Shown here piece by piece: positions 1 to 64,000 of a stretch of 64,000 bases of DNA. The stretch spans positions 6,600,501-6,664,500 of the forward strand of contig NZ_JAOTIK010000001.1 in the NCBI RefSeq assembly GCF_030116705.1, given 5' to 3'. The first letter of the stretch is position 1; the number at the start of each line of letters is the position of its first letter. This DNA comes from Streptomyces sp. ML-6 (GTDB taxonomy: Bacteria > Actinomycetota > Actinomycetes > Streptomycetales > Streptomycetaceae). The notes beneath the pieces were generated by a model that saw only the letters and a list, made by a program, of their open reading frames with translations, had not been told where the DNA came from and searched no databases. The position numbers and the translations under genes are program-made.

Positions 1-881
1 CCGGCCAGGCGACCGCGCAGATGCCGGTGGGTGCGCTGTGGCGGGCGCGTCGGGGCGTCGTCGTGGGCGATCCGCTGCAGTTGGAGCCGGTGGTCACGCT
101 GCCGCACACGGGTCAGCAGGCCCTTCGCCGTACGTTCGGTGTGGCTGAGGAGTGGGAACCGTCCCGCACCTCGGCACAGCGCGTCGCGGACCGGCTGAAC
201 AGCTACGGCACCTGGCTCCCGGCACCCCAGGGTTCCGAGGACGACCGGGTGTGGGTGGGGTCGCCCCTGCGCGTCCACCGGCGTTGCGACGACCCGATGT
301 TCACGATCAGCAACGAGATCGCCTACGACGGGCTCATGGTGCACGGGGTGCACCGGGACGACGATTACGCGGTGGCCCGGCGCGGCGTGTGGTGGCCGGT
401 GAGCGGCGGGCGCGCACCGCAGGGCAAGTGGTCGCCGGACGAGGGGGACTGCGCGAACGTCATCGTGCACCGGCTGGTCGACCAGGGCCTGGACCCGGAG
501 CGCGAGCTCTTCGTCATCAGCCCGTTCCGGGACGTCGTGGCAGGACTCCGTCGCAGCCTGTGCCGGGTCGTCCCCCGCGACCGGGTGGGCACCGTGCATA
601 CGACCCAGGGGAAGGAAGCCGACGTGGTGCTGCTGGTCCTCGGCGCGGGCGGGGACAAGGCAGGACCGCGAGCCTGGGCGGCCTCCGCCCCGAACCTGCT
701 GAACGTCGCGGTGAGTCGCGCTCGTCGGCGGTTGTTCGTCGTGGGTGACCACGACGCATGGCGCCGGCACCAGCACTTCGACGTACTCGCACGCCGGCTG
801 CCGTGCATCTCGGAAGCCGAGCAGGCGGCCATGCGGGCACTCGCCCCGACGGCGCTCGCCGAAGGGTGCCGCTGCCGGTAG
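1..881 (+). CDS. Superfamily 1 DNA/RNA helicase-like ATPase, C-terminal part (5' end outside window)
   Basis: The reading frame is open from base 3, so the gene begins upstream; about 292 C-terminal residues are present. The visible part carries late SF1 helicase motifs: GQAT directly before the first Met (the usual position just after a Walker B DEA), GDPLQLEPV (motif III), TVHTTQGKEADVV (motif V) and NVAVSRARRRLFVVGD (motif VI). This order matches the DNA2/NAM7-like AAA_12 helicase C-terminal domain. It is therefore the motor end of a multidomain nucleic-acid-dependent ATPase; the Walker A lobe and any N-terminal effector or nuclease domain are not visible, so the role is undetermined. A strong hairpin follows at 942-976. 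Confidence 0.85.
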   Translation, partial: GQATAQMPVGALWRARRGVVVGDPLQLEPVVTLPHTGQQALRRTFGVAEEWEPSRTSAQRVADRLNSYGTWLPAPQGSEDDRVWVGSPLRVHRRCDDPMFTISNEIAYDGLMVHGVHRDDDYAVARRGVWWPVSGGRAPQGKWSPDEGDCANVIVHRLVDQGLDPERELFVISPFRDVVAGLRRSLCRVVPRDRVGTVHTTQGKEADVVLLVLGAGGDKAGPRAWAASAPNLLNVAVSRARRRLFVVGDHDAWRRHQHFDVLARRLPCISEAEQAAMRALAPTALAEGCRCR

Positions 882-941
882 GCATTTGTCGCCCCGACAC
901 CTTCCTGACGGTTTTCCGGCTTCGAGTTCATCGCGATACGG

Positions 942-976
942 GACTGCCCCAGGTGCCGGTGGCACCTGGGGCAGTC
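942..976. terminator. Bidirectional terminator hairpin
   Basis: A perfect 16-bp inverted repeat (arms 942-957 and 961-976, 3-nt loop) lies between the convergent helicase fragment and malate synthase. There is no T-tract, as is common for GC-rich actinomycete terminators. Confidence 0.85.
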
Positions 977-994
977 GGGTACGCAAGCGGCGGG

Positions 995-2614
995 TCAGCC
1001 CAGCTGCTCGTACGCGGGCAAGGTCAGGAAGTCCGCGTAGTCCTGGTCCAGGGAGACCGTCAGCAGCAGGTCGTGGGCCTGCTGCCACTTGCCGGCAGCG
1101 AAGGCCTCCTCGCCGATCTCGGCGCGGATCGCGGCGAGTTCCTCGGCCGCGACCCGGCGGGCCAGGTCCGCGGTGGCGTGCTCGCCGTTCTCGAAGACCA
1201 CGTCCGCGTTGATCCACTGCCAGATCTGCGAACGGGAGATCTCCGCGGTGGCGGCGTCCTCCATCAGGTTGAAGATGGCGACCGCGCCCAGGCCGCGCAG
1301 CCAGGCCTCGATGTAGCGGATGCCGACTGCGACGGCGTTGCGCAGGCCCTCGTACGTGGGACGGGCGTCCAGGCTGTCGATGGCGATCAGGTCACCGGCG
1401 GCCACCGAGACGTCCTCGCGCAGGCGCTCCTTCTGGTTCGGCTTCTCGCCGAGGACCGCGTCGAAGGAGGCCATGGCGATCGGCACCAGGTCCGGGTGGG
1501 CGACCCAGGAGCCGTCGAAGCCGTCGCGGGCCTCGCGGTCCTTGTCGGCCTTGACCTTCTCGAAGGCGACCTTGTTGACCTCGGCGTCGCGGCGGGACGG
1601 GATGAAGGCCGCCATGCCGCCGATGGCGTGCGCGCCGCGCTTGTGGCAGGTGCGGACGAGGAGTTCGGTGTACGCGCGCATGAACGGGGCGGTCATCGTC
1701 ACCGCGTTGCGGTCCGGGAGGACGAACTTGGCGCCGCCGTCGCGGAAGTTCTTGACGATGGAGAAGAGGTAGTCCCAACGGCCCGCGTTCAGCCCGGAGG
1801 CGTGGTCGCGGAGTTCGTAGAGGATCTCCTCCATCTCGTACGCGGCGGTGATCGTCTCGATGAGGACGGTCGCGCGGACCGTGCCCTGCGGGATGCCGAC
1901 GTAGTCCTGGGCGAAGATGAAGATGTCGTTCCAGAGGCGGGCCTCCAGGTGGGACTCCGTCTTCGGGAGGTAGAAGTACGGGCCCTTGCCGAGGTCGATG
2001 AGGCGCTGGGCGTTGTGGAAGAAGTAGAGGCCGAAGTCGACCAGCGCGCCCGGCACCGGGACGCCGTCCAGCTGGAGGTGGCGCTCGTTCAGGTGCCAGC
2101 CGCGCGGGCGGGTGACGACCGTGGCGAGCTCCTCGGCGGGCTTCAGGGCGTACGACTTGCCGGACCTGGGGTCCGTGAAGTCGATGGCGCGGGTGTAGGC
2201 GTCGATCAGATTGAGCTGGCCGAGGACGACGTTCTCCCACGTGGGGGCGGACGCGTCCTCGAAGTCGGCGAGCCAGACCCGGGCGCCCGAGTTCAGGGCG
2301 TTGATGGTCATCTTGCGGTCGGTCGGACCGGTGATCTCCACCCGGCGGTCGTTCAGCGCGGCCGGGGCCGGTGCGACGCGCCAGGAGTCGTCCGCGCGGA
2401 TCGCCGCCGTCTCGGGCAGGAAGTCCAGCGTGGAGGTGCGGGCGATCTCGGCGCGGCGTTCGCCCCGGCGGGCGAGCAGTTCGTCACGGCGGGGCGTGAA
2501 CCGCCGGTGCAGCTCGGCCACGAACGCGAGGGCCGCTTCGGTCAGGACCTCGTCCTGCCTGGGCAGGGGCTCGGCATCGACGATGGCCAGCGGGGACGGC
2601 GCTGGTGCGGACAT
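995..2614 (-). CDS. aceB: Malate synthase A
   Basis: 539 aa, the usual length of the A-type enzyme. It condenses glyoxylate with acetyl-CoA to give malate. The segment [11 protein letters not shown] and the following [10 protein letters not shown] match the conserved malate synthase core, and the N-terminus ([19 protein letters not shown]) is typical of AceB. Start ATG at 2614 is preceded by AAGGAG on the minus strand. There is no isocitrate lyase nearby; instead the allantoin genes follow 5 kb away and the promoter carries the same 17-bp operator as allantoinase, so this copy probably consumes glyoxylate produced by purine/ureide breakdown rather than serving acetate growth alone. Confidence 0.95.
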
Positions 2615-2748
2615 GAGCGGTCACTCCTTCAGCGGGCGGTGCGGGCGGCGCCCCGCGGCCGCCGGGCCGCCGGGGACGGCACGGCGTGCCGGGGCTCCGG
2701 CATACGGGTGGGGCGCCGTCTGAGGTGCAGAGGGCTTCTGGTCAGTGG

Positions 2749-2789
2749 ATAATAGTTTCCTCATGGTGGAAGTTCAATGGTTTGTTGAT
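2749..2789 (-). promoter_or_regulatory. aceB promoter with AllR-like operator
   Basis: Reading the minus strand: -35 TTGAAC (2777-2772), 17-bp spacer, -10 TATTAT (2754-2749), a near-consensus vegetative promoter 135 bp ahead of the aceB ATG. The 17-bp element 2773-2789 (plus strand TTCAATGGTTTGTTGAT) overlaps the -35 box and matches the allantoinase element at 8974-8990 (TTCAACAGTTCGTTGAA). Repression by occlusion of the -35 is inferred. Confidence 0.7.
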
Positions 2790-2847
2790 GTCGAGATTCT
2801 CCGGATCGACAGAAGCGGGGCGGCGTCGGCGCGGCGTGCCGTCCCGG

Positions 2848-3465
2848 TCACTCCAGGTGCCCGAGATCCTCCACCGTGTCGATGTCGTACGCCTGGGCCA
2901 CATCGGAACACTCGACGAGCGTGATCGCATCGCGGCGCTCCCGCAGATAGCCGCGGGCCCCCCGGTCGCCCACCGCGCCCGCCGCCACCTCCGCCCACAG
3001 GTCGGCCCCGAACAGCACCGGATGGCCGCGCTCCCCGTCGTACGCGGCCGCCGCCAGGCTTTTCCGGGAGCGGTACGCCGAACGCACCCGGTCCACCGCC
3101 CGGGCGCCGATGCCCGGCTGGTCCACCAGCAGGACCAGCGCCGCGTCGGCCCCCGCGTCGCTGAGCGCCCCGAGCCCCGCCCGCAGCGACGAGCCCATGC
3201 CCCGCGCCCATTCGGGGTTGACGGTCACGACGCAGCCGGAGAGGTCGGCGCGGGCCCGCACCTCGTCGGCGGCGGCGCCCAGCACCACGTGGACGGGGTC
3301 GCAGCCGCCGTCCCGCAGCACCCGCACCGCGTGCTCGACCAGGGGCCGGCCGCGGTGTTCGAGCAGTGCCTTGGGCCGTCCGCCGAGCCGCCGCCCGCCG
3401 CCCGCGGCGAGCAGCAGTCCGGCGACCGCGGGGGTCCGATCGGTGGCCCGTGTCGTTCGAGTCAT
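2848..3465 (-). CDS. MobA-like nucleotidyltransferase (molybdenum cofactor cytidylyltransferase-like)
   Basis: 205 aa from ATG 3465. It begins with GLLLAAGGGRRLGGRPKALL, the glycine-rich nucleotide-binding loop (LAAGxxxRxGxxK) of MobA/MocA transferases; ECSDVAQAYDIDTVEDL at the C-terminus matches the usual family ending, and VLLVDQPG resembles the metal-binding D-x-P motif. Such enzymes attach CMP or GMP to molybdopterin for molybdenum hydroxylases. Position beside aceB and the allantoin genes would suit maturation of a xanthine dehydrogenase, but no molybdoenzyme is present in the window, so the substrate is inferred. Longer in-frame starts to 3549 are possible but add an atypical Arg/Cys-rich tail. 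Confidence 0.75.
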   Translation of the reverse strand: MTRTTRATDRTPAVAGLLLAAGGGRRLGGRPKALLEHRGRPLVEHAVRVLRDGGCDPVHVVLGAAADEVRARADLSGCVVTVNPEWARGMGSSLRAGLGALSDAGADAALVLLVDQPGIGARAVDRVRSAYRSRKSLAAAAYDGERGHPVLFGADLWAEVAAGAVGDRGARGYLRERRDAITLVECSDVAQAYDIDTVEDLGHLE

Positions 3466-3713
3466 GCGGACTGGATACCCCACCGCCTCCCCGGCGTGCA
3501 CTCTTCGCTGAAGCAAGCGACAGGGAATGCGAAGGGGAACGCCGTCCACCGGACGCCATGGAGATCACCCTTACGGGACCCCCCGAATTCTGTCCGCGGA
3601 GTGGCGCCCGACACCTTTCATGGCGTTAACTTGCGCGCACGCCCGGATACTTGACCGCGGTGCGCGGACCAGGCGGAACACTGGCACAAGGTTGTGCGAG
3701 GGGGAGTGTTTTG

Positions 3714-4025
3714 TTGCGAAGCGTGGGGCAGACGCGGGTGGCCGGCAGCGGCGAGGACCCGAGGGTGACGGAACTGCGCACGGCGGTCTCCCGGCTCCGC
3801 CGCGAACTGGCCGGGCACCCCGCGGAATTCCCGGACCGGGGCATCGCCGAGGACGAACTGGCCGCGCTCGACGCGATGGCGCTCAGCGGTGTGCCGGAGA
3901 TCCCGCGCCTGCGCCGTTCGCTGCTGCTGATCGCGGGTGCGATCGGCTCGGTCAGCGCCCTGGCCTCCGCGCTCAGGGACGTACGGGTCGCCGTCGACCT
4001 CTTCGGGGAACCGCCGCGCGGCTGA
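3714..4025 (+). CDS. Small conserved Streptomyces protein (DUF5955-like)
   Basis: About 103 aa. The best Shine-Dalgarno is GGGGGAG at 3700-3706; it points to a TTG at 3714 (or 3711) although an upstream in-frame ATG exists at 3651. The product has a charged helical N-half (DPRVTELRTAVSRLRRELAGHP), an acidic stretch (FPDRGIAEDELAALDAM) and a hydrophobic helix around residues 60-80 (RSLLLIAGAIGSVSALASAL). I recognise it as resembling DUF5955 proteins from memory; no function is known. It converges on the response regulator with only 30 bp between stops. Confidence 0.6.
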   Translation: MRSVGQTRVAGSGEDPRVTELRTAVSRLRRELAGHPAEFPDRGIAEDELAALDAMALSGVPEIPRLRRSLLLIAGAIGSVSALASALRDVRVAVDLFGEPPRG

Positions 4026-4055
4026 CCGGGGAGAAGACTGTCGGCAGGCGGTGGG

Positions 4056-4700
4056 TCAGCGGCGGATCAGCCGGCGCGCCGTGGCCGCCGCGACCGCCGA
4101 GGTGCGGGAGTCCACGCCCAGCTTGGCGTAGATGTGCACCAGGTGGGACTTCACCGTCGCCTGGCTGAGGAACAGCTTCTTGCTGATCTGGTGGTTCGAC
4201 AGACCCTCGCCGACCAGCTGGAGGACCTCCAGCTCGCGCTTGGTCAGCGCCTGGGCGGGGGTCCGCATCCGGTCCATGAGTCGGTGGGCGACGGAGGGCG
4301 CGAGCGCCGACCGGCCGGCCGCCGCCGTGCGCACCGCCGCCGCCAGCTCCTCCGGCGGGGCGTCCTTCAGCAGATAGCCCGCTGCCCCCGCCTCGACCGC
4401 GGCCAGGATGTCGGCGTCCGAGTCGTACGTGGTCAGGATCAGGACCCGGGGGGCGTCCGGCTCCGCCGTGATGGCCGCGGTGGCCTGCGAACCGTGCATG
4501 CCCGCGCCGAACTGCAGGTCCATGAGGACGACGTCGATCCCGCTGGCCGCCGCGAGCGCGACGGCCCGCTCGGCGGTGGCCGCCTCGGCCACCACCCGGA
4601 AGCCGGGCTCGGAGTCCAGGACGGCGCGCAGCCCCGCCCGTACCACCGGGTGGTCGTCGGCGAGCAGCAGCCTGATGGGATCGGGCGTGGGCGAGGTCAT
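4056..4700 (-). CDS. NarL/LuxR-family response regulator
   Basis: 214 aa. The N-terminal receiver has the acidic pair in LLADDHP, the phospho-acceptor Asp in VVLMDLQFG and the Thr/Lys switch residues (LILTTYD, YLLKDAP). The C-terminal LuxR helix-turn-helix is ALTKRELEVLQLVGEGLSNHQISKKL followed by SQATVKSHLVHIYAKLGV. It starts 4 nt inside the end of the histidine kinase gene (ATGA overlap), so the pair is translationally coupled. The divergent FtsX-type ABC transporter is the likely target. Confidence 0.93.
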   Translation of the reverse strand: MTSPTPDPIRLLLADDHPVVRAGLRAVLDSEPGFRVVAEAATAERAVALAAASGIDVVLMDLQFGAGMHGSQATAAITAEPDAPRVLILTTYDSDADILAAVEAGAAGYLLKDAPPEELAAAVRTAAAGRSALAPSVAHRLMDRMRTPAQALTKRELEVLQLVGEGLSNHQISKKLFLSQATVKSHLVHIYAKLGVDSRTSAVAAATARRLIRR

Positions 4701-5908
4701 GCGGCGTCCTGTCCTGGCCGGCCGTCGGGCAGCGGAAGGGGAAGGGTGAGGGCGACGGCGGTGCCCTGACCGGGCGCCGACTCGACGCTGAGCGTGCCGC
4801 CCAGCGAACGGGCCCGCGAACGCATCGCGGGCAGTCCGAAACCCCCGGTTCCGGTGTCCGCGGCGGCCGGCGCGTCCCCGGGGGTGAAGCCGCGGCCGTC
4901 GTCGACGACGTCCAGCGACACCGAGGTGTCCATGAAGCTGAGGGTGATCTCCGCCCGCCGGGCCGCGGCGTGCCGCACCGTGTTGGCGAGCGCCGACTGC
5001 GCGGTGCGCAGCAACGCCACCTCGTACGGGGTCGGCAGCTCCACCGGGGCGCCGCTCACCGCGAACTGCACCGTGAGACCGGGAGCCGTCGTCCGCGACG
5101 AGAGCCGCTCCAGGGCCGCCGCCAGCGAACCGTTCTCCAGGTCGGGCGGGGAGAGGGCGCGCACGAAACGGCGGGCCTCGGCGAGATTGTCCTGGGCGGC
5201 CTCGCGGGCCCGGCGGACGTGCGCGGTGGCGGGGGCGTCCTCGGGCAGGGTGCGTTCGGCGGCACGCAGCAGCAGCTGGATGCTGGACAGGCCCTGCGCC
5301 AGGGTGTCGTGGATCTCCCGCGCCAGCCGTTCGCGTTCGGCGAGGGTGCCCGCGGTGTGTTCGGCCTCGGCCAGCTCCGCCCGGGTGGACACCAGCTCCT
5401 CGATGAGTTCCCGGCGCCGTTCGCTCTCCCGGAACAGCGCCTCGTACCCCAGGACCGTCGCGACCGCGACCGCCGCGCCGAGCAGCGGGCCGATGAAGGC
5501 GCCCGGCGTGACGGCCTGGCCGTGCAGGGTGAAACCGGCGATGGCGGCGAGCGCGGTGACCGCGACGGCGGGCAGGGACCAGCGCGTCGGCAACAGGTGC
5601 AGCTGGAGGAAGTACAGCGGGAAGGCCACCCACAGCGCGTCGGGCGACAGGGCGAGCAGCACCAGCCACCCGGCGCCCAGCACCGCCAGCCACAGGGCGG
5701 CCGCCCGGGTGCGCGGCTGCACGGCGGGGGCGAGCGCGCCCGCCGCGTACACCGCGACCGTCAGGACGCAGACCACGACGGCGGCGGCGGAGTACGGGGT
5801 GCCGGTACCGACGGCCCGCAGCGCCGCGAGGGCGAGCAGCCCGACCAGCAGCGCATGCAGACACAGCCGCAGTGCGGCGGCGACCGGGGGATGGGCGCGG
5901 GAATCCAT
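4697..5908 (-). CDS. NarL-type sensor histidine kinase, membrane-bound
   Basis: 403 aa from ATG 5908. About five to six hydrophobic segments occupy the first 160 residues (for example HALLVGLLALAAL, AALWLAVLGAGWLVLLAL), with almost no extracellular loop, as in intramembrane-sensing kinases. A coiled linker leads to the HisKA_3 box ERERLAREIHDTLAQGLSSI with the phospho-acceptor His, then a HATPase with DDGRGF and FGLPAMRSRARSLGG. It is coupled to the response regulator and divergent from a permease/ATPase pair, a layout common for systems responding to cell-envelope stress or antimicrobial compounds. The ligand is unknown. Confidence 0.92.
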   Translation of the reverse strand: MDSRAHPPVAAALRLCLHALLVGLLALAALRAVGTGTPYSAAAVVVCVLTVAVYAAGALAPAVQPRTRAAALWLAVLGAGWLVLLALSPDALWVAFPLYFLQLHLLPTRWSLPAVAVTALAAIAGFTLHGQAVTPGAFIGPLLGAAVAVATVLGYEALFRESERRRELIEELVSTRAELAEAEHTAGTLAERERLAREIHDTLAQGLSSIQLLLRAAERTLPEDAPATAHVRRAREAAQDNLAEARRFVRALSPPDLENGSLAAALERLSSRTTAPGLTVQFAVSGAPVELPTPYEVALLRTAQSALANTVRHAAARRAEITLSFMDTSVSLDVVDDGRGFTPGDAPAAADTGTGGFGLPAMRSRARSLGGTLSVESAPGQGTAVALTLPLPLPDGRPGQDAA

Positions 5909-6019
5909 GATTCGTCCAGCGTAGACAAGGAACGTCCGAGGCCGGTCAATCGAAAGTTTGATGTCGGGCCCCACCGGCGGGCGATGTTCCCGGGGGCTTC
6001 GGAGGCCGAGGCTGGGAGC

Positions 6020-7111
6020 ATGTTCGTCGCATGGAGAGATCTTCGGTTCGCCAAGGGCCGGTTCGCGCTCATGGGCACGGTCGTGGTGCTGATCACGCTG
6101 CTCGTGGGTCTGTTGTCCGGGCTCACGGCCGGCCTCGCCCGGGAGAACACCTCGGCCGTCACGGGGCTGGACGCCGACCACCTGGCGTTCGCCGCCCCGC
6201 CCGACGGCCGGTCGGTGTCCTTCACCGACTCCGTCGTCGCGGAGGACGCCTGGCGGAGCTGGGCGGCCCGGCCCGGGGTGCGCGACGCGCAGCCGCTCGG
6301 CATCCGCACCCTGAACGCCGCCGCCGACGAGGGGCGGCGCACGGCGGCGGTGTCGGCGTTCGGCGTGGAACCGGACGGCGGCCTCGCGCCCGAGGGCGCG
6401 CGGGTCGGCGCGGGCGAGGTGGCGCTGTCCGGGTCGGCCGCCGCCGAGCTGGACGCCGCGCCCGGCGACCGGCTGCGGCTCGGCGGCACCGAGGTCACCG
6501 TCGCGTCGGTCGCGGGGGACGCCTCGTACAGCCACACCCCCGTCGTGTGGACCTCGCTCGACGACTGGCAGCGCCTCGGGGCGGACGGCGCGGGCGGGGA
6601 GCGGCACGCCACGGTGATCGCGCTGACCACCGACGACGGCGCCGACCTCGCCGCGGGCGACCGGGCCGCCCGCACCAGCACCCTCGCCCTGGCGGACTCC
6701 CTCACCGCGATCGGCTCCTACCAGGCGGAGAACGGCTCGCTCCAGCTCATGCGCGGTTTCCTCTTCGTCATCTCCGCCCTCGTCATCGGCGCCTTCTTCA
6801 CCGTCTGGACCATTCAGCGCAGCGGTGACGTCGCCGTGCTCAAGGCGCTCGGCGCCTCCACCCCGTACCTGCTGCGCGACGCGCTCGGGCAGGCCGTCGT
6901 GATGCTCGTCATCGGTACGGGCGCGGGCGCCGCGCTCGCCTCCGGCATCGGCGCGCTGATCAGCGGCGGGACGGTGCCGTTCGTCCTCGACGTGACGACC
7001 GTGCTGGTCCCGTCCGCCGTCATGATCGTCCTCGGCGCGCTCGGGGCGGCCCTGTCCATCCGGCGGATCACCGCCGTCGACCCGCTCACCGCACTCGGGA
7101 GTGCCCGATGA
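6020..7111 (+). CDS. FtsX/MacB-like ABC transporter permease
   Basis: 363 aa. One transmembrane helix near the N-terminus (VVVLITLLVGLLSGLTAGL), a large extracytoplasmic domain of about 220 residues (MacB-PCD type), then three C-terminal helices (FLFVISALVIGAFFTVWTI, VMLVIGTGAGAALASGIGAL, VPSAVMIVLGALGAALSI). The segment QRSGDVAVLKALGAS is the conserved FtsX motif before the second helix, and RRITAVDPLTALG is the standard C-terminal end. Start ATG 6020 follows GGGAG. Its last 4 nt overlap the ATPase gene. A mechanotransmission or export role for a peptide/lipid is inferred from family. Confidence 0.92.
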   Translation: MFVAWRDLRFAKGRFALMGTVVVLITLLVGLLSGLTAGLARENTSAVTGLDADHLAFAAPPDGRSVSFTDSVVAEDAWRSWAARPGVRDAQPLGIRTLNAAADEGRRTAAVSAFGVEPDGGLAPEGARVGAGEVALSGSAAAELDAAPGDRLRLGGTEVTVASVAGDASYSHTPVVWTSLDDWQRLGADGAGGERHATVIALTTDDGADLAAGDRAARTSTLALADSLTAIGSYQAENGSLQLMRGFLFVISALVIGAFFTVWTIQRSGDVAVLKALGASTPYLLRDALGQAVVMLVIGTGAGAALASGIGALISGGTVPFVLDVTTVLVPSAVMIVLGALGAALSIRRITAVDPLTALGSAR

Positions 7112-7788
7112 CCCTCACCCTCGCCGACGTCACCCTCACCTACCCCGACGGCGACGGCCGGCTCACCGCCCTGGACCGGGTCTCGCTGGAGGTGCCCGCG
7201 GGCACGCTCACCGCGGTCGTCGGACCGTCCGGCTCCGGCAAGTCCAGCCTGCTCGCGGTGGCCGCGACCCTGGTCACGCCGGGCTCCGGCCGGGTCGTCG
7301 TCGACGGGGCCGACACCGGGGGCCTGGACCGGGCGCAGAAGGCGGCACTGCGCCGCGAGCGCATCGGCATCGTCTTCCAGCAGCCCAATCTGCTGCCCTC
7401 CCTCACCGCGGTCGAGCAGCTCCAGGTCATGACCCATCTGTCGGGCGGAGCGGCCCGCGGGGCCCGGGGCCGGGCGCTGGAGCTGCTGGACGCGGTCGGC
7501 CTCGCGGACCGGGCGGGCCGCAGGCCGCACCAGCTGTCGGGCGGTCAGCGCCAGCGGATCAACATCGCGCGGGCCCTGATGAACGACCCGGCGGTGCTGC
7601 TCGTCGACGAGCCGACCAGCGCGCTCGACCACGAACGGGGCGCGGCGGTGCTGGACCTGCTGGTCACCCTGACCCGGGAGCGGTCGACGGCGACGGTGAT
7701 GGTCACGCACGACCGGGCCCATCTGCACCGGACGGACCGCACGGTCACGATGGACGACGGCCGTCTCACGGTGCCCGAACGGGTCTGA
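7108..7788 (+). CDS. ABC transporter ATP-binding protein (LolD/MacB type)
   Basis: 226 aa. Walker [10 protein letters not shown]-loop FQQPNLLPSL, signature LSGGQRQRINIARAL, Walker [13 protein letters not shown] and switch His in MVTHDRAH are all present. The ATG overlaps the permease stop (ATGA), so permease and ATPase are made together. The pair stands divergent from the kinase/regulator genes 4056-5908 and is probably their regulated output. Confidence 0.95.
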   Translation: MTLTLADVTLTYPDGDGRLTALDRVSLEVPAGTLTAVVGPSGSGKSSLLAVAATLVTPGSGRVVVDGADTGGLDRAQKAALRRERIGIVFQQPNLLPSLTAVEQLQVMTHLSGGAARGARGRALELLDAVGLADRAGRRPHQLSGGQRQRINIARALMNDPAVLLVDEPTSALDHERGAAVLDLLVTLTRERSTATVMVTHDRAHLHRTDRTVTMDDGRLTVPERV

Positions 7789-7797
7789 GGCGGGGAG

Positions 7798-7844
7798 CGG
7801 AGGCGGGTGAGGGGCGGGCCGGGGGCCGCCCTCACCCGCCTCCG
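7798..7844. terminator. Bidirectional terminator hairpin
   Basis: Perfect 16-bp arms at 7798-7813 and 7829-7844 with a 15-nt loop, placed between the convergent ABC ATPase and the IclR-family gene. Confidence 0.85.
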
Positions 7845-7864
7845 TCGGCCGGTTTCCCCGTGCG

Positions 7865-8665
7865 TCAGCCGGCGGAGCCGCTGCTCGCCAGTGCGTCGGA
7901 GAGTTCCTTCGCGGCCTGCTGGAGGATCGGCACGATCCGCTCCGTCGCCGCCTCCGTCACCCGGCCCGCCGGGCCGGAGATCGAGATCGCGGCCGAGGTG
8001 GGGGAGTCGGGGACGGAGACCGCCAGGCAGCGGACCCCGACCTCCTGCTCGTTGTCGTCCACCGCGTAGCCGAGCCTGCGGACCTGCTCCAGTGCTTCGA
8101 GGAAGCCGTCCGGGGTGGTGATCGTCTTCTCGGTGGCGGCGGGCATCCCGGTACGGGCGAGCAGGGCCCGCACCTCGTCCGGCGGCGTGTTCGCCAGCAG
8201 CGCCTTGCCGACCCCGGTGGAGTGGGGCAGGACGCGACGGCCCACCTCGGTGAACATGCGCATCGAGTGCTTGGAGGGCACCTGCGCCACGTAGACGATC
8301 TCGTCGCCGTCGAGCAGCGCCATGTTCGCGGTCTCGCCGGTCTCCTCGACCAGCCGCGCGAGGTACGGGCGGGCCCAGGTGCCCAGCAGCCGGGATGCGG
8401 ACTCGCCGAGCCGGATCAGGCGCGGGCCGAGCGCGTAGCGACGGTTGGGCTGCTGGCGCACGTATCCGCAGAGCACCAGCGTCCGCATCAGGCGGTGGAT
8501 GGTCGGCAGCGGGAGGCCGCTGCTCGCGGAGAGTTCGCTCAGACCGACCTCGCCCCCGGCGTCGGCCATCCGCTCCAGCAGATCGAAGGCACGCTCAAGG
8601 GACTGCACACCACCGCCGGAAGCGGCGGGCTTGGAGTCGGATGTGCTGGCGTGGGACGGCGGCAC
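7865..8665 (-). CDS. allR: IclR-family repressor, probable allantoin regulator AllR
   Basis: 266 aa. The N-terminal winged helix spans VQSLERAFDLLERMADAGGEVGLSELSASSGLPLPTIHRLMRTL in sequence order; the C-terminal effector domain has ETANMALLDGDEIVYVAQV and LPHSTGVGKALLA, standard IclR landmarks. Divergent from allantoinase and allantoicase and close to malate synthase, this matches the arrangement of the AllR locus known in Streptomyces coelicolor, where the protein represses the allantoin genes and malate synthase. Identity as AllR is inferred from family, context and the shared operators at 2773-2789 and 8974-8990. IclR proteins of this kind usually sense a small acid such as allantoate or glyoxylate. 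Confidence 0.85.
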   Translation of the reverse strand: MPPSHASTSDSKPAASGGGVQSLERAFDLLERMADAGGEVGLSELSASSGLPLPTIHRLMRTLVLCGYVRQQPNRRYALGPRLIRLGESASRLLGTWARPYLARLVEETGETANMALLDGDEIVYVAQVPSKHSMRMFTEVGRRVLPHSTGVGKALLANTPPDEVRALLARTGMPAATEKTITTPDGFLEALEQVRRLGYAVDDNEQEVGVRCLAVSVPDSPTSAAISISGPAGRVTEAATERIVPILQQAAKELSDALASSGSAG

Positions 8666-9038
8666 GTCAACGGTCCTTTCGAGGCGGAAGGGCGGGGCGC
8701 CCCGCCCGGCGAGGCACCCAGCAGCCTACCGGGCGGTGCCCGATCGGCCCACCGCCCCGGCGGGGCGTCCTGGCCGGTCAGAGCCCGTTTGTCCGGGTGT
8801 CGGCGCGCGGCGGAGCAGTTCTTCGGGGTCACGTCGATCCCATGTTACGTTCCGCTCTCCGAAAATGTCCTTTTACTTTGTGGAAATCTCCACGTCCGGA
8901 CGCGGGCGGCCCGCCGGGGCTCGGGGGAGGGGCGGCGGGGTCTTGACGGGCCCCGGTCCCGAGTGAAGACTCCTTCAACAGTTCGTTGAATCTTCCGGTG
9001 GCGGAGGCCGCGGCGGAGAGTCGAAGTGAGGAGCACGG
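8666..9038. promoter_or_regulatory. allR-allB divergent control region with operator 8974-8990
   Basis: 373 bp without a gene. It holds a perfect inverted repeat TTCAAC-N5-GTTGAA at 8974-8990, 49 bp ahead of the allB GTG and a few bases after a possible -35 TTGACG (8943-8948). A second imperfect element, GTGGA-N4-TCCAC at 8880-8893, lies in a locally AT-richer stretch nearer allR and may be part of the allR promoter. allB has a good Shine-Dalgarno, GTGAGGAG, at 9026-9033. Confidence 0.7.
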
Positions 9039-10382
9039 GTGTCCGGTGCTGACGTGAATCTGGTGCTGCGCTCTACACGGGTCGTCACCCCGGACGGGAC
9101 GCGGCCCGCGACGGTCGCCGTCGCCGACGGGCGGATCGACGCCGTCCTGCCGTACGACGCCGAGGTGCCGGCCGGCGCCCGGCTGGAGGACTTCGGCGAG
9201 GACGTCCTGCTGCCCGGCCTCGTCGACACGCACGTCCATGTGAACGACCCCGGCCGCACCGAGTGGGAGGGCTTCCACACCGCCACCCGCGCCGCGGCGG
9301 CGGGCGGCATCACCACCCTGCTCGACATGCCGCTCAACTCCCTCCCGCCGACCACCACCGTCGAGCACCTGCGCACCAAGCAGCGGGTGGCCGCCGCCAA
9401 GGCGCACGTCGACACCGGTTTCTGGGGCGGCGCGGTCCCGTCCAACCTCAAGGACCTGCGCCCGCTGCACGAGGCCGGGGTGTTCGGCTTCAAGTGCTTC
9501 CTCTCGCCCTCCGGCGTCGACGAGTTCCCGGAACTCGACCAGGAGCAGCTGGCCCGCTCCATGGCCGAGATCGCCGGCTTCGGCGGGCTGCTGATCGTGC
9601 ACGCCGAGGACCCGCGCCACCTGGCCTCAGCCCCGCAGCGCAGCGGCCCCGCGTACGCGGACTTCCTCGCCTCCCGGCCCCGCGACGCCGAGAACACCGC
9701 GATCGAGGGCCTGATCGCGCACGCCAGGCGGCTGAACACCCGCGTCCACGTCCTGCACCTCTCCTCCGGCGACGCGCTGCCGATGATCGCCGCCGCCAGG
9801 CGCGAGGGCGTACGGATCACGGTGGAGTCCTGCCCGCACTTCCTCACCCTCACCGCCGAGGAGGTCCCCGACGGCGCGACGGAGTTCAAGTGCTGCCCGC
9901 CGATCCGGGAGGCCGCCAACCAGGACGTGCTGTGGGCGGGACTCGCCGACGGGACGATCGACTGCATCGTCTCCGACCACTCGCCCTGCACCACCGACCT
10001 GAAGACGCCGGACTTCGCCTCCGCCTGGGGCGGCATCTCCTCCCTCCAGCTGGGACTGCCCGCCATCTGGACCGAGGCCCGCAGGCGCGGCCACTCGCTC
10101 GACGACGTCGCCCGCTGGATGTCGGCCGCCCCCGCCGAACTCGCCGGGCTGACCCGCAAGGGCGCCATCGAGGCGGGCCGCGACGCCGACTTCGCGGTGC
10201 TCGCCCCCGACGACACGTTCACCGTCGACCCCGCCGAACTCCTCCACCGCAACCGGGTCACCGCGTACGCGGGCCGGACCCTGTACGGCGTGGTGCGGTC
10301 CACCTGGCTGCGCGGGGTACGGATCGCGGCCGACGGCGCCGTCGCCGGACCCACCGGCCACCTCCTCGAAAGGAACCACTGA
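9039..10382 (+). CDS. allB: Allantoinase
   Basis: 447 aa, normal length, GTG start chosen by the GTGAGGAG ribosome site. Cyclic amidohydrolase that opens allantoin to allantoate. Metal-site motifs are intact: DTHVHVN (two His), FGFKCF with the lysine that becomes carboxylated, [12 protein letters not shown] and SDHSPC with the catalytic Asp. C-terminal composite beta domain residues [12 protein letters not shown] are typical. Followed after 2 nt by allantoicase, so the two form an operon controlled from the operator at 8974-8990. Confidence 0.95.
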
Positions 10383-10384
10383 CC

Positions 10385-11500
10385 ATGACGGCGACAGCCC
10401 GCTTCACCGGTGACGCGAACCCGTACGGCGGCGGCGACCCGTACGCCGACTACCGCACCGACGACTTCCCCTTCACCGGCCTCGTCGACCTCGCCGACCG
10501 GCGGCTCGGCGCCGGGGTGATCGCGGCCAACGACGAGTTCTTCGCCGAGCGGGAGAACCTGCTGAAGCCGGAACCCGCCGAGTTCGACCCCGAGCGCTTC
10601 GGCCACAAGGGCAAGGTCATGGACGGCTGGGAGACCCGCCGCCGCCGAGGCCCGGGCGCGGACGCGCCGCACCCGGCCGACGAGGACCACGACTGGGCGC
10701 TGGTACGGCTCGGCGCGCCCGGGGTCGTGCGCGGCATCGTCGTCGACACCGCCCACTTCCGGGGCAACTACCCGCAGGCCGTCTCCGTCGAGGCGACCTG
10801 CGTCCCCGGCTCCCCGTCGCCGGAGGAGCTCCTCGCGCCCGACGTGAAGTGGACGACGCTCGTGCCCCGCACGGCCGTCGGCGGACACGCGGCCAACGGC
10901 TTCGCCGTCGACGCCGAGCGGCGCTTCACCCACCTGCGGCTCAACCAGCACCCCGACGGCGGGACAGCCCGCCTGCGGGTGTACGGCGAGGTCGTCCCCG
11001 ACCCGGAGTGGCTGGCCGCCCTCGGCACCTTCGACCTGGTCGCCCTGGAGAACGGCGGCACGGTGGAGGACGCCTCCGACCGCTTCTACTCCCCGGCGAC
11101 CAACACCATCCAGCCGGGCAGGTCCCGCAAGATGGACGACGGCTGGGAGACCCGCCGCCGACGCGACCGGGGCAACGACTGGATCCGCTACCGGCTCGTC
11201 GAGCAGGCCCTGATCGGCGCGGTCGAGATCGACACCGCGTATCTGAAGGGCAACTCGGCGGGCTGGGCGAGCCTCTCCGTCCGGGACGGCGGGAGCGGCG
11301 ACTGGACCGAGGTGCTGCCCAGGACCCGGCTGCAGCCCGACACCAACCACCGCTTCGTGCTGCCGGAGGCGGTCCGGGCCACGCACGTCCGCATCGACAT
11401 CTTCCCGGACGGCGGGATATCCCGGCTGCGCCTGTTCGGCACCCCGACCGAGGAGGGCGCCGCACGGCTGGCCGCCCGCCACCGCGAACTGGGCGGCTGA
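10385..11500 (+). CDS. alc: Allantoicase
   Basis: 371 aa from ATG 10385. Hydrolyses allantoate to ureidoglycolate and urea, the step leading to glyoxylate. The protein is two tandem allantoicase repeats: KVMDGWETRRRR (about residue 79) recurs as KMDDGWETRRRR (about residue 250), and HLRLNQHPDGGTARLRVYG recurs as VRIDIFPDGGISRLRLFG, so both halves are intact. No ureidoglycolate lyase gene is seen here. A hairpin starts immediately after the stop. Confidence 0.95.
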   Translation: MTATARFTGDANPYGGGDPYADYRTDDFPFTGLVDLADRRLGAGVIAANDEFFAERENLLKPEPAEFDPERFGHKGKVMDGWETRRRRGPGADAPHPADEDHDWALVRLGAPGVVRGIVVDTAHFRGNYPQAVSVEATCVPGSPSPEELLAPDVKWTTLVPRTAVGGHAANGFAVDAERRFTHLRLNQHPDGGTARLRVYGEVVPDPEWLAALGTFDLVALENGGTVEDASDRFYSPATNTIQPGRSRKMDDGWETRRRRDRGNDWIRYRLVEQALIGAVEIDTAYLKGNSAGWASLSVRDGGSGDWTEVLPRTRLQPDTNHRFVLPEAVRATHVRIDIFPDGGISRLRLFGTPTEEGAARLAARHRELGG

Positions 11501-11542
11501 GGGACCGGCGGGTGACCCCGGCCGGGGCCACCCGCCGGTCCC
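11501..11542. terminator. Terminator hairpin after allantoicase
   Basis: Perfect 14-bp arms (11501-11514 and 11529-11542) beginning at the base after the allantoicase stop codon; likely serves the convergent SDR gene too. The 120 bp beyond it contain three copies of GGATTCCG and no gene. Confidence 0.8.
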
Positions 11543-11662
11543 CGGTCGCGGATTCCGGCCGGCCGCGCGACCAACGGGCCCTGATGTCGGATTCCGGCGA
11601 TGGATTCCGACGGAGGGTCCCGGCCGCGCGGTCCGGTCCGGTGGCCCGGGTGCGCGGTCCGG

Positions 11663-12412
11663 TCAGGCCGCGTGGCCCCCGTCCACCGCCACCTCCGTAC
11701 CGGTGATGTACCCGGCCTCCTCACCGGCCAGGTAGGCGATCAGGGACGCCACCTCGTCCGCCGTGCCGAACCGGCCCAGGGCGGTCGCGGCGCGCTGGCC
11801 CTCGGCGAACGGGCCGTCGGCCGGATTGAGATCCGTGTCGACCGGGCCCGGCTGGACCAGGTTGACGGTGATGCCGCGCGGGCCGAGCTCGCGGGCGAGC
11901 GGTCCGGTGAGCCCGGCCAGCGCCGACTTGCTCATCGTGTAGAGGGTGGAGCCGGGTCCGCCCGCGTACCGGCTCAGGGCCGTGCCGACGCAGATGATCC
12001 GGCCGCCCGCTTCCATCAGCTCCGCCGCCGTACGGCAGGCCAGGAACACCGCCCGTACGTTGACGGCCAGCACCCGGTCCACGTCGGCGGTGCTCAGGGT
12101 GCCGATCGGTCCGAGGACGCCGATGCCCGCGTTGTTGACCAGGACGTCGAGCCGGCCGAGCGCGTCCGCGGCCCCGGTCACCGCCGCCGGGACCGCTTCG
12201 GGGTCGGCGGCGTCCACGCGCAGGGCCGTGCCGCGCCGGCCGTACGACCGGATCTTCTCGACGACCGCCCGGGCGCCGGCCTCGTCCGACACATAGGTCA
12301 GTGCCACGTCGGCGCCGTCCCGGGCGAGCCGCAGGGCGGTCGCGGCGCCGATGCCGCGGCTGCCGCCGGTGACGAGTGCGGTCCGGGGCGCGCCGGCGAT
12401 GGTGCTGGTCAT
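11663..12412 (-). CDS. SDR-family NAD(P)-dependent oxidoreductase
   Basis: 249 aa from ATG 12412. Classical short-chain dehydrogenase: cofactor loop TGGSRGIGAA, NNAGIG, catalytic Tyr/Lys in YTMSK, and the C-terminal YITGTEVAVDGGHAA that closes FabG-like enzymes. Arg after the glycine loop favours NADP(H). Substrate cannot be told. It stands alone on the minus strand, divergent from the DHFR-like gene. Confidence 0.9.
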   Translation of the reverse strand: MTSTIAGAPRTALVTGGSRGIGAATALRLARDGADVALTYVSDEAGARAVVEKIRSYGRRGTALRVDAADPEAVPAAVTGAADALGRLDVLVNNAGIGVLGPIGTLSTADVDRVLAVNVRAVFLACRTAAELMEAGGRIICVGTALSRYAGGPGSTLYTMSKSALAGLTGPLARELGPRGITVNLVQPGPVDTDLNPADGPFAEGQRAATALGRFGTADEVASLIAYLAGEEAGYITGTEVAVDGGHAA

Positions 12413-12672
12413 GGTGGTTCCTCGCAGGTCGGGGCGGAGTCCGGCCGGATGCGCCGGTTGCTTCGCCGCGGGCTTCGCCACGGCTCCCGCCGCGGCTTCG
12501 ACAAGGACAAGGAAAGTCCTTTTGCCCTGCGGCCACCGGCGGGAATCGGACGCCGGGGTGGGGCCGCGCGGCGCCCGCCCGACGCCGCCCGTGCGGCCGG
12601 ACCGATGAGTTGCGGCCGGTGCCGGAGTCGGAAGAGTGGAGGACGGACGACCGAAGCACCGGGAGAAGAACC

Positions 12673-13296
12673 ATGGCGAAGCTGACCCTCACCACGTTCC
12701 TGTCGCTCGACGGCGTCATGCAGGCGCCGGGCGGCCCCGACGAGGACACCGACGGCGGGTTCGAGTACGGCGGCTGGACGGTGCCGTTCGCGGACGAGGA
12801 CATGATCGACTTCATGAACGGGGTGATGGGGCGGTCCGCGGCCTTCCTGCTGGGCCGCCGCACCTACGACATCTTCGCCGGGTACTGGCCCAAGGTGACC
12901 GACCCCGAGGACCCGATCGCGGGCCCGCTCAACAGGCGTCCCAAGTACGTCGTCTCGACCACCCTGAGCAACCCCGGATGGCAGAACACGACCGTCGTGT
13001 CCACGGACGTCGCCGCAGAGGTCGCCCGCATCAAGGAGCGCACCGGGGGCGGCGAGCTCCAGGTCCACGGCAGCGGCGGACTGGCCCGGTTCCTGATGGC
13101 GCACGGGCTGATCGACGAGTACAACGTCCTCACCTACCCGGTCGTGCTGGGCCGGGGCCGTCGGCTCTTCCCCGAGGACGGGCGGCCGACCGCCTTCGAG
13201 CGGACCGGGGCGCGGGAGACCCCGAGCGGCATCTCGATCCGCACCTACCGGCCCACCGGCCCGGCGCGGTTCGGTTCCTTCGACCTCGAGGAGTGA
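12673..13296 (+). CDS. Dihydrofolate reductase family protein (RibD C-terminal-like)
   Basis: 207 aa from ATG 12673. It has the family opening LTLTTFLSLDGVMQAPGG, the middle LLGRRTYDIFAGYWP and the end VLTYPVVLGRGRRLFPEDG, which mark the YyaP/RibD-C group of small reductases common in actinomycetes. They bind NADPH; true substrates are mostly unknown, and this is not the housekeeping FolA. Confidence 0.9.
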   Translation: MAKLTLTTFLSLDGVMQAPGGPDEDTDGGFEYGGWTVPFADEDMIDFMNGVMGRSAAFLLGRRTYDIFAGYWPKVTDPEDPIAGPLNRRPKYVVSTTLSNPGWQNTTVVSTDVAAEVARIKERTGGGELQVHGSGGLARFLMAHGLIDEYNVLTYPVVLGRGRRLFPEDGRPTAFERTGARETPSGISIRTYRPTGPARFGSFDLEE

Positions 13297-13371
13297 GGCC
13301 CGGCGCCCTCCGCACCGGGCCGTTCAGGGGCGGCGACCCCGGCTGTCCCCGAAGGGCCCCGGCCCCTCCGG

Positions 13372-13584
13372 CTACTTCTTCTGCTCCTTGATCCGGTCGG
13401 CCGCCACCATCACCGCGAACCCCGCCACGACCATCACGAGGTTGACGAAGGTCGCGTACGGGCCGATGAAGTCCAGCCGCCGCACCACCGTCCAGAACCG
13501 GAACCAGCCAATCCATTCGTTCAGGAGCCCGGCGATCCCCTGGGCACAGACGAGGAAGCCGACCGTCTCGCAGAGTTTCTTCAT
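13372..13584 (-). CDS. Small membrane protein of unknown function
   Basis: 70 aa from ATG 13584 (MKKLCETVGFLVCAQGIAGL...). Two hydrophobic helices, one around residues 8-22 and one around 45-63 (FVNLVMVVAGFAVMVAADRI), end in a KEQKK tail, suggesting a two-pass inner-membrane protein with a basic cytoplasmic end. The central NEWIGWFRFWTVVRRL is amphipathic. Good Streptomyces codon use; not recognised by family. Confidence 0.65.
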   Translation of the reverse strand: MKKLCETVGFLVCAQGIAGLLNEWIGWFRFWTVVRRLDFIGPYATFVNLVMVVAGFAVMVAADRIKEQKK

Positions 13585-13729
13585 GCCGGAGAGCCTCGCG
13601 GGCGCGGCCCGGCCCCCGCGTCGGCCGACGGGCTGGGCGGTGCCGCCGAAAGTCTCGGCTTCCACGACTTTGGTCGCCCGCCGGTCCCGTACCCCCGGAA
13701 CACCCGCCCGACCTGGGTAGTTTTGCCGC

Positions 13730-14947
13730 ATGACACGTACGGAGTACCGCTGGCTGCTGCCCTCGGCGATGGCCGGTCCCGAGCTGCCGGGAGACTGGGA
13801 CGGCCGTTCGCGACGCACCGTGCGGGACTGGGCCGTCGATCTGACCGCCTTCCTCTGCGCGGCCCTGATCGGCGTACTCGCGGTGGCGACGGTCGAAGCC
13901 GACCGCACCACCCCCGACATCGTCGTCCTCATCGACTGCGTGGTCGGGGCGGCCGCCTGCTGTGCCCTGTGGGTGCGGCGGAGGTGGCCGGTCGGCGTCG
14001 CGGTGGCCCTGGTCCTGGTCTCCACCGTCGAACCGGTCGCCGCGGGGGCCACGCTCGTCGCCCTGTTCGGCGTGGCGGTGCACCGCCCGTTCCGGCCGGT
14101 GGCGGCCGTCGGGGCGCTCGCCGTGATCGTCGGCCCGGTGCAGCCGTACCTGCGTCCGGAGCCGGACGCCTCGTTCGCCGAGTCCGTGGCCATCGGCACC
14201 CTGCTGTCCCTGCTGGTGCTCAGCCTGGGCATGGTCGTACGGTCCAGGCGCCAGCTCGTCCTCAGCCTGCGCGAACGGGCCCACCGGGCCGAGGCGGAGG
14301 CGGAGCTCCGCGCCGAACAGGCGCAACGGCTGGCCCGTGAGGTCATCGCCCGGGAGATGCACGACGTCCTGGCCCACCGGCTGACCCTCCTCAGCGTCCA
14401 CGCCGGCGCCCTCGAATTCCGCCCCGACGCCCCGACGGCCGAAGTGGCGCGGGCCGCCAGCGTCATCCGGGACAGCGCGCACGAGGCGCTCCAGGACCTC
14501 CGCGAGATCATCGGGGTGCTGCGCAGTCCCGGCGAGAGCGACGGCGACCGGCCGCAGCCCACCCTCGCCACCCTGGACTCGTTGATCGCCGAGTCCCGGT
14601 CGGCCGGCATGAAGGTCACCCTCGACAACCGGGTCGCCGACCCCGCCGCGGCCCCCGCCGCCACCGGCCGCACCGTCTACCGCATCGCCCAGGAGGCCCT
14701 GACCAACGCCCGCAAGCACGCACCCGGCGCCGAGGTCACCGTCACGGTCACCGGCGGTCCGGGGGAAGGGCTCGCCATCGAGGTGCGCAACCCGGCCCCC
14801 ACCGGACCCTTCGCGCAGGTGCCCGGCTCCGGGCAGGGGCTCATCGGCCTCACGGAACGCGCCACACTGGCCGGGGGCCACCTCGACCACGGCCCCGGAC
14901 CGGACGGCGGCTTCCGCCTCCGGGCCGCGCTGCCGTGGCCCGCGTGA
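13730..14947 (+). CDS. NarL-type sensor histidine kinase
   Basis: 405 aa. Four to five N-terminal hydrophobic segments between residues about 38 and 175, then the HisKA_3 motif REVIAREMHDVLAHRLTLL with the phospho-acceptor His, and a HATPase ending GQGLIGLTERATLAGGHLDHG. Typical of orphan DesK/LiaS-like kinases in Streptomyces. The cognate regulator begins 213 bp downstream, beyond a degenerate 36-bp tandem repeat; the stimulus is unknown. Confidence 0.92.
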   Translation: MTRTEYRWLLPSAMAGPELPGDWDGRSRRTVRDWAVDLTAFLCAALIGVLAVATVEADRTTPDIVVLIDCVVGAAACCALWVRRRWPVGVAVALVLVSTVEPVAAGATLVALFGVAVHRPFRPVAAVGALAVIVGPVQPYLRPEPDASFAESVAIGTLLSLLVLSLGMVVRSRRQLVLSLRERAHRAEAEAELRAEQAQRLAREVIAREMHDVLAHRLTLLSVHAGALEFRPDAPTAEVARAASVIRDSAHEALQDLREIIGVLRSPGESDGDRPQPTLATLDSLIAESRSAGMKVTLDNRVADPAAAPAATGRTVYRIAQEALTNARKHAPGAEVTVTVTGGPGEGLAIEVRNPAPTGPFAQVPGSGQGLIGLTERATLAGGHLDHGPGPDGGFRLRAALPWPA

Positions 14948-15090
14948 GCACGGGGCGAGGTGCTTCCCTTCCGCCGTCGCCCGGGTGAGTACGGGGCGGA
15001 TCGTTCCCGTCGTCGCCCCCGTACGCGCAGGGTGGATCGTTCCCGCAGTCGTCCCGGCGAGTACGGAGCGGGGCGTTCCCGCCGCCTCCT
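14944..15090 (+). repeat. Degenerate 36-bp tandem repeat between kinase and regulator genes
   Basis: Units begin at 14944 (41 bp), 14985, 15021 and 15057; the last three are spaced exactly 36 bp. Shared core is GTGAGTACGGGGCGGATCG followed by TTCCCG and a GTCGTC-type stretch. The first unit overlaps the kinase stop codon. A further decayed copy may follow at 15091. The period is a multiple of three but the true regulator start lies beyond, at 15161. Confidence 0.75.
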
Positions 15091-15160
15091 GCGTACTCGT
15101 GGCGCCGGGTGCAACGGCCCCCGGTGCGGCCGGTGTCCGGGCCTGGCTACGGTGGTCGGC

Positions 15161-15901
15161 ATGACCACCCCACCTCCGGAGAAACACCCGGCACCGCCCG
15201 TCCGGCTCGCCGTCGTCGACGACGACCCGCTCGTACGGGCCGGGCTCGCCCTCATGCTCGGCGGCGCGGACGACATCGACATCGTGGGGGAGGCGGCCGA
15301 CGGCGCCGAGGTCGCGGAACTCGTCGACCGGGTCCGCCCCGACGTGGTGCTGATGGACATCCGGATGCCGGTCGTGGACGGGCTGACCGCGACCGAGGCC
15401 CTGCGCGCCCGCCCCGACGCGCCGGAGGTCATCGTCCTGACGACGTTCCACGCCGACGAACAGGTGCTGCGCGCGATCCGCGCCGGGGCCGCAGGATTCG
15501 TCCTGAAGGACACCCCTCCGGCGCAGATCGTCGATTCGGTGCGGCGGGTGGCGGCCGGTGATCCGGTGCTGTCGCCCGCGGTGACGCGCCAGTTGATGGC
15601 CCGCGCCGCCGGGACCGGACCCCGGGGCGGCCGGGACGACCGCATGGACCGCACCGACCGGGCGCGCCGGCGGATCGCCGCCCTCGGCGAGCGGGAACGC
15701 GAGGTCGCGATCGCCGTCGCCCGCGGCCGTTCCAACGCCGAGATCGCCGCGGCGCTCTACCTCAGCGTGGCGACCGTGAAGACCCAGGTGTCCCGGATCC
15801 TGACCAGGTTCGACTTCAACAACCGTGTCCAGATTGCGCTGTTGGTGCACGACTCGGGCCTGCTCGACGACGAGGCAGCGGAAAACGGCGACGTAGGCTG
15901 A
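15161..15901 (+). CDS. NarL/LuxR-family response regulator
   Basis: 246 aa from ATG 15161. Receiver landmarks: AVVDDDPLVRAGL, phospho-Asp in VVLMDIRMPVVDG, VLTTFH and FVLKDTPP. A basic linker (RGGRDDRMDRTDRARRR) leads to the LuxR helix-turn-helix REREVAIAVARGRSNAEIAAALYLSVATVKTQVSRIL. Partner of the kinase at 13730-14947. A much earlier in-frame ATG (14960) would only translate the tandem repeat and has been rejected. Confidence 0.92.
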   Translation: MTTPPPEKHPAPPVRLAVVDDDPLVRAGLALMLGGADDIDIVGEAADGAEVAELVDRVRPDVVLMDIRMPVVDGLTATEALRARPDAPEVIVLTTFHADEQVLRAIRAGAAGFVLKDTPPAQIVDSVRRVAAGDPVLSPAVTRQLMARAAGTGPRGGRDDRMDRTDRARRRIAALGEREREVAIAVARGRSNAEIAAALYLSVATVKTQVSRILTRFDFNNRVQIALLVHDSGLLDDEAAENGDVG

Positions 15902-15974
15902 ACCAGTCGATCCGAAGCGATCAGGGACGATCGGGCCGAACGATCGAACCGATCAGACCGGGAGGGACGGTCCC

Positions 15975-17201
15975 ATGTCCGAAGCCAGTGGCCCCGCCGA
16001 CACCGACACCGGTGCCCATGCCGACGTCGAGGTCGACGTCGACCTGCGCGGGGTGAAGGACTTCACGGCGAACCCGTATCCGTACTACGAGAAACTGCGC
16101 GCCGCAGGTCCCGTGCACACCGTCCGTACCGACGAGTTCGAGCGGATCTGGCTCGTGGTGGGGTACGACGAGGCCCGCGCGGTCCTGGCCGACCAGCGGT
16201 TCGGCAAGGACTGGCGGGGCATGCCGGGCGCGCCCGCCGAGAGCGACCCGATCTTCCTCAACATGCTGGAGCTGGACGCGCCCCACCACACCCGGCTGCG
16301 CAAGCTCGTCGCCCGGGAGTTCACCGCCCGCCGGGTCGAGGCGCTGCGTCCGCGGGTCCAGCAGATCACCGACGAACTCCTCGACGCGATGGTGCCCGCC
16401 GGGCGCGCCGACCTCGTCGACGCGCTGGCCTTCCCGCTGCCGATGACCGTCATCTGCGAGCTGATCGGCGTCCCCGACCTGGACCGCAAAGCCTTCCGCC
16501 GGCTGTCGAACGGCATCGTCACCCCCGTCTCGCCGGAGCAGGAGCAGGAAGCGGTGCGCGCCATGAACGCGTACCTCGGCGAACTCATCGAGCAGAAGCG
16601 GCGCTCACCCGGCGACGACCTGATGAGTGCGCTGGTCAGGGCGCGCGACGAGGAGGGGGACGGGCTGTCGCCCGACGAACTGGTGGGCATGGCCTTCCTG
16701 TTGCTCGTCGCCGGGCACGAGACCACGGTCAACCTGATCGCCAACGGGGTACGGGCGCTGCTCGACCACCCCGACCAACTCGCCGCCCTGCGCGCCGATC
16801 CCGAGCTGCTCGACGGCGCGGTCGAGGAGATGCTGCGCTACGACGGACCGGTGGAGACCGCCACGTTCCGCTACCCCCGCGAGCAGGTCGAGATCGGGTC
16901 GCGGGTCGTCCCGGCGGGCGATCCGGTGCTGGTGTCGCTGGCCGGCGCCGACCGCGACCCCACCCGCTACCCGGCACCGGACGCCTTCGACATCCGCCGT
17001 GACACCCAGGGACACCTGGCCTTCGGACACGGGGTGCACTTCTGCGTGGGCGCGCCGCTGGCCAGGATGGAGGGCCGGATCGCGATCCGTACGCTGCTGG
17101 AGTGGTGTCCCGGCCTCGAAGCGGACGCGGAGGCGGCGGAGTTCGACTGGCTTCCCGGGCTGCTGATCCGCGGTCGGCGGGGACTGCCGGTCCGCTGGTG
17201 A
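15975..17201 (+). CDS. Cytochrome P450 (CYP107-like)
   Basis: 408 aa. Oxygen-binding I-helix AGHETT (residues 246-251), ExxR at Glu285/Arg288, and the haem loop FGHGVHFCVGAPLAR with Cys357 as thiolate ligand. Soluble class I bacterial P450; needs a ferredoxin, which is not encoded beside it. GGGAGGGACGG precedes the ATG. The 73-bp leader contains five CGATC words spaced 9-13 bp. Next gene is a hotdog thioesterase 130 bp downstream. Physiological substrate unknown; no biosynthetic cluster is visible around it. Confidence 0.95.
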   Translation: MSEASGPADTDTGAHADVEVDVDLRGVKDFTANPYPYYEKLRAAGPVHTVRTDEFERIWLVVGYDEARAVLADQRFGKDWRGMPGAPAESDPIFLNMLELDAPHHTRLRKLVAREFTARRVEALRPRVQQITDELLDAMVPAGRADLVDALAFPLPMTVICELIGVPDLDRKAFRRLSNGIVTPVSPEQEQEAVRAMNAYLGELIEQKRRSPGDDLMSALVRARDEEGDGLSPDELVGMAFLLLVAGHETTVNLIANGVRALLDHPDQLAALRADPELLDGAVEEMLRYDGPVETATFRYPREQVEIGSRVVPAGDPVLVSLAGADRDPTRYPAPDAFDIRRDTQGHLAFGHGVHFCVGAPLARMEGRIAIRTLLEWCPGLEADAEAAEFDWLPGLLIRGRRGLPVRW

Positions 17202-17206
17202 GACGG

Positions 17207-17302
17207 GAACCCGACGGTGCGGGAAGCCGGGGGGCGGAGAACCCCGCGGTGCGGGAAGACCGGAGACGGGGAACCCGGCCGTGCGGGAAACCCGATGAGG
17301 GA
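17207..17302 (+). repeat. Three tandem 32-bp repeats between P450 and thioesterase genes
   Basis: Copies begin at 17207, 17239 and 17271, exactly 32 bp apart, each reading roughly GAACCC, C/G-rich hexamer, GTGCGGGAA and ACCGG. They fill almost the whole gap after the P450 stop codon. No start or protein is supported here. Confidence 0.8.
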
Positions 17303-17330
17303 CGGACCCCGGTGAGGTAGGAACTCTGTC

Positions 17331-17756
17331 ATGACCGGACTCGATCTGCCCATGGCCCAGAAGGTTCTCGACAGCCAGCCGTTCAGCGGCCTCGTCGGGG
17401 CCCGGATCACCGCCTTCGGGGGTGGTGCGGCCACCCTCGAAGTGGACATACGCCAGGAGCTCCAACAACAGAACGGCTTTCTGCACGGCGGGGTACTGGC
17501 CTACGCCGCCGACAACTCGATCACCTTCGCCGCCGGTACGACGCTCGGCCCGGCCGTGCTGACCGGCGGCTTCTCCATCCAGTACGTCCGGCCCGCCACC
17601 GGACGCACGCTCGTGGCCAGGGCCGAGGTCGTGCACACCGGCCGCCGCCAGGCCGTGGTCCGCTGCGAACTGTTCGCCGCGGGGGAGGGCGGGACGGAGA
17701 CGCTCTGCGCGGTCGCGCAGGGAACCGTGCTGTCGGCCGGCGCCCCGTCCTCCTGA
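17331..17756 (+). CDS. PaaI-family hotdog thioesterase
   Basis: 141 aa from ATG 17331. The hotdog signature NGFLHGGVLAYAADNSITFAAG (central helix with the HGG turn) and GGFSIQYVRPATGRTLVARAEVVHTGRR identify a PaaI-type acyl-CoA thioesterase. It likely hydrolyses an aryl- or acyl-CoA. Position after the P450 may be coincidental; a tandem repeat separates them. Confidence 0.88.
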   Translation: MTGLDLPMAQKVLDSQPFSGLVGARITAFGGGAATLEVDIRQELQQQNGFLHGGVLAYAADNSITFAAGTTLGPAVLTGGFSIQYVRPATGRTLVARAEVVHTGRRQAVVRCELFAAGEGGTETLCAVAQGTVLSAGAPSS

Positions 17757-17819
17757 CCACGCCCCGGTCCACCGACGGCTGGTCCATTGACGGCCGGACA
17801 CCGACGGCCCGGACACCAC

Positions 17820-17860
17820 CGGGCCCGCGCCGCCCCTCTCGCCGGGGCGGCACGGGCCCG
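17820..17860. terminator. Bidirectional terminator hairpin
   Basis: 17-bp arms (17820-17836, 17844-17860) with one mismatch and a 7-nt loop between convergent thioesterase and oxidoreductase genes. Confidence 0.8.
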
Positions 17861-17878
17861 CCGATCACCCGTCCTCCG

Positions 17879-18916
17879 TCACCGGCCCTTCGTCACCCGG
17901 CCGCCCCCCTCGGCGGCCTTCGCGACCTCCGCGACCGTCACGGGGCGCCGCTCCCGGCGGGACACCTCGCACGCCTCCGCGACCAGCAGCGCGTACCACG
18001 CCTCCCGGCCGTCGCACGGATTGGCCAGCTCGCCCCGCACCACCCGTACGAACGCGTCCAGCTCGGCCTCGTACGCCGGGGCGAACCGCTCCAGGAAACC
18101 GGGCCAGGGCCGGGCGGGGGCGGCGGGGCCCAGCGGCTCGGCGGAGGTGACCGGCGTACGGTCGTCCAGGCCGACCGTGATCTGGTCCAGCTCGCCCGCC
18201 AGCTCCATCCGCACGTCGTAACCCGCGCCGTTGCAACGGGTGGCCGTCGCCGTGGCCAAGGTGCCGTCGTCGAGGGTCAGCAGCGCCGCCGCCGTGTCGA
18301 CGTCACCCGCCGCCCGGAACATCGCGGGCCCGGCGTCCGACCCGGTGGCGTACACCTCGGTCACCTCACGGCCCGTCACCCACCGCAGCATGTCGAAGTC
18401 GTGGACCAGGCAGTCCCGGAACAGCCCCCCGGAGAGCGGCAGGTACGCGGCGGGCGGCGGTGCCGGATCCATCGTCGTCGCCCGCACGCTGTGCAGCCTG
18501 CCGAGCGTCCCGGCCCGCACGGCGGCGCGGGCCGCCCCGTAACCGGCGTCGAACCTGCGCATGAAGCCCAGCTGGAGCAAGCTGCCTGCCTCGTCGACCT
18601 CGCGCAGCGCGCCCAGTGTCCCCGGCAGGTCCAGCGCGATCGGCTTCTCGCAGAACGCCGGGAGCCCCGCCCGCGCGGCCCGGCCGATCAGCTCCGCGTG
18701 GGCCGCGGTGGCCGAGGCGATCACCACGGCGTCCACCCCGGCGCCGAACACCTCGGCCGCGCTCCCCACGGCCGACGCGCCGACGTGCCGCGCGACGCCG
18801 GCCGCCCGGTCCCCGTCGGTGTCCGTCACCACCAGGGCGTCCACCTCGGGGTGGCGGGCCAGTACACCCGCGTGGAAGGAACCGATCCGGCCGGTGCCGA
18901 TGAGTCCGATGCGCAT
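17879..18916 (-). CDS. Gfo/Idh/MocA oxidoreductase, probable myo-inositol 2-dehydrogenase type
   Basis: 345 aa from ATG 18916. Rossmann start MRIGLIGTGRIGSFHAGVLARHP, the EKP motif in FCEKPIAL (catalytic Lys) and DCLVHDFDMLRW with the His/Asp active-site pair give the inositol/sugar dehydrogenase family. Divergent from a ribose/inositol-type ABC uptake operon and a ROK kinase, so it probably oxidises the imported polyol or sugar. The exact substrate is inferred. An upstream in-frame ATG at 18955 is less likely. Confidence 0.88.
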   Translation of the reverse strand: MRIGLIGTGRIGSFHAGVLARHPEVDALVVTDTDGDRAAGVARHVGASAVGSAAEVFGAGVDAVVIASATAAHAELIGRAARAGLPAFCEKPIALDLPGTLGALREVDEAGSLLQLGFMRRFDAGYGAARAAVRAGTLGRLHSVRATTMDPAPPPAAYLPLSGGLFRDCLVHDFDMLRWVTGREVTEVYATGSDAGPAMFRAAGDVDTAAALLTLDDGTLATATATRCNGAGYDVRMELAGELDQITVGLDDRTPVTSAEPLGPAAPARPWPGFLERFAPAYEAELDAFVRVVRGELANPCDGREAWYALLVAEACEVSRRERRPVTVAEVAKAAEGGGRVTKGR

Positions 18917-19103
18917 GGACCCAACGTGCCGCCCACCGGCTGCCCTGTCAACCATATGTCCTTACAAGGTGTGACTTGTTCAATTGTCACGACATCCGGG
19001 CATCACAACTCCTTTACTGCTAGGCGCCGTTGACGTCCGGTACGACCGCCGCTAGAAAACGTCCAGCCGCACTCCGGCGGCCGTGGAGAGAAGGCGGACC
19101 CCC
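18917..19103. promoter_or_regulatory. Divergent promoter region of the polyol/sugar uptake locus
   Basis: The AT-richer stretch 18950-19020 carries an operator-like inverted repeat GTGAC-N10-GTCAC (18971-18990) enclosing TTGTTCAA, and CCTTACAAGG just before it. Both directions probably start here. No regulator gene is adjacent, so the binding protein is unknown. Confidence 0.5.
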
Positions 19104-20108
19104 ATGCGCACCTCCCGCAGAGCAGCAGCCCTGATCACCGTCACGGCCCTCGGCCTCGCCCTCGCCGTCTCCGGATGCAGCGGCTCCGGCGGCAAGGACG
19201 CCGAGGAGAGGCCCGCGGGAAGCGGCGGCGGGAAGGCGGCCGGCACCCCCCGGATGAAGATCGCGATGGTCACGCACTCGGGGGAGGGCGACACCTTCTG
19301 GGACATCGTGCAGAACGGTGCGAAGCAGGCGGCGGCCAAGGACGACGTCGAGTTCCTCTACTCGGCGCACAAGGAGGGCAGGGAACAGGCCCAGCTCGTG
19401 CAGGCCGCCATCGACCAGAAGGCCGACGGCATCGTCGTCACCCTCGCCAAACCGGAAGCGCTCAGGACCGTCGTCACCAAGGCGGTGAAGGCCGGCATAC
19501 CCGTGGTGACGATCAACGCGGGCGCACGGTTCTCCGCGGAGTTCGGCGCGCTCACCCACATCGGCCAGGACGAGGCCGTCGCCGGCGAGGCGGTCGGCGA
19601 GGAGCTCACCGCGCGCGGACGCAAGAGGGTCCTCTGCGTCATCCACGAGCAGGGCAACGTATCGCTGGAGGAACGTTGCGCCGGGGTGCGGAAGACCTTC
19701 GGGGGCCACGTCGAGAACCTGAACGTCGAGGGCACCAACATGCCGGCCGCCACCTCCTCGATCGAGGCGAAGCTCCAGGCCGACCGGGGCATCGACGCCG
19801 TCGTCACCCTCGGCGCCCCCTTCGCCGCCGCCTCCGTCAAGGCCAAGGACGGCTCCGGCAGCAGGGCCGAGATCGACACCTTCGACCTGAACGCCGAGGT
19901 TGTCGGACGGCTGAAGGCCGGGGAGGTCGGCTTCGCCGTCGACCAGCAGCCCTACCTCCAGGGCTACCTCGCCATCGACGCCCTGTGGCTGAACCGGACC
20001 AACGGCAACGTCGTCGGCGGCGGAAAACCAGTGCTCACCGGCCCGGCGATCGTCACCGCCGACGACGTGCCGCAGCTGGAGAAGTACACCGCGCGCGGTA
20101 CCCGGTGA
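19104..20108 (+). CDS. Sugar/polyol ABC transporter substrate-binding lipoprotein (copy 1)
   Basis: 334 aa. Signal peptide MRTSRRAAALITVTALGLALAVSGC with lipobox VSGC, so it is lipid-anchored outside the membrane. The type 1 periplasmic-binding fold is clear: [54 protein letters not shown] and [23 protein letters not shown] 19104 is preferred over GTG 19083 because AAGG lies at 19092-19095. A close paralogue follows directly. Confidence 0.92.
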   Translation: MRTSRRAAALITVTALGLALAVSGCSGSGGKDAEERPAGSGGGKAAGTPRMKIAMVTHSGEGDTFWDIVQNGAKQAAAKDDVEFLYSAHKEGREQAQLVQAAIDQKADGIVVTLAKPEALRTVVTKAVKAGIPVVTINAGARFSAEFGALTHIGQDEAVAGEAVGEELTARGRKRVLCVIHEQGNVSLEERCAGVRKTFGGHVENLNVEGTNMPAATSSIEAKLQADRGIDAVVTLGAPFAAASVKAKDGSGSRAEIDTFDLNAEVVGRLKAGEVGFAVDQQPYLQGYLAIDALWLNRTNGNVVGGGKPVLTGPAIVTADDVPQLEKYTARGTR

Positions 20109-20272
20109 AGCCTCCGCGCCCCGCCGCGGGCACCCGGCCCCGACCCCCGCGCCCCGCCCCTGCCGGGCCGCGCCCCGGACGACTCGGGGATACTTGGCCA
20201 GCCGGTCGGGGCGCGAACCGCCCCCGGCCGCTCCAAGCAGTACAGCGAGCAGCACAAGAAGGGCACGGCGTC

Positions 20273-21286
20273 GTGGCAAGGGTTCGGACAGGGGTACGTG
20301 CGATGGGCGCCGTGCTTGCGGCGGTGCTCGGGGCCTCCCTCGTGGGATGCAGCAGCACCGGCGGCAAGCGGGCGGAGGAGCGCGCGGCCCGGGCCGCCGC
20401 CGAGGGCCGGGCCGCGGTGGACACACCCCGCTGGACCTTCGCCATGGTCACCCACTCGGGCGATGGCGACACCTTCTGGGACATCGTCCAGCGCGGCGCC
20501 GAGCAGGCAGCCGTCAAGGACAACATCAAGTTCCTGTACTCGCACCACGACGAGGCGCAGCAGCAGGCCCAGCTCGTGCAGGCCGCCATCGACCAGAAGG
20601 TCGACGGGCTGATCGTCACCCTCGCCAAGCCCGACGCGATGAAGGACGTCGTCACCAAGGCGGTGAAGGCCGGAATCCCGGTGGTCACGGTGAACTCGGG
20701 CTCCGCGGAGTCCAAGCGGTTCGGCGCTCTCACCCACATCGGCCAGGACGAGTCCGTCGCGGGCGAGGCGGTCGGCGAGGAGCTCACCGCGCGTGGCCGC
20801 AAGAAGGCCCTGTGCATCCTGCACGAGCAGGGCAACGTCGGCCACGAGCAGCGCTGCGCCGGAGCGAAGAAGTCCTTCGACGGACAGCTGCAGAACCTGT
20901 ACGTGGAGGGCACCAACATGCCCGACGTCCAGGCGTCCATCGAGGCGAAGCTCCAGGCCGACAAGAGCATCGACGCGGTCGTCACCCTCGGCGCGCCCTT
21001 CGCGGACGCCGCCGTCAAGGCGAAGAAGACCGCGGGCAGCAGGGCCGAGATCGACACCTTCGACCTGAACGCCAAGGTCGCCACGGCCCTCCAGGACGGA
21101 ACCCTCGGCTTCGCCGTCGACCAGCAGCCCTACCTCCAGGGCTACGAGGCGGTCGATCTGCTCTGGCTCAACCGCTCCAACGGCAACGTGCTCGGCGGCG
21201 GCCGCCCGGTCCTCACCGGACCGCAGATCATCACCTCGAAGGACGCCGCGGAACTGGCCCAGTACACGAAGCGGGGGACCCGATGA
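20273..21286 (+). CDS. Sugar/polyol ABC transporter substrate-binding lipoprotein (copy 2)
   Basis: 337 aa from GTG 20273, giving the basic signal [26 protein letters not shown] with lipobox LVGC; a start at ATG 20303 would remove the positive n-region. It aligns along its whole length with copy 1 ([74 protein letters not shown]), by eye about 70% identical, so it arose by tandem duplication. Its stop overlaps the permease ATG, whereas copy 1 is 164 bp upstream, so copy 2 is the one coupled to the transporter. Confidence 0.92.
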
Positions 21287-22335
21287 ACACGATCGCCGGA
21301 CCTTCCGCCCCGGTGGGGAAGGACGAGCGGCTGCTGCACACCTCACCGCTGCGCAGGCTCCTCGGCCGCCCCGAGCTCGGCTCGGTGGTCGGCGCCGCGG
21401 CCGTCTTCGTCTTCTTCTCGATCGTCGCCGACAGCTTCCTGCGCGCCTCCAGCCTCGGCACGGTGCTCTACGCGGCCTCGACGATCGGGATCATGGCCGC
21501 CCCGGTGGCGCTGCTGATGATCGGCGGCGAGTTCGACCTCTCCGCCGGGGTGATGGTCACCAGCTCCGCGCTGGTCTCGTCGATGTTCAGCTACCAGATG
21601 ACGGCCAACGTCTGGGTCGGCGTCCTCGTGTCGCTGCTGGTCACCCTGGCCTTCGGCGCGTTCAACGGCTTCATGCTGACCCGTACGAAACTGCCGAGCT
21701 TCATCATCACGCTCGGCACGTTCCTCATGCTGACCGGCCTCAACCTGGGGTTCACCAAGCTGATCAGCGGTACCGTCTCGACGAAGGCCATCGGCGACAT
21801 GGAGGGCTTCGACTCGGCCCGCAAGGTGTTCGCCTCGCAGTGGACCATCGGCGGCGTCGAGCTCAAGGTCACCATCCTGTGGTGGGCCGCCCTCGTCGCG
21901 ATCGCCACCTGGATCCTGCTCCGCACCCGCTTCGGCAACTGGATCTTCGCGGTCGGCGGCGAGGCCGACGCGGCCCGCGCGGTCGGCGTCCCGGTGATCC
22001 GCACCAGGATCGGGCTCTACCTCGGCGTCGCCTTCGCCGCCTGGGTCTCCGGCCAGCACCTGCTGTTCTCGTACGACGTCGTCCAGTCCGGCGAGGGCGT
22101 CGGCAACGAACTGATCTACATCATCGCGGCCGTCATCGGCGGCTGCCTGATCACCGGCGGCTACGGCTCCGCGATCGGCTCCGCGGTCGGTGCCTTCATC
22201 TTCGGCATGACCAGCAAGGGCATCGTGTACGCGGAGTGGAACCCGGACTGGTTCAAGTTCTTCCTCGGAGCCATGCTGCTCCTGGCCACCCTGCTCAACG
22301 CATGGGTACGCAAGCGCGCGGAGGCGACGAAATGA
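21283..22335 (+). CDS. ABC transporter permease (RbsC/XylH family)
   Basis: 350 aa with eight to ten hydrophobic segments. [22 protein letters not shown], the signature of BPD_transp_2 permeases (ribose, xylose, inositol importers), [18 protein letters not shown] and [21 protein letters not shown] are all present. ATGA overlaps join it to the binding protein before and ATPase after. Confidence 0.93.
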
Positions 22336-23180
22336 CGGCCCCCCAGGCACCGGCCGCCCCGGAGACGCCCCGCCGGGCGCTCGTCGAGCTGGACCACGTC
22401 AGCAAGTACTACGGCAACATCCGGGCGCTCGACGACGTCTCGCTGGAGGTCCACGCGGGGGAGATCTCCTGCGTGCTCGGCGACAACGGGGCCGGCAAGT
22501 CCACCCTGATCAAGATCATCGCGGGGCTGCACCGGCACGACGCCGGCACCTTCCTCGTCGACGGCGAGGAGACCACCCTCGTCAATCCGCGCGACGCCCT
22601 GGACCGGGGCATCGCCACGGTCTACCAGGACCTCGCCGTCGTCCCCCTCATGCCGGTCTGGCGCAACTTCTTCCTCGGCTCGGAGCCGACCACGGGCGTG
22701 GGCCCCTTCAAACGCCTCGACGTGCGCCTGATGCGCGAGACGACCCGCTCCGAACTGCTGCGCATGGGCATCGACCTGCGCGACGTCGACCAGCCGATCG
22801 GCACCCTGTCCGGCGGCGAGCGCCAGTGCGTCGCCATCGCGCGGGCCGTCCACTTCGGCGCCAAGGTGCTCGTGCTGGACGAGCCCACCGCCGCACTCGG
22901 CGTCAAGCAGTCCGGGGTCGTGCTCAAGTACGTCGCGGCCGCCCGCGACGCGGGTCTCGGCGTGGTCCTCATCACGCACAACCCTCACCACGCGTATCTG
23001 GTCGGTGACCGGTTCGTCCTGCTCAAGCGGGGCGCCATGGCCGGCAGCCACACCAAGGAGAGCGTCACGCTGGACGAACTGACCCGCCAGATGGCGGGCG
23101 GCAGCGAGCTGGAGGAGCTCAGCCACGAGCTGGAACGGGCCACCGGCCCGGCCCGCCCGGACACCGACGAGCCCGCGTAG
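22332..23180 (+). CDS. ABC transporter ATP-binding protein (single-domain RbsA-like)
   Basis: 282 aa. Walker [10 protein letters not shown]-loop [10 protein letters not shown], signature [15 protein letters not shown], Walker [13 protein letters not shown] and switch His LITHNPHHA. It has one nucleotide-binding domain instead of the two fused in RbsA, so it presumably acts as a homodimer. Translationally coupled to the permease. Confidence 0.93.
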
Positions 23181-23311
23181 CCCCGGCGGGTGCCCGGCCC
23201 CGCCCGCCCCGGTCCGCCCGCCCCGGCCCTCCGGCAGTGGCAGAATCGAGCCCGACGGGCGCAGTCCGCCGCCGGGGGCACCACTCCCGGCTCCCCGACC
23301 CCGCAGGGACG

Positions 23312-24475
23312 ATGAGCACGTACCGCGACTTCACACACCGCGGCTCCGCCCGCGCCACCGTCCTGCGGACCGTGGGCACCAGGGAGCGGCGCTCCCACCT
23401 CACGGCGCCCCGGGTCCCCACCGTCGGCATCGACATCGGCGGCACGAAGGTGATGGCGGGCGTCGTCGACGCCGACGGCAACATCCTGGAACAGTTGCGC
23501 ACCGAGACGCCGGACAAGTCCAAGAGCCCCAAGGTCGTCGAGGACACCATCGTCGAACTGGTCCTGGACCTCTCCGACCGGCACGACGTGCACGCCGTCG
23601 GCATCGGGGCGGCCGGCTGGGTCGACGCGGACCGCTCCCGGGTGCTGTTCGCCCCGCACCTCGCCTGGCGGGACGAACCGCTGCGCGACGCCCTCGCCTC
23701 CCGGCTCGTCGTCCCCGTCATGGTCGACAACGACGCCAACACCGCCGCCTGGGCGGAATGGCGCTTCGGCGCGGGCCGCGGCGAGGACCACCTCGTCATG
23801 ATCACGCTCGGCACCGGCATCGGCGGCGCGATCCTGGAGGACGGCCAGGTCAAGCGCGGCAAGTACGGGGTCGCCGGTGAGTTCGGCCACATGCAGGTGG
23901 TGCCCGGCGGACACCGCTGCCCCTGCGGGAACCGCGGCTGCTGGGAGCAGTACAGCTCCGGCAACGCCCTGGTCCGCGAGGCCAAGGAGCTGGCCGCGGC
24001 CGACTCCCCGGTGGCGCACGGCATCATCGAGCGGGTCAAGGGCAACATCCCCGACATCACCGGCCCCCTCATCACCGAACTGGCCCGCGAGGGCGACGCG
24101 ATGTGCGTCGAACTCCTCCAGGACATCGGCCAGTGGCTCGGCGTGGGCATCGCCAACCTGGCCGCCGCGCTCGACCCCTCCTGCTTCGTCATCGGCGGGG
24201 GCGTCAGCGCCGCCGACGACCTGCTCATCGGCCCCGCCCGGGACGCCTTCAAGCGCCACCTCACCGGCCGCGGCTACCGCCCCGAGGCCCGGATCGCGAA
24301 GGCCCAGCTCGGCCCGGAGGCGGGTATGGTCGGCGCCGCGGACCTGGCCCGGCTGGTGGCCCGCAGGTTCCGCCGCACCAACCGCCGCCGCGTCGAACGG
24401 TACGAGCGGTACGCCCAGATCTACGACCAGGCCGCGAGCACCCTCCGCAACACGCGAAACACCCGCACCTCCTAG
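23312..24475 (+). CDS. ROK-family sugar kinase (glucokinase-like)
   Basis: 387 aa from ATG 23312. ATP site DIGGTKVMAG, substrate region MVDNDANTAAWAEWRFGAG with catalytic Asp, and ROK zinc motif GGHRCPCGNRGCWEQYSSG. No N-terminal helix-turn-helix, so it is a kinase rather than a ROK repressor; the about 45-residue N-extension (TYRDFTHRGSARATVLRTVGTRERRSHL) is unusual and basic. Located behind the importer, it probably phosphorylates the incoming sugar. Confidence 0.9.
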   Translation: MSTYRDFTHRGSARATVLRTVGTRERRSHLTAPRVPTVGIDIGGTKVMAGVVDADGNILEQLRTETPDKSKSPKVVEDTIVELVLDLSDRHDVHAVGIGAAGWVDADRSRVLFAPHLAWRDEPLRDALASRLVVPVMVDNDANTAAWAEWRFGAGRGEDHLVMITLGTGIGGAILEDGQVKRGKYGVAGEFGHMQVVPGGHRCPCGNRGCWEQYSSGNALVREAKELAAADSPVAHGIIERVKGNIPDITGPLITELAREGDAMCVELLQDIGQWLGVGIANLAAALDPSCFVIGGGVSAADDLLIGPARDAFKRHLTGRGYRPEARIAKAQLGPEAGMVGAADLARLVARRFRRTNRRRVERYERYAQIYDQAASTLRNTRNTRTS

Positions 24476-24489
24476 GGACCAGCAGACAC

Positions 24490-25080
24490 ATGACCGCAGC
24501 CGAGCACCCCGTCCTGCCGCGCCAGTCCCCGCCGCCCGACGACGAACGGCCGCCGCAGGACCGGCGCCGGATGATCCGCCGCCGTCTGATCACGGCGACC
24601 ATCATCGTGCTGCTCATCGGCATCCCCGCCGGCTACCTGCTGATCTCCGCCGGCCAGAGCCGCCGGGCCGGCCAGAACAAGGAGGCCGAGGCGGCCGCCC
24701 AGGGGCTCCGGGAGGGCTGGCCGTCCCGGATGCAGCGCCGGATCTTCGAGCTCCCGATGCCCGGCAACTCCCTGGACGTGCAGTACTACGAGACCAACAA
24801 CTGGAAGGCCAGCCGGCTGTACGTGGAGTTCCGCACCACGTCCGCCGGACTGGACCGGTTCCTCAGCCGGCTCGGCAGCGGGCGGGGCGACCTGCGGCCC
24901 GGCGAGGTGACCATCGGCGCCCGCGACCGGCAGGTCTCGGGCTGGTCCTTCGACCCCGGGACCGACTGGGCGGGCACCACGCACACCAACAAGGACCCCC
25001 GGCCCACCCAGGACATCATGGTGAACATGACCGACCCGATGAACCCGGTCGTCTACGTGGTGTCCGCGGCGACCCCCTGA
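24490..25080 (+). CDS. Membrane-anchored hypothetical protein
   Basis: 196 aa. A charged proline-rich N-terminus (PPPDDERPPQDRRRMIRRR) precedes one transmembrane helix at about residues 38-56 (TATIIVLLIGIPAGYLLIS), then a 140-residue exported domain containing VQYYETNNWKASRLYVEFRT and TQDIMVNMTDPMNPVVYVVSA. It begins 14 bp after the kinase and is probably in the same transcript. No family recognised; topology suggests a sensory or cell-surface role. Confidence 0.75.
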   Translation: MTAAEHPVLPRQSPPPDDERPPQDRRRMIRRRLITATIIVLLIGIPAGYLLISAGQSRRAGQNKEAEAAAQGLREGWPSRMQRRIFELPMPGNSLDVQYYETNNWKASRLYVEFRTTSAGLDRFLSRLGSGRGDLRPGEVTIGARDRQVSGWSFDPGTDWAGTTHTNKDPRPTQDIMVNMTDPMNPVVYVVSAATP

Positions 25081-25153
25081 CGGAGGACCGGGAAGCCGTG
25101 CCACTCCGGCCCCCTGACGGCCCGGCGCCCCCTGACGGAGGACCGGGAAGCCG
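25073..25153 (+). repeat. Duplicated 26-bp segment spanning a stop codon
   Basis: A 26-bp sequence at 25073-25098, which includes the stop codon of the preceding gene, recurs perfectly at 25128-25153 (55-bp period). It looks like a recent small tandem duplication of the gene end. Confidence 0.8.
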
Positions 25154-25175
25154 CGCCGCCCCGGCCCGGCGGCCC

Positions 25176-25808
25176 TCAGGAGGCGTCCGGGGCCGGAGCG
25201 AGTGCCGGGGAGACGAGGTCGAAGGCCTCGTCCAGGAGGGCCACCGGGTCCGGGGCCGTGTCGCTCTCGCTCCAGCGCCGCAGGACCACGTGGAAGGCGG
25301 CCAGGGCCGTCCCGGCGGCCAGTCGCGGGTAGAGGTCGCTCCCGGCGTCCCGGCCGACGCGGCGGGCGAGTTCCTCGGCGAGTTCGTCGCGCCACCGGTC
25401 CTGCCGCTCCAGGAACCGGGCGAGCAGCGCGGGGGTGCGCAGGATCAGCCGCACCACGCGCAGGGCCCGCTCCGAGTGGGCGGCACACGTGGTCACGGGC
25501 ACCCGCACGGCGTGCCGCAGCGCCTCGGCCGGCGACTCCTCGGCGGGCCGCTCCGCCAGCGCCGCCCGCATGTCCGCCCCCATGTCGGCCAGGAACTGGA
25601 CGACGACGTCCTCCTTGGACGCGAAGTAGCGGAAGAACGTCCGCTTGGAGACGCCCGCAGCCGCCACGATCTCATCGACGGTGACGGCGTCGAAGCCCTT
25701 GAGCGCCAGCAACTGCAGGGCCGCCTCGGTCAGTTCGTCCGAGACGAGCCGACGTTTGCGTTCGGCCAGGCTCAGATCGGGTCGCGTACTCACCCCCGCA
25801 TGGTACAT
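25176..25808 (-). CDS. TetR-family repressor
   Basis: 210 aa from ATG 25808 (a GTG at 25793 is a plausible shorter start). DNA-binding region ELTEAALQLLALKGFDAVTVDEIVAAAGVSKRTFFRYFASKEDV is a textbook TetR helix-turn-helix. The ligand domain is unremarkable. Divergent from an SDR gene with a 37-bp inverted repeat between them, so it probably represses both genes and is released by a substrate of the dehydrogenase. Confidence 0.93.
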   Translation of the reverse strand: MYHAGVSTRPDLSLAERKRRLVSDELTEAALQLLALKGFDAVTVDEIVAAAGVSKRTFFRYFASKEDVVVQFLADMGADMRAALAERPAEESPAEALRHAVRVPVTTCAAHSERALRVVRLILRTPALLARFLERQDRWRDELAEELARRVGRDAGSDLYPRLAAGTALAAFHVVLRRWSESDTAPDPVALLDEAFDLVSPALAPAPDAS

Positions 25809-25819
25809 GTCGTGCCGTG

Positions 25820-25856
25820 AATGGCACTTGGTATCTCCTTGACACCAAGTGCCATT
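25820..25856. promoter_or_regulatory. TetR operator and divergent promoter
   Basis: Inverted repeat with 16-bp arms (25820-25835 and 25841-25856; one mismatch) around a 5-bp spacer; the outer 12 bp, AATGGCACTTGG, are perfect. It contains a consensus -35 TTGACA (25839-25844) for the SDR gene with a CAGTCT at -10 distance (25862-25867), so bound repressor would block it. Confidence 0.85.
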
Positions 25857-25874
25857 GGGGTCAGTCTGTGCCGC

Positions 25875-26807
25875 ATGAGACAGGAACGCTGGAATGCCGG
25901 GCGGATCGTGGACCAGACCGACCGGGTGTTCGTCGTCACCGGGGCCGGAAGCGGCCTGGGCCTCGCGACCGGCCACGCACTCGCCCGGCGGGGAGCGCGG
26001 GTGGTCCTCGCGGTGCGGGACACGGAGAAGGGGCGACGGGCCGCAGCCGCGATCACCGCCGACACCCCCGGCGCCCGGCTGGAGGTGCGCCACCTCGACC
26101 TGGCCGACCTCGGGTCGGTGCGCGGCTTCGCCGACGCGCTGCGCGCGGACCATCCGCGCATCGACGTGCTGGTCAACAACGCCGGCATCATGGCGCCGAC
26201 CCGTGCCCTGAGCCCGCAGGGCCATGAGCTGCAGTTCGCCACCAACCATCTCGGTCACTTCGCGCTCACCGGCCTGCTGCTCGACCTGCTGGCCGAGGGC
26301 GTCGATCCCCGGGTGGTCACCGTGAGCTCGCCCAACCACCGCCGGGGCCGGATCGCCTTCGATGACGTGGACGGGGAGCGGACGTACTCCCCGATGGGCC
26401 ACTACAACCAGTCCAAGCTGGCCAACGCCGTCTTCGGACACCAGCTGCACCTGCGCCTGACCGGGGCCGGGAGCCCGGTGCGGAGCGTGCTCGCCCACCC
26501 CGGCTACGTCGCCACCGGACTCCAGAGGGGCACACCGGTCAGGGCGGTGCGGCTGCTGTACGGCCGCCTGCTGTCCCCGCTCGCCGGGAAGCCCGCCGAG
26601 GGCGCGCTCTCCCCGCTGTACGCGGCGACCGAACCGGGCGTGCGCGGCGGCGAGTTCATCGGCCCCGACGGCGCGGGCGAGCTGCGCGGCGCGCCCACCC
26701 GGGTGCCCCTCGCGCCCCGCGCGAAGGACGACGCCACCGGGCGCCGCCTGTGGGAGCTGTCGGAACGGCTGACCGGAGTGCGCTTCCCGTTCCCCGCGAC
26801 CGCGTGA
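25875..26807 (+). CDS. SDR-family oxidoreductase (retinol dehydrogenase/WWOX-like)
   Basis: 310 aa from ATG 25875. Motifs: TGAGSGLGLATGHALARRG, HLDLADLGSV, NNAGIMAPT, TNHLGHFALTGLL, VTVSS, and Tyr/Lys in YNQSKLAN. The TNHLGHF and YNQSKLAN pattern is that of the protochlorophyllide/retinol dehydrogenase-like subgroup. Its control by the neighbouring TetR suggests induction by a xenobiotic aldehyde, ketone or metabolite. Confidence 0.92.
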   Translation: MRQERWNAGRIVDQTDRVFVVTGAGSGLGLATGHALARRGARVVLAVRDTEKGRRAAAAITADTPGARLEVRHLDLADLGSVRGFADALRADHPRIDVLVNNAGIMAPTRALSPQGHELQFATNHLGHFALTGLLLDLLAEGVDPRVVTVSSPNHRRGRIAFDDVDGERTYSPMGHYNQSKLANAVFGHQLHLRLTGAGSPVRSVLAHPGYVATGLQRGTPVRAVRLLYGRLLSPLAGKPAEGALSPLYAATEPGVRGGEFIGPDGAGELRGAPTRVPLAPRAKDDATGRRLWELSERLTGVRFPFPATA

Positions 26808-26812
26808 GAACC

Positions 26813-26876
26813 GCACGGACGTGACCGCGCGGACGTGACCGCGCGGACATGACCGCGGCACCGCGCGGACGTGACC
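26813..26876 (+). repeat. 14-bp tandem repeat downstream of SDR
   Basis: Units GCGCGGACGTGACC at 26813 (one change), 26827, 26841 (one change) and 26863, the last after an 8-bp interruption. It directly follows the SDR stop codon. Confidence 0.8.
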
Positions 26877-26909
26877 GCCGACCGTCGGCCGCCGCCCCTC
26901 GGCCGCCCC

Positions 26910-26925
26910 AGGGCCGATCGGCCCT
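26910..26925 (+). promoter_or_regulatory. 16-bp perfect palindrome upstream of SLOG-VKOR operon
   Basis: AGGGCCGATCGGCCCT is fully symmetrical and lies 70 bp before the SLOG-like start. A related element, AGGGACTTTCGGCCCT, lies at 29534-29549 before the DevR-like gene. Binding by that regulator is inferred. Confidence 0.6.
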
Positions 26926-26994
26926 AGTGGCGACGGGGCGCCGATGGGTTCACTGCGATGCATCGCACGCCGCTGGTGCGCGCGGGAGGGAATC

Positions 26995-27483
26995 ATGGTG
27001 ATCGCAGTCGTCGGGCACAGGGACCTCGGCAAACCGACCCTGGAGCTGGTGGAGGCCGAACTGAGGGCGAGGCTGGACCGGTTGGCGGAGGGGGCCGCCG
27101 CGCTGGTGCGGGCCGGGTCGGGGCTGCCGCTGGTCTTCGGGCGGGCCGCCCGGGAGGCGGGCCGGAAACTGACGGTGCTGCTGCCGGCCCAGGGCGCGGT
27201 TCCCGCCCCCCTGCCCGAGCCGGACCGGTCGGCCGCGGGCGAACTGCTGGTCCTGGCCGAACACGTACGGCTGCTGGCCTTCGACCCGGCCGACCGGGAC
27301 GCGTGCGTCGGGGCCGACGAACGGCTGGTGGAGACCTGCCGGACCGTGCTCGCGGTGTGGGACGGATCACCGTCGGACGGCCGGGACGCCACCGCGCACC
27401 TGGTCGCCTTCGCACGTGCGCGGGGCATCCGGGTGGAGGTCGTCTGGCCGGACGGTTCGGTGCGGGGGCGGGGACGGGCATGA
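26995..27483 (+). CDS. SLOG-like Rossmann-fold protein
   Basis: 162 aa from ATG 26995 (GGGAGGG precedes it). It opens with VIAVVGHRDLGKPTLELVEAELRARL, has GLPLVFGRAAREAGRKLTVLLPA and ends in VWDGSPSDGRDATAHLVAFARARGIRVEVVWP. This GHR...LP...VWDG...A.A...V..VWP pattern is that of SLOG-superfamily nucleotide- or ligand-sensing proteins (related to DprA and LOG). It overlaps the VKOR gene by ATGA, so the two are co-made. Role is unknown; binding of a nucleotide or NAD-derived signal is inferred from the fold. Confidence 0.7.
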   Translation: MVIAVVGHRDLGKPTLELVEAELRARLDRLAEGAAALVRAGSGLPLVFGRAAREAGRKLTVLLPAQGAVPAPLPEPDRSAAGELLVLAEHVRLLAFDPADRDACVGADERLVETCRTVLAVWDGSPSDGRDATAHLVAFARARGIRVEVVWPDGSVRGRGRA

Positions 27484-28157
27484 AGCTGTCGGAACGCCTC
27501 GCGGCGGACCACGAGGACGCCGACGGCACCGAGGAAGGCGACGACGGCGGGAGCGGAACCGGCCACGCCCCGGAGCGCGCCGGAGCGGGGCGGGGAACGG
27601 CCTGGCTGCTGATCGTCACCGCCGCGCTCGGGCTGCTCGGCTCGTTCGTCATCACGGTCGACAAGATCGAACTGCTCGTCGACCCCGGCTTCGTGCCCGC
27701 CTGCTCGCTCAACCCCGTGATGTCCTGCACGAGCGTGATGACCAGCGACCAGGCGTCGGTGTTCGGCTTCCCCAACCCGCTCCTCGGGCTGATCGGCTTC
27801 GCGGTGGTGCTGTGCACCGGCGCGGGCCTGCTCGCCGGTGCGCGCTACCGGCGCTGGTACTGGCTGGGACTGAACCTCGGCACACTGCTCGGCGTCGGCT
27901 TCTGCATGTGGCTGATGACGCAGGCCCTGTACGAGATCGGCGCCCTGTGCCTGTGGTGCATGCTGGTCTGGGCGGTCACGATCTTCATGTTCTGGCACGT
28001 CACGGTGCACAACCTGCGCCACGGGGTGCTGCCCGCACCGCGCGCGCTGGTGGCGGCGGCGCTGGAGTTCCCGCTGGTGGTGCCGGTGGCCTGGTGCCTG
28101 GCCGTGGTCATGCTGATAGCAGTCCGGTTCTGGCCGTACTGGCGGACATTCCTGTGA
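27480..28157 (+). CDS. Vitamin K epoxide reductase (VKOR) family membrane protein
   Basis: 225 aa. After a 40-residue acidic cytoplasmic tail come five or so hydrophobic helices. Redox cysteines are intact: the loop pair Cys75/Cys83 (CSLNPVMSC) and the CLWC pair Cys157/Cys160. Bacterial VKORs reoxidise a DsbA-like partner and pass electrons to quinone, making disulfides outside the cell. No thioredoxin-like partner is encoded beside it. It is coupled to the SLOG-like gene and its last 50 bp overlap the convergent globin-reductase gene. Confidence 0.9.
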   Translation: MKLSERLAADHEDADGTEEGDDGGSGTGHAPERAGAGRGTAWLLIVTAALGLLGSFVITVDKIELLVDPGFVPACSLNPVMSCTSVMTSDQASVFGFPNPLLGLIGFAVVLCTGAGLLAGARYRRWYWLGLNLGTLLGVGFCMWLMTQALYEIGALCLWCMLVWAVTIFMFWHVTVHNLRHGVLPAPRALVAAALEFPLVVPVAWCLAVVMLIAVRFWPYWRTFL

Positions 28158-29409
28158 CCGTTCCCATGCCGGTGGTGTCGAGGTGAATGTGCGTGTCCGG
28201 TATCCCGGCGGCGGACAGCCGGGCGACGATGTCCTGCTCCGCCCCGGCCGCGGCGGTCTCGGGGGAGAGGGCCACGAAGGCGTGCTGCCGGGCGAGGGCC
28301 CGTGCCCCGAGGTCCCCGAGGCGGGCGCCCGCGGCGTCCGCCGCGACGACGGTCAGCCAGGGCCGGGTGCGCCGGAACACCTCCAGGCACGCCGCGTCGT
28401 ACATCTCCTCGTTCGCCGCTTCCCCCGGACCGGTGCGCCCCAGCAGCAGCCGCACCCGGTGCACACCGGAGCGGTCCGCCTCGATCCGCTGGAGCAGCGC
28501 CTTCATCGGCGCCCAGCCCGTGCCCGAGGCGAGCAGCAGCAGGTCCGCGGAGAGCAGGTGGTCCGGCAGGGCCAGGGCGCCGCGCGGCGCACTGAGCCGG
28601 ACGGTGCCGCCCTCCCGCGTGCCGTGCACCAGCGCGTCGCTCACCCCGCCGGCGCCCCGGGCCCGTACGTGGAACTCCAGCTCGCCGTCCGGGTGCGGGG
28701 CGCGGGCCAGGTAGTACGGGCGCCAGGCCTGCTCCAGCAGCGGCGACTCCAGGGACGCGTACTGGCCGGCCTCGAAGGCGTAGGGCTGGTGCGGGCGGAC
28801 CCGCAGTACCGCCAGGCCGGGGGCACGGAGCTCGTGCGAGGTCACCGTCGCCTCCCAGCTGGGCGGTTCGGCGATCGCCTCGTCCGCGCCCCTGACCATT
28901 GCCGAGACCGCCAGGTTCAGCATCCGCAGCCAGGCGTCCTCCAGCGCACCGGTCCACCGGGCCCCGGCACGCAGTCGCAGCGCCTCGATGAGCGCCGCCT
29001 CGAAGGCCTCGAACTGTGCTCGACGGACCCCGAGTTTGCGATGATCGCGCCCCAACTGGCCGAAGACGCGGATCAGTTCGTCCGTGCGGTGCAGATTGCC
29101 GATCAAGTAGTGGAAGATCGAGGCGAGATGGTCCTGCTGGAACGCCATCGACTCGGGGAACAGCGCCCGGAGGTACGGGTGCCGCTCGAACAGGACCCGG
29201 TACAGCTCGGCGATCAGCTCCTCCATCGGGGCCACCAGCGCCAGCGAGTCGCTGATCAGCAACTGGTCGGCCGTGCCGTCGTAGCCCCGGGGGACCTCGG
29301 CGCTCCACCGGTCCGTACGGCTGTCGGCCGGGGCCAGGATGCGTCGTCGCAGCCGCATGGCGTCGTGCCGGGCGAGCAGTGCGTGGTAGTCCTCGCTGGA
29401 GGTGTTCAT
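28108..29409 (-). CDS. Flavohaemoglobin-like globin/FAD-NAD(P) reductase
   Basis: 433 aa. An unusual 45-residue N-extension precedes the globin domain (about 50-178): Tyr70 (B10) in LYRVLF, Phe84 (CD1), Gln at 91-92 (E7) and proximal His123 in RDHRKLG, so haem and NO/O2 chemistry are probably intact. The reductase half has the FAD motif RPYYLA (230-235; the usual Ser is Leu) and the NAD site GTGWAP (296-301). Flavohaemoglobins oxidise nitric oxide to nitrate. Start ATG 29409 follows AAGGAGC. Neighbouring DevRS-like genes support an oxygen/NO role. The 3' end overlaps VKOR by 50 bp. Confidence 0.9.
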   Translation of the reverse strand: MNTSSEDYHALLARHDAMRLRRRILAPADSRTDRWSAEVPRGYDGTADQLLISDSLALVAPMEELIAELYRVLFERHPYLRALFPESMAFQQDHLASIFHYLIGNLHRTDELIRVFGQLGRDHRKLGVRRAQFEAFEAALIEALRLRAGARWTGALEDAWLRMLNLAVSAMVRGADEAIAEPPSWEATVTSHELRAPGLAVLRVRPHQPYAFEAGQYASLESPLLEQAWRPYYLARAPHPDGELEFHVRARGAGGVSDALVHGTREGGTVRLSAPRGALALPDHLLSADLLLLASGTGWAPMKALLQRIEADRSGVHRVRLLLGRTGPGEAANEEMYDAACLEVFRRTRPWLTVVAADAAGARLGDLGARALARQHAFVALSPETAAAGAEQDIVARLSAAGIPDTHIHLDTTGMGTVTGMSASTARTGLLSA

Positions 29410-29533
29410 GGGCCGGGGGCTCCTTGATGCAGCGCAGTGGGGGTGGCCGGAAGGGAGATGTCCGTGGCGCCCGGACGATCTTGGCGGCGTCAGTATGGCA
29501 CCGGGCCCCGCCCGCTGACCGGCCCCCGTGCAC

Positions 29534-29549
29534 AGGGACTTTCGGCCCT
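29534..29549 (+). promoter_or_regulatory. DevR-box-like palindrome between globin and DevR-like genes
   Basis: AGGGACTTTCGGCCCT, 102 bp before the DevR-like GTG and 125 bp before the divergent globin gene. Half-sites AGGG and CGGCCCT match the perfect palindrome at 26910-26925. Confidence 0.6.
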
Positions 29550-29650
29550 GTTCATATGCCGTTCACCATGCCGTGACACCCCGCCGGAAGCGCCTTCGGA
29601 GCCGGGCACATACTGTTCCCGGCCCTCTCCCCGAACCGATAGAGCCTGAT

Positions 29651-30436
29651 GTGAGTGAGTTCGCGAACACCCCACCGAGCACGACCCCACCGAGCGCCTC
29701 CCCCTCGGGCACGGCCCCCTCGGGCATGACCCCGCCGGACGCGGACCCGTCACGGCCGGCGGCCCCCGTACGCGTGTTCATCCTCGACGACCACGAGGTC
29801 GTACGGCGCGGAGTGCGCGACCTGCTGGAGGCCGAGGGCGACATCGAGGTGGTCGGCGAGGCCTCCACCGCCCGGGAGGCGCTGGTGCGCGTACCGGCCG
29901 CCAGGCCGCAGGTCGCCGTGCTGGACGTACGCCTCGGCGACGACCGGGGCGGCGACCACGCCGGGATCGAGGTGTGCCGGGAACTGCGCGCCCTGATGCC
30001 CGAACTCGCCTGCCTGATGCTGACGTCGTTCGACGACGACGAGGCGCTGTTCGACGCCATCATGGCGGGGGCCGCGGGCTATGTGCTCAAGCAGATCAAC
30101 GGCGCCGACCTGATCACCGCCGTGCGCCGGGTCGCCTCGGGCAGCTCGATGCTCGACCCCCGGACGACCGCCCGGGTGATGGAACGGCTGCGGGGCGCCG
30201 AACAGCCCCCGGCCGAACCGTCCGAGGCCTCGGAACTGGACGGGCTCACGCCCCGGGAGAGGCAGATCCTGGACCTCATCGGCGAGGGACTCACCAACCG
30301 GGAGATCGCCGAACGCCTCTTCCTGGCCGAGAAGACCGTCAAGAACCGCATCTCGTCGATCCTCGCCAAACTGGGCGTGGGCCGCCGCATCCAGGCCGCG
30401 ATGCTCGTCGGCCGGGTCAAGGACCGCCAGGGCTGA
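29651..30436 (+). CDS. DevR/DosR-like response regulator
   Basis: 261 aa from GTG 29651. The first 35 residues are a low-complexity Thr/Pro/Ser stretch (TPPSTTPPSASPSGTAPSG), unusual for the family; an ATG further upstream (29528) would add only atypical sequence. Receiver: FILDDHEVVRRGVRDLL, phospho-Asp in VAVLDVRLGDD, MLTSFDDDEALFDAIMAGAAGYVLKQINGADL in sequence order. LuxR helix-turn-helix LTPRERQILDLIGEGLTNREIAERLFLAEKTVKNRISSILAKLGV read in sequence closely resembles DevR. Its kinase is the convergent GAF protein at 30549-32351. Confidence 0.92.
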   Translation: MSEFANTPPSTTPPSASPSGTAPSGMTPPDADPSRPAAPVRVFILDDHEVVRRGVRDLLEAEGDIEVVGEASTAREALVRVPAARPQVAVLDVRLGDDRGGDHAGIEVCRELRALMPELACLMLTSFDDDEALFDAIMAGAAGYVLKQINGADLITAVRRVASGSSMLDPRTTARVMERLRGAEQPPAEPSEASELDGLTPRERQILDLIGEGLTNREIAERLFLAEKTVKNRISSILAKLGVGRRIQAAMLVGRVKDRQG

Positions 30437-30512
30437 CGGCCCCGCGCCGGCGAACTCCAGGGGCCCGCCGTGCCCTCCGGCCGGACGGTCCTGCGTCCCA
30501 GGGCCCCCGCGC

Positions 30513-30536
30513 CCCAGGGCCCGCCGCGGCCCTGGG
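30513..30536. terminator. Terminator hairpin between DevR-like and DevS-like genes
   Basis: Perfect 9-bp arms CCCAGGGCC/GGCCCTGGG (30513-30521, 30528-30536), 6-nt loop, between convergent genes. Confidence 0.7.
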
Positions 30537-30548
30537 CCGGACGGGCCC

Positions 30549-32351
30549 TCAGTCGTGGAGCGGCGCGCGCCAGACGATCCGGGTGCCGCCGTCCGCCGGC
30601 CGCTCCACGGCCAGCGAACCGCCGCACAGCTGTGCCCGCGTACGCATGTTGGCCAGTCCGCCGGGGCGCCCGGCCGCCGGTTCGCCGGCCGCCGGGCCCG
30701 CCCCGGCGGCGGCCACCACCCCGTCCCGGATCCCGACGCCGTTGTCGGTGACGGTCAGGGTCACCACCTCGTCGGCCGACAGCTCGATGTCGATGCGGGT
30801 GGCGCGGGCGTGGCGGGAGGCGTTGGACACCGCCTCGGCGGCCACCGCCACCAGGTGCTCGGCCAGTTCGTCCGGCACCGTGGTGTCCACCGGCCCGTCG
30901 ATCCGCAGCGAGGGCTGGAACCCCAGGGCGTGCGCCGCCGTACGCGCGGTCTCCGCCATCCGGTGCCGCAGCCCGCCGCGCCCCGCCCGCTCCGCGGTCC
31001 GCAGGTCGAAGATGGTGGACCGGATGATCCGGATCGTGGTGTCCAGATCGTCCACCGCCCGGCTGACCCGCTCGGCCGCGTCCGGCCGGTCCGCGATGGC
31101 ACGGGTGGTGCTCTGCAGCGTCATCCCGGTCGCGAAGAGCCGCTGGATCGCCAGGTCGTGCAGATCGCGGGCGATCCGGTCCCGGTCGTGCATGACGGCG
31201 AGCTCCTCGGACTCGGCCCGCCTGCGGGCCAGTTCCAGGGCGATGGCAGCCTGGTCGGCGAAGCCCGAGACGAGCGCGATCTCGGTGTCGTCGAACGGCG
31301 GACGGTCCACCGGCCGCCCCAGCCGCAGCGCGCCGCTCGCCCCCGTGTCGACCCGCAGCGGCACCGTCACCACCGGCCCCAGCCCCTCCTCGACGCCGCC
31401 GCCGAACGGATGGGCCCGGGGATCGGTCCGTACGTCGGCGCAGTGCATCGGCGTCCCGGTACGGGCCGCGAGCCCGGCCAGTGACCCCCGGGCCGGGACG
31501 GACAGCCCCGTGACGCGCCCGGCGTCCTTGCCGTGGGCGACCGCGACGGTCAGCCGCGCGTCGGCCGCGTCCGCGGCCCCGGTGGCGGACGGTGTCGGCA
31601 GCAGGATCGCGGCCCGGTCGGCCCCCGCCACCTCCATCGCCCGCTCGGCGATCAGATGCAGCACCTCGTCGGTGTCCGTCCCCGAGAGCAGGGCGCGGGT
31701 GATCTCGCCGAGCGCCTCCAGACGCCGCTCCCGGCGGCGGCTCTCGTCGTACATGCGGGCGTTGTCGATGGCCACCCCGGCCGCGATCGACAAGGTGGTC
31801 AGCACCGCCTCGTCGTCGGCGTCGAAGCCCGCCCCGCCCCGCTTCTCGGTGAGGTAGAGATTGCCGAAGACCTCGTCCCGGACCCGCACCGGCACCCCGA
31901 GGAAGGTGCGCATCGGCGGGTGGTGGGGCGGGAACCCGAAGCTGCGCGGATGGCTGCTGAGATCGGTGAGCCGCAGCGGTTGCGGCCGGTGGATCAGCTC
32001 ACCGAGGATGCCGCGCCCGCACGGCGTCTGACCGATCTCGGCGGCCAGCTGCTCCGATATGCCGACCGGCAGGAACTCCAGCAGCTTCTGCCCGTCCCCG
32101 ACGATGCCGAGCGCCCCGTACTCCGCGTCGGTCAGGGCCACCGCGGCCTCCACGATGCCGCGCAGCACCTCGGGCAGCTCCAGGCCCCGCCCCAGACTCA
32201 TCACGGCGTCCAGCAGGCTGCGCATCCGGTCCGGCCGGCTCGGCTGCGGCCAGGCCGCCGGAACGGGGCAGTGCGCCCCGTGAGGGGCGGGGGAGCCGGG
32301 GGAAGGGGTCTCGCAGGGGAGGCCGGGCACCGTGGGTGCTGTCTCTGTCAT
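30549..32351 (-). CDS. DevS/DosT-like GAF-domain sensor histidine kinase
   Basis: 600 aa, soluble. Two GAF domains (about 55-200 and 220-375), HisKA_3 with [21 protein letters not shown] (His398), and a HATPase with DNGVGI and [18 protein letters not shown]-1 holds [32 protein letters not shown], nearly the same as mycobacterial DevS, whose haem ligand His lies in this region; His143/His144 are the candidate haem ligands here. It thus may sense O2, NO or CO and signal to the DevR-like protein. Haem binding is inferred. Ends in APLHD like DevS. Confidence 0.92.
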
Positions 32352-32700
32352 CGGGGTGCCGCTCTCAGGTTCCGTGTGCCGTATGCCGGTAGGTCGTTCA
32401 CCGGATCAACGCGGGGCTGGGACCGGTCCACGGCCCGTCAGCCTACGGCAGCCGCCGGCCCCGGCGGGCGGACGGTGGGGCCGGTCGGCCACCCGCGGGG
32501 CCGCCGAGTGGGGCCGGTCGTCCCGGCCGACGGTGCCCGTCGGTCCCTGGAGGGCCCCGGAAGGCGCGGCCAGCATGGTGCGGTCGGGAAGGTCCGGCCC
32601 GTCCCCCTCGTGCTCCCCCGGACCTTCCCGGCCGCTCCCCGCCGCCCTCCCCGCGGCGGGGAGCGCTCGTGGAACCGCAAGAGCTGGAGGACACGGTCCG
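32352..32700. promoter_or_regulatory. devS-like/ctaD divergent control region
   Basis: 349 bp without a gene. It contains GGACCGGTCC (32420-32429, perfect palindrome, near the kinase start), two copies of GTGGGGCCGGTCGnCC (32475-32490 and 32508-32523, 33 bp apart) that resemble the 26910 palindrome, and a perfect 13-bp inverted repeat (32585-32597/32618-32630) 70 bp before ctaD that could be a leader hairpin. GGAGG at 32686-32690 is the ctaD ribosome site. Confidence 0.55.
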
Positions 32701-34398
32701 GTGGACGCAATGGAAAAGCAGGGCAATCGAGCCGCCCCCGCACAGGGGCCCCTGCCCCCCGGCCCCGGCCTGCCGGGCCGTGCCTCCCGCGGGCGGATCG
32801 TCGTCTCGTGGCTCACCACGACCGACCACAAGCAGATCGGCACGCTGTACCTCGTCACCGCGTTCGTGTTCTTCCTCGTCGGCGGCGCGATGGCGCTCGT
32901 GATGCGTGCCGAACTCGCCCGCCCCGGCACGCAGATCATGTCCAACGAGCAGTTCAACCAGGCGTTCACCATGCACGGCTCGGTGATGCTGCTGTTGTTC
33001 GCGATGCCGCTGTTCACCGGATTCGCCAACTGGCTCATGCCGCTCCAGATCGGCGCGCCCGACGTGGCGTTCCCGCGGCTGAACATGCTGGCGTACTGGC
33101 TGTTCCTCTTCGGCTCGCTGATCGCCGCCGGGGGATTCCTCACCCCGCAGGGCGCCGCCGACTTCGGCTGGTTCGCCTACGCCCCGCTGTCCGACGCCAC
33201 GCACTCACCGGGCATCGGCGCCGACATGTGGATCATGGGCGTGGCGCTCTCCGGCTTCGGGTCCATCCTCGGCGCGGTCAACTTCATCACCACCATCATC
33301 TGCATGCGCGCCCCGGGCATGACCATGTTCCGGATGTCGATCTTCACCTGGAACGTGCTGCTGACCGCCCTGCTCATCCTCCTGGTCTTCCCGGTCCTGG
33401 CCGCGGCGCTCTTCGCCCTGGAGATGGACCGGAAATTCGGCTCGCACATCTTCGACCCGGCCAACGGCGGTGCGCTGCTGTGGCAGCACCTCTTCTGGTT
33501 CTTCGGCCACCCCGAGGTCTACGTCCTGGCCCTGCCGTTCTTCGGGATCGTCTCCGAGATCGTCCCGGTCTTCTCCCGCAAGCCGATGTTCGGCTACATC
33601 GGCCTGATCAGCGCGACGATCGCCATCGCAGGCCTCTCCGTCACCGTCTGGGCCCACCACATGTACGTGACCGGCGGTGTGCTGCTGCCCTTCTTCTCCT
33701 TCATGACCTTCCTGATCGCCGTACCGACCGGGGTGAAGTTCTTCAACTGGATCGGCACGATGTGGAAGGGCTCGCTGTCCTTCGAGACTCCGATGCTGTG
33801 GACCACCGGATTCCTGATCACCTTCGTCTTCGGCGGACTGACCGGGGTCATCCTGGCGTCGCCGCCGCTCGACTTCCACGTCTCGGACTCGTACTTCGTC
33901 GTCGCGCACTTCCACTACACGCTCTTCGGCACGGTCGTGTACGCGATGTTCGCCGGATTCCACTTCTGGTGGCCGAAGTTCACCGGGAAAATGCTCGACG
34001 AGCGGCTCGGGAAGATCACGTTCTGGACCCTGACGGCCGGATTCCACCTCACCTTCCTCGTCCAGCACTGGCTGGGGGCCGAGGGAATGCCGCGCCGGTA
34101 CGCCGACTACCTCGCCGCCGACGGCTTCACCGCCCTCAACACGATCTCCAGCATCGGATCGTTCCTGCTCGGACTGTCCTTCCTGCCCTTCTTCTACAAC
34201 GTCTGGAAGACCAGCCAGTACGGCACGAAGGTCACCGTCGACGACCCCTGGGGCTACGGCCGCTCCCTGGAATGGGCCACCTCCTGCCCGCCGCCCCGGC
34301 ACAACTTCACCTCCCTGCCCCGCATCCGCAGCGAATCCCCGGCCTTCGACCTGCACCACCCGGAGATCACCGCACTCGAAACCACCGCGTCGCACTGA
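32701..34398 (+). CDS. ctaD: Cytochrome c oxidase subunit I (aa3 type)
   Basis: 565 aa from GTG 32701 (GGAGG 10 bp upstream; the ATG at 32710 is too far). Twelve helices. Ligands are visible: [10 protein letters not shown] (haem a His), [19 protein letters not shown] with the CuB His and cross-linked Tyr, [10 protein letters not shown] (two CuB His) and [15 protein letters not shown] (haem a3/a His). The D-channel NWLMP and K-channel motifs look normal. No ctaC, ctaE or qcr genes are adjacent, so this is a second, stand-alone copy, probably used under special oxygen conditions given the DevRS-like neighbours. Confidence 0.95.
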
Positions 34399-34439
34399 CC
34401 CGCCCGCCCCCGCGAGCCGTTCCCCGAGGAGTGTCGCCG

Positions 34440-34790
34440 ATGTCCCACGGAGTACTGGCAGCAGGAGTCCTCGCGCTCCTCGCCGCCGGCAACGTCTGGT
34501 ACCTGCCCGCCTACGTCGACCTGCGGGCGGGCCAGGACCGGCCGCGCTCCCGACGGCCCGCCGCGGCCGCCGTGCTGACCGGGTGGGCGACGGTCACCCT
34601 CACCCTGTTCCTGCTGCTCCTGCCCGTGGCCCCGGGGCTGGCCGTGCTCCCGGCGGTGGCCGGTGCCGCCGCCGTGGCGTGCCTGGCCGTCCGGTCCCGG
34701 CTGCTGCGGGCCCGGGAACGGCGCGAGGAGGAAGCGTGCTGGTCCGCCCTCTTCCCGGCAGGGGCGGCCGGGAGGCGGGCGACCGAGTAA
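34440..34790 (+). CDS. Small membrane protein following ctaD
   Basis: 116 aa from ATG 34440 with GAGGAG upstream. Three hydrophobic helices (GVLAAGVLALLAAGNVWYL, AAAVLTGWATVTLTLFLLLL, LAVLPAVAGAAAVACLAV) and a basic/acidic tail RARERREEEACW. It starts 41 bp after ctaD and is probably in the same transcript; it could be a small oxidase-associated subunit, but no family was recognised. Confidence 0.7.
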   Translation: MSHGVLAAGVLALLAAGNVWYLPAYVDLRAGQDRPRSRRPAAAAVLTGWATVTLTLFLLLLPVAPGLAVLPAVAGAAAVACLAVRSRLLRARERREEEACWSALFPAGAAGRRATE

Positions 34791-34907
34791 CGGCGGAGCG
34801 GAACCGGATGGGGCGGATTTTCGTCCGGTAACACACGCATGCGGAGGTCCGGCGCGCGTCCCGACCCCTCTCCCACCGGAAAACGTGAGATATGGGAGCG
34901 TGGGCGG

Positions 34908-36191
34908 GTGAGTGAGACGACGACTGAAACCCTGCAGTACCGCTTCGACGGGCCCGAGGACGCGCCGATCCTGGTCCTGGGGCCCTCCCTCGGCACCTCG
35001 TGGCACATGTGGGACCGCCAGGTGCCGGAGCTCACCCGGCACTGGAGGGTCTTCCGCTACGACCTCCCGGGCCACGGCGGCGCCCCCGCGCACCCCGCCA
35101 CCGCCATCGGTGAACTCTCCGACCGGCTGATCGCCACCCTCGACGGCCTCGGCGTCCGGCGCTTCGGGTACGCGGGCTGCTCCATCGGCGGCGCGATCGG
35201 CGCCGACCTCGCGCTGCGCCACCCGAACCGGATCGCCTCGCTGGCCCTGGTCGCCGCCTCGGCCAGGTTCGGCAGCGCCGACGAGTTCCGTCAGCGCGGG
35301 GTGGTCGTCCGCACCAACGGTCTGGAGCCGATGGCGCGCAGCGCGCCGGAGCGCTGGTTCACCCCCGGGTTCGCCGCCGCCCAGGCGGCCATCGTCGACT
35401 GGGCCGTCCAGATGGTCCGCACCACCGACCCCGGCTGCTACATCGCCGCCTGCGAGGCCCTCGCCGCCTTCGACATCCGCGGCGAGCTCGGCCGCATCAC
35501 CGTCCCGACCCTCGCCCTGGTCGGCTCCGAGGACCGGGTCACCGGACCGGGCGACGCCCGCACCCTGGTCGCGGGCATACCCGACGCCCGGCTCGCCCTC
35601 GTCCCCGGCGCCTCCCACCTCGCGCCGGTCGAGCAGCCCGGAGCCGTCACCGACCTCCTCCTCACCCACTTCTCCACGGCCTGGCAGGACACCCTCGCGG
35701 CCATCCCCGTCCCGCCGGACGTCCCCCGGCTCTCCGCCCCCGTGCTGCCCGTCGCGGAGATCACCGCGGCCGCCCCGCAGCCGCAGCCGCAGCCCGGAAC
35801 GGCCGGCCGCCCCGACCCGTACGACGCCGGCATGAAGACGCGCCGCGAGGTGCTGGGCGACGCCCACGTGGACGCGACCGCGGCCGCCGCCGACGACTTC
35901 ACCGGCGACTTCCAGGAACTGGTCACGCGCTACGCCTGGGGGGAGGTGTGGACCCGGGAGGGGCTGGACCGCCGAACCCGCAGCTGTGTCACGCTCACCG
36001 CGCTGATCGCCTCCGGTCGCATGGAGAGCCTGGCCGCCCACGTCAGGGCCGCCCTGCGCAACGGCCTCACCCCGCCCGAGATCAAGGAAGTGCTGATGCA
36101 GACCGCCGTCTACTGCGGGGTGCCCGCCGCGAACGCCGCCTTCACCATCGCCCAGGGCGTCATCCGGGAAGAAACGACGCCCCGCCCGTAG
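34908..36191 (+). CDS. pcaL: Fused 3-oxoadipate enol-lactonase / 4-carboxymuconolactone decarboxylase
   Basis: 427 aa from GTG 34908. N-terminal alpha/beta hydrolase (PcaD type) has nucleophile Ser in GCSIGG, RYDLPGHGG and the catalytic His in PGASHLAPVEQP. A Pro/Gln linker (about 285-305) leads to the decarboxylase (PcaC type) with DAGMKTRREVLGDAHVD, YAWGEVWTREGLDRRTRS and EIKEVLMQTAVYCGVPAA. Fusions called PcaL occur in actinomycetes and do two successive steps of protocatechuate breakdown. The rest of the pca pathway is not adjacent here. Confidence 0.92.
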   Translation: MSETTTETLQYRFDGPEDAPILVLGPSLGTSWHMWDRQVPELTRHWRVFRYDLPGHGGAPAHPATAIGELSDRLIATLDGLGVRRFGYAGCSIGGAIGADLALRHPNRIASLALVAASARFGSADEFRQRGVVVRTNGLEPMARSAPERWFTPGFAAAQAAIVDWAVQMVRTTDPGCYIAACEALAAFDIRGELGRITVPTLALVGSEDRVTGPGDARTLVAGIPDARLALVPGASHLAPVEQPGAVTDLLLTHFSTAWQDTLAAIPVPPDVPRLSAPVLPVAEITAAAPQPQPQPGTAGRPDPYDAGMKTRREVLGDAHVDATAAAADDFTGDFQELVTRYAWGEVWTREGLDRRTRSCVTLTALIASGRMESLAAHVRAALRNGLTPPEIKEVLMQTAVYCGVPAANAAFTIAQGVIREETTPRP

Positions 36192-36204
36192 CAGGATGGG
36201 GCCC

Positions 36205-36861
36205 ATGAACGCGGAGAACCCCACCCACCTGACCCTGACCAAGAAGACGCACTCCTGCATCCGCCTGGAGAAGGACGGGCGGACGCTCGTCATCGACCCG
36301 GGCGGCTTCTCGGAGCAGGACGCCGCCGTCGGTGCCGACGCGATCCTGGTGACGCACGAGCACCCCGACCACTTCGACGAGGGGCGGCTGCGGGCCGGCC
36401 TGGAGGCCGATCCGGCCGTCGAGGTCTGGACCCTGCGCAGCGTCGCCGAGCGGCTCTCCGCCGCCTTCCCCGGCCGCGTCCACACCGTCGGCCACGGCGA
36501 CGCCTTCACCGTCGCGGGCTTCGACGTCCAGGTGCACGGCGAACTGCACGCGGTGATCCACCCGGACATCCCCCGGATCACCAACATCGGCTTCCTGGTG
36601 GACGGTTCGGTGTTCCACCCGGGCGACGCGCTCACCGTCCCCGACCGGCCGGTCGACACCCTGATGCTCCCGGTGATGGCCCCCTGGAACAAGATCTCCG
36701 AGGTCATCGACTACGTGCGCGAGGTCGGACCGCGGCGCGCCATCGACATCCACGACGCGCTGCTCACCGATCTCGCCCGCCCGATCTACGACAACCAGAT
36801 CGGTGGCCTCGGCGGCGCCGACCACGGGCGGCTGGCCCCGGGGGACTCGACCGGCCTGTGA
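36205..36861 (+). CDS. MBL-fold metal-dependent hydrolase (UlaG-like)
   Basis: 218 aa from ATG 36205 (ATG 36196 is an alternative). The zinc motif THEHPDHFD (HxHxDH) follows LVIDPGGF; later metal residues occur in HGELHAVIHPD, VFHPGDAL and the terminal IDIHDALL. The LTKKTHSCIRLEKDG opening is typical of small UlaG/ComEC-like hydrolases in Streptomyces. Substrate unknown. Confidence 0.88.
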   Translation: MNAENPTHLTLTKKTHSCIRLEKDGRTLVIDPGGFSEQDAAVGADAILVTHEHPDHFDEGRLRAGLEADPAVEVWTLRSVAERLSAAFPGRVHTVGHGDAFTVAGFDVQVHGELHAVIHPDIPRITNIGFLVDGSVFHPGDALTVPDRPVDTLMLPVMAPWNKISEVIDYVREVGPRRAIDIHDALLTDLARPIYDNQIGGLGGADHGRLAPGDSTGL

Positions 36862-36890
36862 CCGCCGCCGGACCGCCGCCGGACCGGCGG

Positions 36891-36913
36891 CTGTCGGTGG
36901 CAGCCGCTAGGTT
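36891..36913 (+). promoter_or_regulatory. PafBC (RecA-NDp)-type DNA damage promoter of xthA
   Basis: CTGTCGGTG (36891-36899), 8-bp spacer, TAGGTT (36908-36913) fits the actinobacterial RecA-independent damage promoter tTGTCRGTG-N8-TAnnnT. With the -10 ending 7 bp before the ATG at 36921, the transcript is probably leaderless. Confidence 0.8.
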
Positions 36914-36920
36914 TACCCCC

Positions 36921-37700
36921 ATGCGCATCGCCACCTGGAACGTCAATTCGATCACCGCCCGGCTCCCGAGGCTGCTGGCCTGGCTGGAGAGCACCGGCAC
37001 GGACGTGCTGTGCATCCAGGAGACCAAGTGCGCCGCCGAACAGTTCCCGGCGGACCAGCTCCGCGAACTCGGCTACGAGTCCGCGGTCAACGCCACCGGG
37101 CGGTGGAACGGCGTGGCGCTGGTCTCCCGCGTCGGCCTGTCCGACGTCGTCACGGGCCTGCCGGACGGACCCGACTACGAGGGCGTGCAGGAGCCGCGGG
37201 CCGTCTCGGCGACCTGCGGCCCGGTCCGCCTCTGGTCGGTGTACGTGCCCAACGGCCGCGAGGTCGAGCACGCGCACTACGCGTACAAGCTGCGCTGGTT
37301 CGAGGCGCTGCAGAAGGCCGTCGCCGCGGACGCGGCGGGCTCGCAGCCGTTCGCCGTGCTGGGCGACTTCAACGTGGCCCCGACCGACGAGGACGTCTGG
37401 GACCCGAAGCTGTTCGAGGGCGCCACCCATGTCACCCCCGCCGAGCGCGCCGCCCTCGCGGCCCTGCGCCAGGAGGGGCTGTCGGACGTCGTGCCGCGCC
37501 CGCTCAAGTACGACCGCCCGTACACCTTCTGGGACTACCGGGAGCTGCGCTTCCCGAAGAACAAGGGCATGCGGATCGACCTGGTCTACGGCAACGCGCC
37601 CTTCGTCGCGGCCGTCGAGGACAGCTACGTGGACCGCGAGGAGCGCAAGGGCAAGGGCGCGTCCGACCACGCGCCGGTGGTGGTGGACCTCGGCCTCTGA
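36921..37700 (+). CDS. xthA: Exodeoxyribonuclease III
   Basis: 259 aa, normal length, ATG 36921. AP endonuclease/3'-5' exonuclease of base excision repair. Motifs: ATWNVNSITARL, CIQETKCA (metal Glu), SVYVPNGR, LGDFNVAPTDEDVWD (Asp/Asn) and the terminal ASDHAPVVVDL (catalytic Asp-His). Expression from the damage promoter at 36891-36913 fits its function. No Shine-Dalgarno is needed or present, as expected for a leaderless mRNA. Confidence 0.95.
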   Translation: MRIATWNVNSITARLPRLLAWLESTGTDVLCIQETKCAAEQFPADQLRELGYESAVNATGRWNGVALVSRVGLSDVVTGLPDGPDYEGVQEPRAVSATCGPVRLWSVYVPNGREVEHAHYAYKLRWFEALQKAVAADAAGSQPFAVLGDFNVAPTDEDVWDPKLFEGATHVTPAERAALAALRQEGLSDVVPRPLKYDRPYTFWDYRELRFPKNKGMRIDLVYGNAPFVAAVEDSYVDREERKGKGASDHAPVVVDLGL

Positions 37701-37760
37701 CGCCGCCCGCCGCCCCGGTGGCGCCCCGTCCGGCGGGCGGGGCGCGGCTCCCGGGCGGCG

Positions 37761-37783
37761 TTGTCAGTGGTCGCCGCTAGCGT
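37761..37783 (+). promoter_or_regulatory. Second PafBC-type promoter without a downstream gene
   Basis: TTGTCAGTG (37761-37769), exactly 8 bp, TAGCGT (37778-37783): an even better match than the xthA promoter. It reads rightwards into a 75-bp stretch ending in a strong hairpin, while the next gene (MFS) is on the opposite strand. Confidence 0.7.
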
Positions 37784-37860
37784 GGTTCCCGTCCTTATCC
37801 CGCTTGCTGGCTGCTTGCAGAGAACAGGACGGCCCCGCCCGTTCAGCGCCGGGCGGGGCC
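37784..37860 (+). ncRNA. Candidate short DNA-damage-induced RNA
   Basis: Start predicted near 37790 from the promoter at 37761-37783 and end at the hairpin 37831-37860, giving about 70 nt. No start codon with a ribosome site is seen. It would be antisense to the 3' UTR region of the MFS gene. Existence is inferred from promoter plus terminator only; it may be the relic of a lost gene. Confidence 0.3.
37831..37860. terminator. Terminator hairpin(s) between xthA and MFS gene
   Basis: Perfect 11-bp arms 37831-37841 and 37850-37860 with an 8-nt loop. A separate hairpin (arms 37721-37728 and 37738-37745) lies closer to xthA and probably ends that gene. Confidence 0.8.
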
Positions 37861-37873
37861 CACGACCCGCTCG

Positions 37874-39049
37874 TCAGAGCGCGGCGACCTCGTCCCGGCC
37901 GGGCCCGGCGACCCGCCGGATGCCCGGCGCCGCGGCGGTGCCCAGCGCCAGGACCATCAGCAGCGCGCTGACCCACAGCGGGGCCCGGAAGCCGAGCCCC
38001 GCGTCGATTGCCAGCCCGCCGAACCACGGCCCGAGCGCAGCGCCCACATTGAACGCGGCCGTCGCGAACGAACCGGACAGGGTCGGCGCGTCGGCCGCCA
38101 GCCGGAACACCCACGACATCAGCGCCGTCCCGGTGCCGAACGCGAGCGTCCCCTGGACCAGTACGAGCACGACCGTGGCGAGCGGACTGCCCGCGGTCAG
38201 CGCGAACCCGGCCCAGCCGACGGTCAGCGCCACCAGCCCGGCGGCGGTCCAGACGACCGGTCGCGCGTCGACGTACCGGCCGGTGGCGGTGACGCCGAGG
38301 AACGAACCCACCCCGAACAGCGCCAGCAGCACCGGCACCCAGGCGTCCCCGAGCCCGGTGACCCGGGTGGCCAGCGGTTCGAGGTAGGAGAACGCGCAGA
38401 ACGTCGCCCCCTGCACCAGGGCGCTCGTCAGCAGGGTCAGCAGCAGGGGCCGCCCGGTCAGGACCCGCAGCTCGGCACTCGCCCGGACGGGGACCGGCTC
38501 CAGCCGCTTCGCCGGGATCGCCCCGGCGATGACGACGGCGGCCGGTACGCAGACCAGGGCCACGGCCCAGAACGCGGACCGCCACCCCCAGTGCCCGCCC
38601 AGCGCCGCACCGGCCGGCACCCCGGCCACGCAGGCGAGGGTGACGCCCCCGACCACCACCGAGGTGGCGCGGGCGCGGGCCTCGGGCCCGACCATGGACA
38701 CCGCGGTCACCAGGGCCACGGCCCAGAAGCCCGCGTTGGCCAGCGCCCCGACGACCCGGGTCGCCAGGAGCACCCCGTAGCCGGGGGTGAGCGCACCGAC
38801 CACATGGGCGGCGCCGAAGACGCAGAGGAAGAACAGCAGCGCCCGACGCCGCGGCCAGGAACGGCTGAAGAGCGCCATCAACGGCGCCCCGACGATCATC
38901 CCGATCGCGAAGGCCGAGGTGAGCAGGCCCGCGGCCGGGATGGACACCTGCAGATCGGAAGCGATGTCCGAGACCAGACCGGACAACATGAACTCGGATG
39001 TGCCCTGGGCGAAGACGGCGAGCCCGAGCGCGTAGACGGCAAATGGCAT
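37874..39049 (-). CDS. MFS exporter, Cmx/CmlR chloramphenicol-efflux type
   Basis: 391 aa from ATG 39049, twelve helices. The first helix FAVYALGLAVFAQGTSEFMLSG, the loop motif A region FSRSWPRRRALLF and ATRVVGALANAGFWAVAL are characteristic of the DHA1 Cmx/CmrA/CmlR group that exports chloramphenicol and similar compounds. Substrate is inferred from family. The upstream 530 bp contain palindromes and direct repeats suggestive of specific control. AAGGAACCCC-type sequence (minus: GGGGTTCCTTC) precedes the ATG. Confidence 0.85.
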   Translation of the reverse strand: MPFAVYALGLAVFAQGTSEFMLSGLVSDIASDLQVSIPAAGLLTSAFAIGMIVGAPLMALFSRSWPRRRALLFFLCVFGAAHVVGALTPGYGVLLATRVVGALANAGFWAVALVTAVSMVGPEARARATSVVVGGVTLACVAGVPAGAALGGHWGWRSAFWAVALVCVPAAVVIAGAIPAKRLEPVPVRASAELRVLTGRPLLLTLLTSALVQGATFCAFSYLEPLATRVTGLGDAWVPVLLALFGVGSFLGVTATGRYVDARPVVWTAAGLVALTVGWAGFALTAGSPLATVVLVLVQGTLAFGTGTALMSWVFRLAADAPTLSGSFATAAFNVGAALGPWFGGLAIDAGLGFRAPLWVSALLMVLALGTAAAPGIRRVAGPGRDEVAAL

Positions 39050-39583
39050 GAAGGAACCCCATGGACGGCTGATGGATGGACCGGGCAGAGGGGGTGCGGG
39101 CCGCGCCCGCCCGTCATGACGGGCGGCGACGCGGAAGAACGTCCGGGAGCACCCGGGACGTGAACCGGCGGGACGGCGGAAGCCGGGGCCGGGGAACGGG
39201 CGCCTCGTCGTATCGCGTACGGGGACGACGCCGTACGGACGTATCGCGTACCGAAGCGATGACGAGCGCGTCGGGAGAGCGCAGCCCACACCGTGGCGGT
39301 CCTGCGGCGGCAGCCGGGCGGAGACGATCCGGGGCCGGTCTCCGGCCCCGCGGGATCGATTCGACGACGGATCGGCCACCGGCGGACCGGTGGCTAGCCT
39401 CTGTCGGACTCGGGGCTGGACATGGGTGCGAAACTACCAGCCCTGACGACCGGGCTCCACCTTTTTCGGGCCGGGGCCCGGAGCGCCTGCGCGAGGGACG
39501 GACACCGGGGCCGGTCGGGTGCTCGGGCGCCGCGCCGCGCGCCCTGTGGTGCGCGCCACGCCAGGGATGCGACCCTGAGCGGT
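39050..39583. promoter_or_regulatory. Long control region between MFS exporter and DUF6278-like gene
   Basis: 534 bp without a supported gene. It holds a perfect 20-bp palindrome CCGCCCGTCATGACGGGCGG (39107-39126), about 58 bp ahead of the MFS start, and two direct copies of GTATCGCGTACSG (39210-39222 and 39241-39253) 31 bp apart, about three helical turns. The rest shows nothing I could interpret. Confidence 0.5.
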
Positions 39584-40024
39584 ATGAACATCCCTTTCTT
39601 GGACAACTGGCGTAAGCGTCACGACGGCACACGGGGGGCGGGGCTCGCCTCCGCGGCCGCCGTCGATGCCGAGGGCGTGGCCGAGCTCCTCGCCGAGTGC
39701 GAGCTGCTGCGTGTCCGGGTGGGGCAGCGCGGGCTCCGGCTCGACGACACCCCGGCCTCGTTGGCGGCCCTCGACCAGTTGCCGCCGCGCTGGCGCGACG
39801 ACCCCGAGGAGCTGCCCTGGCTGGGCAACGACGCGGGCCTGTACCTGGGGACGGTGCTGGTGCGGAACGTCTCCGGCGCGGTCTGGAGCATCAGGCCCGG
39901 CGGGCAGCCCGTCGTGCGGCTCGCCTCGGGGCGGGAGATCGACGTGGTCGAGGCGGGTCTGGACTGGGCGATCTCCGGCAGCCCCGAGCTTTCGCAGGTG
40001 TACTCGGAGTCGGCCGAGGGATAG
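39584..40024 (+). CDS. Small conserved Streptomyces protein (DUF6278-like)
   Basis: 146 aa from ATG 39584. MNIPFLDNWRKRH, AAAVDAEGVAELLAECELLRVRVGQRGLRLDDTPASL and WRDDPEELPWLGNDAGLYLGTV give a soluble protein with a conserved Trp/Asp-rich centre; I recognise it from memory as resembling DUF6278. No signal peptide or helix. Function unknown. Confidence 0.75.
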   Translation: MNIPFLDNWRKRHDGTRGAGLASAAAVDAEGVAELLAECELLRVRVGQRGLRLDDTPASLAALDQLPPRWRDDPEELPWLGNDAGLYLGTVLVRNVSGAVWSIRPGGQPVVRLASGREIDVVEAGLDWAISGSPELSQVYSESAEG

Positions 40025-40148
40025 GGATTTTCCCTACAACCGAATAAGAAGCCTTATGCACCATTTGTGCGTGTCGGTGGTGAAGTCCCTTTATGGGCTG
40101 GTTAGTTTGCGCTGACCTCGGCACAGCGAAAAGTGGGTAGGGCAGCGT
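40025..40148 (+). promoter_or_regulatory. gluA promoter region
   Basis: Markedly AT-rich for this genome. It starts with TAGGGA-TTT-TCCCTA (40022-40036), a perfect inverted repeat that overlaps the previous stop codon and may be a terminator or an operator, then GCAC-N5-GTGC and TAGTTTGCGC. It drives the gluABCD operon. Confidence 0.55.
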
Positions 40149-40892
40149 ATGGCCGTCGATCCGTTGATCGAGCTGCGGGACGTCAACAAGTTCTACGGAC
40201 AGTTGCACGTACTGCAGGACATCAGTCTCACCGTCGGCCGCGGGGAGGTGGTGGTGGTCATCGGCCCCTCCGGCTCCGGGAAATCGACGCTCTGCAGGAC
40301 CATCAACAGGCTCGAGACGATCGAGTCGGGGAGCATCACGATCGACGGCAGACCCCTCCCCGAGGAGGGCAAGGGGCTGGCCGAGCTCCGGGCCGAAGTG
40401 GGCATGGTCTTCCAGTCGTTCAACCTCTTCGCGCACAAGACCGTGCTGGCCAACGTCTCGCTCGCCCAGCTCAAGGTCCGCAAGCGGAAGAAGGACGAGG
40501 CGGACCGGCGCTCCCGCGAACTGCTGGAGCGGGTCGGGCTGGCCGCGCACGCCGACAAGTACCCCGCCCAGCTCTCCGGCGGCCAGCAGCAGCGGGTGGC
40601 CATCGCCCGCGCCCTCGCCATGGACCCCAAGGCACTGCTCTTCGACGAGCCGACCTCCGCACTCGACCCGGAGATGATCAACGAGGTGCTGGAGGTCATG
40701 CAGCAGCTCGCCCGGGACGGCATGACGATGGTCGTCGTCACGCACGAGATGGGCTTCGCCCGCTCCGCGGCCAACCGCGTGGTCTTCATGGCCGACGGGC
40801 GCATCGTCGAGGACCGCACCCCCGAGGAGTTCTTCACCGCTCCGAAGAGCGACCGCGCCAAGGACTTCCTGTCCAAGATCCTCAAGCACTGA
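40149..40892 (+). CDS. gluA: Glutamate ABC transporter ATP-binding protein
   Basis: 247 aa. Walker [11 protein letters not shown]-loop [13 protein letters not shown], signature [15 protein letters not shown], Walker [16 protein letters not shown] and [19 protein letters not shown] tail of polar amino acid ATPases. First gene of a four-gene set (ATPase, binding protein, two permeases) in the order known for GluABCD of Corynebacterium and Streptomyces. Confidence 0.93.
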
Positions 40893-40902
40893 CGGGGGCT
40901 CC

Positions 40903-41820
40903 GTGTTGCGTACGAGAAGAGTTCTGGGCGCCCTGACCGGCCTCCTGCTGGCCGCCCTCGCCGCCGCCGGCTGCGGCAGGGAGGGCAGCCCGCCGGTGAA
41001 GGGGCCCAAGCCCGAACAACTGCCGGTGTACAAGGTCGACACCGGCTTCCGGCTCCCCGGCTCGCCGACCTGGACGAAGGCGAAGAAGCGCGGATACCTC
41101 CGGGTCGGGGCCAAGGAGGACCAGCCCTACCTGGGCGAGAAGGACCCCGCCACCGGCATCTACTCGGGCTTCGACATCGAGATCGCCAAGATGATGGCGG
41201 CCTCCCTCGGCTTCGACCCGAAGACGATCCGCTTCCGGACCATCGCCTCCGCCAACCGCGAGACGGCGCTGCAGAACGGACAGATCGACTACTACGTGGG
41301 CACCTACACCATCAACGACATGCGCAAGAAGCTCGTCGGCTTCGCCGGGCCGTACTTCATGGCCGGGCAGGGCCTCCTCGTCCGCACCGACGAGAACGAC
41401 ATCGACGGACCGCAGGACCTGGCCGGGAAGACGGTCTGCTCGGCCGCGGGATCGACCCCGTACCAGCGCATCGCCGCCGACTTCCCGAAGGCGGTCCTGG
41501 TTTCCTACGACACGTACTCGATCTGCGTGGACAACCTGCTGACCTACCAGGTCGACGCCGTCACCACCGACGACGCCATCCTGCTGGGCTTCGCGGCCAA
41601 GGCCCCCGACGAGATGAAGGTGGTCGGCAAGCCGTTCTCCGAGGAGCCGTACGGCATCGGGGTCCCGCGCAGCGACAACGCGTTGCGGTTCGCGCTCGAC
41701 GACGCCCTGGAGGCCAACCAGAAGAACGGCAACTGGAAGAAGGCGTTCGAGGCCACGCTCGGCCTGTCCGGCGTCCCCGCGCCCACACCGCCGCCCATCG
41801 ACCGCTACCCGGCGACCTGA
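40903..41820 (+). CDS. gluB: Glutamate-binding lipoprotein
   Basis: 305 aa from GTG 40903. Signal peptide with lipobox LAAAGC (Cys about 25). Family 3 solute-binding fold: GYLRVGAKEDQPYLGEKDPATGIYSGFDIEIAKMMA in order, DYYVGTYTINDMRKKLVGFAGPYF, AGKTVCSAAGSTPYQRI and EPYGIGVPRSDNALRF. Starts 10 bp after gluA. Confidence 0.92.
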   Translation: MLRTRRVLGALTGLLLAALAAAGCGREGSPPVKGPKPEQLPVYKVDTGFRLPGSPTWTKAKKRGYLRVGAKEDQPYLGEKDPATGIYSGFDIEIAKMMAASLGFDPKTIRFRTIASANRETALQNGQIDYYVGTYTINDMRKKLVGFAGPYFMAGQGLLVRTDENDIDGPQDLAGKTVCSAAGSTPYQRIAADFPKAVLVSYDTYSICVDNLLTYQVDAVTTDDAILLGFAAKAPDEMKVVGKPFSEEPYGIGVPRSDNALRFALDDALEANQKNGNWKKAFEATLGLSGVPAPTPPPIDRYPAT

Positions 41821-41837
41821 GAGGGCGGACCACGATT

Positions 41838-42482
41838 ATGGACGTACTCACCGAGAACTTCTCGCTCTACGGCAAGGGCTTCCTGGGCACGGTCGAACTG
41901 ACCGTCTACTCCTCGATCCTGGCCCTGTTCCTCGGCTTCTTCATGGCCTCCTGCCGGGTGGCCCCCGTCGGCTCGCTCCGGGTGCTCGGCACGGTCTGGG
42001 TGACGGTGCTGCGCAACACCCCGCTGACCCTGCTCTTCTTCGCGGTCCTGCTCGGACTGCCCCGCTTCGGCCTGGTGCTCCCCTTCCAGGTCTTCGCGGT
42101 CCTCGCACTCGGCTGCTACACCTCCGCGTTCATCTGCGAGGTGCTGCGCTCGGGCATCAACACCGTGCCGACGGGACAGGGCGAGGCGGCCCGCAGCCTC
42201 GGCATGACGTTCGGCCAGACACTGAACACGGTGGTGCTGCCGCAGGCGTTCCGGTCGGTGATCCCGCCGATCGGCTCGACGCTGATCGCCCTCGCCAAGA
42301 ACTCCGCGATCGCCGGCGCGTTCAGCGTCACCGAACTGCTCGGCACCTACAAGACCCTCAACGAGCTGGGCTACAGCATCATCTGGACCTTCATCTGGAT
42401 CGCCGTCGGCTACCTGATCATCACCCTGTCCATCAGTGCGCTCTTCAACGTGATGGAGAAGCGCTGGGGAGTCGCCCGATGA
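41838..42482 (+). CDS. gluC: Glutamate ABC transporter permease
   Basis: 214 aa, about five helices. HisM-type permease: GFLGTVELTVYSSILALFLGFFMA, RNTPLTLLFF, and the EAA loop GQGEAARSLGMTFGQTLNTVVLPQAFR. Stop overlaps gluD start (ATGA). Confidence 0.93.
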   Translation: MDVLTENFSLYGKGFLGTVELTVYSSILALFLGFFMASCRVAPVGSLRVLGTVWVTVLRNTPLTLLFFAVLLGLPRFGLVLPFQVFAVLALGCYTSAFICEVLRSGINTVPTGQGEAARSLGMTFGQTLNTVVLPQAFRSVIPPIGSTLIALAKNSAIAGAFSVTELLGTYKTLNELGYSIIWTFIWIAVGYLIITLSISALFNVMEKRWGVAR

Positions 42483-43351
42483 CCACCCGCACCGCACCGT
42501 CCGCCACCGCGCTCTACGACATCCCGGGTCCCGCCGCCCGCAGACGTCACCTGGTGTACGGGATCGTCTCGACGGCGCTGATCCTCGCCCTGCTCGGCTG
42601 GATCGTCCACCTGCTCATCGACACCGGGCAGTTCACCGGCGCCAAGTGGACCCCCTTCACGTACCAGGGCATCCAGGAACTGCTGCTGCGCGGACTGGGC
42701 AACACCCTCAAGGCGTTCGCGTACGCCGCGGTGCTCTCCCTGCTGCTCGGCGCGGTGCTCGCCCTCGGCCGGCTCTCCGAGCACCGGGTCGTGCGGTGGA
42801 TCGCGACGCTGCTCGTCGAGTTCTTCCGGGCCATGCCCGTACTGGTGATGATCTTCTTCGTCTTCGTGGCGCTGAAGGTGCAGCCGCTGCCCGCCCTGGT
42901 CACCGGGCTGACCCTGTACAACGGCTCGGTGCTCGCCGAGGTGTTCCGCACCGGGATCAACTCGGTGGAGCGCGGCCAGCGCGAGGCCGCGTACGCCCTG
43001 GGGATGCGCAAGACGCACGTCATGACCTACGTCCTGGCCCCGCAGGCGGTGCGGGCCATGCTGCCCACCATCATCAGCCAGCTGGTCGTGGCGCTGAAGG
43101 ACACCTCGCTCGGCTTCCTGATCACCTACGAGGAGTTCCTCCACGCGGGCAAGCTCATCGCCTCCAACCTCGACTACGATCTTCCCTTCATCCCCGTGGT
43201 GATGGTGATCTCACCGATCTACATCGGGATGTGCATGCTGCTCTCCTGGTTCGCGACCTGGGTGGCCGAGCGGGAGAGGCGCAATCCGAAGATGAAGGCC
43301 GTGGAGGTCGCCCCGGCCGAACCAGGAACGCTGCTGCCGGGAGTGCAGTAG
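42479..43351 (+). CDS. gluD: Glutamate ABC transporter permease
   Basis: 290 aa. Longer partner permease with FFRAMPVLVMIFFVFVAL, EAA loop RGQREAAYALGMRKTHVMTYVLAPQAVR, and C-terminal tail ERRNPKMKAVEV. Completes the importer; a 15-bp-stem terminator follows at 43517. Confidence 0.93.
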   Translation: MTTRTAPSATALYDIPGPAARRRHLVYGIVSTALILALLGWIVHLLIDTGQFTGAKWTPFTYQGIQELLLRGLGNTLKAFAYAAVLSLLLGAVLALGRLSEHRVVRWIATLLVEFFRAMPVLVMIFFVFVALKVQPLPALVTGLTLYNGSVLAEVFRTGINSVERGQREAAYALGMRKTHVMTYVLAPQAVRAMLPTIISQLVVALKDTSLGFLITYEEFLHAGKLIASNLDYDLPFIPVVMVISPIYIGMCMLLSWFATWVAERERRNPKMKAVEVAPAEPGTLLPGVQ

Positions 43352-43410
43352 CGGGGGCCCGCCGCGAGGCGGTCCCCGAGGAGCGGTGCCCCGTCGGCAG
43401 CAGCCGGTGA

Positions 43411-43509
43411 TCACTTCTCGCGCGGGACGACGGATCCGTGCCACGGGCCCTTTCCGGGCGAGAAGAAGGTCAGCTGCGTGCCGGCCGGGCCGTGCTCGAC
43501 GCAGGGCGG
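43411..43509 (-). pseudogene. 3' remnant of an unidentified gene
   Basis: Reading the minus strand, a frame ending at 43411 encodes CVEHGPAGTQLTFFSPGKGP then WHGSVVPREK and a stop, with perfect G/C third positions over about 30 codons. No start codon is found before the hairpin at 43517-43554, so it looks like the tail of a truncated gene. Family not recognised. Confidence 0.35.
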
Positions 43510-43516
43510 CCACGGC

Positions 43517-43554
43517 GTCGCCCGCCCCGGGGCGGTCCCCCCGGGGCGGGCGAC
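43517..43554. terminator. Terminator hairpin after gluABCD
   Basis: Perfect 15-bp arms (43517-43531, 43540-43554), 8-nt loop, 165 bp past gluD in the gap before the convergent L,D-transpeptidase. Confidence 0.8.
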
Positions 43555-43656
43555 GACGGGCGCCCGCCCCGGCGCTCCGCACCCCCGCCGTGCCCGTGGG
43601 CCGCCGGGATCGCTCCCGCCGAACCCGTGGGGCCCGCAAGGGGCCCGTTCTTCCTG

Positions 43657-44865
43657 CTACAGCGCGCTCTTCGCCTGCCAGTCGGCCCACGACACGTTCC
43701 ACGCCCCGTAGCCGTTGCCCTCCGCGACCGTGCCCTTGGCGTCCGCACCGGTGATCTCGAACGGGTCGCCGACCCGCACCTGCCCGTACAGCGCACCGGC
43801 ATCGGCGTCGCTCATCCCGATGCAGCCCGAGCTGCGGTTCGCTGCCCCGAAGTAGGCGGCGTTCCACGGCGCCGCGTGGGCGTACATCCCCGACCAGGTC
43901 AGCCGCATCGACGAGTCGACCATCTTGTCGTAGGCGTCGCCGAGGCCGACCGTCTCGGAACGCATGTTGATCGTGCCCTCCTTGGACATCAGCACGGCCG
44001 TGCCGCGCCAGGACGCCTTCTCGCCGCCGGGGGTGCCGGCCGACATGGGCACGTCCATCACGGTCTTCCCGCCCCGCTGCAACGCGAGCCGGTGGCGGTC
44101 CAGGTCGACCTTCACCACCTGCTCGTCGCCGATCGTGAAGGTGGTCCGGTAGTCGCGGACGAACCAGCCGCCCGACGGGCCCGAGTCGACACCGTTGAGA
44201 TCGGCGTCGAGCGTGACCTTCGTGCCGGACTTCCAGTACTCCTTGGGCCGCCAGTCGACCCGGTCCTTGCCGGAGTAGTCCTGCAGCCAGCCCCAGGAAC
44301 CCTCGGTGTTGTTCGAGGTGGAGACCTTCAGGGCCCTCTCGACCGCGGCCCGGTCCTTCACCGGGTTGTCGAAGACGATCGACAGCGGCTGGGCGATGCC
44401 GACCGTGGTGTTCTTGCCCGGGGCCAGCGTCAGCTTGTTGACCTTGTCGGCGGCCGCGGTGGTGAAGGCGGCCGTGCCGCTGCCGCCCTCGGTGTTCTTC
44501 GCCTCGACGCGGTACGCGGTGCCGGGCGCGGCCACCCGGTCCGACGTCCAGGTCCGGCCGTCGGCGGATATCCGGCCGGTGAGCGCGTCCCCTCCGTCCG
44601 CGCTCACCGCGACCGACTTCAGCTTTCCGCTGCCGAGCGTCACCTTCACCGGCTTCCCCGGGGCGGCGGCGTCGCCCCGGAGGTTCACCGAGATCTCGGC
44701 CCCGCGCGCCGCCCCGGCCGAACCACCCCCGGCCGAGTCCGACGCGGCGGCCCCGGAACAAGCGGTGAGCGTGAGACCGAGCACCGCGGTCCCGGCGGTC
44801 AGGGCGAAGCGGACCGGGCGGGCGGGAGCGGCGGTACGGCGTACGGGCCGACGTGCAGCGAACAA
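43657..44865 (-). CDS. L,D-transpeptidase lipoprotein
   Basis: 402 aa. No ATG or GTG suits the start; GGAGG lies 8 bp before a TTG at 44865, giving the signal FAARRPVRRTAAPARPVRFALTAGTAVLGLTLTAC with lipobox Cys36. Two Ig-like domains (about 55-265, LdtMt2 type) precede the YkuD catalytic domain with His330 in MYAHAAPW and nucleophile Cys348 in SSGCIGMS. It makes 3-3 peptidoglycan cross-links on the outer face of the membrane. Divergent from murJ, another wall gene. Confidence 0.93.
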   Translation of the reverse strand: MFAARRPVRRTAAPARPVRFALTAGTAVLGLTLTACSGAAASDSAGGGSAGAARGAEISVNLRGDAAAPGKPVKVTLGSGKLKSVAVSADGGDALTGRISADGRTWTSDRVAAPGTAYRVEAKNTEGGSGTAAFTTAAADKVNKLTLAPGKNTTVGIAQPLSIVFDNPVKDRAAVERALKVSTSNNTEGSWGWLQDYSGKDRVDWRPKEYWKSGTKVTLDADLNGVDSGPSGGWFVRDYRTTFTIGDEQVVKVDLDRHRLALQRGGKTVMDVPMSAGTPGGEKASWRGTAVLMSKEGTINMRSETVGLGDAYDKMVDSSMRLTWSGMYAHAAPWNAAYFGAANRSSGCIGMSDADAGALYGQVRVGDPFEITGADAKGTVAEGNGYGAWNVSWADWQAKSAL

Positions 44866-45212
44866 CGGAAAAACCTCCAAAGCAGTGCTTCTCGCCGAGA
44901 GAGAGGCGATCCCGGAGGGGACAGGTTCCACGAAATGGACGGAAATCGGGAAATCGCGGTGTGAGATGGACCGCAGTGCCACAGGCCGCCCCCGGCCGCC
45001 CCACCGCCATTCGGACGGGCACCCACGCACGGGGTACCCTCCATCCCTGATCCGGACGCCCGCCCGGTCGCTCCGCCGGACGGAGCAGTGACGGCGATCG
45101 GGCCGTCAAGACGCTCGGGGGAACGGGAGACCGCGGTGGGCGGAGCCATGGACCACACCTCGGACCGGAAGCCCCGGAGGCCCCGAGCCTCCTCGGCGGT
45201 ACGGGGGCGCCG
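44866..45212. promoter_or_regulatory. Divergent intergenic region, L,D-transpeptidase / murJ
   Basis: 347 bp without a supported gene. Near the transpeptidase side are the GGAGG ribosome site and a small hairpin TCGCC-N8-GGCGA; further on GAAAT recurs three times within 25 bp (44934-44958). Nothing else interpretable. Confidence 0.4.
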
Positions 45213-46883
45213 GTGACGACCGCCCCGCAGGCCCCCGCCGAACGGACCGCGGAGCGCCGGTCCGGCTCGGTGCTGCGCAGCGGCGCCGTCATGGCCGCCG
45301 GCTCCGTCGTCTCCCGCGCCACCGGCTTCATACGCTCGGCGGTCGTCGTCGCCGCACTCGGCACCGGGCTCCAGGCCGACGGGTACAACGTCGCCAACAC
45401 CGTGCCCAACATCCTCTACACCCTGCTCATCGGCGGCGCGCTCAACGCCGTCTTCGTCCCCGAGCTGGTGCGCGCCGCACGGAACCACCCCGACGGCGGG
45501 GCCGCGTACACCGACCGGCTGCTCACCGTCTGCACCGTCGCCCTGCTCGCCCTCACCGGCCTCACGGTCGTCGGCGCCCCGTGGATCGTCGAGGTCTACG
45601 CCCCCGGCTACCACGGCGCCCAGGCGGAGCTGACCGTGGCCCTGGCCCGCTACTGCCTGCCGCAGATCCTCTTCTACGGACTGTTCACCCTGCTCGGCCA
45701 AGTGCTCAACGCCCGCGACCGGTTCGGCGCGATGATGTGGACCCCGGTCCTCAACAACCTGGTGATCATCGCGGTGTTCGGGATCTTCCTGGGCGTCGCC
45801 ACCGGTTCCGACGGCACACTGACCCCGGCCCAGGCCCAATGGCTCGGCTGGGGCACGACCGCGGGCATCGCCGTCCAGACCCTCGCCCTGGTGCCCGCCC
45901 TGCGCGCCGCGAAGTTCCGCTGGCGGCCCCGGTTCGACTGGCGGGGCAGCGGCCTCACCCGGCCGCTGCGCGCGGCCGGCTGGCTCGTCATGCTCGTGCT
46001 GACCAACCAGATCGCGTACTGGGTGGTCACCCGGCTCTCCACCACCGTCGGGCAGAGCGCCGCGGACCAGGACATGGCGGGCGGCCCCGGCTACACCGCG
46101 TACAGCTACGCCTATCAGCTGTGGGTGGTGCCGCACGGCATCGTGACCGTCTCGCTCGTCACCGCGCTGATGCCCCGGATGAGCCGCGCCGCGGCCGACC
46201 ACGACCTGGCGGGGGTGCGGCGCGACGTCTCGTACGCCCTGCGCACCTCGGCGGCGGTCGTGGTGCCCGCGGCGGCCCTGCTGTTCGCGCTGGCGCCGTG
46301 GGTGATGGGCGCCGTGTACGGGTACGGGCGCACGGACGACGCGGACATCACCGTGATGGCGGGCATGCTGATGGCGTTCGCGCCCGGACTGATCGCCTAC
46401 TCGGGCCAGTACGTGCTCTCCCGCGCGTTCTACGCGATGGGCGACACCCGGACCCCCTTCCTCCTCAACCTGGTGATCGCCGCGCTCAACGCCGGTCTCT
46501 CGGCCGCCGCCTACCTGTTGTTGCCGATCCGCTGGGCCGTGACGGGGATGGCCGGGGCCTACTCGGTGGCCCTGTTCGTGGGCTTCGGGATCACCGCGTA
46601 CGTGCTGCGCCGCAGGGTCCCGGACCGCGCCGCACCCGGTGCGCCGCCGGTGCGCTCCACCGCGCCGGCGGCACAGGCGCGGCTGGTGGTGGCGGCCGTG
46701 CCCGCCGGACTGCTGGGGTACGCGGCGGCCCGCGCCTGCGCGTCGTACGGGGACTTCGCCGCCCTGGGCGCGGGGACCTGCGTCCTGCTGCTCACGGTGG
46801 CACTGCTGGCCCGGCCGCTGCGGCTGCGGGAGGTCGAGGCCGCGCTCGCGGCGGGGCGGAGGCGGCTGCGGCGGTCCGGGTGA
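45213..46883 (+). CDS. murJ: Lipid II flippase MurJ/MviN family
   Basis: 556 aa from GTG 45213, fourteen or so helices. RSGAVMAAGSVVSRATGFIRSAVVVAALG and NTVPNILYTLLIGGALNAVFVPELVRAA are the MurJ start; PQILFYGLFTLLGQVLNARDRFGAMMWTPVLNN and SYAYQLWVVPHGIVTVSLVTALMPRMSRAA are conserved core segments. It lacks the long C-terminal kinase-like extension of mycobacterial MviN and of the oriC-linked Streptomyces copy, so this may be a second paralogue. Confidence 0.92.
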   Translation: MTTAPQAPAERTAERRSGSVLRSGAVMAAGSVVSRATGFIRSAVVVAALGTGLQADGYNVANTVPNILYTLLIGGALNAVFVPELVRAARNHPDGGAAYTDRLLTVCTVALLALTGLTVVGAPWIVEVYAPGYHGAQAELTVALARYCLPQILFYGLFTLLGQVLNARDRFGAMMWTPVLNNLVIIAVFGIFLGVATGSDGTLTPAQAQWLGWGTTAGIAVQTLALVPALRAAKFRWRPRFDWRGSGLTRPLRAAGWLVMLVLTNQIAYWVVTRLSTTVGQSAADQDMAGGPGYTAYSYAYQLWVVPHGIVTVSLVTALMPRMSRAAADHDLAGVRRDVSYALRTSAAVVVPAAALLFALAPWVMGAVYGYGRTDDADITVMAGMLMAFAPGLIAYSGQYVLSRAFYAMGDTRTPFLLNLVIAALNAGLSAAAYLLLPIRWAVTGMAGAYSVALFVGFGITAYVLRRRVPDRAAPGAPPVRSTAPAAQARLVVAAVPAGLLGYAAARACASYGDFAALGAGTCVLLLTVALLARPLRLREVEAALAAGRRRLRRSG

Positions 46884-46922
46884 CGCCGGCCCGCGACGCC
46901 CCGCGGGGCGCTCCCGGAACGG

Positions 46923-49859
46923 TCATGGAGCATCGCGGTCCGTTACCGGCCCCCGCAACCTCGGCCGTTCGCCGGGGCCACCACCGGTGGGGGACGGGTA
47001 CACCGTCGCGTGTCTCAGGTACTGCTGGGCCGCCACCTCGACCACCTGCGGCAGGATCTGGCCGAACGCCTCCATGCTGGGCACGCCCCTGGCCGCGGGG
47101 CGGCAGTGGGCGCGCCCCTGGCGCATCAAGGACGGCATGGTCCGTTCGAGCTTCCCGGTCAGTTCGGCCTCGGCCGCCATGCTCTGCCGGTCCTCGCGGC
47201 TCCACGGCACGGCCGGAGCGATCCAGGGGCGGTTCTCGGCGTCGAAGGCGGCGAGCCTCCTGCGCCGGTCCTCGTCCTGGAGGGCCCAGCGGTCGACGAG
47301 CAGGATCTCGGGGCTGCCGGGCGGCTGCTTGCTGTTTCCGTGCTCCGTCTCCTCGTCGAAGGAGGTGATGGTGGCCTGGTAGTTGAGGGAGCGCACCAGG
47401 TCCTCGGCGACATAGGCCAGGGGGCGGGTGGTGGCGGGGTGGTAGGGGTTCCAGTCCTGCGCACTGTCGCCGTAGTAGTCGGCCAGGCGCCCCTCGGGCA
47501 GGTCGCGGCGAGTGGGGGCGACCACGGTGATCCGAATGGGGCGGGGCCCGGACGCGCTGTTGCGCGGGCCGAAGGCACTGGGGGCCTGTCGGTAGTCGAC
47601 CGGGCGCCCGGTGCCGATTCTGGTCGTATCGGCGACGTTGACGATGCGCCTGGCGAGCTTGTACACCGCGCGCTCGTACTCCTCGGCGAAGAGCCTGAGC
47701 TTGATGAGGCCGTAGAGCCCGTCGCTGGCGTAACGGTCCCCGAAGTCGCGGTGGTCGAACTGCAACCGCTCGGCCGGACCGGGGAGCTGGCTCGGCGGCA
47801 CGGGCACCCAGAGCGCCGGGACGATCGCCTCGGCCGGCTGGTTGGAGCGGGCCCGGTGGTGGATGGCGCGCTGCGCGAAGGCGTACCACTCCTTGCCGCA
47901 CATCTCACTGGCGAAGTAACGCGGCGAGAACAGCGGAACGAACACCCGGCAGGTGGCGAGCACCTCGCCGAGCCGCTCCGACCAGCCCTCGCCGGAGCGT
48001 ACTTCCCGGTCCATGAACCCCGCGGGCGCGCCCGCGGGCAGATCCGTCATGGCCGCCACGTGGTCACAGAGATCCCTGAAGAGGCGTTCGACCCACATGT
48101 CGGGGTCCGTTCCACCGCCGTACCCCGGGGTGTGGGCATAGCTCAGGAAGAAGTACGGGGCCGTCGCGCGGGCGGTGCTTCCTTCGAGCACGGTCGGGGC
48201 GGAGGAGACGAGGCGCCCCGACCCACCGGCCACCGACGTCCGGACAGGGGGCCCCACTGGTTCCGAGGGGGGCTCGGCAGGCGGGAGTTCGGCGGAGGCG
48301 GCCATCGTGAGGTCGGCCGGCTCCGGTGTTCGGGCCGGGATGCCCAGCGCCAGCAGGACACCGGTCGACACCTCGCCGAAGGGCTCGGGATCCATCGCGA
48401 TCCCGTCCGCCCCGGCTCCGGACACGGCGGCCCGGAAACGCGTGGGAGAGGCGGATTCACTCCTGACGAAACGGACCACGGCGCTGTGCAGGAGCCGGGC
48501 GTCCCGGGCGCCGAGCCTGGGCATGAGCTGCTCACGCGTGCCGTCCCGGAAGCGCAGTACGGGATGGCCGCCCGCCCGGGCGGCCTCGGTGATGGTGACG
48601 AGACCGCCGACGACGAACTCGGCCAGGTCGGAGGGCGTCGCCTCCGGGACCAGGTTCTGCTGGACGACCCGGAGCACATCGACGCTCACCTGCGGGTACA
48701 GCGAGCACAGCACGGCCAGCCGGACCGCGGCCGCGGACGCGCGGTGCAGATAGGCGTCCGTCAGGGACCGGCCGCTGCGCGGTCCCTCCTCGTCCTGTTC
48801 CACCAGCTGGTCGACGAGACCCGGCGCGGGCAGGAGCAGGGCTTCGCAGCCGGCGGGGTCCGAGAGCATGAGGGAGCGGGCCCAGCCGCCGATCGAGTGG
48901 GGCGACAGGGAGCTCACGGGGACCGGCAGCCAGTCCCGGTCGGTGGTGCCGGGAAACGCCTGGTTCATCAGGAGCGTGGTGACGAACCGCAGCCGGGCGT
49001 TGTGCGCGCCGGGCGTCCCGGGCGGGACCACGCGGACGGCCGGCAGGCTCATGCCCGTCTGCCGCCAGATCTTCGACGGCAACGGGTTGAGCAGGACGGT
49101 GGGCATGGCGGCGGCCCATGTGCGGAGCTGGTTCCACTGGGAGCCGTCGCGCCACGCGGCCGACGCCCAGTCGGAGAGGACGAGCATCAGCCGCCGCGAC
49201 GCGACGGACCTTCCGCCACCCTCCACGACGCGCTGCCCCAGCGGGCCGTGCAGGGCCGGTGTGCTCCCCGGCGCCCCGTCCAAGTGGAGCTCACGGACCC
49301 GCAGGGTGCGGAACACACCGGTGCGGGCCAGCAGACGCACCAGTTCGTCGGCCGTGCCCGCCCACACCGCCATGGTGGGGGAACGGTCGATGACCACGGT
49401 CGCGTCGAACCAGCGCTCCGGTTCGCCGGAGAACACCGGGGTGAGTTCGCCGGCGCGCGCGTAGTCGGCCACCGTCGCCGGGATGTCCAGTCGCTGCCTG
49501 CGCCCCCGCGGCCATGGCCGCTTCAATGGTTTCAGGGCCCGGGCCAGTTCCCGGCCGTGCGGCAGTGTGCTGTCGCGGGGCAGTGACACCCCGACCGCTC
49601 CCGGGCCCGGCGCACCGTCCTTCCAGGGCGTGTGCAGCGGGCTCCGCCGCGCGGCCCCGTCCGTCTCCGCCGACTGCCCGGCGTCCGCCGTCCGGGCGTC
49701 CGGCTCCTCCCGGCTCTCGGTGTCGCGGGTCCGCGGACCGTCGCTGTCGCCCCGGGCGGCGAGCCAGAGCAGCTCGGCGATCGACACCGCGTCGAGGTCC
49801 CTGCCCAGACCGAGCAGCGAGTCGACGACGGCACCCAGCCCGTCGGTCCGGTCAGGCAC
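46923..49859 (-). CDS. vWA-like / TIR / FxsC C-terminal-like fusion protein
   Basis: 978 aa. Residues about 150-270 resemble a vWA domain: WFDATVVIDRSPTMAVW gives a DxSxT-type MIDAS (158-162) and LMLVLSDW supplies Asp230. A helical middle (330-500) resembles the SAV_2336-type region. A TIR-like domain spans about 567-665: PYFFLSYAHTPGYGGG, FMDREVRSGEGW, VFVPLFSPRYFASEMCGKEW with Glu657 at the position of the NADase catalytic Glu. Residues 774-950 (IRITVVAPTRRDLPEGR, LADYYGDSAQDWNPYHP) match the FxsC C-terminal domain. Last gene of a coupled set with MoxR, caspase/VMAP and hydrolase. No FxsA or FxsB gene is nearby. Confidence 0.82.
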   Translation of the reverse strand: MPDRTDGLGAVVDSLLGLGRDLDAVSIAELLWLAARGDSDGPRTRDTESREEPDARTADAGQSAETDGAARRSPLHTPWKDGAPGPGAVGVSLPRDSTLPHGRELARALKPLKRPWPRGRRQRLDIPATVADYARAGELTPVFSGEPERWFDATVVIDRSPTMAVWAGTADELVRLLARTGVFRTLRVRELHLDGAPGSTPALHGPLGQRVVEGGGRSVASRRLMLVLSDWASAAWRDGSQWNQLRTWAAAMPTVLLNPLPSKIWRQTGMSLPAVRVVPPGTPGAHNARLRFVTTLLMNQAFPGTTDRDWLPVPVSSLSPHSIGGWARSLMLSDPAGCEALLLPAPGLVDQLVEQDEEGPRSGRSLTDAYLHRASAAAVRLAVLCSLYPQVSVDVLRVVQQNLVPEATPSDLAEFVVGGLVTITEAARAGGHPVLRFRDGTREQLMPRLGARDARLLHSAVVRFVRSESASPTRFRAAVSGAGADGIAMDPEPFGEVSTGVLLALGIPARTPEPADLTMAASAELPPAEPPSEPVGPPVRTSVAGGSGRLVSSAPTVLEGSTARATAPYFFLSYAHTPGYGGGTDPDMWVERLFRDLCDHVAAMTDLPAGAPAGFMDREVRSGEGWSERLGEVLATCRVFVPLFSPRYFASEMCGKEWYAFAQRAIHHRARSNQPAEAIVPALWVPVPPSQLPGPAERLQFDHRDFGDRYASDGLYGLIKLRLFAEEYERAVYKLARRIVNVADTTRIGTGRPVDYRQAPSAFGPRNSASGPRPIRITVVAPTRRDLPEGRLADYYGDSAQDWNPYHPATTRPLAYVAEDLVRSLNYQATITSFDEETEHGNSKQPPGSPEILLVDRWALQDEDRRRRLAAFDAENRPWIAPAVPWSREDRQSMAAEAELTGKLERTMPSLMRQGRAHCRPAARGVPSMEAFGQILPQVVEVAAQQYLRHATVYPSPTGGGPGERPRLRGPVTDRDAP

Positions 49860-50808
49860 CGGACAGGTTCTTCATCAGCAGCCCGATGAGCGCGCCGCGC
49901 TCCGACGCCGCCACCTTCGCCGGCCCGTCCAGCAGATGGAGGGTACTGAGCAACTGGTCGATCGCGACTCGCTCGCCGTCGCCCACCCGGCGCACGAAGT
50001 CGTCGACGAGATCGGCGAGCGGACCCGACCCGGGCACGTCGAGCCGCAGGTGCCTGCGCACGATCTCCCGGACGAGCTCCGGTGTGGGGCGGGGCATCGT
50101 GTAGCGCAGGCACCGCCGCAGGAACGGCGCGGGCAGCTCCTGCTCCCCGTTGCTCGTCATCACGATGAAGGGAAACTCGGTGCACTGCACATGGCCGTTG
50201 CGCACGGGGTACGCGGCGTCCCCGCCGAACATGCGCAGATGGGCGAGGTCCTGTCCCTCGCGGCGCAGTTCCTCGATGCGGAACTCGCCGCGTTCCAGCA
50301 CGTCGAGCAGGTCCCCGGGAAGATCCAGATCGGCCTTGTCGATCTCGTCGATGAGCAGGGCTCGCGGCCGGTCCGACGGCAGCAGCGCCGTTCCCAGCGG
50401 CCCCAGGGTCATGAACGCCGCGATGTCGTCGGTGCCGACGTCCCGCTCACCGGCGCGCGCCCGCTCCTGCTGCAGCCGGTGGGCGTGGATGCGCCCGAGG
50501 GCGTCGTAGTGGTACAGCGCGTCCCCGAGCGTGCTGCGCGAGGTCACGTGCCAGCGCAGTACGGGGCCCAGCGCGAGCTCCGCCGCGACCTGTTCGATCA
50601 CGGTGGACTTGCCCGTGCCCGGACTGCCCGTGATCAGCAGGGGCCGGCGCAGGGCGAGGGCCGCGTTGACCGCGGGGACGAGCCCCTCCGGCGGTTCGAA
50701 CAGCCCTGGGGACGGCACCCGGGGGAAGGTCCGCCACGGCGGCGGGTCGGGCAGCCGGGTGTCGTGCCGCACCTCTCCGTCGCCTCGGTAGTACGGGTTC
50801 CACGTCAT
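49852..50808 (-). CDS. MoxR-type AAA+ ATPase
   Basis: 318 aa from ATG 50808. Walker A GSPGTGKST (61-69), Walker B LLIDEIDKAD (151-160), sensor 1 Asn220 in IVMTSNGEQELPAPFLRRC with the arginine finger pair. This is the MoxR/BchI-like clade that works with vWA proteins. Between Walker A and B it carries the DDIAAFMTLGPLGTALLPS insert seen in conflict-system MoxRs. Starts inside the caspase gene end (ATGA) and overlaps the vWA-TIR gene by 8 nt, so all are translationally coupled. Confidence 0.9.
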   Translation of the reverse strand: MTWNPYYRGDGEVRHDTRLPDPPPWRTFPRVPSPGLFEPPEGLVPAVNAALALRRPLLITGSPGTGKSTVIEQVAAELALGPVLRWHVTSRSTLGDALYHYDALGRIHAHRLQQERARAGERDVGTDDIAAFMTLGPLGTALLPSDRPRALLIDEIDKADLDLPGDLLDVLERGEFRIEELRREGQDLAHLRMFGGDAAYPVRNGHVQCTEFPFIVMTSNGEQELPAPFLRRCLRYTMPRPTPELVREIVRRHLRLDVPGSGPLADLVDDFVRRVGDGERVAIDQLLSTLHLLDGPAKVAASERGALIGLLMKNLSGA

Positions 50809-52868
50809 GAGGTTTCCTCGATCGTGTTCTGGACGGGGGGAACGGTGGTTCGCACGAGCCGGCAGAACCTCAGCCATGCCCGGTCGTCCCAGACCGCGCG
50901 CAGATCGGCGAGGTGGTCGGCGCACTCGCCGCGCCATCGCCGCTGGTAGGCGTGGCCGAGCCCTTCCGGCATGGTCAGCCACTGCGGCTCCAGGCAGTGG
51001 TGCCGGTCGACGGGGAACCCCTCCGTTCCCTGGGGCCACAGCAGTACCGGGGTGTAGGAGAGGAGGATTTCCATCAACTGGTCGTCCAGTCCGGTGTGGT
51101 GCGTCAGGCCGATGGCCCGCCGGTACAGGCCGTCCCGCAACTTGCCCTGCAACGGCGGCCGTTCGGCCGTGTCGGAGACGTCTAGCCAGTCGACGGGCAC
51201 TCCGGTGCAGGCGGCGATCTCCTCCCACCGCTCGTTCACCGCGCCCTGGATCCGTCGCAGCAGGGGATCGGGGGCGAGCCGACGGCTCCAGTGCAGCACG
51301 ACGTCGTACTGCACCCCGAAACGCAGGCCCCGGCCGGCCTCCTCCGGGCGCCACTCCAGCAGTACACCGCTCGGCACCGCGACATCGAGCCACCTCAGCC
51401 GCAGCCCAAGCGCCTCCGCATGATCCTCCGCCCAGACGGCCGCCTCCTCGACCGCGGCCTCCGCACCCGCCCGGTCCACCGTGGGGCAGTCGAAGTCCTG
51501 CCGTTCGAGCAGTTCCCCGTCCCGGAGCAGCCACGCGCTCACGGCTTCCGGCCAGCCACCCGTCAGCGAGGAGTCGAGGCTGACGGCGAGCCTCAGCTGC
51601 TGGTCCTCCCGGTCGTCGAGGACCTTCGCCACGGCGTCGTTGAGTTCCTGCTGGGCGTCCACGGACCGCGCCCACGCGTGCAGTTCCGAAGAGGTCAGGT
51701 CCTTGCCCGAGGCGAGGGCGAGGCGCACCACGAACTCGGCGACCGAAGGTTTGCCGTTGCTCCGGGTCACCGCGTGGTCGAAGACCAGCCGGTCCAGGAT
51801 CGCGATGTCGGTGAACTCGGGCAACGGGGAGGACAGCGCGCGGTGTTCCGATACCAGCAGGGCCCGCAGGGCCTGACGCAGCCGGGCCGTCGTCAGCTCG
51901 CCACCGATCCAGCCGCGGAGGAACCCGACGGTCCGCAGTGCGGTGAGGGCGAAGAGCACAACCTCCCTGGCCCGGTCACGGGCCGGGGAGGGGGGAAGAG
52001 CGCTGAGCGCCTTCAGGAGGTCGAGCGCGGACTGCACGTCGTGCGGCACGTGCGGGACGGACACGGTGGCGGGCAGTGCGCCGAACGCCTCGGTGAGGTC
52101 CTCGTGCGCCAGCCGCCCGAGGAGCCCACCGGGGTCGGCGTCGCGGTCCTGCGTGTTGCGGGTGACCCAGACGCGCCCCGTCGCGAAGGGGTCGCCGTCG
52201 TGCTGGAAGACCGTCACATCCTGCCCGACGACCGATTCGCGCAGCGCCCGCTGCACGTCGTCCACCCCCAGCAAAGGGCCCGCCCCGGGCACGCCCTTCC
52301 TGATCAGCTCAGTGAGCGCCCGGGAGAACGAGAGGTCGACCGCCTGCTGGGTGAGCGACGCGGACATCAGCACGGCGAGTCGGCTGCGCCCGTTGCCGGC
52401 ACCGCCCGTGAGGTCCTGGCCCGGGGGTGTCGCACCGGCGGCGTGGCAGGTGTCGACGATGCCGAGCACGCTGGGGATGCCGGGCCTGTTCGCGGCAGCG
52501 GCGAGGAGTTCGCCCACGTTGACCGCCCGTTCGGGCGCGTCCTCGACGGAGTCGGCGCCCATCAGGTACAGCGTGTGCGTGCTTCCGGGCACGAATCCGT
52601 GCCCCAGCAGGACGAGGACGAGTGAGGCACCCCGGTCCTCGGCATGGCTGATCGCCGCACCGATCAGCGTCCGGATCCAGTTGCTCGTCAGCCGCTCGTC
52701 GACGACCAGGGAACGTCCGTCGGGGAGCCCCGGAGCACAGTCCCCCATGTCCGGGTCGGCCAGCGCGGCATGCAACGCCGAGGCCGCCTCCCCGAGGCGG
52801 GTGAGATGCCGCATCGACGCGCACTGGGGTGCCACGACGAGAAGGTGACGCGGGGGCTCCTCACTCAT
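50805..52868 (-). CDS. Caspase-like peptidase fused to VMAP-C-like domain
   Basis: 687 aa from ATG 52868. N-terminal caspase-like (C14) domain: LVLVLLGHGF with catalytic His90 and VLGIVDTCHAAGA with Cys141, so the dyad is intact. Residues 275-410 are helical (LDLLKALSALP, VVLFALTALRTVGFLRGW). Residues about 425-670 match the VMAP-C pattern: AVSLDSSL...AVSAWLLRDGELL, RLRWLDVAVPSGVLLEW, FGVQYDVVLHWSRRL. In known ternary systems VMAP carries an N-terminal effector and is regulated by MoxR and vWA partners. Family assignment of the C-terminal part is from pattern memory. Confidence 0.8.
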   Translation of the reverse strand: MSEEPPRHLLVVAPQCASMRHLTRLGEAASALHAALADPDMGDCAPGLPDGRSLVVDERLTSNWIRTLIGAAISHAEDRGASLVLVLLGHGFVPGSTHTLYLMGADSVEDAPERAVNVGELLAAAANRPGIPSVLGIVDTCHAAGATPPGQDLTGGAGNGRSRLAVLMSASLTQQAVDLSFSRALTELIRKGVPGAGPLLGVDDVQRALRESVVGQDVTVFQHDGDPFATGRVWVTRNTQDRDADPGGLLGRLAHEDLTEAFGALPATVSVPHVPHDVQSALDLLKALSALPPSPARDRAREVVLFALTALRTVGFLRGWIGGELTTARLRQALRALLVSEHRALSSPLPEFTDIAILDRLVFDHAVTRSNGKPSVAEFVVRLALASGKDLTSSELHAWARSVDAQQELNDAVAKVLDDREDQQLRLAVSLDSSLTGGWPEAVSAWLLRDGELLERQDFDCPTVDRAGAEAAVEEAAVWAEDHAEALGLRLRWLDVAVPSGVLLEWRPEEAGRGLRFGVQYDVVLHWSRRLAPDPLLRRIQGAVNERWEEIAACTGVPVDWLDVSDTAERPPLQGKLRDGLYRRAIGLTHHTGLDDQLMEILLSYTPVLLWPQGTEGFPVDRHHCLEPQWLTMPEGLGHAYQRRWRGECADHLADLRAVWDDRAWLRFCRLVRTTVPPVQNTIEETS

Positions 52869-53841
52869 GGGGCGCGGACAAGAGGGCTTCCGCGACGGGG
52901 CCCGCGACGGCGGCCTGGGCCAGGTACTTCCCGGCGGAATGGACCCAGATCCCGTCCGAGTCGATCCGGCTGCTGCGGGGAAGCACCCCGGCCGCGTTGG
53001 CCGCCACATCGCGTTCGAGCAGGGGGCGGATGGCGATGATGTCGTCCTTGTCCCAGAAGTTCAGCCATCGTTCGACGCGCTCGGGTGTGCGCGGCGGCTG
53101 CGGCAGGAGCCTGGGCCGGACGACCGTACGCGTCGAGAGCGGTGACCCGAGCGTGACGAGGAGGGGAGTGGCCGCCCGGTGCTCGTGCAGTGCCTCCAGT
53201 GCGACGACGGTCCCCAGGGAGTGCGCCACCACCACCGCCGGGGCGTCCCCGAGCGCCTCGTGCAGACGGTTGCGTACGCGGCGGTCGAGGGTCAGCCCGG
53301 ACGCGTCCTTCTCCCCGCGCGCCAGATAGCGCGACACCTGGGCGAGGTCCCTGACCATCAGCTTGGGAGTCGCCCAGCGCGCGACACCGCTCCACGGCTT
53401 GAGCGCCATCAGGGTGGTCGCCACGTTCAGTGCCCTGCGCAGTGCCGACAGGCTTCCCTGGGCCTGGCCGGACGTGCCGGCCTCGGCACGGGCGTGGGCC
53501 AGGATCCGTTCCCGGTTGCGCCAGGCACCGTCATGGGGCGCCCCGGTGGCGGAGTGCTCGGCCGCGAGGGTGGTCACCAGCTCGACGAGGAGGTCTTCGA
53601 GGATCTCGCCCGCGTCGCCCTCGGCCGTCGTCCCGCCGCCGCCCTGGGCCTCGGGGGGCGAGAAGAGATCGGCGTAGGAGGCGAAGACACAACGGTCCGC
53701 GTCCGTGGTGGTCAGCCGCTCGGCGAGTGCCGTGTGCCCGGCTGCCCGCATCCCGTCCGCCAGCGCGCCCGCCCATTCGGCCAGTTCGCGTTCGGCATCC
53801 CGGGGCCCGCCTATTCCGTGCACGAAAACCAACCGCGGCAC
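52861..53841 (-). CDS. Alpha/beta hydrolase (lipase-like) of the conflict operon
   Basis: 326 aa from GTG 53841 (GGGGAGG 8 bp upstream; TTG 53844 possible). It opens PRLVFVHGIGGPRDAERELAEWAGAL, has nucleophile Ser208 in VVVAHSLGTVVALEAL, and the terminal DSDGIWVHSAGKYL may give the His. Hydrolases of this sort can act as lipases, esterases or peptidases. The stop lies 8 nt inside the caspase gene, so it is the first gene of the coupled set and probably an effector or processing factor. Confidence 0.8.
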   Translation of the reverse strand: MPRLVFVHGIGGPRDAERELAEWAGALADGMRAAGHTALAERLTTTDADRCVFASYADLFSPPEAQGGGGTTAEGDAGEILEDLLVELVTTLAAEHSATGAPHDGAWRNRERILAHARAEAGTSGQAQGSLSALRRALNVATTLMALKPWSGVARWATPKLMVRDLAQVSRYLARGEKDASGLTLDRRVRNRLHEALGDAPAVVVAHSLGTVVALEALHEHRAATPLLVTLGSPLSTRTVVRPRLLPQPPRTPERVERWLNFWDKDDIIAIRPLLERDVAANAAGVLPRSSRIDSDGIWVHSAGKYLAQAAVAGPVAEALLSAPHE

Positions 53842-53909
53842 CAAGTGAACCTCCCCTGCGCGTCGTTCGTCCCGAGGCTACCAACCGAGTCGCCGCCCGC
53901 CCATGCCGT

Positions 53910-54653
53910 TCAGCCCGTGGCCCGGTGGGAGTTGCGCGGTACCGGGACGGGCGCCTGCGCGGCACGGGTCACGTCCGCGACGAGTTCCACCACGTCGGGG
54001 CCGTACGCCTGCGAGTTGACGACCTTCAGCAACAGGCAGAAGGTGTGGTCGCCGTACTTGCGGAACAGCTTCTCGTGGTTGCGGGCCAGGTAGCGGGAGG
54101 CCGCCTGGTTGGTGATCGCCTGCTGACCGCAGAACAGGAAGACGGGGCGCGCGTCCTGACCGACCGTCAGCCGGGCCAGCAGCACGTGCTCGGCTACCCC
54201 CTTCTCGGCCCGGTAGCGCTCCGTGCCGATCTGGAAGGCACCCCGGTCGGGGCCGGGCTCGGCGCTGGTGTTCACCTTCACGCCGGGCAGCAGGGAATGG
54301 AGGTGCGCGGCCATCCGTCGGTTCGAGACCGGCCCGCCCACGCAGAATTCGGTGCGCTCGCCGAAGCCCTGCTGCGCGACGTCGTGGGACACGATCTGCG
54401 CGTGGGCGGAGCAGTCCTTGATGAGCGCGGAGAGTTCGAGCAGGGCGAAGACGTCGTGGCGGTGGACGGAGCCGTCACCGCCCGCGTCGCGGTTGACGAC
54501 GAGCAGGCACTCGGAATTGCCCGGGAGCCCGAAGAAGGCCTGCTTGCGGCGGAGTTTGCGGCGCCAGAGGTAGGTGCGGGTGAGCCAGCCCAGCGAGGCG
54601 CTGATGCCGGCGGCTATCACGCCCAGCAGGATGTTGCGTACGTCGTCCGTCAT
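53910..54653 (-). CDS. Membrane-anchored protein of unknown function upstream of the conflict operon
   Basis: 247 aa from ATG 54653. One N-terminal membrane helix (about 7-25, ILLGVIAAGISASLGWLT), a basic stretch (RRKLRRKQ), then a cytosolic alpha/beta domain: SECLLVVNRDAG, LLELSALIKDC, FCVGGPVSNRRMAAHLHSLLPGV, VFLFCGQQAITNQAASRYLARNH, FCLLLKVVN. The GGPxSN and the alternating strands suggest a Rossmann-like ligand-binding or hydrolase fold. Same strand and 68 bp before the hydrolase, so probably the leader gene of the same transcript. -10-like TACCAT (54667-54662) suggests near-leaderless expression. Not recognised by family. Confidence 0.72.
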   Translation of the reverse strand: MTDDVRNILLGVIAAGISASLGWLTRTYLWRRKLRRKQAFFGLPGNSECLLVVNRDAGGDGSVHRHDVFALLELSALIKDCSAHAQIVSHDVAQQGFGERTEFCVGGPVSNRRMAAHLHSLLPGVKVNTSAEPGPDRGAFQIGTERYRAEKGVAEHVLLARLTVGQDARPVFLFCGQQAITNQAASRYLARNHEKLFRKYGDHTFCLLLKVVNSQAYGPDVVELVADVTRAAQAPVPVPRNSHRATG

Positions 54654-54757
54654 GGGCGGGCATGGTAGCGGGCATTCGGCCCCGGTTTCACGGTGGTCCT
54701 GACGGGGCGGGCGGAGCGGCGCTACCCTGCGCGGACGTTCACGTACTGGAGGCACGC

Positions 54758-56566
54758 ATGAGACGTTCCGTCGCGCGGAATGTGTCGTTATCAGCTGTTC
54801 TGGCCGCTGTGGTCACGGTCGGGGCGGCCGGTCCTTCCTCGTCCGCACCGGCCCTCGAGCCACCGCCCAAATCGCCCGTCGCGGTGGGGTACGGAGGCGC
54901 GGTGTCCAGCGTCGACCCGGACGCGTCGGCCGCGGGCATCGAGGTGCTCCGCAAGGGCGGCAACGCGGTGGACGCCGCCGTGGCGACCGCGGCGGCGCTC
55001 GGTGTGACCGAGCCCTACTCGGCGGGCATCGGCGGGGGCGGCTACTTCGTCTACTACGACGCCCGGAAGCAAACGGTCCGGACGATCGACGGCCGGGAGA
55101 CCGCGCCGCGCAGCGCGGACGCCTCGCTGTTCCTGGAGAACGGCGAGCCGATCCCCTTCGAGGACGCCGTCACCAGCGGACTGGGCGTGGGCACCCCGGG
55201 CACCCCGGCCACCTGGGACGCCGCGCTCGACGCCTGGGGCAGCAAGTCGCTGCGGCAGGTGCTCGAGCCGGCCGAGCGGCTCGCCCGGGACGGCTTCGTC
55301 GTCGACGAGACGTTCCGGGCGCAGACCAGGAGCAACCAGGCCAGGTTCGCCGACTTCCCGGCGACCCGGGAACTCTTCCTGCCGGGCGGTCGACTCCCGG
55401 TGGTCGGTTCCGTGTTCAGGAACCCGGACCTGGCGCGCACCTACGAGCGGGTGGGCCGCAAGGGCGTCGACGAGCTGTACCGGGGCGAGGTGGCCGAGGA
55501 CATCGTGCGCACCGTCCGCAAGCCGCCCGTCGACCCGGCGGCCGACCGTGTGGTGCGGCCCGGCGACCTCACCGCGAAGGACCTGAGGTCCTACCGGGTG
55601 CTGCGACAGGCCCCGACGAAGGTCGACTACCGCGGCCTCGACGTGTACGGCATGGCGCCGTCCTCGTCCGGTGGCACCAGCGTCGGCGAGGCGCTCAACA
55701 TCCTGGAGTCCACGGACCTCTCGAGGGCGAGCGAGGCGGAATACCTGCACCGCTACATCGAGGCGAGCCGGATCGCCTTCGCCGACCGGGGACGCTGGGT
55801 GGGCGACCCGGCGTTCGAGGACGTGCCGACGCGGGAACTGCTCAGCCAGCGGTTCGCCGACTCGCGCGCGTGCCTGATCAAGGACGACGCGGTGCTGACC
55901 AGCCCGCTCGCACCGGCCGACCCGCGCCACCCGACCGACTGCACGGCCGCCGGTACGGCCGCCCCGACGACGTACGAGGGGGAGAACACCACGCACCTGA
56001 CGACGGCCGACAAGTGGGGCAACGTCGTCGCGTACACCCTGACCATCGAGCAGACCGGCGGCAGCGGCATCACCGTGCCGGGCCGCGGCTTCCTGCTCAA
56101 CAACGAGCTGACGGACTTCTCGTTCGCGCCCGCCAACCCCGCGGTCCACGACCCGAACCTGCCCGGTCCGGGCAAGCGTCCGCGCTCGTCCATCTCGCCG
56201 ACGATCGTGCTGAAGCACGGCGAGCCGGTGCTGGCCCTGGGGTCGCCCGGTGGCGCCACGATCATCACGACCGTGCTGCAGTCGCTCATCGGCACCGTCG
56301 ACCGGGGGCTCCCGCTGGTCGACGCCATCGCGGCGCCGCGCGCCAGCCAGCGCAACTCGGCGACGACGGAGCTCGAACCGGGGCTGTGGGACAGCCCGGT
56401 GCGGGCCGAGCTGGAGTCCCTGGGGCACGCCTTCAAGCCGTCCTCGGAACTCGGGGCGGCGACCGGGGTGCAGCGGCTGCCGGACGGGCGATGGCTGGCC
56501 GCCGCCGAGAAGGAGCGCCGGGGCGGCGGCTCGGCGATGGTCGTGAAACCGGCCGGACGCCCGTGA
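54758..56566 (+). CDS. ggt: Gamma-glutamyltransferase, secreted
   Basis: 602 aa from ATG 54758 with TGGAGG upstream. Signal peptide of about 30 residues ending SSSAPA. Ntn-hydrolase: the autoprocessing/catalytic Thr411 lies in GENTTHLTTADKWGN; upstream GGNAVDAAVATAAALGVTEPYSAGIGGGGYF and downstream PRSSISPTIVLKHGEPVLALGSPGG complete the family pattern. It transfers or hydrolyses gamma-glutamyl groups of glutathione-like peptides or gamma-Glu compounds outside the cell. Divergent from the conflict operon. Confidence 0.95.
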   Translation: MRRSVARNVSLSAVLAAVVTVGAAGPSSSAPALEPPPKSPVAVGYGGAVSSVDPDASAAGIEVLRKGGNAVDAAVATAAALGVTEPYSAGIGGGGYFVYYDARKQTVRTIDGRETAPRSADASLFLENGEPIPFEDAVTSGLGVGTPGTPATWDAALDAWGSKSLRQVLEPAERLARDGFVVDETFRAQTRSNQARFADFPATRELFLPGGRLPVVGSVFRNPDLARTYERVGRKGVDELYRGEVAEDIVRTVRKPPVDPAADRVVRPGDLTAKDLRSYRVLRQAPTKVDYRGLDVYGMAPSSSGGTSVGEALNILESTDLSRASEAEYLHRYIEASRIAFADRGRWVGDPAFEDVPTRELLSQRFADSRACLIKDDAVLTSPLAPADPRHPTDCTAAGTAAPTTYEGENTTHLTTADKWGNVVAYTLTIEQTGGSGITVPGRGFLLNNELTDFSFAPANPAVHDPNLPGPGKRPRSSISPTIVLKHGEPVLALGSPGGATIITTVLQSLIGTVDRGLPLVDAIAAPRASQRNSATTELEPGLWDSPVRAELESLGHAFKPSSELGAATGVQRLPDGRWLAAAEKERRGGGSAMVVKPAGRP

Positions 56567-56650
56567 CCGTCGGGATGCCGCCGTCCGCCGCCGGGCGGGC
56601 GTGAGGCGGATGCCTGACGTTGATGTCACGTCGATGTCCGTACGGCAGGA

Positions 56651-56684
56651 GCTGCTTCCTCGTGGAACCTCGCGAGGAAGCAGC
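56651..56684. terminator. Terminator hairpin after ggt
   Basis: Perfect 12-bp arms GCTGCTTCCTCG / CGAGGAAGCAGC (56651-56662, 56673-56684), 10-nt loop. Confidence 0.8.
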
Positions 56685-56701
56685 CCCGCGGCCTTGAGGG
56701 G

Positions 56702-56893
56702 ATGGGGCAGGAGCCTATTGAGCGAGTCCCGTCGGCCGGGCGGTCGGCGGCGTCGCAGCGACGGGTCGAGCAGCGGGGGCGGGGTGTCGTTCTTCTCGTG
56801 CGCGGCGAGGGGCCGGGGCCCCGGAGCGATCCCCGCTACGACGCGCGTCGGCTGGTCGAACTCCTCGTCGCGGGACTGCGTGCCCCGCACTGA
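56702..56893 (+). pseudogene. Possible gene remnant or small ORF
   Basis: 63 codons ending RYDARRLVELLVAGLRAPH, an ending reminiscent of TetR-family C-termini; third positions are mostly G/C but the first part (ATG GGG CAG GAG CCT ATT) is atypical and there is no ribosome site. The rest of the 400-bp gap 56567-56966 contains only the hairpin at 56651-56684. Confidence 0.25.
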
Positions 56894-56966
56894 CCCCCGC
56901 CCGGCCCGGCCGTCGCCCGGGTGCGTCCGGCCGGTGCCGGGTGCGTGCGGAAGGCGGCGGCGCCGG

Positions 56967-57734
56967 TCACGGGGCGGTCAGGATCCGCGGGCCGTCGTTC
57001 GTGATCGCCACCGTGTGCTCGGCGTGCGCCGCCCGGCTGCCGTCGGACGTGCGCAGCGTCCAGCCGTCCCGGTCCGCGTGGAAGGCGTCCTTGCCGCCGC
57101 CGATCAGCATCGGTTCGATCGCCAGCACCATTCCGTGCCGCAGCGGCATGCCGCGACCGGGGCGCCCCTCGTTGGGGACGCCCGGGTCCTCGTGCATCGA
57201 CCGGCCGATGCCGTGGCCGCCGAACCCCTCCGGAATGCCGTATCCGGCCGTGCGGCAGACCGTGCCGATCGCGTGTGCGATGTCGCCGATCCGATTGCCG
57301 ACGACGGCCGCCGCGATGCCCGCCTCCAGTGCCTCGAAGGCCGTCTCGACGAGCCTGGTGTCCGCGGGCCTGGCGCTTCCGACGGTGAAGCTGATCGCCG
57401 AGTCGCCCGCCCAGCCGTCGAGCATCGCGCCCGCGTCGATGCTCACCAGGTCGCCGTCGCGCAGTCGCTGGTCGGTCGGGATGCCGTGCACGATCGCGTC
57501 GTTGACCGACGCACAGATCACGGCGGGGAACGGGGTGGGCGCGAAGCGCGGCCGGTAGTTCAGGAACGGCGACGTGGCCCCGGCCCCGCGCAGGACGCCG
57601 CGGGCCACCTCGTCGAGTTCGCGCAGGGAGACGCCGATCGTGGCCGCCTTCCGTACGGCGTCGAGCAGGCGCGCCACGACCCGCCCGGTCTCGCGCATCG
57701 CTGCCATGGATGTGTCCGTCTTGAGTTGCACCAT
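56967..57734 (-). CDS. map: Methionine aminopeptidase, type I (secondary copy)
   Basis: 255 aa. Removes the initiator Met. Metal ligands: [16 protein letters not shown] (two Asp), [13 protein letters not shown] (His), VLAIEPM (Glu) and AEHTVAIT (Glu). [13 protein letters not shown] holds the catalytic His. It has no neighbouring ribosomal or secY genes, so this is not the housekeeping spc-operon copy; it is divergent from a small HTH gene with an operator-like repeat between them. Confidence 0.93.
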
Positions 57735-57744
57735 GCCAATTAAT

Positions 57745-57763
57745 ATACCGGTCGGAGCGGTAT
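57745..57763. promoter_or_regulatory. Operator-like inverted repeat between map and HTH gene
   Basis: ATACCG-N7-CGGTAT, perfect, in a very AT-rich 40-bp gap. It is 11 bp from the map ATG and 13 bp from the HTH ATG; TATTAG (57761-57766) can serve as -10 for a nearly leaderless HTH mRNA. Confidence 0.75.
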
Positions 57764-57775
57764 TAGAATGACGGC

Positions 57776-58045
57776 ATGGTTCGAACTCCCCTGACCCCGG
57801 AAGAGCGCCGCCGCGGCGAACGCCTCGGAGAGCTGCTGCGCGAGGCGCGCGGCGGGCGCAGCATGGTCGAGATCGCGGCGAGCGCCGGAATCTCCGCCGA
57901 GACGCTGCGCAAGATCGAGACGGGCCGCGCGCCCACCCCCGCCTTCTTCACCGTCGCGGCACTGGCCGGGGCGCTCGGGCTCTCGATGGACGAGATCCTC
58001 GTACGCTGCGCCCCGGAACCGGACGCGGTGCCGCTGGCCGGATAG
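57776..58045 (+). CDS. XRE-family helix-turn-helix regulator
   Basis: 89 aa, only a DNA-binding domain: [60 protein letters not shown], in sequence order. Probably binds the 57745-57763 repeat and controls both itself and the aminopeptidase. No sensor domain, so any signal acts through abundance or a partner. Confidence 0.92.
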
Positions 58046-58054
58046 CGGCGGCTC

Positions 58055-59182
58055 TCAGATCACTTCCGCCCCCGCGCCGCGCTCGTCGGAATCGCCGAGT
58101 TTCCCGGGCACGCCGCGCTCGTGGGGGCCGGGCAGTGTCCTCCGGTCGGTTTCCAGCGGCGGGTAGAACCTGCGGGCCCACCGCCGGAACGGTCCGATCG
58201 GGCCGTCGCCGGGGGCCAGCCGGGGCGGTTGCTGGTACTGCTTGTGGTGCCAGATCGGGAAGTCGGCGGCGGTGAACTCGCAGCTGGAACGGAAGACCGC
58301 GCGGTCCAGCAGCCGGGCCGCGGTCCGGCTCACCGCCCGCGCGAGCGGTGCCGGCAGCCGGGAGGGCTCCGCGAAGGAGATCCGGTTGAGCTGGCGGAAC
58401 TGCATCCGGTTGGGCGCGATGGCGGTCGGCATCACCATCGTGCACATCCGCAGCCCGAGCCGGGGCGTGTGCACGTCGGCGTGCAGGCAGCCGAGTCCGT
58501 AGCCGTCCACCTCCACGTCGACGACGAAACCGCCCAGCAGGGGGGCCGATTCATGGGCCCGCATGGACACGTGGAACGTGGCGTCCTCGTAGGCGACGGG
58601 CCCGCCGATCTCCGCCCTCTCCCAGCCGTGCAGGGTGGCGAAGTGTCCGAGGTCCACCGAGTTCTCGATCACCTCCTGGACGTTGCCGGCCAGCTCCCAC
58701 GCGGCGGTGCGGGCCGGCCGGTGGCCGATCTCGTGCCAGCGGGGAATGAACCAGTCCGGGGCCCGGCCGTCGTGGTGCCGCCAGACGAAGACGGCGCCGT
58801 TGACCTCCTGCACCGGCAGTTGGGTCAACGGCGATCTCGGCGGCGACGTGTCGTACCCCGTCCGTACGCACGCCCCGTCGGGGCCGAACGCGAAGAAGTG
58901 GAACGGGCACACGAGATCGTCCCCGTCGACCTTCGCCAGGCCGAGATGGGCGCCGAGGTGCGGACAGTACGGGCGGATGGCGCGGAGGGCCCCCGTGCCG
59001 AGCCGGTACAGCACCACGTCCTGCCCCGCCAGCGGCCGGGTGAGCACGGTGCCCGGCCGTAGTTCGTCCGAGAAGGCCAGTGCCGCCCAGCCGCTCGGGT
59101 AGGGCAGGGCGGTGGCGCCCGCGGCATCGGCCGGGGTCGGCCCCTCGGTGATGGCGCGTCCGTACTCGCGTGACAGTCCCAC
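58055..59182 (-). CDS. Rieske [2Fe-2S] non-haem iron oxygenase
   Basis: 375 aa from GTG 59182 (GGAAGGGGA just upstream; ATG 59251 is a weaker alternative). Rieske cluster ligands Cys73/His75 (YCPHLGAHLG) and Cys92/His95 (CPFHFFAFG). Mononuclear iron motif NSVDLGHFATLH gives two His with a preceding Asp bridge. The KshA/Neverland-like layout suggests hydroxylation of a sterol-like or other hydrophobic substrate. Reductase partner is not adjacent. It converges on the HTH gene with 9 bp between stops. Confidence 0.9.
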   Translation of the reverse strand: MGLSREYGRAITEGPTPADAAGATALPYPSGWAALAFSDELRPGTVLTRPLAGQDVVLYRLGTGALRAIRPYCPHLGAHLGLAKVDGDDLVCPFHFFAFGPDGACVRTGYDTSPPRSPLTQLPVQEVNGAVFVWRHHDGRAPDWFIPRWHEIGHRPARTAAWELAGNVQEVIENSVDLGHFATLHGWERAEIGGPVAYEDATFHVSMRAHESAPLLGGFVVDVEVDGYGLGCLHADVHTPRLGLRMCTMVMPTAIAPNRMQFRQLNRISFAEPSRLPAPLARAVSRTAARLLDRAVFRSSCEFTAADFPIWHHKQYQQPPRLAPGDGPIGPFRRWARRFYPPLETDRRTLPGPHERGVPGKLGDSDERGAGAEVI

Positions 59183-59436
59183 GACTTCCCCTTCCAGGAT
59201 CGGTCGCCTGGACCCTGCCCAGCTCACCCGGAAATCCCCTCGGCATGCCACACATCACCTGAAGGGGAAAAAAAGTGGCGAGAGTTGACGTCCGGGGCCC
59301 GTGCCGGGCCGAACGGTTCCGACCGGGCACTGCTCACGACGGGTTCGGACCGTGCTCCGCCGCCCCGGCCGGAACGGTCACGGCCCGGGGTGCGCCCATG
59401 CCCGCGCCGTTCCCGGCGCGGGCGCACGGTGGGGGA

Positions 59437-60711
59437 CTACTCCCGGCCCGCCCGCTGCTCATAGCCCACGAGCCTGACGCAGACGGCGAGCCCCGTGATC
59501 GCCTGCTCCAGCTCCGGGAGGCCCGGGTAGCTGGGGGCGATGCGGATGACCGCGTCGCGCGGGTCGTCGCCGTACGGGTGGGTGGCGCCGGCCGGGGTCA
59601 GCACGATGCCCGCCTCGGCGGCGCGGCGCACGACCTCCTTGGCGCAGCCGTCCGGGACCTCCAGCGTGACGAAGTACCCGCCCTTGGGCGAGGTCCAGGA
59701 CGCCAGTCCGCTGCCGCCGAGCTCGGCGTCCAGGATCCGGGCCACCGCCTCGAACTTCGGCTGCAGCAGGGCGCGCTGGTGCGCCATGTGGCGGCGCACG
59801 CCGTCGGCGTCCCGCAGGAACAGCACGTGCCGCAGCTGGTTCACCTTGTCGGGGCCGATCGACCGCTTGGAGTTGTTGCCGAGCAGCCACTGCACGTTCG
59901 CGGGCGAGGAGCCGAAGAACGCCACGCCCGCGCCCGCCGCGGTGATCTTCGAGGTGGAGCCGAACACGAACGCCCGGTCGGGGTTGCCCGCTCCGGCGCA
60001 GGCGGCGAGCAGATCGGCGATCTCGACGGGCTCGTCGGTGAGGTGGTGGGCGGCGTAGGCGTTGTCCCAGAAGATCCGGAAGTCGGGGGCGGCGGTGTCC
60101 ATCGAGGCGAGCCGGGCCACGGTCGCGTCGCTGTAGCAGACGCCGTCCGGGTTGCTGTACTTCGGCACGCACCAGATGCCCTTGACCGTCGGATCCTCGG
60201 CGACGAGCCGTTCCACGGCCTCCATGTCCGGCCCCTCGGCGGTCATCGGCACCGGGATCATGTCGATCCCGAACCGCTCGCAGAGCGCGAAGTGCCGGTC
60301 GTAACCGGGCACCGGACACAGGAACGCGATCCGCTCCTGCTCCACCCAGCGCGACTCGGCGCCCGGCAGCACGCTCAGCAGGGCGTGCACCAGGCAGTCG
60401 TGCATCAGCTCCAGGCTGGAGTTGCCGGCCGCGATCAGCTGCCCCACCGGGACCTGGAGCACGTCGGCGAAGATCTCCCGCAGCTCGGGCAGTCCCTGCA
60501 GACCGCCGTAGTTGCGCACGTCCGTGCCGTCGGCGGAGGTGTGCCGTCCACCGGGCAGGCTCAGCAGGTCATCGGAGAGGTCGAGCTGCTCGGGAGCCGG
60601 CTTGCCCCGGGTGAGGTCGAGCGAGAGCCCGAGTGCCACCAGCTCCCGGTAGTCCTGGCGGGCCCGGTCGAGGAACTCGGTGAGGGCTTCGGGACTCAGC
60701 TCGGTGGTCAT
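59437..60711 (-). CDS. Aspartate aminotransferase-type PLP enzyme (PF12897-like)
   Basis: 424 aa from ATG 60711. LDLTRGKPAPEQLDLS, VRNYGGLQGLPELREIFADVL, CPVPGYDRHF, WCVPKYSNPDGVCYSD, FWDNAYAAHHL and FGSTSKITAAGAG with PLP Lys255. The RGKP...YGG pattern is that of the MocR-like aspartate aminotransferase group found in actinobacteria. It lacks the helix-turn-helix of MocR regulators. Divergent from the beta-ureidopropionase gene. Confidence 0.9.
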   Translation of the reverse strand: MTTELSPEALTEFLDRARQDYRELVALGLSLDLTRGKPAPEQLDLSDDLLSLPGGRHTSADGTDVRNYGGLQGLPELREIFADVLQVPVGQLIAAGNSSLELMHDCLVHALLSVLPGAESRWVEQERIAFLCPVPGYDRHFALCERFGIDMIPVPMTAEGPDMEAVERLVAEDPTVKGIWCVPKYSNPDGVCYSDATVARLASMDTAAPDFRIFWDNAYAAHHLTDEPVEIADLLAACAGAGNPDRAFVFGSTSKITAAGAGVAFFGSSPANVQWLLGNNSKRSIGPDKVNQLRHVLFLRDADGVRRHMAHQRALLQPKFEAVARILDAELGGSGLASWTSPKGGYFVTLEVPDGCAKEVVRRAAEAGIVLTPAGATHPYGDDPRDAVIRIAPSYPGLPELEQAITGLAVCVRLVGYEQRAGRE

Positions 60712-61036
60712 GGGGTTTCCTCTCGCAGGTGCCGCACGGGCAGGGCTCCCGCCGAGAATACAAACCGCGTCCCCCGCCGCCCGGAACCGGATCGGCACCC
60801 GGCTCCGCACGTACGCCCCGGCCCCGCCTCCGCGGCCCCGGAACAGCATCTGCTTTCCAAGGGTGAGGCCGGGGGAGCGTGTGGACCGCACGGGTGTGAA
60901 ACAAGATCGACTCCGTCGGTTCACGGCGATGGTCTTGCCCCGCTGTGTGGCGGGGCTTACGTTCTCCTCTACGTCCGTGTCTACGGGCGTAGAAAACGCG
61001 TTGAGGCTCTCTGACGCCGCGTCGAAGGAGCAGCTC
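60712..61036. promoter_or_regulatory. Divergent control region with TCTACG operator
   Basis: 325 bp. A perfect palindrome TCTACG-GG-CGTAGA at 60980-60993 is preceded by a third half-site TCTACG at 60968-60973, 44-70 bp before the ureidopropionase ATG. Further upstream is a hairpin GCCCCGC-N6-GCGGGGC (60937-60943/60950-60956). GAAGGAG (61024-61030) is the ribosome site. Confidence 0.65.
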
Positions 61037-61879
61037 ATGTCCCAAGTCGTACGCGCCGCCCTCGTCCAGGCGACCTGGACCGGCGACACCGAATCCATGA
61101 TCGCCAAGCATGAGGAACACGCACGCGAGGCCGCCCGTCAGGGTGCGCAGATCATCGGCTTCCAGGAGGTGTTCAACGCCCCCTACTTCTGCCAGGTGCA
61201 GGAACCCGAGCACTACCGCTGGGCCGAGGCCGTGCCGGACGGGCCGACCGTCCGCCGGATGCAGGACCTCGCCCGGGAGACCGGCATGGTGATCGTCGTG
61301 CCGGTCTACGAGGTCGAGCAGTCGGGCTTCTACTACAACACCGCCGCCGTGATCGATGCCGACGGCTCCTATCTCGGCAAGTACCGCAAGCACCACATCC
61401 CGCAGGTCAAGGGCTTCTGGGAGAAGTACTACTTCAAGCCCGGGAACGTCGGCTGGCCGGTCTTCGACACCGCCGTCGGCAAGGTCGGCGTCTACATCTG
61501 CTACGACCGCCACTTCCCGGAGGGCTGGCGTCAACTCGGTCTCAACGGAGCCCAGTTGGTGTACAACCCGTCGGCCACCTCGCGCGGCCTCTCCGGTTAT
61601 CTCTGGCAGCTGGAACAGCCCGCCTCCGCCGTCGCCAACGAATACTTCATCGCCGCGATCAACCGCGTGGGCCAGGAGGAGTACGGCGACAACGACTTCT
61701 ACGGGACCAGCTACTTCGTCGACCCGCGCGGCCAGTTCGTCGGCGAGGTCGCCAGCGACAAGGAGGAGGAGCTCGTCGTCCGCGACCTCGACTTCGGCCT
61801 CATCGACGAGGTCAGGCAGCAGTGGGCGTTCTACCGGGACCGCCGCCCCGACGCGTACGAGGGACTGGTGGAGCCGTGA
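61037..61879 (+). CDS. Nitrilase-superfamily amidohydrolase, probable beta-ureidopropionase
   Basis: 280 aa from ATG 61037. Catalytic triad Glu44 (GFQEVF), Lys118 (KYRKHHIP) and Cys155 (YICYDRHFPEG). The sequence NRVGQEEYGDNDFYGTSYFVDPRGQ and length fit beta-ureidopropionase/N-carbamoyl amidohydrolases. Next gene, starting inside its stop codon, is a class III aminotransferase; together they fit release of beta-alanine (or an analogue) and its transamination in reductive pyrimidine breakdown. Dihydropyrimidinase may lie outside the window. Confidence 0.85.
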   Translation: MSQVVRAALVQATWTGDTESMIAKHEEHAREAARQGAQIIGFQEVFNAPYFCQVQEPEHYRWAEAVPDGPTVRRMQDLARETGMVIVVPVYEVEQSGFYYNTAAVIDADGSYLGKYRKHHIPQVKGFWEKYYFKPGNVGWPVFDTAVGKVGVYICYDRHFPEGWRQLGLNGAQLVYNPSATSRGLSGYLWQLEQPASAVANEYFIAAINRVGQEEYGDNDFYGTSYFVDPRGQFVGEVASDKEEELVVRDLDFGLIDEVRQQWAFYRDRRPDAYEGLVEP

Positions 61880-63159
61880 GCAGCCTGCACGACCGCCATC
61901 TCGCCGTCTGTCCCGACTGGCTGGCGCTCTATTACAAGAAGCCCCTGGAGATCACCCACGGCGAGGGCCGGCACGTCTGGGACGCCGACGGCAGGCGCTA
62001 CCTCGACTTCTTCGGCGGCATCCTCACCACCATGACCGCCCACGCCCTGCCCGAGGTGACCAAGGCGGTCGCCGAGCAGGCGGGGCGGATCATCCACTCC
62101 TCCACGCTCTACCTCAACCGGCCGATGGTCGAGCTGGCCGAGCGCATCGCCGCGCTCTCCGGCATCCCGGACGCCCGGGTCTTCTTCACCACCTCCGGCA
62201 CCGAGGCCAACGACACGGCCCTGCTGCTCGCCACCGCGTACCGCAAGTCGAACCAGATCCTCGCGATGCGCAACAGCTACCACGGCAGGTCCTTCTCCGC
62301 GGTCTCCGTCACCGGCAACAACGCCTGGTCGCCCACCAGCCTGTCGCCGTTGCAGACGCTGTACGTGCACGGTGGCGTCCGCACCCGGGGGCCGTACGCG
62401 CACCTCGGTGACGCGGAGTTCGTCGCCGCCTGTGTCGCGGACCTGGAGGACCTGCTCGGCCACACCCGGACCCCGGCCGCGCTGATCGCCGAACCCATCC
62501 AGGGCGTCGGCGGGTTCACCTCGCCGCCCGACGGGCTGTACGCGGAGTTCCGCCGGGTCCTCGACCGGCACGGCGTCCTGTGGATCTCCGACGAGGTGCA
62601 GACCGGCTGGGGCCGTTCCGGCGAGCACTTCTGGGGCTGGCAGGCGCACGGCCGGAACGGGCCGCCGGACATCCTCACCTTCGCCAAGGGCATCGGGAAC
62701 GGCATGTCGATCGGCGGTGTCGTGGCCCGCGCCGACGTCATGAATTGCCTGGACGCCAACTCCATCTCGACCTTCGGCGGTTCCCCGGTCACCATGGCGG
62801 CGGGCCTGGCCAACCTCTCGTACCTGCTGGAGCACGACCTCCAGGGCAACGCCCGGCGGGTCGGCGGGCTGCTGATCGAGCGGCTGCGGGCGATCGGTGC
62901 GGGTTCGGAGCACGTGCGGGAGGTGCGCGGCCGGGGCCTGATGATCGGCATCGAGCTGGTGCGGCCCGGCACCGACGAGGCGGACCCGCAGGCGGCCGCG
63001 GCCGTGCTGGAGGCGGCCCGGGAGGGCGGCCTGCTCATCGGCAAGGGCGGCGGCCACAACACCAGCGTGCTGCGGATCGCGCCGCCCCTCTCGCTGACCA
63101 TCCCGGAAGCGGAGGAGGGTGCCGAGATCCTGGCCGAGGCCCTTCGGTCGGTGGCCTGA
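61876..63159 (+). CDS. Class III aminotransferase, probable beta-alanine/omega-amino acid type
   Basis: 427 aa from GTG 61876 (GTGA overlap with the previous stop). VWDADGRRYLDFFGGI, FFTTSGTEANDTALLLA, SYHGRSFSAVSVTG, EPIQGVGGF, Asp239 in WISDEVQTGWGR and PLP Lys271 in TFAKGIGNGMSIGG. Resembles AGXT2-like alanine-glyoxylate/beta-alanine transaminases. Coupled to the ureidopropionase, it would turn beta-alanine into malonate semialdehyde. Confidence 0.88.
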   Translation: MSSLHDRHLAVCPDWLALYYKKPLEITHGEGRHVWDADGRRYLDFFGGILTTMTAHALPEVTKAVAEQAGRIIHSSTLYLNRPMVELAERIAALSGIPDARVFFTTSGTEANDTALLLATAYRKSNQILAMRNSYHGRSFSAVSVTGNNAWSPTSLSPLQTLYVHGGVRTRGPYAHLGDAEFVAACVADLEDLLGHTRTPAALIAEPIQGVGGFTSPPDGLYAEFRRVLDRHGVLWISDEVQTGWGRSGEHFWGWQAHGRNGPPDILTFAKGIGNGMSIGGVVARADVMNCLDANSISTFGGSPVTMAAGLANLSYLLEHDLQGNARRVGGLLIERLRAIGAGSEHVREVRGRGLMIGIELVRPGTDEADPQAAAAVLEAAREGGLLIGKGGGHNTSVLRIAPPLSLTIPEAEEGAEILAEALRSVA

Positions 63160-63192
63160 GACCAGGTCCGGACGGTCCGGTGAGGGCGGGCC

Positions 63193-63239
63193 GGTGCGCC
63201 CCGGCCCGGCCGGCCGACGCGGGCGGGCCGGGGCGCACC
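63193..63239. terminator. Bidirectional terminator hairpin
   Basis: Perfect 16-bp arms (63193-63208, 63224-63239) with a 15-nt loop between convergent genes. Confidence 0.85.
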
Positions 63240-63319
63240 CGACCGGCCCGCCGACTGCGGCGGGACGGGCCGGTCGGTGGGCGGGCCCCGGCCGGTGGCT
63301 CCGGGGCCCGCCCGGCCGG

Positions 63320-64000
63320 TCAGCCGCGGTTGCCGGTGGGACGGGTGAGGTCCAGGCTGCGGACCGGGTCGAGCTCGCCGTGGTACGCGAGGTCCCGGTA
63401 ACGCACCTCGGTGATCCGCAGCGACGCCTTGGCGACGCCCCGGTCCACCGTGGCCTTGAAGCGCACCGAGCCGTCCTTCTTCGTGGTGCCGGTCAGCCTC
63501 CGCACCGTGCCGCCGGACGTCAGCTCGGCGGTGACCTCCGCCCCCTTCACCGGCGTGCCCTGCGCGGTCGTCACGACGCCGTGCGCGGTGACCTTCCAGG
63601 GCGCGTCGGAGCCGGGCCGGCCGAGCAGCTTGCTGCCGGCCGTCAGCGAGGCCACGGCGAGCTGCGACGGCGGGGCGGGCTGGTCGAGGGCGACCCGGTC
63701 CACCGTCCAGAAGGCGCTGTTCGTGCCGGTGTAGCGGAAGCTCAGCCGGGCCGTCCGCGCACCCGCCGGAACGGCCAGCTCCAGGCGCTCCACGGTGTTG
63801 CTGTTCGCCCGGTACGACTTCACCGGCTGCGGGGCGCCGCCGTCGTACGAGACGTACACGTCGCCGGTCTGCGGGCCGTCGACCCGGTAGTTCGTCGCGT
63901 ACGAGACGGTCGCCGTCGCCGCGCCGTTCAGCTCGTACGCGGGGCTGACCAGGATGGAGTCGAACTGGCCGGCGCCGTGCGCCTTGTCGTCCCACTCGTC
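63320..64000 (-). CDS. C-terminal part of a secreted multidomain protein (5' end outside window)
   Basis: About 226 residues, open to the window edge. First a jelly-roll/MAM-like region (QFDSILVSPAYELNGAATATVSYATNYRVDG, GDVYVSYDGGAPQPVKSY, ARLSFRYTGTNSAFWTVDRVAL), then an Ig-like domain (APWKVTAHGVVTTAQGTPVKGAEVTAEL, DGSVRFKATVDRG, TEVRYRDLAYHGELDP). Such C-terminal modules follow catalytic domains in extracellular phosphatases, peptidases or glycosidases of Streptomyces; the catalytic part is not visible. Confidence 0.75.
   Translation of the reverse strand, partial: DEWDDKAHGAGQFDSILVSPAYELNGAATATVSYATNYRVDGPQTGDVYVSYDGGAPQPVKSYRANSNTVERLELAVPAGARTARLSFRYTGTNSAFWTVDRVALDQPAPPSQLAVASLTAGSKLLGRPGSDAPWKVTAHGVVTTAQGTPVKGAEVTAELTSGGTVRRLTGTTKKDGSVRFKATVDRGVAKASLRITEVRYRDLAYHGELDPVRSLDLTRPTGNRG

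Follow-up and report, generated by a model that had tools for sequence, protein, structure and literature searches.

Two questions are raised by this locus of Streptomyces sp. ML-6: what kind of system its tightly packed genes encode, and where the TIR-bearing end of one of them came from. Five open frames, A to E, are all present in the window (the whole 64,000-nucleotide stretch analysed, within a genome of 9.13 Mb in five contigs). Gene B (52861-53844, minus strand) encodes an alpha/beta hydrolase of 327 aa starting at TTG 53844, with GTG 53841 as a possible start, and is followed by C (50805-52868, minus strand; VMAP, 687 aa, with a caspase domain, a VMAP-M2 region and a VMAP-C-like end), D (49852-50808, minus strand; MoxR-like AAA ATPase, 318 aa) and E (46923-49859, minus strand; vWA component with an FxsC effector, 978 aa, start GTG). 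The four genes overlap by 8 nt (C/B), 4 nt (D/C, ATGA) and 8 nt (E/D), in agreement with the 4-8 nt given by a first-pass annotation of this DNA; its 68-bp gap between B and the upstream, membrane-anchored gene A (53910-54653) applies if B starts at GTG 53841 and shortens to 65 bp with TTG 53844. The same annotation counted A as part of the system, which we ruled out because A is present in 176 of the 199 genomes of the genus, has no relative in any of the 37 other cassette stretches, and lies beside the cassette elsewhere only in Streptomyces sp. sk2.1, whose locus is near-identical.

The hydrolase family match of B (PF00561, E 1.7e-5) reached 25 bits, slightly under the cut-off of 25.8, and Ser209, Asp265 and His302 are identical in 37/37 aligned rows, so that these residues are likely the triad of B, Asp265 being the presumed catalytic Asp. 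The caspase domain of C (52149-52868, minus strand; residues 1-240) matched the NCBIfam caspase model with an E-value of 1.5e-13, under the model's cut-off, and the same model matches all 48 aligned VMAP proteins at E <=0.001, again under its cut-off. Alignment and fold match place a His-Cys dyad within the caspase fold of C; we take His90 and Cys141 to be the counterparts of the MALT1 dyad from their motifs (LGHG and DTC), not from aligner output. Next comes the VMAP-M2 middle region (51630-52283, minus strand; residues 196-413; PF19965, E 2.6e-59), which is carried by 48/48 aligned family members. The VMAP-C-like end (50844-51551, minus strand; residues 440-675) gave no direct Pfam match in C itself and is suggested by the relative P0039, 41% identical to C, which matches PF20028 over the cut-off (residues 430-647, E 1.5e-10), at the expected position and across nearly the whole profile, as the sole such match among the 48. 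Profile comparison of the C end with VMAP-C by hhalign, using 19 of 30 domains after 11 with stops in the frame used or too short a length were dropped, resulted in an E-value of 0.002 at a low probability (14%), against 0.6-0.94 for three controls. The closest named relatives of C are from Streptomyces, with 94% identity in Streptomyces sp. sk2.1.

Gene D matched PF07728 (E 5.2e-8) and displays a Walker A motif (GSPGTGKS), a Walker B motif (LLIDE) and an N-terminal P-P-W-R-T-F stretch that fits the PsWRxa motif found before the AAA domain in the MoxR family. Gly61, Gly64, Gly66, Lys67, Ser68, Asp154, Glu155, Pro24, Trp25 and Arg26 are each conserved in 35/35 rows, and the family's WxhapG motif appears inexactly as W-N-P-Y-Y-R-G, with one residue extra. 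Gene E exceeded the cut-off of three NCBIfam models, namely NF041121 (SAV_2336 N-terminal; E 6.5e-101), NF040588 (FxsC N-terminal, TIR-like; E 5.1e-70, 235 bits for a cut-off of 130) and TIGR04276 (FxsC C-terminal; E 8.4e-69, 231 bits for a cut-off of 55), and its matches to both FxsC models make it a member of the FxsC family. The vWA domain (48825-49562, minus strand; about residues 100-345), with MIDAS-like Asp158-Arg-Ser160-Pro-Thr162 and Asp230, gave a weak fold match and is flanked by mostly helical stretches in the structure model (5-36 and 363-468). It is joined by a disordered linker (48159-48452, minus strand; residues 470-567; pLDDT below 50 across nearly all of 470-564), a proposed cleavage and joining region, to the TIR domain that forms the N-terminal part of FxsC (47622-48158, minus strand; residues 568-746), and this in turn to the FxsC C-terminal domain (46980-47543, minus strand; about residues 773-960; pLDDT mostly above 90). 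The alignment used for the E model (A2) held 71 of the 155 relatives found, 120 of the 155 being listed. The TIR fold retains a Glu, Glu657, which from its C-x-x-E motif is presumably the known TIR catalytic Glu, making the domain a putative NADase.

These results bear out the domain calls of the first-pass annotation (hydrolase, caspase-like protein with VMAP-M2, MoxR-like AAA ATPase and SAV_2336-type vWA protein fused to a TIR domain), with structure models supporting the caspase and TIR folds and, more weakly, the vWA fold. That annotation overlooked that the TIR end of E is FxsC, a protein that the genome's FxSxx-COOH locus has as well. The proposed gene order could be followed in other genomes as well: B, C, D and the vWA gene occur in this order in 33 of the 37 other loci, more than chance would give, the exceptions being L063 (without D), L091 (without B and the start of C) and L093 and L094 (B and the start of C only), and in L065 the vWA gene is split in two pieces. 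PADLOC returned weak AAA matches to D and nothing else, and with either profile the sequences in the PDB yielded chance matches only. The four genes and their order, the caspase and TIR folds and the conserved catalytic residues are established by sequence and model, and with families, folds, residues and synteny all pointing the same way, we regard B-C-D-E almost without reservation as a VMAP-type ternary conflict cassette joining caspase, TIR and hydrolase, as had been proposed.

The cassette type itself is already known as a prediction. Kaur et al. 2020 (PMC7159879) report VMAP ternary systems from hundreds of multicellular bacteria in their Table 1, and the caspase and hydrolase type shares with our locus the VMAP-MoxR-vWA order, a caspase on the VMAP protein and a neighbouring hydrolase, as well as variable effectors behind the vWA protein. 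The hallmarks found here are that gene order, the middle region, the MoxR motifs, a vWA domain with helical extensions and variable effectors, and the hydrolase neighbour, which 36 of the 37 relatives have too; databases already name the parts as vWA-MoxR associated conflict system protein and TIR-like protein FxsC. The combination singled out by the first-pass annotation is present, but its novelty was overstated, since the same paper (PMC7159879) describes as recurrent both hydrolases paired with the caspase and vWA proteins that carry TIR domains. What differs is the effector, which here is FxsC, a term with no occurrence in the main text of PMC7159879. According to that text, peptide-processing parts and the pairing of hydrolase with caspase exclude each other, whereas the caspase-type cassette of our locus contains, as a fusion, a protein of the FxSxx locus. 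Among the open-access papers listed as matches, supplements aside, none dealt with the SAV_2336-FxsC fusion or its copying, and none of the literature matches listed was a bench test of any VMAP ternary system.

How the parts might work together can be outlined on the model of Kaur et al. 2020 (PMC7159879), every step of the outline being inferred. In the resting state, an inactive complex would be formed by C, D and E; a trigger sensed via the VMAP middle/C region of C would lead the MoxR ATPase D, coupled to the vWA domain, to remodel it, upon which the caspase of C would become active. The caspase might then cut the linker of E (residues 470-567) and free the FxsC module, whose TIR domain would assemble and consume NAD+ or make an NAD-derived signal, while hydrolase B, activated as part of that event, would attack lipid. 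One MoxR switch would in this way presumably govern the caspase, TIR and hydrolase activities. The outcome is most probably that an infected hyphal compartment is killed or arrested; the chances of the mechanism as a whole we consider about evenly balanced. For DGR-bearing relatives the opposite direction has been proposed, in which the vWA protein would do the sensing and the VMAP effector would be the weapon (PMC10907252). Caspase-family proteases beside effectors in a defence context are also known from canu and other protease-activated effectors (PMC12799240), the canu systems as presented there having a nuclease proenzyme in place of FxsC/TIR and no MoxR-vWA switch.

The order of events could also be reversed, the caspase of C being switched on by a cyclic ADP-ribose isomer from the TIR domain of E, as in type IV Thoeris, where one operon likewise holds a TIR protein and a caspase-like protease and the protease is activated via N7-cADPR (PMC12847820). 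The cassette family argues otherwise: an FxsC-like end on E is found in only 11 of the 37 relatives (L081 carries another TIR/SEFIR domain instead), and the remaining relatives keep the caspase gene with other effectors or none. Because most relatives keep the caspase without the FxsC-like end, the TIR domain cannot be a general activator, and it is dispensable across the family in a way that sets the cassette apart from type IV Thoeris, as do the additional MoxR, vWA and VMAP components; we judge this reversed scheme very unlikely.

Distribution bears on a further alternative, that the cassette is a developmental or stress regulator whose caspase would have a few targets in the cell during hyphal differentiation. 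Caspase-like genes are common in Streptomyces, and no phage link was found within the family libraries searched, both of which would suit such a regulator. Against it, the caspase-VMAP cassette is patchily spread (38 of 392 genomes), its site is occupied by other genes in the relatives G140 and G171, and the effectors on E vary among relatives, a pattern better fitted by conflict, so that we consider a developmental role unlikely. FxsC is fused to the cassette in 12 of the 38 genomes including the window, or 11 without G022, which has only a remote FxsC-like end.

The conflict reading leaves the origin of the FxsC end to be explained. The genome's own standalone FxsC (C1:1373089-1374321) adjoins its best FxsB match (C1:1375709-1376797) and an FxsA-like frame ending in FSSAL. 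This FxSxx-COOH locus lies about 5.3 Mb from the window, and no FxsA-like or FxSxx-COOH frame was found in 44-58 kb of the window; E resembles the FxSxx-COOH locus (FxsA, FxsB, FxsC) in exceeding both FxsC cut-offs, and differs in having no FxsA or FxsB beside it. The cassette FxsC is 92.3% identical to the standalone gene over 1215 DNA positions, a likeness that begins exactly at the TIR domain and ends near the gene end.

A core tree was built on B, C and D from the 34 of 38 loci that have all three, which leaves out L063; the cassettes of S. griseus, rh34 and sk2.1 are also outside it, and their nearness to the window was judged from identity. In this tree the window and G028 form a pair (100/100), and the FxsC-bearing cassettes form three groups. 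In the FxsC trees, fused copies are scattered among standalones, with at least nine forced changes in a 60-row tree and seven in a 59-row tree. The second tree has 13 new rows and lacks 14 remote FxsC-like rows of the first, further FxsC-like genes of G132 and G278 among them; it carries 19 rows labelled fused, with L115, L116 and L239 not placed in this cassette type. The cassette FxsC of the window and sk2.1 (100/100) are sister to the standalones of the same two genomes (100/98; 59-row tree). Forcing the FxsC of the window and G028 together cost 62.9 log units (p 0.004), and forcing those of the window, sk2.1, S. griseus, rh34 and G028 together was rejected with p 6e-5, or 2e-7 without G028. 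These groups had been picked for the kinship of their cassettes, taken from the core tree for G028 and from identity for the others, after the FxsC trees had been seen. Of the 14 fused copies whose genome also contributes a standalone to the set, eight have their own standalone among the two nearest of 40 standalones, the exceptions being L059, L060 and L237 (long branches) and L086, L089 and L239 (TPR arrays).

An old duplication followed by vertical descent would also give genomes holding both forms, as 15 of the 16 FxsC-fused genomes do, and for the second FxsC group (G260, G236, G278, G132) a single clade was not rejected (AU test, p 0.074). Vertical descent predicts, however, that the FxsC of related cassettes group together, and a single old fusion with vertical descent is rejected for the window's group (p 6e-5 and 2e-7). 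In addition, the synonymous distance between the window copy and its own standalone is 0.146, compared with 0.405 between the own and G190 standalones, and dN/dS is 0.45 compared with 0.13, so the window copy is younger than the split of those standalones and its protein has since changed faster. Most of the excess change falls in the segment that separates the two FxsC domains (79% identity at nt 600-720, against 89-99% in the other full stretches, a range that leaves out the ragged end). A mosaic check found no 120-nt stretch in which the window copy is nearer to the cassette copy of S. griseus than to the own standalone, and in stretch 600-720 the window copy is slightly nearer to the G190 standalone (81 vs 79%). 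Taken together, we find old duplication highly improbable, and the trees and distances argue strongly for the standalone FxsC of the lineage's FxSxx-COOH locus as the gene from which the FxsC module was copied or re-copied.

Copying of this kind would suit an FxsC that has to correspond to some resident component, and hence a reading of the FxsC end of E as a bait or plug, not the main weapon: an intruder factor attacking or binding FxsC, or the FxSxx peptide itself, would act on E too and so fire the MoxR-caspase switch. Several cassette FxsC copies nest with their lineage's own standalone, and a decoy role for effector copies of cellular enzymes is discussed by Kaur et al. (PMC7159879); conversely, the retained TIR Glu means that the copy is not simply a dead bait, and copying may reflect the mere ease of recombination between like genes. 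We regard the bait reading as possible, if doubtful. Its fuller form, that the cassette FxsC is repeatedly re-copied as it must match a resident partner and acts as an integrated self-derived bait or receptor linking the peptide pathway to the caspase switch, we hold to be quite doubtful; the self-derived FxsC would then be a bacterial counterpart of the integrated decoys of plant immune receptors, and, if this were true, bacteria as well would have evolved immune receptors with self-derived baits. That the likely killing end of the cassette resembles a copy of a resident gene gives a testable idea of how cassettes acquire and retain parts. With its caspase and TIR residues kept in four compact genes and a near-identical standalone FxsC as natural internal control, this cassette makes it testable whether a VMAP caspase cuts a vWA-borne effector and why some effectors resemble resident proteins.

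Co-occurrence, which also counts in favour of the bait reading, offers suggestive evidence that the cassette FxsC and the peptide locus are linked. Within the set of 392 genomes, a standalone FxsC is present in 11/11 FxsC-fused genomes compared with 11/26 other caspase-VMAP genomes (Fisher 9e-4; G033, among the latter, was counted on a weak match), but correction for kinship left only three independent pairs (median p 0.5), with no power. FxsB exceeds its cut-off in 16/16 fused genomes (G028 by E-value) and 16/26 others, although it is widespread regardless (223/392). Five further fused genomes include four with a standalone FxsC (in pieces in rh34); the fifth, ISL-98, shows none, which speaks against the bait reading and rejects a strict need of the fused FxsC for a standalone one, yet it has FxsB.

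Among relatives carrying the cassette of hydrolase, caspase VMAP protein, MoxR ATPase and vWA-FxsC protein, shortened forms were encountered. Within the cassette of Streptomyces sp. ISL-43 (loci L063 and L199), MoxR gave no match and the vWA protein was without its first ~150 residues, while the VMAP and FxsC frames were still open; this cassette is a naturally truncated form. The L218 locus of Streptomyces sp. APSN-46.1 retained the hydrolase and matched VMAP and MoxR only partially, and no match to vWA or FxsC was found within that stretch, so that this cassette looks degraded.

Comparison of the FxsC sequences, which form the end of the vWA protein in the cassette and a separate gene elsewhere in the genome, revealed that the cassette copies are far more diverged in the segment between the two FxsC domains (window ~47439-47558) than elsewhere in FxsC. 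In this same segment, the window genome's standalone FxsC and that of Streptomyces sp. sk2.1 are still 97% alike.

FxsC was also found fused to long proteins of other sorts, at L115 (genome G403) and L116 (genome G242); in the former it sits behind a MoxR-vWA pair of a different kind (identity 49% for MoxR and 29% for vWA). In the L086 and L089 proteins, FxsC follows a long array in which TPR-like units of ~42 residues recur almost unchanged, and the long frame and tree position of the L239 protein suggest that it has such an array before FxsC too.

The strain's own genome holds another VMAP ternary system besides the window cassette (L053, C1:5472001-5486000). Its VMAP-C domain was matched at E 3.5e-41, its MoxR-like gene begins with an exact W-L-I-Y-R-G motif, and its vWA protein comprises ~1200 aa.

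Just upstream of the hydrolase gene, gene A (window 53910-54653) probably encodes a membrane-anchored protein. It gave no family match, and was found in 176 of the 199 genomes of the genus, with 62-90% identity among the matches listed, its own row excluded.
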